From a virus: 31,360 nucleotides of DNA. The DNA is taken from positions 1 through 31,360 of the IMG/VR virus record IMGVR_UViG_3300008108_000238; one strand, 5' to 3'. The notes beneath the pieces were generated by a model. That model worked only from the letters and a program-made list of their open reading frames with translations. It was not told the origin of the DNA and ran no database searches. Every line of letters begins with the position of its first letter. The stretch's first letter is position 1. Both the position numbers and the translations under genes were made by a program. Positions 1 through 31,360 of this stretch are shown here, piece after piece.

Positions 1-303
1 ATACCAAGTATCAAAAGCATATATAAGTTCTATTGCAGATCCACTATGTAATTCTATTTCATCAAAATCTTCATCTATTTTACCATTGTCAGGGATAATC
101 AAAACGGTAGTCATAGCCTTTATGGTTATGTGTTCTGAATGAAACGAACTTAGTTTTACTTTGCAATGTTCGATGTTTTTGATAACCAAAAAACTTTCAC
201 AACCAGTTTCATATATGGGGTCTGAAATTGTTACTTGTTCAGAACATTTGATTGTGTTTCCCCTAAATGATTTTAAAATGGGTAAACTTTTTATTATTGA
301 CAT
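1..303 (-). CDS. Hypothetical protein, N-terminal part (runs off the left edge)
   Basis: An open frame of 101 codons starts at an ATG read on the minus strand (complement of 301-303) and has no stop before the window edge, so the C-terminus is missing. The product begins MSIIKSLPILKSFRGNTIKC and looks like a beta-rich, soluble protein, with no signal peptide or membrane segment. It contains three cysteines and an acidic stretch near residue 80. It lies one base after the stop codon of the neck-like gene (305-1417), so it is almost certainly translated from the same minus-strand transcript, and a virion or assembly role is plausible from context only. I do not recognise the family. Confidence 0.6.
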   Translation of the reverse strand, partial: MSIIKSLPILKSFRGNTIKCSEQVTISDPIYETGCESFLVIKNIEHCKVKLSSFHSEHITIKAMTTVLIIPDNGKIDEDFDEIELHSGSAIELIYAFDTWY

Positions 304-304
304 A

Positions 305-1417
305 TTAAATTACATAAATTTGGCGAGGTAGTGCTCTAAATTTAAGTGCTTTATTTAAATTTTCAGCAATTAATGCCTCTTTTTCCATTTGTTTTTCAGG
401 TCTCATCCTTTCGAGTCTTAATTTGAGCTCTTCTTCCAATTTGGATTTTTCATCTTTAGCTTCTGTTGCTAAACTTTGATAGTCCATTGTAAGTTCACTA
501 TCGGGAGTTTTCAAATTACCTGAGTATTTTCCCCTTACTCTTGATAAGGTTTCTTTAACATACGCAATAAAATATCTACGAACCCATTGTTGTGCAGGAT
601 TATTAAGTTCATCCCAAGTTATAGAGTCCAAAGGAACATCTGATGGTAGTTTAATGATGTCAGGATTGGCCTTTAGACATTTATCACGATCTTCAGGACC
701 AACATCATAATACCAATACCATACTTTTCCTTTCATTAAATTTGAATTACCAAAGTCAAATTTACCTCCTGGTACATTCATCAAGTGTAAAGCTTTCTTT
801 CCATCAGGAAGTGCGGTAACTCTGTAAGTTAAATCACCGGCAATGATTCTTCTCTGAATATTAACTTCTTGAAGTCTCAATAACATATCAAATGCTGGCA
901 TCAGGGTGTAACTACCAGTGTATCCCATTTGAGCGAATCCACCAGGTCCACCTAATCCCGCGCCACCAAATCCTCCAAAAGTCCAAGGATCCCATAACAT
1001 ATTGTTAAGTTCAGGCGCGGTATACCACATTATTTCATTAATTTCCCTGTTTGCGGGTATTTCGTAGATTTGTTGGCCTTTTACAAGTTCAATATAATCT
1101 TTATTTAAAACCCAATCCCCACCAGCTTGTAAACCAACAATTTTGGAATAAGCGTATGTGTATCTTGTTTGGTAATCTAAACTTCTTGTTGTAAATGCTC
1201 TTGTTAAAGATTGGGTGTCCAAATTTAAATCATACAATGATGTCCATTGTGATTCAATCAACCAATCTTGTACATATTGAGAATAGTCACCAATAGCAAA
1301 ATCCAAAAGAGAGTCCATCATTTCATCCTCAATTTCAATACCTCTTAGAGGCGCTCCCAATAAGTGTCTTATTTTTGTATATAGTTTGGATCTACCGGGT
1401 TCTGAGATTACTGACAT
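305..1417 (-). CDS. Putative neck / head-completion protein (gp13-like)
   Basis: This is a 370-residue soluble protein. The N-terminal 60 residues (PGRSKLYTKIRHLLGAP, then an acidic helix and a run of aromatic residues) look like the start of neck or head-completion proteins in T4-like phages. The middle (about 145-165) is a glycine-rich loop (GGFGGAGLGGPGGF) that may be a flexible or surface loop. The last 70 residues are strongly charged and probably helical. The neck assignment rests on general resemblance and on its position near gp14-like and gp15-like genes. T4 gp13 is about 310 residues, so this one is somewhat longer. An alternative is another portal-proximal structural protein. It is transcribed away from the gp14-like gene, with the SNF2-like gene between them. 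A TATTTATA motif lies 14 bases before its start. Confidence 0.55.
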   Translation of the reverse strand: MSVISEPGRSKLYTKIRHLLGAPLRGIEIEDEMMDSLLDFAIGDYSQYVQDWLIESQWTSLYDLNLDTQSLTRAFTTRSLDYQTRYTYAYSKIVGLQAGGDWVLNKDYIELVKGQQIYEIPANREINEIMWYTAPELNNMLWDPWTFGGFGGAGLGGPGGFAQMGYTGSYTLMPAFDMLLRLQEVNIQRRIIAGDLTYRVTALPDGKKALHLMNVPGGKFDFGNSNLMKGKVWYWYYDVGPEDRDKCLKANPDIIKLPSDVPLDSITWDELNNPAQQWVRRYFIAYVKETLSRVRGKYSGNLKTPDSELTMDYQSLATEAKDEKSKLEEELKLRLERMRPEKQMEKEALIAENLNKALKFRALPRQIYVI

Positions 1418-1431
1418 TAGATTTGTTTATC

Positions 1432-1439
1432 TATAAATA
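1432..1439 (-). promoter_or_regulatory. TATTTATA motif upstream of the neck-like gene (candidate late promoter)
   Basis: On the minus strand this reads ATATTTATAG, and the TATTTATA core ends 14 bases before the ATG. The same core sits at similar distances before the tape measure (11739), baseplate (16341), 28049 and tail tube genes. That supports a shared phage promoter element, but the genome is AT-rich and no transcription start is known. Confidence 0.4.
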
Positions 1440-1449
1440 TATTGATAAA

Positions 1450-3030
1450 TCAAATCATTGAGTTAATCTTGGACATTATTTCCTCAACAATATCACCATT
1501 ATTTAGGTTATCACCCATAACCTGATTAATAATTTGTTTCTTATGTGATAAGATATCATAAATTGCCCCCTCCACTGTATTCTCAAAAATGGGATAATAA
1601 ACTAATACATTATTTTTTTGCCCATATCTGTAAGCCCTATCTTCGGCCTGAGCATGATCTGAAGGAACAAAAGAAAGATCATTCATAACAATTACCTCAC
1701 CAGCGGTGAGAGTAATACCAACACCTAAAATGTTCTCACAAAGTTCTATTGTTGATTCAACTTTCTCATTTGCGATTACTTGTCTAACTTTCATCAGTTT
1801 TGAAAATTGAATTGTTAGTGATGATGATTCATCTCTTTTATTTCGATACCAATCAAAGTATTCACCCATTAGTTCTTCATATTCTTTTGACTTAAGTTTT
1901 AGATAAACAGGTGTAATGATTTTTTCAGGAAGATCCAAAACATTTTCCTTTAAACGACGAAGTATTTGAAGTGAGGTTCTTTCTCTTAATTCATCTAAGT
2001 TTGTTGCACCATTTGTATTCCAAATCTTTTTGTTACCACCAACTCTGAATTGGTATCCCCCACAATATCGTATAACATATGCTTGCCAATTTAGTGACAC
2101 AGGACTATCTACCAATCTTAATAAATTGTAATAATCAATTGGTCTTGAAGTTATTGGTGTTCCAGTTAAAAGCCAAAGTCTATCAACATTCTTAACAAAA
2201 TCATTTACCAACTTTGTTCTGATCGCTTGAGAATTTTTAATATAATGACACTCATCCAAAATAACCAAATCAAAATTTGATTTTAAAAGAATAGATTCTT
2301 CTTTGTTTTTTGGATCGTGAAAGTTTTTTATAATGTCATAGTTAACAATCACAAAATCAGCATCTTCGTATTTTTTTCCCTCACAAATATAGATAGATCT
2401 ATCTGTGTAGTTTTGTATTTCTCTAAACCAATTAATTTTGAGTGATGCAGGACAAACGATTAATATCTTTTTTGATTTGGTTTCAATCGATGAGATAATG
2501 GTAGAAGTTGTTTTACCCAAACCCATATCATCGGCTAATATAAATTTTTTATTACTTGTTAATTTTTCAATAGCTTCCTTTTGATGAGATAAAGGAGGTC
2601 TATGTTCATACTTTATATAATCAATCTCAATAGGTTCGGTTCTATTACTTTTAATAATTGCGGATTTTGGAACCCACATATCTTGAATTGTATCTCCACT
2701 AAAAAACTTTCCCCATATGTGATACGATGTGTCTTTTTCAACTAAGATCTTTTCTACCCATAATTGTTTTGGTATTGACACTAACAATTTTTCGTCAGCA
2801 AACTTCTTAGAAAAATAGAAATCTAAATCAACCCATTTTTTGGCAACCTTTGGGTTTGTGGTATGGTAATTTAAAATGTAATCGGATTGAGCGCGAGTAG
2901 GATAGAACTTCTTATTTGTTTTTAAGTTGTTCTGTAGTTTTAAAAGATAGTTATTAGATCCTTCGTAATTGGATAAAATATCTAAAGCTTTTTGTTCTAT
3001 CGTTTTGATGGTATTTTCCACAATAATCAT
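1450..3030 (-). CDS. SNF2-family helicase-like ATPase with an incomplete second helicase domain
   Basis: This 526-residue protein resembles small SNF2 (SMARCAL1-type) DNA-dependent ATPases. Motifs seen: Walker A DDMGLGKT (residues 167-174), motif II DECH (259-262), motif III LTGTP (288-292), and motif VI QAEDRAYRYGQ (461-471). The family remodels or anneals DNA using ATP, and phage members are thought to act in replication or recombination. The second RecA-like domain is abnormal. After KLMKVRQVIANEKVESTIEL (411-430) the protein passes directly into GVGITLTAG (436-444, motif V), without the usual 70-85 residues that carry motif IV. The reading frame is open across the junction, so this looks like an in-frame deletion, and the protein may bind ATP without working as a full translocase. 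It is divergent from the gp14-like gene and 32 bases upstream of the neck-like gene, on the same strand. Confidence 0.85.
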   Translation of the reverse strand: MIIVENTIKTIEQKALDILSNYEGSNNYLLKLQNNLKTNKKFYPTRAQSDYILNYHTTNPKVAKKWVDLDFYFSKKFADEKLLVSIPKQLWVEKILVEKDTSYHIWGKFFSGDTIQDMWVPKSAIIKSNRTEPIEIDYIKYEHRPPLSHQKEAIEKLTSNKKFILADDMGLGKTTSTIISSIETKSKKILIVCPASLKINWFREIQNYTDRSIYICEGKKYEDADFVIVNYDIIKNFHDPKNKEESILLKSNFDLVILDECHYIKNSQAIRTKLVNDFVKNVDRLWLLTGTPITSRPIDYYNLLRLVDSPVSLNWQAYVIRYCGGYQFRVGGNKKIWNTNGATNLDELRERTSLQILRRLKENVLDLPEKIITPVYLKLKSKEYEELMGEYFDWYRNKRDESSSLTIQFSKLMKVRQVIANEKVESTIELCENILGVGITLTAGEVIVMNDLSFVPSDHAQAEDRAYRYGQKNNVLVYYPIFENTVEGAIYDILSHKKQIINQVMGDNLNNGDIVEEIMSKINSMI

Positions 3031-3032
3031 AA

Positions 3033-3054
3033 AAATAGTAAATTTAAACTATTT
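3033..3054. promoter_or_regulatory. Inverted repeat in a 30-bp divergent intergenic region
   Basis: AAATAGT (3033-3039) and ACTATTT (3048-3054) are a perfect 7-bp inverted repeat with an 8-base AT centre. It fills most of the 30 bases between the start codons of the SNF2-like gene (minus) and the gp14-like gene (plus). Each arm reads ACTATTT towards its own gene, so this may be a symmetrical promoter or an operator for both. The leaders would be very short. Function is inferred. Confidence 0.4.
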
Positions 3055-3060
3055 ATCAAT

Positions 3061-3573
3061 ATGAACAAAAAGGTTCCAATTACCAGATTAGGTAAGTTCT
3101 TTGATGGCCAAGATTATAATTTGGACATCGATATGGGTGAAGAGTGGTTACTTGGTGATATGAATTTCACTTTGGTTCTTTATAGAGTTGATAGACTAAG
3201 AACCAAGATCGATGATGTATATGGTGAGGTTTTACCCGATGGTGTAAAGTTTCACCCACCAATAGAATTTAAAGCTTATGTTTTGGTTAATGCCCCTGAA
3301 AACAGATATATCGGAACATCTCAAGTGGTTCAAACAGAACCAGGAAATATGAGATTTTCGGTATATACTAAACACCTTGATGAGTTAGGAATAGAAATTG
3401 GGTTAGGTGATTATATTGGATACTATGAAACAGAAGATACTGTTAGATATTATTCAGTAGTAAATGATGGTAGAATTGTTTCAGATAATAAACATACATA
3501 TGCAGGATTCAAACCTTTTTATAAAACATATATTGCAAGTCCTGTTAATAATAATGAATTCAAAGGAATATAA
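3061..3573 (+). CDS. Putative neck protein (gp14-like head-tail connector)
   Basis: This 170-residue protein starts at MNKKVPITRLGK. A longer open frame exists upstream, from 2992, but it would overlap the start of the SNF2-like gene on the other strand, so ATG 3061 is preferred. The second half (GDYIGYYETEDTVRYYSV followed by KPFYKTYIASP) resembles the part of T4 gp14 that reads GDLIYFPMDNSLFEINWV and then PFYQLG. This supports a neck protein joining the filled head to the tail. T4 gp14 is 256 residues, so this is a short version. Its stop overlaps the start of the next gene (TAATG), the tail terminator, which fits a head-tail joining operon. No membrane segment or cysteine cluster is seen. 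The family call is by eye. Confidence 0.55.
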   Translation: MNKKVPITRLGKFFDGQDYNLDIDMGEEWLLGDMNFTLVLYRVDRLRTKIDDVYGEVLPDGVKFHPPIEFKAYVLVNAPENRYIGTSQVVQTEPGNMRFSVYTKHLDELGIEIGLGDYIGYYETEDTVRYYSVVNDGRIVSDNKHTYAGFKPFYKTYIASPVNNNEFKGI

Positions 3574-4607
3574 TGATATTTGGTAAAAAAATAAAAAAGC
3601 ACATTCCTCTTGAACCTCAGAGTATTCTGTTGGAAAGAAGAAGACAACTTTTAGAAAAAATCAATCAAGATGGAACTTATTTACCCAAGTCGGTTTTACA
3701 CGCGGATTTGGATCGTGGATTTTTGGATTTTACAAAAGATCAACTCAAAACTACTGTCGCAGGTAAAACAATACCTATGATTGACATTTTGATTACAACA
3801 CAGAATTGGGCTCAGTTTACTGAAACTTGGAACATACACGACTTGGATGATAATGTGTCATTGCCATTTATTACTGTAATTCGTCAACCTGAAGTTAAAT
3901 TTGGAACCAATCCTGCTCTTATGTATAACATTCCAAATAGAAAACAATATTTTTATGCGTCGGTCCCAACTTGGGATGGTAATAGAAAAGGTATGGATGT
4001 ATATACAATACCCCAACCAGTTCCTGTTGATATCACATACCAAGTTAAGATTGTTTGTAATAGGATGAGAGAAATAAACGAGTTCAACAAAATTGTTTTG
4101 GAAAAATTTTCATCAAGACAATCTTATCAAATCATTAAAGGTCATTACATACCAATTGTTATGAATGATATAAGTGATGAATCTGTAAAGGAGGTAGAAA
4201 AAAGAAAGTATTATATACAGACATATTCTTTTACATTATTAGGATTTCTAATAGATGAAAATGAATTTGAGGTTAATCCTGCAGTTACTCGAGTTTTACA
4301 TATGGTAGAGACAAATAAGAAAATCAAAAAAAATATACCAACTAACAAAGAAATTAATAAAACAGAATTAGATGTAAAATTTTTGAATGGTAATACCTCA
4401 TTGAGTGATGTTTTTGATTATAGAGTAGATCTTAGTTTATTAGATTCCGTAAATGTGATCACCTATGATGTTTTTATAAATGGGGATTTTTTTGGTACAG
4501 ATGTGGACTTGATTCAGATAAATACAAATGATAATATTACTTTTAATATTACAAAGTTGAATGTTATGGAAGACTCCAACATTAGATTCAAAACAATAAT
4601 AGTTTAA
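3573..4607 (+). CDS. Tail terminator / tail completion protein (gp15-like)
   Basis: This 344-residue protein probably caps the tail tube and sheath at the head-proximal end. Residues about 150-232 (PVPVDITYQVKIVCNRMREI, then an aromatic linker, IPIVMNDISDES, and RKYYIQTYSFTLLGFLID) match the order and pattern of the T4 gp15 core: PSPIKMIYELSIFTRYEDDM, a linker, IVLMSAAIDEA, and RRIEWSLTFEVNGWMYPP. T4 gp15 is 272 residues. The extra length here is mostly a C-terminal tail (about 250-344) that looks like a small beta domain. The gene is translationally coupled to the gp14-like gene through a TAATG overlap. After it come an antisense mini-gene and then the sheath gene, as expected for a tail cluster. 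Confidence 0.7.
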   Translation: MIFGKKIKKHIPLEPQSILLERRRQLLEKINQDGTYLPKSVLHADLDRGFLDFTKDQLKTTVAGKTIPMIDILITTQNWAQFTETWNIHDLDDNVSLPFITVIRQPEVKFGTNPALMYNIPNRKQYFYASVPTWDGNRKGMDVYTIPQPVPVDITYQVKIVCNRMREINEFNKIVLEKFSSRQSYQIIKGHYIPIVMNDISDESVKEVEKRKYYIQTYSFTLLGFLIDENEFEVNPAVTRVLHMVETNKKIKKNIPTNKEINKTELDVKFLNGNTSLSDVFDYRVDLSLLDSVNVITYDVFINGDFFGTDVDLIQINTNDNITFNITKLNVMEDSNIRFKTIIV

Positions 4608-4757
4608 TTATTCACCATATATATCTTTATTTTGTTTACAATTTTCAATTATTAATTTTTCAACAAATTTATAAATTTTTAATCCTTTTTTTTCACAATA
4701 AGATTTTAAAATTTCGTGTGTTTTACTACTGATTTTTAGATTTTTAATGTCTTTCAT
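4608..4757 (-). CDS. Small ribbon-helix-helix-like protein
   Basis: A 49-codon frame reads on the minus strand from ATG (complement of 4755-4757) to TAA (complement of 4608-4610). Its end abuts the stop of the gp15-like gene. The product begins MKDIKNLKISSKTHEILKSY and continues with KKGLKIYKFVEKLIIENC. The pattern LKIS..TH..LK.Y...KGL.IY.FVE.LI is like short RHH DNA-binding proteins: one beta strand and two helices with the middle glycine turn. RHH proteins usually act as dimeric repressors, so a regulator of nearby genes is possible. It has no Shine-Dalgarno sequence, as for its neighbours. The call rests on this pattern only, and the frame could be fortuitous. Confidence 0.5.
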   Translation of the reverse strand: MKDIKNLKISSKTHEILKSYCEKKGLKIYKFVEKLIIENCKQNKDIYGE

Positions 4758-4798
4758 ACTTTTAGATAATTTAGGTAGAATTTATTATCCTAATTCAT

Positions 4799-4826
4799 AA
4801 ATACTTTTCATAATGTAAAGTATTTT
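4799..4826 (+). terminator. AT-rich hairpin before the sheath gene (candidate terminator)
   Basis: AAATACTTT (4799-4807) pairs perfectly with AAAGTATTT (4817-4825) around a 9-base loop, and the right arm runs into TTTT. It could end transcripts coming from the gp14/gp15-like genes and isolate the sheath gene, which has its own leader. The stem contains only one G-C pair, so it is weak. Confidence 0.35.
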
Positions 4827-4840
4827 GACATTTATTTGAA

Positions 4841-4850
4841 TATTTATTTG
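4841..4850 (+). promoter_or_regulatory. Possible promoter element in the sheath leader
   Basis: TATTTATTTG lies 29 bases before the sheath ATG, with a TTTGACA at 4824-4830. It resembles both the TATTTATA motif of other late genes and a degenerate Bacteroidota -7 element, but the TTTG spacing is too short for a standard host promoter. The long A-rich leader after it (4851-4879) fits a highly translated gene. Confidence 0.25.
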
Positions 4851-4879
4851 TAAAATAAACAAAAAAAATATAAAAAATA

Positions 4880-7800
4880 ATGGCAACATCTAGTAAAGTA
4901 TTTGTGTCGCCTGGTGTGTACACCTCAGAAAGAGAATTGAGCTTCGTGGCTCAAAGTGTGGGTGTGACAACATTAGGTATTGTGGGTGAAACTCTGAAGG
5001 GGCCTGCATTCGAACCTATCTTCATAACTAACTATGATGAATTCAGAACATATTTCGGTGATACAAAATCCGAAAGATTTGTTAATACCCAAATCCCAAA
5101 ATATGAATCTGCTTACATCGCTAAATCCTACCTACAACAATCTAACCAATTGTTTGTAACAAGAATTCTGGGTCTATCGGGTTACGATGCGGGCCCATCT
5201 TGGTCTATTACAAGTATTGCAAATGTTGATTCCTCTACCGTAGTTTCAACAAGTACTGCACAAAATATCAACACTTTGACTTTTAGTGCTTTAACATATT
5301 CAGCATTTACTGAATCATCAATCGAAGTAATCGGAACAGGATCTTTACCGTTTAGTGGTATGTTAAGTACAACATTTACAGACAACAATGGTAATAGTGT
5401 TACTTTATTGGAATCGTTAGAAGGGTTCATTTCCGATCAGATTTCAAATTCGGGTGCTAACTATACTACAGATGTAAATTATTACGGATCTTTAGATTCT
5501 GCAGATATTGCAACTGTTGAGGGTCTTGGATATACTGCATCGACAAATGTATTTGGTGTTCAGAATTTAGATTTTACCGCAAATACACTAACTTCTTATT
5601 TAAACAATACTTGGTTCTATACTTTGTTCGATTCTACAAATTGTACATATGTAGGATATTCTTTCACATTTGCACTTTCATCTTATGATGCTATAAGTGT
5701 ACCAACAGAAATTACTGGTGGTATCGATATATACTACAATGAATTTTCAGGAACGTGCTATTGTGATTATGAAGGTTTGGTTTTAGCAACTCTAAGATCA
5801 CGCGGTTTATCAATTGACCAAGGACCTGAATATCAAGTTTCAGCAACAACAGGTGTTGTTATGGATTGTTCAGGTGATTATGCACAAGTAAACTCTAATC
5901 CTTACGCGGCATTTGGAATTTCAGGATTAACCGTATCTGGTGATGTATTTCAGTTCGAAGTTTCTTTACAAGATAATGATCAGAATTTTATTTCTAAAGT
6001 TTTAGGTAAAGGTAACTTTGACAAGTCAGCAACAGAAGTACCTGTATTTGTTGAAGAGGTTTATCCTGTGATGTTATATAACTTGTATATGAATTCATAT
6101 ATTAAAGGTTTAAATTGTACATTAGTTTCATTACCTAGTGCTAGAAGTGGTAATCAATATTCTTTGGGTTATTATTTGGATAAATTCCAAACTCCTGAAA
6201 CTCCTTGGGTTGTATCTGAACTTCGTGGTAATGTAGTTTACAAGTTATTTAAAGTTATTTCAATCTCTGATGGTAACGCGGCTAACACAGAGGTAAAAAT
6301 TTCAATTGCAAATCTTTCATATGTTGATGGTACATTTGATGTATTTGTTAGAGATTTTTACGATACCGATAGAAATCCTGTTGTGTTTGAAAAATTTGAA
6401 GGTTGTACAATGAATCCAAATCTTAACAACTATGTTGCTAAGAAAATAGGTACTAGTAATGGTGAGTACGCAACACTATCAAAATTCATTATGTTGGATG
6501 TAAATGAGTTTGCACCAATTGACACATTACCTTGTGGTTTTGAAGGATATGTACTTCCTACTTACTCAGGTTACTCTAATTGTCCTTTGACTTCCGCAAA
6601 ACCACCAAAACCAATTTACAAAACTAAAGTTAACTATCCTGGTGAAGTAATCTACAATCCTCCTTTTGGAGCACCTATTCAATCGTTGGGTGACAAACCA
6701 AGAAGACAATATTTAGGTTTTACAAGTACAATTGGTGTTGATTCTGACCTTTTACAATATAAAGGTAAACAAAATAATGATCTTTGTGTTGCAACGAATG
6801 ATTTAGTTTGGAATTATTTAACTAGAGGTTTCCATATGGACTCAGGTGCAACTGTAATCACAATAGGTGAAGATTATGTTACAAGTGGTCAACAAGCGTT
6901 TGATTGTGGTGCTGGTGACTTTACATCAGATCCTCAAGATCCGAACAACCCTTATTATTACCTTTATTCTAGAAAATTCTCTTTAGTATTCCAAGGTGGT
7001 TTTGATGGTTGGGACACATACAGACAATGGAGAACAAATACTGATGAATATCAGATCGGTAAACCTTCATATTTGGCAGGTTCTTGTCCTACAATTAGAT
7101 TCCCTCAAGCAACAGGATGGGGAGCATTTAAAACTATCAATAACGATGGTAACATTATTGATTATGCAAACACTGATTACTACGCATATTTGATAGGTAT
7201 GCAAACATTCGCAAATCCAGTGGCAATTAATATAAATGTATTGGCAACTCCTGGTATAGATATGTTCAACAACCTTGAACTTGTTAAGTCAGCAATAGAT
7301 ATGGTTGAACAAGACAGAGCGGATTCAATATATATCGTTACAATGCCTGATTGGGAAATGTACACACCTACAAATCAGAACCCTAACGATTACATATTTC
7401 CTGAAGATGCTGTTGATAGATTAGAAGATACTGAAATAGATTCTAACTACACAGCAACTTACTTCCCTTGGGTATTGACCCGTGATAATGTAAATCTTAC
7501 TCAGATATACATTCCACCTACAGCTGAAGTTACTCGTAACTTGGCTCTTACAGATAACATCGCATTCCCTTGGTTCGCAACTGCGGGTTACACAAGAGGT
7601 CTTGTAAATTCTGTAAAAGCTCGTAAGAAAGTAACTCAAGAAGATAGAGACATCCTGTATAAGGGTAGAATTAACCCAATCGCTACCTTCCAAGATGTAG
7701 GTACTGTAATTTGGGGTAACAAAACTCTTCAAATCTCTGAAGGAGCCCTTAACAGAATCAATGTTCGTCGTTTGTTGTTACAAGCAAGAAAACTTATCTC

Positions 7801-8062
7801 CGCTGTGGCAGTAAGACTTCTGTTCGAGCAAAATGATGAAAAACTTCGTCAGGATTTCTTAGACGCTGTTAATCCTATCCTTGATGCTATCAGAAGAGAT
7901 AGAGGTTTGTTTGACTTTAGAGTAACAGTTTCCTCTTCCGCTGAAGATTTTGATAAACAACAATTGAGTGGTAAGGTTTATCTCAAACCTACAAAAGCTC
8001 TTGAATTTATCGACATCGAATTCTTGATCACTCCTCTTGGAGCGTCTTTCGAAGACATTTAA
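4880..8062 (+). CDS. gp18: Contractile tail sheath protein (gp18-like), enlarged
   Basis: This 1060-residue protein forms the contractile sheath around the tail tube. The N-terminus (VFVSPGVYTSERELS, then GIVGETLKGPAFEP and TNYDEFRTYFG) is typical of sheath proteins. So is the C-terminal domain from about 900: GYTRGLVNSVKARKK, INPIATFQDVGTVIWGNKTL, NVRRLLLQARKLI, and a final beta strand IDIEFLITPLGASFEDI. T4 gp18 is about 660 residues. The additional 400 lie mostly between residues 110 and 600, a beta-rich region with several cysteines (including CYCDYEG near 295) that probably forms extra outward-facing domains. The gene is followed by its own terminator at 8083-8114. The tube gene is on the opposite strand, unlike the T4 order in which genes 18 and 19 follow one another. 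Confidence 0.93.
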   Translation: MATSSKVFVSPGVYTSERELSFVAQSVGVTTLGIVGETLKGPAFEPIFITNYDEFRTYFGDTKSERFVNTQIPKYESAYIAKSYLQQSNQLFVTRILGLSGYDAGPSWSITSIANVDSSTVVSTSTAQNINTLTFSALTYSAFTESSIEVIGTGSLPFSGMLSTTFTDNNGNSVTLLESLEGFISDQISNSGANYTTDVNYYGSLDSADIATVEGLGYTASTNVFGVQNLDFTANTLTSYLNNTWFYTLFDSTNCTYVGYSFTFALSSYDAISVPTEITGGIDIYYNEFSGTCYCDYEGLVLATLRSRGLSIDQGPEYQVSATTGVVMDCSGDYAQVNSNPYAAFGISGLTVSGDVFQFEVSLQDNDQNFISKVLGKGNFDKSATEVPVFVEEVYPVMLYNLYMNSYIKGLNCTLVSLPSARSGNQYSLGYYLDKFQTPETPWVVSELRGNVVYKLFKVISISDGNAANTEVKISIANLSYVDGTFDVFVRDFYDTDRNPVVFEKFEGCTMNPNLNNYVAKKIGTSNGEYATLSKFIMLDVNEFAPIDTLPCGFEGYVLPTYSGYSNCPLTSAKPPKPIYKTKVNYPGEVIYNPPFGAPIQSLGDKPRRQYLGFTSTIGVDSDLLQYKGKQNNDLCVATNDLVWNYLTRGFHMDSGATVITIGEDYVTSGQQAFDCGAGDFTSDPQDPNNPYYYLYSRKFSLVFQGGFDGWDTYRQWRTNTDEYQIGKPSYLAGSCPTIRFPQATGWGAFKTINNDGNIIDYANTDYYAYLIGMQTFANPVAININVLATPGIDMFNNLELVKSAIDMVEQDRADSIYIVTMPDWEMYTPTNQNPNDYIFPEDAVDRLEDTEIDSNYTATYFPWVLTRDNVNLTQIYIPPTAEVTRNLALTDNIAFPWFATAGYTRGLVNSVKARKKVTQEDRDILYKGRINPIATFQDVGTVIWGNKTLQISEGALNRINVRRLLLQARKLISAVAVRLLFEQNDEKLRQDFLDAVNPILDAIRRDRGLFDFRVTVSSSAEDFDKQQLSGKVYLKPTKALEFIDIEFLITPLGASFEDI

Positions 8063-8082
8063 TCGAAGGATACACAAAAAAG

Positions 8083-8114
8083 AAACCCTCACAGAAATGT
8101 GGGGGTTTTTTATT
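8083..8114 (+). terminator. Terminator of the sheath gene
   Basis: AAACCCTCACA (8083-8093) pairs with TGTGGGGGTTT (8098-8108) around a GAAA tetraloop, followed by a T run. The one imperfect pair is a T·G wobble in plus-strand RNA but an A·C mismatch in minus-strand RNA, so the hairpin is built for the plus strand, that is for the sheath gene. Confidence 0.85.
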
Positions 8115-8168
8115 ATATATTAATTTATTATCAAACTTTTATTAATAAAAAAAAATAATAAGCACAAA

Positions 8169-8198
8169 AAAAATCCCATACCTGAATACGGGATTTTT
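8169..8198 (-). terminator. Terminator of the tail tube gene
   Basis: AAAAATCCCATA (8169-8180) and TACGGGATTTTT (8187-8198) form a long stem with a 6-base loop. The single imperfect position (8178/8189) is A·C in plus-strand RNA but U·G in minus-strand RNA. On the minus strand the stem runs into a U tract from 8173 to 8166. It therefore serves the minus-strand tube gene, whose stop codon is only 15 bases away. Confidence 0.8.
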
Positions 8199-8212
8199 GT
8201 TTGTAGTAAATT

Positions 8213-8701
8213 TTAGTAAACTAACACACAACGATCCATACGCATCGAACAAGAGATAGATGCTAATGCATCACTATTGTATGCTAATGTGTCGAAGTTT
8301 ACATCTCTTAGGAAGGTTCCATATAGAATCCACTTTTCAACAACCACACCAGTCGGATCTAACATTTCAAGATCAACATCTTTTTTGTAACCGGCAGCAT
8401 AACCCATACGACCTGTAACAGATTCAGCACATAGACGAACCCACTCCATAAGAGCTTGAGACGCGGATGGGCCAATTGGGTCTCTGAACTTAACATTAAG
8501 TTCACTCCAAGTGAATCTACCAGCTACATAAGTTGATGTATTCAAGAAAGGAATTTCAACCGCATTTACGGTAATATGTGGTCTGGCAGTAGACTCCACA
8601 AACCATTCGTTGATACCCAATGAGGTTGGGAAACGAAGAATAAATCGATTCTGTCGTTTTGGCTCATAAGGTATGGGCATTTTCATTAATAAATCAGCCA
8701 T
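8213..8701 (-). CDS. gp19: Tail tube protein (gp19-like)
   Basis: At 162 residues this is almost the size of T4 gp19 (163). The protein polymerises into the inner tail tube through which DNA passes. Family features are the start MADLLMKMPIPYEPKRQNRF, then RFPTSLGINEWFVESTARP, VEIPFLNTSTYVAGRFTW, the segment MEWVRLCAESVTGRMGYAAG, and the ending WILYGTFLRDVNFDTLAYNS followed by SCSMRMDRC. It lies convergent to the sheath gene, with two strand-specific terminators between them. A TATTTATA motif lies about 30 bases upstream. Codon use is regular and the frame is intact. Confidence 0.92.
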   Translation of the reverse strand: MADLLMKMPIPYEPKRQNRFILRFPTSLGINEWFVESTARPHITVNAVEIPFLNTSTYVAGRFTWSELNVKFRDPIGPSASQALMEWVRLCAESVTGRMGYAAGYKKDVDLEMLDPTGVVVEKWILYGTFLRDVNFDTLAYNSDALASISCSMRMDRCVLVY

Positions 8702-8731
8702 TGTATTATAGTTTTTTTGTTTTTATTTATT

Positions 8732-8739
8732 TATAAATA
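8732..8739 (-). promoter_or_regulatory. TATTTATA motif upstream of the tail tube gene
   Basis: On the minus strand this reads TATTTATAAATA, 30 bases before the ATG of the tube gene. It contains both TATTTATA and TATAAATA, the latter being the T4 late-promoter core. It is one of the set of similar motifs before late genes in this window. Confidence 0.4.
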
Positions 8740-8786
8740 TATTACCCAAGTAATTTTTTCTATTTACTTTAAATAATTTTTCAAGA

Positions 8787-9677
8787 TTATGTACTAGTAT
8801 CTTTTTTACCATCTTTAGATAAATCTTCTTTTTTCTTAACACCACCAGCAGTAGAATAAATCTTTAAAATATCTTCTTGTTTATCTTTAAAATGTTGTTT
8901 CATACTTTCTATATTCTTTCTATCATCATCTGAGAAACCAATTGTAGGTATGAAATTATTACTAACCTTATTTTTAAATGATATTTTTCTATCTTTTCGT
9001 AATTTATTAATATGACTTTGATTTTCCAAGTATTTGGACAATTGTTTAACATAATTAATAAACTCCTCCATAGCTTGGATTTTTAAAATCTCGGGTTTTT
9101 GTGCCCCCGACTCGTTTCCATAACTCACAGGATAGAATTTACACATATCTAAATATTCTCTTAAGACTTCGGAATCTGATAGACTTTCTTCATCCGTAAA
9201 ATCTCTAAATTTTTTCAAGTTTTTTAAGATCTCTTCTTTATCTAAACCTTTATAGTCGGATATAATCATATTATATACCGTATTTTTTATCGTTTCGGGA
9301 CTATGACCCCTTGCTGTTATTATTGCAAATATTGATCCGCCATTAACACATTCTAAAAAATCAGACCAAGCGGGTCCTGGTTTAGCTAACATAACATCCG
9401 TCATAAACCTTTCATCACCTTTTACTGTAAAGTTTCTAAAAGCTTCTTCCGCGAAACCCACAATCTTAGATCCCTTGTATTCAAATGATTCAAGACCAAC
9501 TTTACTTCTATAATGAGCAAAGTCTTCAGTGGACATACCAACTTCACTTCCTTTTTCATCAATAAGAACAATTTGGGTCGGCATTTCCAATATATTGTCA
9601 TCCCAATCAAAAGCGTAATATTTCATATCGGGAGTTCCCTCCTCGGTCATACCTTCTTTTAAATTTCTTCTTTTCAT
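8787..9677 (-). CDS. HAD-superfamily phosphatase-like protein
   Basis: This 296-residue protein has all four motifs of haloacid-dehalogenase-type hydrolases. Motif I is FDWDDN (D24 as nucleophile, D26 as acid/base), motif II is IITARG (T121), a lysine in QKPE (K194) fits motif III, and motif IV is GFSDDDRKNI (D250-D252, magnesium ligands). Such enzymes remove phosphate groups, and phage relatives act on nucleotides or on 3'-phosphates of nucleic acid ends. The substrate cannot be read from the sequence. The N-terminal 18 residues (MKRRNLKEGMTEEGTPDM) and the lysine-rich C-terminus (from 255) are extensions outside the domain. It sits between the tube gene and an unknown divergent gene, 85 bases upstream of the tube gene on the same strand. 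Confidence 0.8.
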   Translation of the reverse strand: MKRRNLKEGMTEEGTPDMKYYAFDWDDNILEMPTQIVLIDEKGSEVGMSTEDFAHYRSKVGLESFEYKGSKIVGFAEEAFRNFTVKGDERFMTDVMLAKPGPAWSDFLECVNGGSIFAIITARGHSPETIKNTVYNMIISDYKGLDKEEILKNLKKFRDFTDEESLSDSEVLREYLDMCKFYPVSYGNESGAQKPEILKIQAMEEFINYVKQLSKYLENQSHINKLRKDRKISFKNKVSNNFIPTIGFSDDDRKNIESMKQHFKDKQEDILKIYSTAGGVKKKEDLSKDGKKDTST

Positions 9678-9690
9678 TATGATTAACTTG

Positions 9691-9705
9691 TATATTTATT
9701 AAATA
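9691..9705. promoter_or_regulatory. AT-rich element between divergent genes (candidate promoters)
   Basis: The 47-base gap between the HAD gene and the 9725 gene contains TATATTTATTAAATA. It reads as TATTTATT towards the plus-strand gene (24 bases before its ATG) and TATTTAATAAATATA towards the HAD gene. Both are near matches to the TATTTATA motif, but weak in such an AT-rich sequence. Confidence 0.25.
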
Positions 9706-9724
9706 TCATAATTTTCAATAATTA

Positions 9725-10744
9725 ATGAACTTAGATCATTTCATAGACATATTTGGTGATAGTTATGAATCACAACAAGAAATTTTAAAATGGTTTGGAT
9801 CATATGAAAGATTTTTTTCCATATGCACCAATTCAGGGAAAATAATTAATCTTCTTGAACAAATAGATAATGACACAGAAGCAATTTATTATCATTGGGT
9901 TCTAAATCACGGAACCAAAGAAGAGAAAAGAAAAATATATAATGCAATTGTTAATGAATTTAATGACATTGAAAAGAAAGATGACACATATGTTTGGATT
10001 GGTATAAGAGAGGATTTAAGTGAGTTATTTTGTCATTCATCAAGAAGAGATTGGTCACCAAGGGAAGTTGCCCAAAAGGTCTTACAAGGTGATGTAGATA
10101 CATTTAATGACTATTGGACGGATGATGTTATGGATAATGTTTATGATTATCTAACAACTCAGAATCAAAACTATGTAAAACAGAGGGTTAAAGAAGAGAT
10201 ATTGGGTCAAACAATCAAAGCAGGAACAGAGTTATTAGAAGATTATGAGAATGAAGATGGTGAAGTTTTAATTACAAATGAAAATGTGGATATCTTTTTA
10301 GAAAATTATGAAACATTGTCTTGGATTATAAAAAATGAAACTGATGAAATTGAACAAGGACTTAAACGACTATTAAATTTCGCTGAAGAAAGTGCCTTAT
10401 ATAATGAGGTATATAATGATGTTTTTAAAGAACTTTCAGAATATTTTGATATTGATAAAAAAGAATGGATAACAATACCCTCAAATAATGGAAAAAAAAC
10501 ACTAGAAAGATTTCAAATCCCATTAAATAAATTTGCCGTTGAAAACGCAATAGATGCTTACTTAGATGACAATAAAGATTATAATGACAATCCACCTGGG
10601 TATTATGGTTCATTTATTGGATTAGTCAATCATTTAATGGACTCACACGGTAGTTATGAGTGTTTAAGCGTTTCTTTTCCTGAATATCCCGATTGGAGTT
10701 ATACCAAAAAAAATATAAATGATAATTTAGGAGATTATATTTAA
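9725..10744 (+). CDS. Hypothetical acidic protein
   Basis: This 339-residue protein is rich in Asp, Glu, Asn and Tyr, with no signal peptide, membrane segment or cysteine cluster. It looks mainly helical. Noticeable segments are RRDWSPREVAQKVLQGDVDT (about 115-134), a long acidic helical region (about 145-240), and an aromatic C-terminus with NPPGYYGSFIGLV. I do not recognise the family and see no catalytic motif. It is divergent from the HAD gene and 44 bases upstream of the gp26-like gene on the same strand, so it may share a transcript with the baseplate genes. A role in tail assembly or in host takeover would both be guesses. Confidence 0.75.
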   Translation: MNLDHFIDIFGDSYESQQEILKWFGSYERFFSICTNSGKIINLLEQIDNDTEAIYYHWVLNHGTKEEKRKIYNAIVNEFNDIEKKDDTYVWIGIREDLSELFCHSSRRDWSPREVAQKVLQGDVDTFNDYWTDDVMDNVYDYLTTQNQNYVKQRVKEEILGQTIKAGTELLEDYENEDGEVLITNENVDIFLENYETLSWIIKNETDEIEQGLKRLLNFAEESALYNEVYNDVFKELSEYFDIDKKEWITIPSNNGKKTLERFQIPLNKFAVENAIDAYLDDNKDYNDNPPGYYGSFIGLVNHLMDSHGSYECLSVSFPEYPDWSYTKKNINDNLGDYI

Positions 10745-10788
10745 TTTGTGTTTTTATTATCTATATTTTTTTGTAAAACCTAAAAAAT

Positions 10789-11556
10789 ATGGAACAACAA
10801 ATGACATCCGAACAGGCAGGACAAATGAATTTTAATTTACCTCACGATGTGGTAACCTTACCTTCTCAAGGAGTATTCTATAAATCAAAAAAGAAATCTG
10901 TTAAAGTTGGTTATTTAACCGCTGCAGATGAGAATGTAATTGCATCGGCAATAAGTGGTGTTAATCGAGATCAATTGGCTTTGAGTCTTATTAAACACAA
11001 GATTTACGAAACAGATTTAAAAGCTGAAGAACTTTTGGATGGAGACATTGAAGCAATATTAATCTTTTTAAGAAACACTTCCTTTGGCCCTGAATATACG
11101 GTAAAAGTCACGGATCCTGATACGGGTAGACCATTTACCGCAACATTAGTTCTTGATGAATTAAATATTAAAAAACCATTTAATGAACCAGACCAAAATG
11201 GTTTGTTTGAAACAACTTTACCAAAATCAGGGGCAAAAGTTAAATTGAAACTTTTGAATTATACCGAAATTTTGGAACTTGAAAGAATGGCAGAAAGTTA
11301 TCCACAAGGAAGAGTAGTTCCAAGAGTTACTTGGAAATTAACAAAACAAATTATTGAATTAAACGGAAGTACTGACAAATCAATGATTGCTCAGTTTGTT
11401 GAAAGTATGCCGATTATGGATTCCAAACACATTAGACAATTTATGTTGGAAAACGAACCAAGATTAGATCTTAAAAAAGAAGTTTTAGCCCCGTCAGGAA
11501 AAAAGGTAAGTGTTGATATTACCTTCGGGGTAGACTTTTTTCGGCCTTTCTTCTGA
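10789..11556 (+). CDS. T4 gp26-type baseplate / tail assembly protein (upstream part of a frameshift pair)
   Basis: This 255-residue protein resembles the T4 baseplate gp26 family. It starts with a short variable segment and then LPSQGVFYKSKKKSVKVGYL, with the core AADENVIASA (about 43-52) and DGDIEAILIFLRNTSFGPEY (about 85-104). In T4, gp26 belongs to the baseplate hub. In many contractile phages the gene at this position encodes a chaperone that protects the tape measure before tube assembly. The protein ends ...VDFFRPFF at TGA 11554. The frame shifted by +1 is open from 11534 and continues the protein with 54 more codons and no suitable ATG, so a frameshift product of about 302 residues is likely. 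The gene precedes the tape measure gene, the classical place for a frameshifting tail chaperone pair. Confidence 0.7.
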   Translation: MEQQMTSEQAGQMNFNLPHDVVTLPSQGVFYKSKKKSVKVGYLTAADENVIASAISGVNRDQLALSLIKHKIYETDLKAEELLDGDIEAILIFLRNTSFGPEYTVKVTDPDTGRPFTATLVLDELNIKKPFNEPDQNGLFETTLPKSGAKVKLKLLNYTEILELERMAESYPQGRVVPRVTWKLTKQIIELNGSTDKSMIAQFVESMPIMDSKHIRQFMLENEPRLDLKKEVLAPSGKKVSVDITFGVDFFRPFF

Positions 11557-11698
11557 TCATCTTAGATACCTATTGGACGAGTATTATTATTTGGCCACTT
11601 TTTTACACATAGGATGGGATGAGTTTCATAGAGTACCGACATATAAAAGAAAATATTTAATGGATAAGTTAATTAAGGAAAAAACCAAGAAAGATTAA
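11534..11698 (+). CDS. Frameshift extension of the gp26-like gene (+1 frame, small tail assembly protein)
   Basis: The +1 frame is open from just after a TAG at 11531-11533 to TAA 11696-11698. Its translation begins TFFGLSSDHLRYLLDEYYYL and later has GWDEFHRVPTYKRKYLMDKL. This pattern (several tyrosines, W..E, R.P.YKRKY, a lysine-rich helix) resembles the short protein that follows gp26-like genes in other T4-like phages. The only ATG in this frame is close to the end. TTG (11573) is the only other conventional start I noted in it, and it would lose the conserved beginning. Reading GTA GAC TTT TTC GGC after a +1 slip gives VDFFGLSSDHLRYLL, a smooth join. A single extra T in the six-T run from an assembly error would produce the same picture. 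Confidence 0.65.
   Translation, partial: TFFGLSSDHLRYLLDEYYYLATFLHIGWDEFHRVPTYKRKYLMDKLIKEKTKKD
11536..11542 (+). other. Candidate programmed frameshift site (TTTTTTC)
   Basis: In frame 0 the codons are GAC TTT TTT CGG. Slipping +1 moves the second Phe tRNA from TTT (11539-11541) to TTC (11540-11542), which the same tRNA reads, and CGG (an Arg codon that looks uncommon here) waits in the A site. The downstream frame opens two codons before. A -2 slip would reach the same frame, as known for phage Mu. The choice between +1 and -2 is not decided by the sequence. Confidence 0.5.
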
Positions 11699-11714
11699 AA
11701 TTCTTGGTTTTTTT
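11683..11714 (+). terminator. Hairpin terminator after the gp26-like gene pair
   Basis: AACCAAGAA (11683-11691) pairs perfectly with TTCTTGGTT (11701-11709) around a 9-base loop, followed by a T run to 11714. The stem overlaps the end of the frameshift frame and separates it from the tape measure gene, which has its own TATTTATA motif immediately downstream. Confidence 0.75.
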
Positions 11715-11715
11715 G

Positions 11716-11723
11716 TATTTATA
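11716..11723 (+). promoter_or_regulatory. TATTTATA motif upstream of the tape measure gene
   Basis: TATTTATAAAA lies 15 bases before the ATG at 11739 and directly after a terminator, the place where a new promoter is needed. It matches the motif before the 16341 and 28049 genes. Confidence 0.45.
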
Positions 11724-11738
11724 AAAAAAAGTTAAAAT

Positions 11739-14700
11739 ATGTTTTTTCAATCACCAACACCACCACCATCAGGAGGGGGACTTTCAGATAGTCAATTTGA
11801 AAAACTACAAAACTCAATTACAAGAGCAGTTGAGAGCGGTTTTAAAAACGCAAAATTTGAAAAAACAACGAGTGACCAAAAAAAAGATGGGTATTACACT
11901 GGCGGGGAATATGGTGGAAAAGATTATGGTCAATCACCAACAAATGTTTTAGGATATGAAAAACAGTTTGAACAAATTGAAGGAGAGTTAAAAAAAATTG
12001 CAGATATTAGATTAGACCCATTGGGAACAATCAACGAGCAGGTTTACAAACTCCAAGTAGGTACAAAAGATGTATTTTCTTTATTTGGACAAGGGAGAGA
12101 ATTATCAACAGGTATCGCGTCCGCAATTGGAGATGCTAGATTTTCAATTATGGAAATGGGTGGCGACGCAAATGCCGCTTTTGGGGTACTACAAGAAGCT
12201 TTAGAATCGACGAACAAAACAAGATTATCTGGAGCCAAATATGTTGATGATTTATTTGCAACTACAAAAGTTACAGGTCAATCTGTTAGGGAATTAGTTG
12301 GAGGTTTTGACAGGGTTGGAATGTCAGCGTCACAAATTAGTGGTACTATGAAAGATGTCGTTGATTATGCGTCATCGGTAGGATTAAATGTAAAGGCAGT
12401 ATCTGACACACTTATCAAGAATTTTGAAAAGTTAAATTTATATAATTTCCAAGGAGGAGTACAAGGGTTAACAAGAATGGCCGCTCAAGCAACCATGCTG
12501 AGGATGGATATGACTAAAACCTTAGGTTTAGCCGATGAATTACTTTCACCTGAGAAAGCTATCGATATGGCGGCAGGATTACAAAGACTTGGAGTTTCAA
12601 CAAGCGCTTTAATAGATCCATTGAGGTTAATGGATATGGCCCAAAATGATCCTGAACAACTTCAAAAAGAAATTGTTAATTTAACTAAACAATATACCTA
12701 TTTTAACGAAGAAACAAAAAAAACAGAAATACTTCCAGGGGCTCAAAGATATTTGAGAGAGTTAGCTCCTATGTTAGGAATGACAAAAGAGGATTTGGCC
12801 AATATGGCAATACAATCCGGAACCATTGAGAGGAAATTGTCAGAAATTAAAATGCCTGGAATTGTCCAAACTGAAGAGGACAAAATGTTGTTTGCCAATT
12901 TAGCGGAATTAAATAAAGAAGGAAAGTATGAAATAACATATAAAGATGATGAGGGCATACAAAAAACACAAACACTTGAGGATATATCTAAGTTAACTTA
13001 CGAAGGACAACAAGAAGTTATGAATCAAATCCGTGAAACACAAAAGTTGAAGGATATGGATATGAAAGATGTTGCTCTCAAACAACTCTCAACCGCAGAA
13101 GAAACAAATAATTTATTAAAATCGATGGGAGCCAAACCATTGGCAACAATAGGTGCCAGTCGATTGGGATTTGAAGCTGTGGAAACCGGAGGAGCCCTCT
13201 CAAGGACTACAATGAAAACTACTGTTGATACTGTAACAGAAAGTTTAGGGATTTCAACAGAAAAACTGAGAGAATTAGATAATGAAATTGTAGGTTTTAT
13301 AGATGATTTGGCCGCCGCGGCTAAAAATGGACAATTAGATTTTCAAAATTTATCTGACGCAATTGAAGGTAAATTCAAAAAAGCTATGGAGACTGGAGGA
13401 TCTGCTTTAACTGATTTAATGAATGAACAAGGAGAAATAGACCCAACAAAACTATACCAAAAATTTGATACTATTATAGATGAGATTAAAAACAAAGGTT
13501 TAGAAGTAGGAACATCATTTACCAAAAATTTCACAGAAGCGGCAGAAAAAGAAATTGAAACATCTAGTTCTAGATTAGCCAAATCGGTTCTTTCCGCAAT
13601 TATGTCGGCAATGGGAAATCCGGAAGGTACAACACCTGAAGGATCCTCTACCACAATATTAGGATCTGTAACACCACAAGAGTCAGTAACACTTGATGAA
13701 GAGACAGGACCTGATGATAATCAACCCGTAGTAAATAATAATACAAATACAACAGCAAAAGATGCTATTATAAATAACTATAATACCATAAGTCTTTTAG
13801 AAAAAGATAATGTTGCAATAGGAAGAGACGGAATGATGGTAGGAACCGATCTTATGAGTCTTAAAGAAAGATTCGGAGATATGTCATTAGACTTATCAAA
13901 AGGATTATCATCAACGGTAGAAGAGATTAAAAGTAGTTTTAGATCAATATTAGAAAAAACACAATTTCCATTATCTACTCAAACTGACACTGGTATCGAA
14001 CCAAAGTTATTATCTGATAATTTAAACATAACACTCAATCCAGAACTAGCTCCAGAATTTGCAAAAATTTATAAGGAAGTTAGAGATATTGGTAAATCAA
14101 TCCCTCTTAGTTTTTCGTTTGAATTACCCGTTTTTGATTTTGATTTTAAAACAGACAAAAATATGGATTCCTACGAGGAATTTAAAAAAAGTTTAGAAAA
14201 TCAAACAATAAAACCAAACATACCCACAGAAGATCATAAATTAAAATTTACCGCAGACAAAGTAGAGGGATTAGATCAGGTTAATGAAAAGATAGGTGAA
14301 GTTAAAAGTACAAAAATAGAAATACCTTTAGAGATTACGGACAAATCTAAAGACGAACCAATTACAAGAAAGGTTGAAGCATCATTAGATGAAACCAATG
14401 TTAGTACTATGGTCAAAGATTTATTCTCAGAAAAGAGAATGAATATAGGATTTGAGTTTAAAAATAGAGAAGAATTTGAAAAATTATCAAATGAGTTTGA
14501 TGAATTGACAAAAGAAAAGAAAATTAATGTAACCCAAGAGGAATTCAAATCTGAAATACCAACAGAACAAACTTTAAACATAAAACTAAAACAAGACGAA
14601 TTTGTTTCCAATGTTCCCGAAGAACAGATTTCACATCTTAAATTAGATTATAATAAAGAAAATACAAATTCATTGTATGATCAAATAAGTGAAAAGTTTG

Positions 14701-16301
14701 GAGACCCATTCAAACTAACATTTGAACAAGAAAAATTTGAATCAACAATTCCTTCTGAACAAATTTTAAAAATAAAACCAGTTGAGGAAAATTTCGAAAC
14801 AAAAATTCCTGAGGAACAATCTTTTAAACTTAATTATGAATTTTCTAACAAATCTGACTTTGATAAAACAATTGAAGAACTTTATAAGACTAAAGATCCG
14901 TACAATATAAAATTTGTGTCGGAAAAGTTTGAAACCAACATACCTGACTCTAAAACAATTAAGGTTAACACAGAACAAGAAGAATTTGAAAGTAACATAC
15001 CAGAAAAACAAGAATTCAAATTAAATTACGAATTTACTAATAAAAATGATTTTGACAAAACAATTGAAGAACTTTATAAAACCAAAGATCCATATAATAT
15101 AAAATTTATATCGGAAAAGTTTGAAACTGACATACCTGAATCGAAAACAATTAAGATTAATACTGAACAAGAAAAATTTGAATCAAATATTCCACAGGAA
15201 CAATCATTTAAATTAAATTATGATTTTATAAATAAAACCGACTTTGACAAAGTTTTAGAAGGGCTAGATAAAACTAAAGATGTTCATAAACTAAAATTTG
15301 AACAAGAAAAATTCGAAAGTAATATACCACAATCAGAAACTATAAAGGTAAAAACTGAACAAGAAAAATTTGAAAGTACAATACCTAAAGAACAAACTTC
15401 ACATATTAAATTTAATTATGATAAAGACAAAACAAATACTTTATTTGACGAAGTTAATGAAAAATTTGGAACACCACTTGAGTTAAAATTTAATGAAGAA
15501 AAATTAAAACCAATATTACCTGAAGAAACCGAACTCAAATTCAAATATAATTTTGTTAATCAAGATGAAACACAGACACTTATTGAAAAAATGTCTTCTG
15601 ATAATGAATTTAAATTATTTGCCGACAACGAAAGTTTAATAAAGGCAAATGAAAATGTTGGTTCTATATTTGACAAAGATTTTAAAGTAACACCAAAATT
15701 AGATGAAACACCATTATTAAACACCAAGTTACCAGATATGGAACAAAATGTTTTAATAAATAAACCATCTGATACCGAAATTACATCACTCAAGGAACAG
15801 TTTGAAGAAAAGTTTGAACCACTTAAAGCCAATTTTCAACTCCCTCAAAGCATGATTGATCAATCAAATTTGACAGGGTTAAATGAAAATCAATCAACAA
15901 CGAGTAGATTTATAGACAGGACAAGATTATTTGGAAATGAAAACAATAATATTACACAACAATCCACAACAGATGTGTTGATGAAAATGTTAATGGACAG
16001 ATCAACTTCTCCAAATATGACAGAAATACCCATAGCTCAACCAATAACACCAATTATGAATGAAATTCCATCCACAAACAATTTACCTATGGCAACCGCA
16101 AACGCTAAAATGGAATTTGGAGAATTAAAAATAGTACACGAAATCAAGGTAAATAGTGGTAATGTTGACCCTGCAGTTGTTGGTCAAGCATTCACCCAAT
16201 TGACCAGAGACCCAAGTTTTGTAAAAACCCTTGAATCAAGAATTAAAGATATACAGGGAGGAATGGGACAACAAGTACAAATGAATCCAATGAGCACTTA
16301 A
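11739..16301 (+). CDS. Tape measure protein with an internal repeat region
   Basis: This 1520-residue protein most likely sets tail length and sits inside the tube until DNA ejection. Reasons: its size, its place after the gp26-like assembly pair and before the baseplate genes, the N-terminal linker rich in Pro and Gly (PTPPPSGGG), and a long helical region (about 80-560) with segments such as VDYASSVGLNVKAVSDTLIK and AAGLQRLGVSTSALIDP, typical of tape measures. Residues about 920-1275 are different. They contain five tandem units of about 61-67 residues, mostly beta-like, with the signature EKFE(S/T)NIP (see repeat feature). The C-terminus (about 1440-1520) is a conserved-looking small domain ending in DIQGGMGQQVQMNPMST. 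A hydrophobic transmembrane segment is not obvious. The repeat region is unusual for a tape measure, so part of the protein could be a separate structural domain. Confidence 0.75.
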   Translation: MFFQSPTPPPSGGGLSDSQFEKLQNSITRAVESGFKNAKFEKTTSDQKKDGYYTGGEYGGKDYGQSPTNVLGYEKQFEQIEGELKKIADIRLDPLGTINEQVYKLQVGTKDVFSLFGQGRELSTGIASAIGDARFSIMEMGGDANAAFGVLQEALESTNKTRLSGAKYVDDLFATTKVTGQSVRELVGGFDRVGMSASQISGTMKDVVDYASSVGLNVKAVSDTLIKNFEKLNLYNFQGGVQGLTRMAAQATMLRMDMTKTLGLADELLSPEKAIDMAAGLQRLGVSTSALIDPLRLMDMAQNDPEQLQKEIVNLTKQYTYFNEETKKTEILPGAQRYLRELAPMLGMTKEDLANMAIQSGTIERKLSEIKMPGIVQTEEDKMLFANLAELNKEGKYEITYKDDEGIQKTQTLEDISKLTYEGQQEVMNQIRETQKLKDMDMKDVALKQLSTAEETNNLLKSMGAKPLATIGASRLGFEAVETGGALSRTTMKTTVDTVTESLGISTEKLRELDNEIVGFIDDLAAAAKNGQLDFQNLSDAIEGKFKKAMETGGSALTDLMNEQGEIDPTKLYQKFDTIIDEIKNKGLEVGTSFTKNFTEAAEKEIETSSSRLAKSVLSAIMSAMGNPEGTTPEGSSTTILGSVTPQESVTLDEETGPDDNQPVVNNNTNTTAKDAIINNYNTISLLEKDNVAIGRDGMMVGTDLMSLKERFGDMSLDLSKGLSSTVEEIKSSFRSILEKTQFPLSTQTDTGIEPKLLSDNLNITLNPELAPEFAKIYKEVRDIGKSIPLSFSFELPVFDFDFKTDKNMDSYEEFKKSLENQTIKPNIPTEDHKLKFTADKVEGLDQVNEKIGEVKSTKIEIPLEITDKSKDEPITRKVEASLDETNVSTMVKDLFSEKRMNIGFEFKNREEFEKLSNEFDELTKEKKINVTQEEFKSEIPTEQTLNIKLKQDEFVSNVPEEQISHLKLDYNKENTNSLYDQISEKFGDPFKLTFEQEKFESTIPSEQILKIKPVEENFETKIPEEQSFKLNYEFSNKSDFDKTIEELYKTKDPYNIKFVSEKFETNIPDSKTIKVNTEQEEFESNIPEKQEFKLNYEFTNKNDFDKTIEELYKTKDPYNIKFISEKFETDIPESKTIKINTEQEKFESNIPQEQSFKLNYDFINKTDFDKVLEGLDKTKDVHKLKFEQEKFESNIPQSETIKVKTEQEKFESTIPKEQTSHIKFNYDKDKTNTLFDEVNEKFGTPLELKFNEEKLKPILPEETELKFKYNFVNQDETQTLIEKMSSDNEFKLFADNESLIKANENVGSIFDKDFKVTPKLDETPLLNTKLPDMEQNVLINKPSDTEITSLKEQFEEKFEPLKANFQLPQSMIDQSNLTGLNENQSTTSRFIDRTRLFGNENNNITQQSTTDVLMKMLMDRSTSPNMTEIPIAQPITPIMNEIPSTNNLPMATANAKMEFGELKIVHEIKVNSGNVDPAVVGQAFTQLTRDPSFVKTLESRIKDIQGGMGQQVQMNPMST
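14679..15560 (+). repeat. Tandem in-gene repeats of 183-201 bp in the tape measure gene
   Basis: Five units can be lined up at the codons equivalent to D.(T/Q/V): they begin near 14679, 14862, 15054, 15246 and 15447, with steps of 183, 192, 192 and 201 bases (61-67 codons). Units two and three are most alike: both encode TIEELYKTKDPYNIKF, with mostly synonymous changes. Within a unit a shorter motif, EKFE(S/T)xIP(E/D)xx(Q/K), recurs about every 25-30 residues. All steps are multiples of three, so the frame is kept. Confidence 0.85.
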
Positions 16302-16319
16302 AAAAAATACAAAGAAATC

Positions 16320-16327
16320 TATTTATA
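16320..16327 (+). promoter_or_regulatory. TATTTATA motif upstream of the 1623-residue baseplate gene
   Basis: CTATTTATAGAA lies 13 bases before the ATG at 16341, in the 39-base gap after the tape measure gene. It has the same core and spacing as at 11716 and, on the other strand, 1432. Confidence 0.45.
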
Positions 16328-16340
16328 GAAAAAATCAGAG

Positions 16341-19300
16341 ATGGCTGAAAATTTTCTATCTTTTAATTCCTCAGAAGAATTTAGAAAAAAATTAATTACA
16401 AGAAATTTACCCCCTTATAAAGTGGAGGGAGTTTTTTCTCAAAGTATTGGTGCTCAAAATTATGAATATAACCCTCAAAGTCTTAATGTAATTGATTCAC
16501 CCGATTTTGATAGAACAAGACAATCCGCCGACAGATTATATGTTCTAAACACTTTTGGCCCTGATGGAGGGTTTGGAAATTCGATTAATTTTAACGGACC
16601 ACCATTACCTGTGAAGTCCAATTCCGGCCCATATGAACCTGTTGAAACTAATTTAGATCTTGTTAATGAATTTTATATAGATGTTGCTTATACACAAAAT
16701 ATGTTTGGGCCCGAAGGTGGGTTCAATGCAATGTACGATGTAACTGATATTCAAAACAATAATAAAGTTTATTTACCATATTGGTCTCCACCATCTTTCG
16801 CTAATAAGGATTATACCGCCTATGAAATCATACTATTAGATTTCAATAATCAAACACCTGCGTCAATAACTAAAGATTCCTATTTGGCTCAATTGGCGGC
16901 TAAAAACTTACAGAACGCTCTGAAATATAGGGCGGCAATTATTACCGAACAAGATGTAAATTTCAAAACTAACATAGATGGTATTACCGCACCTGATGCC
17001 ACTGATTCGGCTTTAAGAGCTAATGCTCCTCTTACACAAAGAGATTATCGAATCACAACACCATCTGAAAATGATACATTTCTCAATAGATTAGGTGGTA
17101 ATTACATAATAACTTCCCCAATACCTGGAGATTATTTCAACGACGATCAAAAAACAAGATATACTACATCTGTAGGACAATTGGTTAATGTTCTGGCGGG
17201 AAGAAGTACACTACTTGGTGAAATTATTGGACCTGGTATATCGAGATATGTCGATGCGTCACAAATATTTTTACAATATACAAATAACGGACAAAAATCT
17301 GCTTTATTTGGTAACTTATCATTTAATAGATTCAGACCGGCATATAGTAATACAATTGCCGGTGGATTATTTGGAAACCTATTAACCACAGGTATAAATA
17401 ATGTAATAGATTCTGTTGGAACACAATTACCTGGTGACTTTTATTTAGGTTCAGTAATTTCTAACCCTTCATTTATAAACTCACCTGTTACTCAAGTACC
17501 GACAAATGAGTTTGGTAGAGAAACAGGGGCTCCTGTGTTTGGTCCATCTGAAGCAAGTATTCTTTATGAGGGTAATGAAAACAAATTGAATTTTGGTCTT
17601 GCAGGTAAATCAAGTGTTGATGGTGGAGGAATAACAGGAAATTTCATTTGGACTTCACCAAAATATAAAGATAACGCTGGATTTAAAGTTGGTGTTGGGG
17701 GGGATCCAAAAAAATTAGATGACGATTTCAATCAAATATCAAATCAGATTCTGTCTTCCGAATCAACTGAAATAAATTTTAGACCTGGATCTATATTAGA
17801 TGAGACACAACGACTTATTGATGCTGCGGATAGGGTAAGGGGTCAAGCAAGATTAAAGCATGTAGGAAACGCTATAAATCAGGTTAGTAAGGTTTTCAAT
17901 GATGGATATAAAGAAATGACCAAAGGATCCAAAGTATTAACATATGTTGATAACGCAACAGGACAAGCCGTTGGTCAAGAATACGCCAGAGTATTTGCTA
18001 AAGACACCCCTTATTACACATACAATGATTTACAAAAAAATCAGGGTATTACAACAAGTGGGAGAAGATTCACATACTCTGTTTTGGATAACACATATAA
18101 TTTGAACATCGCACCACTCAAAGGAACCGAATCTACAAATATCAAAGACAACAAGGTAAAAAAATATATGTTTTCGATTGAAAACTTAGCTTGGAAATCA
18201 GCCGGAAGACCAGGACTTACATATGATTCATTACCTGTTTGTGAAAGAGGACCTAATGGTGGTAGAATAATGTGGTTTCCACCATACGACATTAAATTCA
18301 GTGAAACATCAATTCCACAATTTAATAAAACAAGTTTCTTAGGAAGACCTGAACCTGTTTATACTTACAAGGAAACAAGCAGAACGGGATCACTTTCTTG
18401 GAAAATAATTGTTGATCACCCTTCAGTTTTAAATTTGATTGTTAATAAAGTTTTTGCCAACACAACAACAACAGAAAAAGCAAACTCAATAATTGACTCT
18501 TTCTTTGCGGGATGTGCAAAATATGATCTTTATGAATTGGCTATCAGATATAATACCATTCCAATTGATCAATTAAAAAATTACCAAGAAATATTATCAG
18601 ACCCAAGATTAACAGATGAAGAAATTGCTCAACAAATAGTTACAACAATACCAAAAGATAATAATAATACTCAGAACGATAATGTTGCATCGAATGTGGA
18701 TACAAATCAGTTTGCGTCATTTGAAAATAAAGGATTATATTTTCCATATGACGACCCAACAAGCTCCGCATCAGATTATGATTCAATATACAATACATAC
18801 ATAACACCATCTCAGAATAATAGTTATTATATATGGGATGGGGACAACGGAGTAAATTTTATCAATAATATTGTTAAATCAAACTATAATGATATTACCG
18901 ATAATCTTATACCACAATTGTATTCTGTTTTAGAGGGTAATGAAAAAGCAACAATCGAGATTAATTTAGAAGGATATGTTTCAAACAGATCAGATGAAAC
19001 AAAAAGAAAAAACTTATCAGAGGACAGATGTAAGGTCTTCAAAAGCTACATACTATTCAAAAATCTTGGAAACGGAAAAACTTTGAGTAAATATGATACA
19101 AGAATAACTTTTAATATCTCTGACTCAGGTTCATCATCAACTGCAACACCATCTGGTAATGGTTCACCCGTAAATTCTTGTAATTGTGGTGCGGAACTGA
19201 GTGGTAGCGATAATAAATTTTTGGTATCAACAATGGCTTGTAATTCGTCAATTATCAAAAAAATTACTGTCACCGCACCCCCTGTTGTACCCACAACCGA

Positions 19301-21212
19301 CAAAACAAATCCAAATGATCAGACAGCTCAAAATCCAAACGGGTCGGCTCAACCAATAAAACCAGTTCCTGGTGAAGATATTAATGACAAGATAAAGAAA
19401 AATATCGGAAAAAAAGTATTAAGACATTTATTATCAGAGTGTGATTATTTTGAATTAATCAAAGAATCAAACCCGATGTTTTATGACTCGATGAGAGATA
19501 AATTGAGATTCTTCGATCCCGCGTTTCACTCGATGACACCTGAAGGATTGAACTCAAGATTAACATTCCTTCAACAATGTATGAGACCTGGTGATACCAT
19601 TCCACAAATTTCAGAGAATGGACAACCTAAATCAAATGATGCAATCAATACGGCTTTTGGGGCGCCACCTATTCTTGTTTTAAGAATTGGTGATTTTTAT
19701 AACACAAAAATTGTTCCGAATAACTTACAATTAAGCTATGAACCTTTGGTGTTCGATATGAACCCTGAGGGAATCGGTGTTCAACCAATGATTGCTAATG
19801 TTACATTAAGTTTTGATTTTATTGGTGGAAGCGGATTGGCTAACCCAATTGAAAAACTTCAAAACGCATTATCGTTTAACTACTACGCTAATACAGAAAT
19901 ATATGATGAAAGGGCTGATGCAACTGAAGACACATCAGCAATAGACTCAAAAATATTTGAAGCACTTAACAAACCTGTTACAAAATCAGATGTTAATAAA
20001 CCGATTGAAAATAAAGGTGGTACGACAATCGGATCAATTACAAATTCACAAACCACAACCGTTTCAGGTAATACAACTACAACTGGAGATATAAACTACG
20101 AACAAGTATTTGATGAATATTTGGGAGCAACTGAATCTTATTTTAGTGACATTCCAAACTTTATGAAATTTGTAATTGACAATTACAATTATGGTATGTT
20201 AATGTTAGTTAATAGTAAGAGAGATTACCAAAATGGAAGCCCTGCGACCTCATCTTGTGCTACGGCAAAAATTTATGGAAAACCAAACGATGTCGAAAGA
20301 TTTATTGGTAAAGTATTTAATACAATTTACGATCAAATAGATAATGAAACAGACATAATTATGTTGAGACTTAAAGATACTGGATTTGTCGGAGCTGATC
20401 TTAAAAAGATTGGTAAGAATTATAAAAACTTTGTTAAAAAAATTGAACAGAATTATTCAACTGAAATATTAAATGAAATACAAACTCTAACTTCAAAACA
20501 ACAAGGTTATTCACAGTTTTATAGAAAATTAAATTTTGTGGAAAACGGAACAATAAGTTCTTTTGGTTATGATGGTAAAGTATTATCAAACGGAAAAACT
20601 GAAATTTATACAATTTCAGCAACCTCTTTATCTGCACCATCAACTTATGCTGACACATTATTAGAATTAAGAGGCGATTATAACAAAGTATCTACTGACA
20701 CATTAAACTTCATTAATCTATTAAAAGATAAAAATTTAATAGTAGATAATGGATACGACCCTTCTAATTCAACATATAAAATACCTGAAAACTATAACTA
20801 CATTGAAACACCAGCAACGGTGAAAGTGTTATATTTTGGATTATCAAAAATGTTTTTAGATCCGGCCAAGGTAGAAGAGTTCAAAAAAGCCTTGGTACAA
20901 GGAAACTTGAATACAATTTCTCAACCATCAAGTTTAACTGAAAAAATAAATTTAGTTGTAACAGAAATTATTACAGACTTTGAAAAACAACATAAGTTAG
21001 AACAAAAGATTATTGAGGAGTTTTTAAATGGAAGTGATTACCCAAAGTACAAAAAGTATACTGAGGTTGGAAGACAAAAACAAAGATCATTCACATTTAC
21101 CCTTAATTCAAATCCACCTAACTCTATAGAAAAAGATCTTAAAGATCTATATAAGAGTGTAAATGAAAATAACAATAAAGATACATTTATCGGTAAAGTA
21201 ACATTTAAATAA
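16341..21212 (+). CDS. Giant baseplate protein (tube-initiator-like domains and an OmpA-like domain)
   Basis: This 1623-residue protein is probably a central baseplate component. Residues about 610-700 (WFPPYDIKFSETSIPQFN, VYTYKETSRTGSLSWKIIVD, HPS) resemble the tube-like domains of T4 gp48/gp54, which start tail tube polymerisation. Residues about 795-930 (LYFPYDDP, then IEINLEGYVSNRSDETKRK and NLSEDRCKVFKSYIL) resemble an OmpA-C peptidoglycan-binding domain, in which the strand followed by GH(T/S)...R..A..V..YL is typical. Residues about 1110-1190 (VLRIGDFYNTKIVPNNLQLS, then GVQPMIANVTLSFDFIGGSG) match a motif common in baseplate proteins of large contractile phages. The N-terminal 500 residues are unassigned. 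The gene is followed immediately by the gp53-like gene (one base between stop and start). The fusion of several baseplate functions in one chain is inferred. Confidence 0.7.
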   Translation: MAENFLSFNSSEEFRKKLITRNLPPYKVEGVFSQSIGAQNYEYNPQSLNVIDSPDFDRTRQSADRLYVLNTFGPDGGFGNSINFNGPPLPVKSNSGPYEPVETNLDLVNEFYIDVAYTQNMFGPEGGFNAMYDVTDIQNNNKVYLPYWSPPSFANKDYTAYEIILLDFNNQTPASITKDSYLAQLAAKNLQNALKYRAAIITEQDVNFKTNIDGITAPDATDSALRANAPLTQRDYRITTPSENDTFLNRLGGNYIITSPIPGDYFNDDQKTRYTTSVGQLVNVLAGRSTLLGEIIGPGISRYVDASQIFLQYTNNGQKSALFGNLSFNRFRPAYSNTIAGGLFGNLLTTGINNVIDSVGTQLPGDFYLGSVISNPSFINSPVTQVPTNEFGRETGAPVFGPSEASILYEGNENKLNFGLAGKSSVDGGGITGNFIWTSPKYKDNAGFKVGVGGDPKKLDDDFNQISNQILSSESTEINFRPGSILDETQRLIDAADRVRGQARLKHVGNAINQVSKVFNDGYKEMTKGSKVLTYVDNATGQAVGQEYARVFAKDTPYYTYNDLQKNQGITTSGRRFTYSVLDNTYNLNIAPLKGTESTNIKDNKVKKYMFSIENLAWKSAGRPGLTYDSLPVCERGPNGGRIMWFPPYDIKFSETSIPQFNKTSFLGRPEPVYTYKETSRTGSLSWKIIVDHPSVLNLIVNKVFANTTTTEKANSIIDSFFAGCAKYDLYELAIRYNTIPIDQLKNYQEILSDPRLTDEEIAQQIVTTIPKDNNNTQNDNVASNVDTNQFASFENKGLYFPYDDPTSSASDYDSIYNTYITPSQNNSYYIWDGDNGVNFINNIVKSNYNDITDNLIPQLYSVLEGNEKATIEINLEGYVSNRSDETKRKNLSEDRCKVFKSYILFKNLGNGKTLSKYDTRITFNISDSGSSSTATPSGNGSPVNSCNCGAELSGSDNKFLVSTMACNSSIIKKITVTAPPVVPTTDKTNPNDQTAQNPNGSAQPIKPVPGEDINDKIKKNIGKKVLRHLLSECDYFELIKESNPMFYDSMRDKLRFFDPAFHSMTPEGLNSRLTFLQQCMRPGDTIPQISENGQPKSNDAINTAFGAPPILVLRIGDFYNTKIVPNNLQLSYEPLVFDMNPEGIGVQPMIANVTLSFDFIGGSGLANPIEKLQNALSFNYYANTEIYDERADATEDTSAIDSKIFEALNKPVTKSDVNKPIENKGGTTIGSITNSQTTTVSGNTTTTGDINYEQVFDEYLGATESYFSDIPNFMKFVIDNYNYGMLMLVNSKRDYQNGSPATSSCATAKIYGKPNDVERFIGKVFNTIYDQIDNETDIIMLRLKDTGFVGADLKKIGKNYKNFVKKIEQNYSTEILNEIQTLTSKQQGYSQFYRKLNFVENGTISSFGYDGKVLSNGKTEIYTISATSLSAPSTYADTLLELRGDYNKVSTDTLNFINLLKDKNLIVDNGYDPSNSTYKIPENYNYIETPATVKVLYFGLSKMFLDPAKVEEFKKALVQGNLNTISQPSSLTEKINLVVTEIITDFEKQHKLEQKIIEEFLNGSDYPKYKKYTEVGRQKQRSFTFTLNSNPPNSIEKDLKDLYKSVNENNNKDTFIGKVTFK

Positions 21213-21213
21213 A

Positions 21214-21540
21214 ATGGCAATTTATAATTATTCAAACAGGTACATACCTTTCATTTTTGATGGAAGACAAACTGTAGTTCCATACATAAAATTACCAAAT
21301 AAACCAACCGATAAAAGATATATCTATAAAACTGACAAATCTCGATTAGATAAGGTTTCACAACAATTTTATGGTAGTCCTTATTATGGGTGGTTAATAT
21401 TACAAGCCAATCCACAATTTACCGGATTAGAATGGAACATACCCGATGGCGCAATTCTAACAATACCATATCCTTTGAGGACATCTTTACAAGACTACAA
21501 GACCGCGTTAGATTTACATACATACTATTATGGCAGATAA
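21214..21540 (+). CDS. Baseplate wedge protein, gp53 / LysM-like
   Basis: This 108-residue protein starts one base after the preceding stop. The centre, RLDKVSQQFYGSPYYGWLIL, followed by ANPQFTGLEWNIPDGAILTI, corresponds to the LysM-like part of T4 gp53 (PRPEELANAIYGNPQLYWVLL) and to small tail X proteins of other contractile phages. In T4, gp53 bridges neighbouring wedges in the baseplate. T4 gp53 is 196 residues, so this is a minimal form. The end overlaps the start of the 2142-residue gene by 11 bases, which indicates coupled translation. Confidence 0.75.
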   Translation: MAIYNYSNRYIPFIFDGRQTVVPYIKLPNKPTDKRYIYKTDKSRLDKVSQQFYGSPYYGWLILQANPQFTGLEWNIPDGAILTIPYPLRTSLQDYKTALDLHTYYYGR

Positions 21541-24500
21541 TAAAGGTGATATATTTGTTGAAGCGGATTTTGATAACATCTTTTCAATTGACCCAAACAA
21601 AATCTACGATGAATTTGGAAATGTTCAGCAAAGACTTGTTAATCACGAAGAGTTGGTTATGTATGCTAATTTGGAATGTAATATATTACCAAGAACAAAA
21701 TTACAATTAGGTGTTGGGGCTGAAGAAAAGGGAACAAATGTTGTTATTGCGACCACCAAAATAAATTTTATGAATCCAGGAAATAAAAATTTCTTGGACA
21801 CATCTTGGGTAGATAATTTTACACCACAAACCATACTTAATGGTGATAATTTAAAAAATGCAAAAAACGGGCCGACAAACTCACCAACACAAAACGAGTC
21901 GTATGAAAAAAATCAATCTTTCATTTTGGCTGGCGATCAAACCGACGCCACAGCGCTTTTAGGTATTACAGGTATTCAATATAAAATTAATGCTTCATTA
22001 TTACCTACCTGTACAATTACATTAGAAGATGTCAGGGGTAGAGCTTTATTTGAACTTGGAGACCAATCTCCATATGCAGTATTTTTCAACATGCCATATC
22101 CCGTATTCTATTTAACAATGAAAGGTTTTTATGGGAAAGCGTTAAAAGTACCACTATCCTTACAAAATTTTAATGCATCATTTAATACAAATTCGGGTAA
22201 TTTCCAGATTACCCTGTCTTTCTATGGTTACAAATACACAATGCTATCTGAGATTCCAAATCAAGCTCTGATTGCTTTACCAAATATGTATGAAAGAAAA
22301 TATACATTTAAGCCAAAAGACAACCCTGATGCCCCAACATCCGAAGTTAAACAAGAAACTACAACAAGAGGTCGAGAAATACTCAATAATACCTATTCAA
22401 AATATATTGCAAAAGGATTAATTAAAGAAAGTTTACCAAAATATACAATTATTGAATTTGTTAACAAATTACAAAAAATAGACAAAGATTTGGCCAAACT
22501 TGTAAGTGAAGTTGATTTTTCAAGATTAACAGATATAAAACTATATGGTGAAACATTAAAATTATTAAATCAAGAATTAATTACCTTCAAAGGAGGAACA
22601 ACTAATTCTTGGTATAATACATATGCTAGAAAAAAAGATCCAAGTGATCTATACTACTATGTTAAAAACAAAGACGCAACATCACAAATAATAGTTAATG
22701 CATACATTAATAAAGACTCGAAAAAACCATTTGAGGTTATGGACGAGTCAAAAACTGAGTTGACAAAAATTTTAACAAAGTTCGAAAAAAAAATTCTAGG
22801 TATTGCAACATTTCAAGACTTAGGATTTGGTATTATACAAAATGATTTTTATTTAGACAATACAATAACAAATGTAAACGACTTTGATTTAAAAAAATCA
22901 TTTGAAGTCAATGGAGGTACTACTGGTATAGAATCACCTGAATTTTTAGCATTTACTGATACACTAAAATCTCTCCTTAGTAGCTATAACGATACTTTAA
23001 CCCTTAATACTACAGGATCAGATAGAAAAATAACATATTTTATAAATTTAGATAAATATAAAACTAAATTTTCTAATCTTGAAAAAAAATATTTGGAAAG
23101 AAAAGAAAAAATTGAAATTGAAATTGCCGACGCCATAAGAAAAAAGTTTCAAGATACAAATTTATTAGGGTTTGATCCTACTATCAGAAATGTAACGGCA
23201 ATTCTATTTGCTAATTGTGAGGCATTTATTTCACTTATGGATGAAGTTCATACTAAAAGTTGGGATGTAAGAAATGATCCCGATCGAAAAAAACTTCTTA
23301 ACAACGCCATAACTGATAAATTAGATACATCAACATCACCTGTTTATCCTTGGCCTCAAGTTTTAGAGGTAAAAGATAATGGTGAACAACAACAATATTC
23401 TTTGAAATACCCCGGCGATTATTTGGATGGTAGAAACTCGTCGATATGGCCTGAAGTCGAATTTGTTGAAGAGTTTATAAAAGGACAAACACAAAGAACT
23501 AATTTAATTAATACCCCTTCACAAACAGACAAGAATCAATTAACTGAACCAGGTATGGTTTCCATTTCAGTGTTGGATTTACCAATAAGTAATATTATAT
23601 ATCTTAACAAAGACGAAGTTAAATTTTTTTATGAAATATGGGAAAGATGTTTTGTACTTTCTCATTATGGTAGAATATCAAAAACAAACGACGGATCTTT
23701 GTATAAAGCGATTGCAGACTTTGAGGCAAATAATTTAATACAGGGTTTGGAAGGAACATCCAATAGTTTAAAGAAAAAACTTGTTGATTATAGATTCGAT
23801 TCAAAAAATATAATTGCTACTTTGAGAAATATATCCAATGGTGGACTGGGAACAAGTTGGCAATTACTCATAAGAGAACAATATAATACACAATATATTC
23901 AAAGTAATTTACAACAAAGTAATGGTATCTATGGGTTTACACAAATAAATAAACCAACATCGTTTACTTCAGAAACCGAGTTTAATTTTTCTAATTTTGT
24001 GTCGAATACAAGAACAAACAGCCAAGATTTTTTTGATATATACCCTTTTGGTATTACAAATTGGTTAAGATCAAACTTATCAAATGGAGCATCAACATCA
24101 ATTAATTCGGCAAACAATACGACTACTCTGAATTATAATAAAGACTTAAAATTTATAACAAATTTTAAAGAAGACGAAATTGAAAATAAAATAACTAACC
24201 TACCTGTTGTCAATTACAATTATTTAGAAGATTACTCAAAACAATTTGAGTATAGGATGGATCTTAAAGAAATATATGAAACAAGAACCCCTAAGAACTT
24301 TTTACCTACGGAAGGTTATTTGAGATATAGTGCTTCGACAGGACTTCTAACCTCCGAATTAATTCAAAAGTCAACTTCAATTATGAACACACCAATGTTC
24401 ATTAATTCAATATTGACGGCAAATTACAAATTCAGAAACAATAATAAAACACCATATGTAGTACCAGCATATTTGTTTTTGAATAGTTTACCATTGGCAA

Positions 24501-27500
24501 CACTTAGAGAAAAAAATAAAAGTTTTGCAAATAATAGTGTAACAGATTTAGATTATATATTTGCAACATTTAAAAAATTCGGTGCAGTACATAAAGTACC
24601 ATACGCTTGGATATTGAAATATGGGTCTATTTGGTATAGATACAAATATTGGTTAGAAACAGGAAATGATATCTTAACAAATGATTGGTCAAATTTTCAA
24701 TACAAACCAAACTATGATCCAATTACATTCGACTCTAATAAAACATACTCCTTGAATGTTCCACAGCCTAACGGATCAGTAAGCGCAACATCGATTGTAT
24801 TAGATACAATTGTTAACACATCATCAGGTATTCAAGCTTCAACTATGAATTTAGGATTTTATCCAAATCTTATAGATGAATTTAACTATTGTTATCAGGG
24901 ACTGGAGTTGATAGGCTCCACAAATGGATATACCGATTCGTCAATTAACAATGTTTTAGGTAATAAACTTAAATTGATACAATCTGATGGGGAGACAAAT
25001 GCAACACCAGTAATTAATCCTATATATCGGACAAGAGGATTCGATTCAAATAATTCAAATAGAACTCTATCTATAACAACTTGGTCAGCATTAGCTTATA
25101 AATTCTCATCTGAAACTCAAACAAAACAATGTTACATACTACCTTCATTTGGAACCGAAATGAATGAGGCAATTTGGGAATGTTTTAAAGAAAAAAACAC
25201 TAAACCATATTACAAAATAGAGAATGAAATTTCAGGAAACCAAGCTGTGTTTAATGGTTCTGCAAGACTTGTTTGGAATTCACCAAATTATGGTTATTTT
25301 GAATTGAGTGGTCTAACAAAACCAAGTCCGAGTGAATATATGAAGGAAATATTCAGTGGAACATCAGAACAGACTAATTTTGGTTTACAATCTTCAAACT
25401 ACACAAATATATCCGAAATATTTTCCACTTTTGACAAAATAATATTAGACTTATTTGAATCTGAATTTCTAAAATTCAGCACATCTATATATGATGCTGA
25501 CGACAATACTATAGAAAATTTTCAAAGTTTGTTTAGATCAATGATGTTGATAGACGAACCTCAAGGAAACAGCTTTCAAACTTTGCTAAGAGACGCTATT
25601 ACAAAACAAGAAAATAAATTATTTGGGGTGATAGAAGACTTCATCAAGTATGAAAAATTTATAAAAATTGGTAACCCATCTAGTTTTGACAGAAAGATAT
25701 TTTATTCTTTTGCGGGATTAAGTTCCGCAGACCCCATAATTCAAACCCCAATTGAACCATATTTATACCAACCATACCAACAAAACCTTCCACCAGATGT
25801 GTCATTTGCATCCTCAGTTTTGAACCAACCAACAGCTTGGAGAACATTACAATTATATGTTGGGTTTTCTGATCTACCAAATTTGACCTATGGAGGACAA
25901 TCTTATATAACAGATTTCTTTAGGGATATGAATGTGGAATTCAGTGAGAATAATATCAAAAATCTTTATCAGTTGATTAAGATTTATGCGACACAGAAAA
26001 TAATAGATCCGACACTAAACAGAGACAAATTTATTATATTACTTAATGAAAATCTCGAAAAGGTAAATCAGTTTAAGGATGGTATAATAGATCAAGTATT
26101 TCAGAATTCAAAATTAATCGAAACACTCAAAGATCAAATACTATTAGATTCCAATCCAAACGAAATTGACACAAGTGAAGTTGAGAATAAAACAATTAAG
26201 ATTGAACTTTGGGAATTATTTAAAGCGATTAACGACAAATGGATTGCCGGGGGAGATTTTGAAACAAAAACATTTTTTGAAGATGTAATGTTTTTAGATA
26301 GAACATCGAAAGATATTGGGGATGATATAATTGTTGATATTTTTAAAGTAAAAACAATACTTGAAGGAACTTTTAAAAATGCTGAAAAATATGTTGACGA
26401 AAACTTTAAAACAATTTCTAGTATACAACATATTATTATGTCTATTATACAAGATGCAAATTTTGTTGTATGGCCAATTGCTGGATATGTAAATTATTTT
26501 GGTATTCAAACGCCAATAAAAAATGCACAACCAAGAGTTGACGATCCTATGGATTTGGCTAATTCCCTGTTTGGAACATTTTTAAATGTGGACACAAGAA
26601 ATTCGTCGCCAAAGTTAGTGTGTTTTTATGCAAACAAACCATCAGATAACCTATCTATAGAAAAACCAGAACAAGGATATAAAAATGATAGTTGGAATTT
26701 CTCAACACCTGTAAATAACCCAATAAGATATACACCTAAGAAAAATTTTGCGGGAAGTAATAGGGCTATAGGATTTACTGTTGATGTTGGTTTACAAAAT
26801 CAAAATATATTTTTTAATGTGGGTCTAAATCAAACACCAGGAAAAGCGACCGCAGAAAGTATTGATCTTTTAAACAAAATGGGGAACCAATATGGTGAAA
26901 AAGGAGGATACACAGCGTCAGTATCATTATTTAATGTTTATAAAACAAGAAGTTACACTTGTGATATAACAATGTTTGGAAATGTTATGATCCAACCAAT
27001 GATGTATTTCAATCTTAGACATATACCGATGTTTGAAGGAACTTATATGATATTTGATGTTCAACACGACATTAGACCAGGGACTTTCGAAACAAAAATA
27101 CAAGGTATTCGACAACCAATTGCAACTCTCGGTAATGTTACAAAACAAGAGGCAATTATTAGAATAAAAAGTTTATTCTTAGATAAGATTTCAACAAAGA
27201 TACAGATCAACGCAAATGACGGTGAGGCGGTAAAACCAAATGAAACCCCACAAACTTTACAACAAGCGAATAACCAAATTATAAATTCATATTCAGGAGC
27301 TAAATCTCCTTCGGCGAATAACGATTGTGGAAGTTCATTGTACGGAGATGCTCAAGAATTTGAATCAGGAACCGCAATTAAAGTATCACCATCTGTTGCC
27401 GATGTTTGTACGATTATTGGAAAAACAACTGAAAATACAAATGGAAGAAAAGTATTATTATCTCTCGTTTGGTTAAAATCGGCAAACGCGGTCGGAAAGA

Positions 27501-27958
27501 TTGAGTGTTTCAATAACAATCTAATAGATCTTACATTGGACATTGGGGTTATAGATACAATTATTTCTAATAATCCAACAAGAATATTGTCTCAATTTAT
27601 ATGTGTCAATGTTGACAAATACCAATATCCGTTTGCCGCGTTTGGTTCAATTGACGACGCAATCTATGTTGCGTATGCTAAATTTAGACAAATAGTTGAA
27701 ACACAATCACCTGGAACTGATTTAAATGAAGAACAAGTTTTAGATTTAATTTTGGAATATTGGCCACAAGATCAACCTGTCGGAGACCCAACAGGGTCTA
27801 ATAGACCAGGAAATCAAACAATCAAACAACAAGATAGACCACAATATGATGAATTTTTAAAAAGAGTACAACAAGCGTTTCAAAAAGGACAATCACAAAA
27901 TCTTTGGACTTCTGATTTAATTAATCCTTCACCACCAGTCCCACCCCCAACTCCTTAA
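21530..27958 (+). CDS. Giant baseplate hub protein
   Basis: At 2142 residues this is the largest protein of the window. An N-terminal domain (about 140-245) has GIQYKINASLLPTCTITLED, PYPVFYLTMKGFYGKALKV and NFQITLSFYGYKYTMLSEIP, like the hub domain that sits under the tube. Near the C-terminus (about 1740-1860) the segment SYTCDITMFGNVMIQPMMYF followed by NLRHIPMFEGTYMIFDVQHD and PGTFETKIQGIRQP is a conserved motif in large baseplate hub proteins. The middle 1500 residues are unassigned and look beta-rich, with long polar stretches. The last 200 residues (about 1925-2142) look like a separate globular domain ending in a polyproline tail (PSPPVPPPTP). I considered a peptidoglycan hydrolase for this domain but could not identify catalytic residues. 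The hub call is supported by position and by both motifs. Confidence 0.65.
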   Translation: MADNKGDIFVEADFDNIFSIDPNKIYDEFGNVQQRLVNHEELVMYANLECNILPRTKLQLGVGAEEKGTNVVIATTKINFMNPGNKNFLDTSWVDNFTPQTILNGDNLKNAKNGPTNSPTQNESYEKNQSFILAGDQTDATALLGITGIQYKINASLLPTCTITLEDVRGRALFELGDQSPYAVFFNMPYPVFYLTMKGFYGKALKVPLSLQNFNASFNTNSGNFQITLSFYGYKYTMLSEIPNQALIALPNMYERKYTFKPKDNPDAPTSEVKQETTTRGREILNNTYSKYIAKGLIKESLPKYTIIEFVNKLQKIDKDLAKLVSEVDFSRLTDIKLYGETLKLLNQELITFKGGTTNSWYNTYARKKDPSDLYYYVKNKDATSQIIVNAYINKDSKKPFEVMDESKTELTKILTKFEKKILGIATFQDLGFGIIQNDFYLDNTITNVNDFDLKKSFEVNGGTTGIESPEFLAFTDTLKSLLSSYNDTLTLNTTGSDRKITYFINLDKYKTKFSNLEKKYLERKEKIEIEIADAIRKKFQDTNLLGFDPTIRNVTAILFANCEAFISLMDEVHTKSWDVRNDPDRKKLLNNAITDKLDTSTSPVYPWPQVLEVKDNGEQQQYSLKYPGDYLDGRNSSIWPEVEFVEEFIKGQTQRTNLINTPSQTDKNQLTEPGMVSISVLDLPISNIIYLNKDEVKFFYEIWERCFVLSHYGRISKTNDGSLYKAIADFEANNLIQGLEGTSNSLKKKLVDYRFDSKNIIATLRNISNGGLGTSWQLLIREQYNTQYIQSNLQQSNGIYGFTQINKPTSFTSETEFNFSNFVSNTRTNSQDFFDIYPFGITNWLRSNLSNGASTSINSANNTTTLNYNKDLKFITNFKEDEIENKITNLPVVNYNYLEDYSKQFEYRMDLKEIYETRTPKNFLPTEGYLRYSASTGLLTSELIQKSTSIMNTPMFINSILTANYKFRNNNKTPYVVPAYLFLNSLPLATLREKNKSFANNSVTDLDYIFATFKKFGAVHKVPYAWILKYGSIWYRYKYWLETGNDILTNDWSNFQYKPNYDPITFDSNKTYSLNVPQPNGSVSATSIVLDTIVNTSSGIQASTMNLGFYPNLIDEFNYCYQGLELIGSTNGYTDSSINNVLGNKLKLIQSDGETNATPVINPIYRTRGFDSNNSNRTLSITTWSALAYKFSSETQTKQCYILPSFGTEMNEAIWECFKEKNTKPYYKIENEISGNQAVFNGSARLVWNSPNYGYFELSGLTKPSPSEYMKEIFSGTSEQTNFGLQSSNYTNISEIFSTFDKIILDLFESEFLKFSTSIYDADDNTIENFQSLFRSMMLIDEPQGNSFQTLLRDAITKQENKLFGVIEDFIKYEKFIKIGNPSSFDRKIFYSFAGLSSADPIIQTPIEPYLYQPYQQNLPPDVSFASSVLNQPTAWRTLQLYVGFSDLPNLTYGGQSYITDFFRDMNVEFSENNIKNLYQLIKIYATQKIIDPTLNRDKFIILLNENLEKVNQFKDGIIDQVFQNSKLIETLKDQILLDSNPNEIDTSEVENKTIKIELWELFKAINDKWIAGGDFETKTFFEDVMFLDRTSKDIGDDIIVDIFKVKTILEGTFKNAEKYVDENFKTISSIQHIIMSIIQDANFVVWPIAGYVNYFGIQTPIKNAQPRVDDPMDLANSLFGTFLNVDTRNSSPKLVCFYANKPSDNLSIEKPEQGYKNDSWNFSTPVNNPIRYTPKKNFAGSNRAIGFTVDVGLQNQNIFFNVGLNQTPGKATAESIDLLNKMGNQYGEKGGYTASVSLFNVYKTRSYTCDITMFGNVMIQPMMYFNLRHIPMFEGTYMIFDVQHDIRPGTFETKIQGIRQPIATLGNVTKQEAIIRIKSLFLDKISTKIQINANDGEAVKPNETPQTLQQANNQIINSYSGAKSPSANNDCGSSLYGDAQEFESGTAIKVSPSVADVCTIIGKTTENTNGRKVLLSLVWLKSANAVGKIECFNNNLIDLTLDIGVIDTIISNNPTRILSQFICVNVDKYQYPFAAFGSIDDAIYVAYAKFRQIVETQSPGTDLNEEQVLDLILEYWPQDQPVGDPTGSNRPGNQTIKQQDRPQYDEFLKRVQQAFQKGQSQNLWTSDLINPSPPVPPPTP

Positions 27959-28028
27959 TAAAAGTATTAGCGGTTGATTAAATCTGTAATAATAACGGCC
28001 AAATTATAATATTTTATAAACGATTAGA

Positions 28029-28036
28029 TATTTATA
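28029..28036 (+). promoter_or_regulatory. TATTTATA motif upstream of the 28049 gene
   Basis: GATATTTATAAAG lies 12 bases before the ATG at 28049, in a 90-base AT-rich gap after the hub gene. The rest of the gap shows no hairpin with a T run. It has the same core and spacing as at 11716 and 16320. Confidence 0.4.
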
Positions 28037-28048
28037 AAGAAAAAACAA

Positions 28049-28273
28049 ATGAATTTAAGCGAAACTTTAAACAACTATCTTGGAAAAAATGTCAGATATT
28101 CTGAAAAGGATATGGGTGACGGAAATAAACAGGTATGTGATTTGGACACTGGCGATTGTTATGTCGTTAGAATGAAAGACGGACTAATTGAGAGATTTGA
28201 TAATTCAGTTAATATGTCAAGAAAAGTAAGAGTAGAAACCCCACAGGGTGTTAAACAATTGTTAAACGGCTAA
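28049..28273 (+). CDS. Small hypothetical protein
   Basis: This 74-residue soluble protein has a compact, probably beta-rich core: YLGKNVRYSEKDMGDGNKQV, then two cysteines in CDLDTGDC, YVVRMKDGLIERFDN, and VRVETPQGVKQLLNG. The family is unknown to me. It starts soon after a candidate late promoter and ends 6 bases before the next gene, so the two are probably co-expressed and may be virion or assembly proteins. The start has an A-rich leader and no Shine-Dalgarno sequence, as for other genes here. Confidence 0.75.
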   Translation: MNLSETLNNYLGKNVRYSEKDMGDGNKQVCDLDTGDCYVVRMKDGLIERFDNSVNMSRKVRVETPQGVKQLLNG

Positions 28274-28279
28274 AAAAAA

Positions 28280-28939
28280 ATGAGTATAGACAAAAAAATA
28301 ATGGATGAGTTGAAAAGATATAACTCAATTAACAAATATATATCAGAACAAGAAGTACCACCTCTTCCTGGTGAAGAGTTACCTCCACCCCCTGCCGGTG
28401 ATGTACCTCCTGCGGGAGAAGCACCAGCGGCTTTACCACCGGCAGAACCACAAGTTGTTGATACCGTAACAGATCCTGATGTAGAAAAGGTAGATTCTGC
28501 GGGAGAATCAGAAGAAACAACAACAGAAGGTGGATCGGAAGAATTAGATATTACTGATTTAGTAAATTCACAAAAAAATGTTGAAACAAAACAACAAGAA
28601 TATTTCGATAAACTATTTTCACATATTGAGGGTCTAGAATCAAAACTCGGTGAAATGGATAAAATAGTTTCTTTATTGAATACCCTTGAACAAAAAGTTG
28701 AAAAATACAGACCAAGAACGGCACAAGAAAAACTTGAACTCAGAAGTTTAGATTCAGGACCATTCAATCAAAAATTATCCGATTTTTTTAATGATAAACA
28801 AGATGATTTTGAAAAGTCAGGAAAAAATGAATATATATTAACCACCGATGAGGTTGAAGATTTTTCACCAAATGAAATTAAAAATACTTTTAACGAGTTT
28901 GATGATACTGTTAAATTTCCTTACAATACTTTAAAATAA
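28280..28939 (+). CDS. Hypothetical proline-rich and coiled-coil protein (possible virion or scaffold protein)
   Basis: This 219-residue protein has three parts. The N-terminus is MSIDKKIMDELKRYNSINKY (helical), followed by an extended Pro/Ala/Glu segment (about 26-85: PPLPGEELPPPPAGDVPPAG and similar) that is probably disordered. Next come a helical region that could form a coiled coil (about 90-150, VETKQQEYFDKLFSHIEGLE then LLNTLEQKVEKY) and an acidic C-terminal domain. Such a layout is common in scaffold or internal head proteins of T4-like phages, but no protease cleavage site could be shown and no family was recognised. A strong hairpin follows at 28961. The long open frame on the opposite strand is a shadow of the biased composition. 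Confidence 0.7.
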   Translation: MSIDKKIMDELKRYNSINKYISEQEVPPLPGEELPPPPAGDVPPAGEAPAALPPAEPQVVDTVTDPDVEKVDSAGESEETTTEGGSEELDITDLVNSQKNVETKQQEYFDKLFSHIEGLESKLGEMDKIVSLLNTLEQKVEKYRPRTAQEKLELRSLDSGPFNQKLSDFFNDKQDDFEKSGKNEYILTTDEVEDFSPNEIKNTFNEFDDTVKFPYNTLK

Positions 28940-28960
28940 TACTATCTCACAATAAGTACT

Positions 28961-28999
28961 AAATAAGGGGGCGGACAAGTATTACCCCCTTATTTATTT
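28961..28999 (+). terminator. Strong hairpin terminator
   Basis: AAATAAGGGGG (28961-28971) pairs perfectly with CCCCCTTATTT (28985-28995) around a 13-base loop, followed by an AT-rich tail (ATTTT). The stem has 11 pairs and five G-C pairs in a row, rare in this AT-rich window. It ends the late-gene transcript before the SSB gene and may work in both directions. Confidence 0.75.
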
Positions 29000-29009
29000 T
29001 ATACCGATC

Positions 29010-29040
29010 TTTGACTATCTAAATTAAATTATTATATTTC
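29010..29040 (+). promoter_or_regulatory. Host-type (Bacteroidota sigma) promoter of the SSB gene
   Basis: TTTG (29010-29013), 19 bases, then TATATTTC (29033-29040) matches the Bacteroidota consensus TTTG-N19-TAnnTTTG in all but the last base. It lies just after a terminator and 48 bases before the SSB ATG, and is followed by an A/T-rich leader. This suggests that the SSB gene is read early by unmodified host RNA polymerase. Confidence 0.65.
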
Positions 29041-29088
29041 TGACATAACTTAATAAATAAATAAACCTGTCTTAAAATCCTATCAATT

Positions 29089-29928
29089 ATGGCGACAACA
29101 TTAGACTCAGTACTCGAGCAGTACGAAAAATCACAAAAAGGATCATCCACAACATCAAAGATGTCTCAGGATGAGAGAATGAAGAAGTATTTCGCAGCAA
29201 TTCTTCCACAAAATCAAAAGTCTGCACAAAAAAGGGTTAGAATCCTACCCACCCCTGACGGATCATCACCATTCAAAGAAGTGTGGTATCACGAAGTTCA
29301 GGTTGACGGAAAATGGGTTAAACTTTATGATCCTGGTAAAAATGACAACGAGCGTTCACCATTGAACGAAGTTTATGACGAACTTATGTCAACAGGAAAA
29401 GAGTCCGACAAGGAACTTGCAAAACAATACAAAGCTCGTAAGTTTTATATTGTAAAAGTGGTTGATCGTGACGCAGAACAGGATGGTGTAAAATTCTGGC
29501 GTTTCAAACACAACTACAAGAACGAAGGAGTATTGGATAAGATCATTCCAATTTGGAGAGCAAAAGGTGATATTACTGACCCAGCAAATGGTCGTGACTT
29601 GATTATCGAGCTAGCAAAAGCAAAGACACCAAAAGGTAAGGAATATACAATCATCCAAACCGTAATGTATGACGACCCAACTCCTGTTCACACAGATGAT
29701 GAGACAATGGAATCTTGGGTAAAAGATGAACTCACTTGGAATGATGTTTACTCCAAGAAGCCAACTGAATACCTCGAAGCAATTGCTCGTGGAGAAACCC
29801 CAAGGTGGGATTCAGATCTTGGAAAGTATGTCTACGGAAATTCATCCTCTTCTTCCACAACTATGGGTGGGGGTGGATACTCTGACCCTCAGGCAGATGC
29901 TGATCCAGATGAAGATCTTCCATTCTAA
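29089..29928 (+). CDS. Single-stranded DNA-binding protein (gp32-like)
   Basis: This 279-residue protein resembles T4 gp32 (301 residues), which coats ssDNA during replication, recombination and repair. It has a basic and Ser-rich N-terminus used for cooperative binding, the core KRVRILPTPDGSSPFKEVWY (about 48-67), the strands KARKFYIVKVVDRD (about 115-128) and VKFWRFKHNYKN, and an acidic C-terminal tail (DADPDEDLPF) that recruits partner proteins. A histidine corresponding to the first zinc ligand is present (H68), but the protein has no cysteine, so the zinc site of T4 gp32 is lost. Codon use is cleaner and less AT-biased than in the neighbours, consistent with high expression. It is flanked by a host-type promoter and a terminator. 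Confidence 0.85.
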   Translation: MATTLDSVLEQYEKSQKGSSTTSKMSQDERMKKYFAAILPQNQKSAQKRVRILPTPDGSSPFKEVWYHEVQVDGKWVKLYDPGKNDNERSPLNEVYDELMSTGKESDKELAKQYKARKFYIVKVVDRDAEQDGVKFWRFKHNYKNEGVLDKIIPIWRAKGDITDPANGRDLIIELAKAKTPKGKEYTIIQTVMYDDPTPVHTDDETMESWVKDELTWNDVYSKKPTEYLEAIARGETPRWDSDLGKYVYGNSSSSSTTMGGGGYSDPQADADPDEDLPF

Positions 29929-29942
29929 TAATTGAATGAATT

Positions 29943-29983
29943 AAATAAACTCCTGACCAAAAGTTGGGAGTTTATTTTTTTTG
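29943..29983 (+). terminator. Terminator of the SSB gene
   Basis: AAATAAACTCC (29943-29953) pairs perfectly with GGAGTTTATTT (29967-29977) around a 13-base loop, followed by a run of T to 29982. It lies 15 bases after the SSB stop codon. Confidence 0.85.
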
Positions 29984-29996
29984 TATATTTATAACT

Positions 29997-30314
29997 ATGA
30001 AATATAAAATATCTAAAAATCAGATTGATAAAATTGCATTTCCATTTTTGGATAAGGAATTTGAAGGAATTGAAAAATATAAAGCAAAATATTTTGATGG
30101 AATTATTTTTAAAAAACCAAATGAAAAATTTGGTGTATTAAGATATGAAAAAAATAAAACTTTATGGATTTATTACAAATTTGTTAATAAAATTTCTTCA
30201 TTTTTTTCTCTTGAAAATCTTGATGCTCAGGGCCTTATCGGACGATGGGCTGAGGATAGATTGCAAATTGAGGTAAGCAGCACCTTAAGGCTGTACACCC
30301 ATTGGCATCTGTAA
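29997..30314 (+). CDS. Array-associated hypothetical protein, copy 1
   Basis: This 105-residue protein starts MKYKISKNQIDKIAFPFL. An upstream TTG would add 11 residues inside the SSB terminator and is not likely. The body is DKEFEGIEKYKAKYFDGIIF, KNKTLWIYYKFVNKISSFFS and LIGRWAEDRLQIEV. I believe similar small proteins (a short N-terminal helix, a central sheet with WIYY, an FFS.E segment, and W.EDR..eV near the end) occur in other Bacteroidota phages, but I cannot name a function. It has no signal peptide or membrane segment. Codons 85-96 (30249-30284) are the first repeat of a CRISPR-like array, and the last codons and the TAA come from the first spacer. The C-terminal nine residues (LRLYTHWHL) therefore look like a random addition. 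Confidence 0.8.
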   Translation: MKYKISKNQIDKIAFPFLDKEFEGIEKYKAKYFDGIIFKKPNEKFGVLRYEKNKTLWIYYKFVNKISSFFSLENLDAQGLIGRWAEDRLQIEVSSTLRLYTHWHL

Positions 30315-30335
30315 GCTGAGGATAGATTGCAAATT
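30249..30335 (+). repeat. CRISPR-like array A: one full repeat, a 30-nt spacer, one partial repeat
   Basis: A 36-nt repeat (30249-30284, beginning GCTGAGGATAGATTGCAAAT and ending AGCACC) is followed by 30 unrelated bases (30285-30314, 43% G+C) and a second copy truncated after 21 bases (30315-30335). The distance between the starts is 66. The first repeat lies within the coding sequence of copy 1, and its stop codon is the last three bases of the spacer. There is no cas gene nearby. See array B for the consensus. Confidence 0.8.
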
Positions 30336-30356
30336 AATTAACAGATATTAATAACT

Positions 30357-30680
30357 ATGAAATATAAAATATCAAAAGAACAACTTGATAAAATCATCTT
30401 TCCATTTTTGGATAAGGAATTTGAAGGAATTGAAAAATATAAAGCAAAATATTTTGATGGAATTGTTTTTAAAAAACCAGATGAAGAATTTGGAGCATTA
30501 GGATATAAAAAAAATAAAACTTTATGGATTTATTATAAATTTATTGATAAAATTTCTTCATTTTTTTCTCTTGAGGATCTTGATGCTCAGGAACTTATCG
30601 GACGATGGGCTGAGGATAGATTGCAAATTGAGGTAAGATACACCATAAGGCTTGGTAAGGGTATCCGTGCCGACAGCTGA
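30357..30680 (+). CDS. Array-associated hypothetical protein, copy 2
   Basis: This 107-residue paralogue of the gene at 29997 starts MKYKISKEQLDKIIFPFL and is about 90% alike in the body. Differences such as NEKFGVLRYEKN against DEEFGALGYKKN are mostly surface residues. Codons 85-96 (30609-30644) are the first repeat of array B. The following eleven residues (IRLGKGIRADS) come from a spacer, and the TGA stop (30678-30680) is formed inside the next repeat. A promoter is not clear. It lies 21 bases after the partial repeat of array A, so it may be read through from copy 1. Function is unknown. The coupling of this gene to a repeat array in both copies argues that the association is not accidental. 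Confidence 0.8.
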   Translation: MKYKISKEQLDKIIFPFLDKEFEGIEKYKAKYFDGIVFKKPDEEFGALGYKKNKTLWIYYKFIDKISSFFSLEDLDAQELIGRWAEDRLQIEVRYTIRLGKGIRADS

Positions 30681-30777
30681 GGATAGATTGCAAATTGAGG
30701 TAAGATACACCGCAATCTGTTTATTTGATGAGTTATGCTTCGCTGAGGATAGATTGCAAATTGAGGTAAACAAAACC
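30609..30777 (+). CRISPR. CRISPR-like array B: three 36-nt repeats with 31- and 30-nt spacers, no cas genes
   Basis: Repeats lie at 30609-30644, 30676-30711 and 30742-30777. The first two are identical over 36 bases (GCTGAGGATAGATTGCAAAT, then TGAGGTAAGATACACC). The last keeps the first 28 bases and ends in ACAAAACC, as terminal CRISPR repeats often do. The spacers, 30645-30675 (31 nt, 52% G+C) and 30712-30741 (30 nt, 33% G+C), do not resemble each other. A 36-nt repeat with a 30-nt spacer is usual for type II and type V CRISPR. However, the repeat is also the 3' end of the gene before it, no cas gene is in the window, and the repeat has no strong palindrome. A type label is therefore not justified. 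Confidence 0.55.
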
Positions 30778-30844
30778 TAAACTTATTTTTTCTTACCATC
30801 TTTTCTTTAAACAATAAATTTCTTATTATTATAACAAAAATATT

Positions 30845-30997
30845 ATGAAAACTTACAAAGTAACATTAACCCCGAAACCAGGAGTATCAGGTCAATCAAT
30901 TAGGACTTCGGTTCAAGCCGCAGGATACACAGAAGCTAAACGATTGGTAGAAGCTCAGTTCGATACCTCAAAATATACTATTCAAATTCAAGGATAA
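30845..30997 (+). CDS. Small hypothetical protein
   Basis: This 50-residue protein begins MKTYKVTLTPKPGVSGQSIR and has a central AGYTEAKRLVEAQFDTSKYT, with a beta-strand-turn-helix pattern (VTL.P then EAKRLVEAQF) seen in short phage proteins of unknown function. It lies in an A-rich context, with an AACAAAAATATT leader and no Shine-Dalgarno sequence. Sixteen bases separate its stop from the next gene, so the two are probably read together. No function can be named. Confidence 0.7.
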   Translation: MKTYKVTLTPKPGVSGQSIRTSVQAAGYTEAKRLVEAQFDTSKYTIQIQG

Positions 30998-31013
30998 CTA
31001 AAAACAAAAAAAA

Positions 31014-31360
31014 ATGAAAAAAATCTTATTAACAATCGCACTATTCGTTCTACCTTTTATAACTTTTGCTCAAGCGAGGGTAAACTTTACTGAACAACAA
31101 ATCAAAACAGAATTTAAGAGTAAAAATATTAAAACAGATTACACCAAAGACGGTGTTAAATACCTATATACTGGTGATGAAAATGTTTATACATTCTATT
31201 ATATTAACAATGAAGGGATTTGTTATAGTTGTATGATGGTTCCTCAGACAAGGGGAATTCTTAATTGGCTCGTTGAAGATTATAATGGAAAATATGTTAT
31301 TGTATCAGATACAGAATGGAAATATTATAGTGAAAATGGTATTATGTATATAACATTGAC
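31014..31360 (+). CDS. Secreted hypothetical protein (runs off the right edge)
   Basis: At least 115 residues. The N-terminus MKKILLTIALFVLPFITFAQ is a classical signal peptide: two lysines, a hydrophobic core, and a cut after AQA, a common ending in Bacteroidota. The mature part begins RVNFTEQQIKTEFKSKN and contains YYINNEGICYSCMMVPQTRG, with two cysteines three residues apart. Exported phage proteins of this kind may act in the periplasm or at the cell surface, for example in superinfection exclusion or cell-envelope change, but nothing in the sequence decides this. The C-terminus is missing. The gene may equally have been gained from the host. Confidence 0.8.
   Translation, partial: MKKILLTIALFVLPFITFAQARVNFTEQQIKTEFKSKNIKTDYTKDGVKYLYTGDENVYTFYYINNEGICYSCMMVPQTRGILNWLVEDYNGKYVIVSDTEWKYYSENGIMYITL

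Follow-up and report, generated by a model that had tools for sequence, protein, structure and literature searches.

Several kinds of repeat-bearing element are known from viruses of prokaryotes. Viral CRISPR mini-arrays, found in phages and archaeal viruses, carry repeats identical to host CRISPR repeats, and most of their spacers match related viruses (reviewed in PMC11656645). RNA anti-CRISPRs (Racrs) are solitary, non-coding elements of phages with at least 90% identity to a known CRISPR repeat (PMC10651486), and TIGR arrays are phage-borne tandem arrays near a single gene, built from two alternating repeats of 8-12 nt with 9-nt spacers (PMC12045711). With regard to the source of new spacers, plasmid-free E. 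coli equipped with Cas1-Cas2 in a recording strain acquired spacers from its own genome only (PMC11788318), and integration by Cas1-Cas2 outside arrays has been reported (Nivala et al. 2018, as cited in PMC11788318). Here we describe an array of another kind, found in a phage contig of 31,360 nt (IMG/VR record IMGVR_UViG_3300008108_000238, positions 1 to 31,360; hereafter the window), whose repeat is the end of a phage protein-coding gene and whose relatives recur at the same position of homologous genes in many contigs of large phages from lake water.

The array occupies positions 30249-30777 (Table 1). Exact copies of the 21-nt core GCTGAGGATAGATTGCAAATT are found at five places in the 31-kb window and at no others, namely at the start of each repeat, and a 28-nt repeat core is present at four of these sites, being absent from the partial copy at 30315. 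Over their full 36 nt, the copy at 30609 and that at 30676 do not differ; the few mismatches of the copy at 30249 are confined to its last 8 nt, the same 8 nt in which the terminal copy at 30742 is degenerate. The spacers of 30, 31 and 30 nt are mutually unrelated except for TAAGGCT, which lies directly 3' of the repeat in the first two. These positions and lengths bear out the initial annotation, which had reported five repeat copies, 36 nt when complete and partial at 30315, separated by 30, 31 and 30 nt and ending in a copy degenerate at its 3' end. That annotation had further identified the first repeat of each window array with the 3' coding end of a gene present twice, as is the case: the duplicated segments 29985-30284 and 30345-30644 are 91% identical over 300 nt. 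A contig from a different sample, IMGVR_UViG_3300008266_008548 (L006), has one gene copy followed by repeat, spacer s2 and repeat, and this independent occurrence argues against an artefact of single-contig assembly. Rfam and tRNA scans were empty.

Table 1. Repeats, spacers and gene copies of the array locus, in window coordinates
Feature	Position	Strand	Description	Basis
Duplication	29985..30644	+	360-nt duplication of the gene together with its first repeat; segments 29985-30284 and 30345-30644	
Family gene, copy 1	29997..30314	+	MKYKISKNQIDKI...WAEDRLQIEVSSTLRLYTHWHL*; ATG at 29997, TAA ending at 30314	ORF listing, alignment; G008 homologues down to E 1e-15
Repeat 1	30249..30284	+	36 nt; encodes AEDRLQIEVSST of gene copy 1	
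Spacer s1	30285..30314	+	30 nt; antisense match to TDANGC motif of SprB-type adhesin repeats, Bacteroidia, up to 27/30	reversed control empty
Repeat 2	30315..30335	+	partial, 21 nt	
Family gene, copy 2	30357..30680	+	107 aa; ATG at 30357, stop TGA ending at 30680, within repeat 4	ORF listing, alignment
Repeat 3	30609..30644	+	36 nt; encodes AEDRLQIEVRYT of gene copy 2	
Spacer s2	30645..30675	+	31 nt; same sequence in independent contig L006; source search without result	
Repeat 4	30676..30711	+	36 nt; equal to repeat 3; out of the gene's frame	
Spacer s3	30712..30741	+	30 nt; sense match to Bacteroidia multicopper-oxidase gene	
Repeat 5	30742..30777	+	terminal copy; last 8 nt degenerate	

The gene whose end supplies the repeat was assigned to no family by Pfam or PHROGs. 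Its 94-residue domain has a confident predicted fold (pLDDT 94.8), for which nothing significant was found in the PDB, the matches being uncultured phage proteins only. A search of contigs sharing the neighbouring gp32-like gene led to distant homologues in a 156-kb contig, G008. At the end of one homologue stand nine copies of a 36-nt repeat quite unlike that of the window, encoding VEEVLNHKVSTT, with a period of 66 nt and variable stretches of 30 nt, and this array begins directly after a Trp codon equivalent to that in the window. Homologue searches from the G008 genes, together with whole-contig searches, gathered a family of 180 distinct genes in about 50 related phage contigs. Arrays of 2-10 repeats are present in about 48 of the 180 (a count that takes in L214, a doubtful two-copy case with an unrelated repeat), most genes having a single, array-free end; all of the arrays lie at one position, the repeat being the 36 nt that directly follow one Trp codon. 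These phages are rich in small genes whose products begin MKY[LI]ITESQ (e.g. L108:668-1306 and 3622-4375), which form clusters of up to 15 family members per contig, mostly array-free. With respect to neighbouring genes, the gp32-like gene of L006 (1207-1917) has an in-frame deletion of about 42 residues relative to the window and L007, and the gene preceding it (L006:485-1054) one of 29 residues relative to the same two contigs; these internal deletions of L006 are either real variants or assembly effects. Elsewhere in the window (1450-3030, minus strand), an SNF2-type helicase lacks about 63 residues of its relatives near residue 437, with the break in frame.

Two classes of array were distinguished. 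Class-1 arrays are long, have repeats encoding VEEVLNHKVSTT and are read through in frame in 25 of 25 cases. Class-2 arrays, with repeats encoding VENTLQMKVTNT or the AEDRLQIEVRYT of the window, mostly comprise one spacer and a shortened last repeat, and, the window included, only their first repeat and spacer are translated, with one or two exceptions. The 9 nt preceding the first class-1 repeat, TCTTCTTGG, are strongly conserved, third codon positions included, and could be a leader-like boundary of these arrays. The last class-2 repeats often retain only GTTGAGAATACC, followed by TAACTAATATTTA (as in the L127 array starting at 3247, and at similar ends); such shortened repeats suggest that the gene formerly ended in WVENT-stop. 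In the L108:8543-9337 array and its orthologues, one unit (the fifth in L108) is 72 nt long, its repeat being extended in frame by 6 nt, and this unit has been inherited across several phages.

Comparison of orthologous arrays in genes of 95-100% identity revealed that whole units are gained and lost, and that the order of the spacers common to two arrays is conserved in all 20 pairs. L119 and L178, for example, share an identical 240-nt gene segment, and their spacers read 0 1 2 3 4 5 6 7 8 and 16 9 2 3 4 7 14 8, respectively. The annotation had proposed to test whether spacers vary in related phages while the repeats stay, and this is what the family shows. Within arrays, repeat identity to the first repeat drops with distance from the gene (rho -0.54, p 7e-10, a p value that is optimistic in that arrays are related by descent), and the identity of neighbouring repeats, from the gene end onward, is 33.0, 32.7, 30.8 and 27.8 of 35. 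Pairwise comparisons showed the first unit to be shared in 11 of 58 cases and the last in 20 of 58, a trend only (position test, p 0.29). Because repeat identity decays away from the gene, it is likely that new units are inserted next to the gene, in the manner in which CRISPR arrays grow.

To what DNA do the spacers correspond? A search of 92 spacers against 395 Bacteroidia genomes, with a per-genome cut-off of E 0.01, returned matches in 42 genomes and in none of the 395 when the same spacers were reversed. Single-genome matches are at noise level and were left out of the counts, and only a few candidate places per genome were scored, so that misses mean little. The matches are concentrated in a few spacers, each at one gene stretch in many genomes, and the loci opened for a given spacer lay in the same gene each time: secA (6 genomes, up to 28/30), glmS (about 13 genomes, 28/30) and, for two of the three window spacers, the TDANGC motif of SprB-like adhesins (s1, antisense, about 17 genomes, up to 27/30) and a multicopper oxidase (s3, four genomes, 27/30 in two and 26/30 in two). 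A match to rsmH is weaker, at 26/30 in the one genome opened. At least four spacers match bacterial genes, which establishes, at the level of sequence similarity, that some spacers are of bacterial origin; among the four, the source of s1 is the least certain, given how common the adhesin motif is in such bacteria. A convincing source was found for only about 5 of the 137 distinct spacers collected. The genomes searched may not be those of the true hosts, so that only highly conserved genes are recognizable as sources. A further 45 spacers, and a renewed search with 33, yielded no more matches than the E-value cut-off lets through by chance. The initial annotation had proposed searching the spacers against host and phage sequences; as against the Bacteroidia genes matched, matches in 2.1 Mb of related phage DNA were no better than those of shuffled controls, and 48 spacers had no match in 50,697 phage records. 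No protospacer-adjacent motif was evident at the matched sites. Both strands are represented, the secA and rsmH pieces standing in frame and the glmS and oxidase pieces out of frame. The signal for in-frame sense pieces in a codon-model test was modest (its height was reached by 5/200 and 0/200 controls), and we do not take it as proof. An origin of the spacers in ribosome footprints was considered and rejected: the four sense matches share a codon phase relative to the spacer, but among class-2 spacers stop codons are not depleted in this phase.

These sources bear on whether the gene end was simply duplicated in tandem and the copies then diverged, or whether the arrays are assembly artefacts. 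Gene families with repeated ends are common, and L006 and the window carry other internal deletions, which would suit such an origin. Against it, the repeats are alike while the spacers are not diverged copies of one ancestral sequence, being unrelated to one another and in some cases matching bacterial genes, and the same arrays were assembled from separate metagenomes (e.g. L119/L120/L121 and L150/L151). We consider this origin very improbable.

Spacer length follows translation. In class 1, 93 of 95 translated spacers are exactly 30 nt long, and an in-frame stop occurs in 1 of 93 (about 44 are expected by shuffling), while frame-free spacers measure 29, 30 and 31 nt in 6, 10 and 11 cases. 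Of the 95 class-1 spacers, 88 have G as their final base irrespective of the amino acid encoded, and the true class-1 repeat therefore begins one base earlier. The G+C fraction of the spacers is 0.42-0.43, compared with 0.31-0.32 in the phages. In translated arrays, dN/dS is 0.25 for spacers and 0.27 for repeats, the domain having 0.19. The tail of VEEVLNHKVSTT repeats, each followed by ten variable residues, might accordingly serve the phage as a set of peptides borrowed in part from host proteins, a proposal to which the invariable reading frame of class 1, these dN/dS values and the in-frame secA and rsmH pieces lend support. It fails, however, for class 2, the window included, where translation nearly always goes no further than the first repeat and spacer; the frame is not kept in the pieces of glmS and the oxidase gene, the near-constant final G is independent of the amino acid, and the translated array part has no confident predicted fold (pLDDT < 50, residues 87-264). 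A protein function of the arrays is thus improbable.

The same values weigh upon a second view, in which machinery of the host or the phage inserts host fragments at a favourable gene end and the functionless units are tolerated as long as the gene stays intact. The decay of older repeats agrees with such a by-product, as does the restriction of long translated arrays to stop-free, frame-keeping units, which filtering alone predicts. Yet arrays recur in many lineages, at several loci per phage, and a dN/dS of about 0.25 in translated arrays implies that something is kept. On this evidence, tolerance of functionless units is an unlikely explanation.

The arrays have a geometry of the CRISPR kind, with repeats of constant length (36 nt) and unrelated spacers of near-constant length (29-31 nt). 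A search for Cas1 found none in 35 array-bearing or related contigs, the positive controls being detected; among the Bacteroidia genomes sampled, 87 of 247 have Cas1. The phage repeats were compared with 29 CRISPR repeats, 26 from Cas1-carrying Bacteroidia genomes and 3 of type VI-B, and showed no similarity above chance to this sample, which may not include the repeats of the true host. Type II-C repeats beside the sampled Bacteroidia Cas1 genes are mostly 45-47 nt, as opposed to 36 nt in the phages. In reverse complement, the window repeat resembled Cas13b repeats, and an all-species pattern scan returned real Prevotella arrays; mimicry of type VI-B repeats was rejected, there being no hairpin in the phage repeat and similarity only at chance level. 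The interpretation in the initial annotation holds in part. Its CRISPR-like reading is supported far outside the window: many contigs have 36-nt repeats with spacers of about 30 nt at this position of the gene, spacers are replaced while repeats persist, and the related contigs yielded no Cas1. The parallels then offered, phage mini-arrays and solitary repeat units, are poor ones, since the repeats are unlike the 29 CRISPR repeats, the spacers with a match point to bacterial genes, and throughout the family the repeat forms part of the translated gene.

If the arrays were to act through RNA, their transcripts would be cut into guide RNAs of about 66 nt, which would direct a nuclease of host or phage, or base pairing, to host genes and so shut down the host. 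Spacers matching essential bacterial genes such as secA and glmS fit this, the arrays' location at the end of a phage gene makes transcription probable, and a precedent exists in huge phages with cas-poor arrays targeting host genes (PMC7162821). On the other hand, no effector was identified, a stable fold is absent from the window repeat, repeats diverge along the array, which would not be expected of a processed guide array, matches fall on both strands, and the sampled CRISPR repeats are no more similar than chance. We consider a guide function unlikely.

We tentatively favour, at something short of an even chance, a reading in which the window array is one member of a widespread array type of large T4-like phages, to which pieces of host DNA are added gene-proximally by an adaptation enzyme acting in trans, with a decoy benefit; the phages themselves probably infect Bacteroidota. 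Growth would take place next to the gene, with the first 36 nt duplicated and a fragment of 30 (29-31) nt set between the copies, one unit each time, some and probably most fragments being taken from the chromosome of the bacterial host. This unit geometry is that of spacer integration by Cas1-Cas2, and we know of no other process that duplicates 36 bp around a 30-bp insert at a fixed boundary. Since Cas1 was not found in the phages, the most likely enzyme would be the CRISPR adaptation complex of the host, or else an unrecognized integrase, supplied in trans and accepting the gene end as a leader-repeat junction. As to benefit, the most likely would be that of a decoy, whereby spacers acquired during infection enter the phage array and not the host's; the decay of older units makes this the simplest benefit. 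Recurrence at one codon position, spacer lengths, conserved spacer order, decay of repeats, bacterial matches, the raised G+C of the spacers and the presence of Cas1 in Bacteroidia speak for this reading; against it stand the dissimilarity to the 29 CRISPR repeats, the greater length of most type II-C repeats sampled, the mere trend in pairwise unit sharing, the small share of spacers with a convincing source and the failure to see a protospacer-adjacent motif. That the phages keep a heritable, growing record of host genes, by which they soak up the formation of host immune memory or turn guide RNAs on the host, strikes us as evenly balanced between true and false.

If this were true, growing repeat-spacer arrays would not be only a tool of bacteria against phages, for phages would accumulate host pieces too, and would store them in protein-coding DNA, which at least one array survey masks. 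Diversion of host adaptation enzymes by a phage gene, and the origin of a new array at a non-CRISPR site, would become testable, and past hosts would be readable from a phage genome. The arrays are easily located with the motif reported here. Should host Cas1-Cas2 be the builder, a more cautious view would treat the system as a variant of CRISPR adaptation.

No description of a system of this kind was found in the open-licence literature, and the closest relatives differ as follows. Viral mini-arrays (PMC11656645) are alike in being short and cas-less, in their unit geometry and in a possible dependence on host enzymes; here, however, the repeat is the phage's own gene end, the matched spacers correspond to bacterial genes, and there are up to 10 repeats and several arrays per phage. 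The arrays of huge phages (PMC7162821) share large phage carriers, a paucity of cas genes and some host-gene spacers, but are CRISPR loci, often with effector genes, and in the passages that treat them no arrays at coding-gene ends are described. Off-array integration by Cas1-Cas2 likewise places units at non-CRISPR sites with the host chromosome as source; as summarized in PMC11788318, it was seen on Cas1-Cas2 overexpression, whereas the present units are natural, phage-borne, recurrent and retained at one gene family. Racrs resemble our arrays as phage-borne repeat-like elements, and a single-unit family member could pass for one, but up to 10 repeats here lie in or overlap a gene; the Racr survey masked confident ORFs (PMC10651486) and would therefore miss such arrays. 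TIGR arrays, although also tandem, phage-borne and near a single gene, contrast with the one 36-nt repeat and 30-nt spacers seen here. With regard to the template of a diversity-generating retroelement, no near copies of the spacers were found in the fetched phage DNA, all of G008 included. Racrs, TIGR arrays and diversity-generating retroelements thus each fail on a defining feature, and viral mini-arrays fail on the targets of their spacers.
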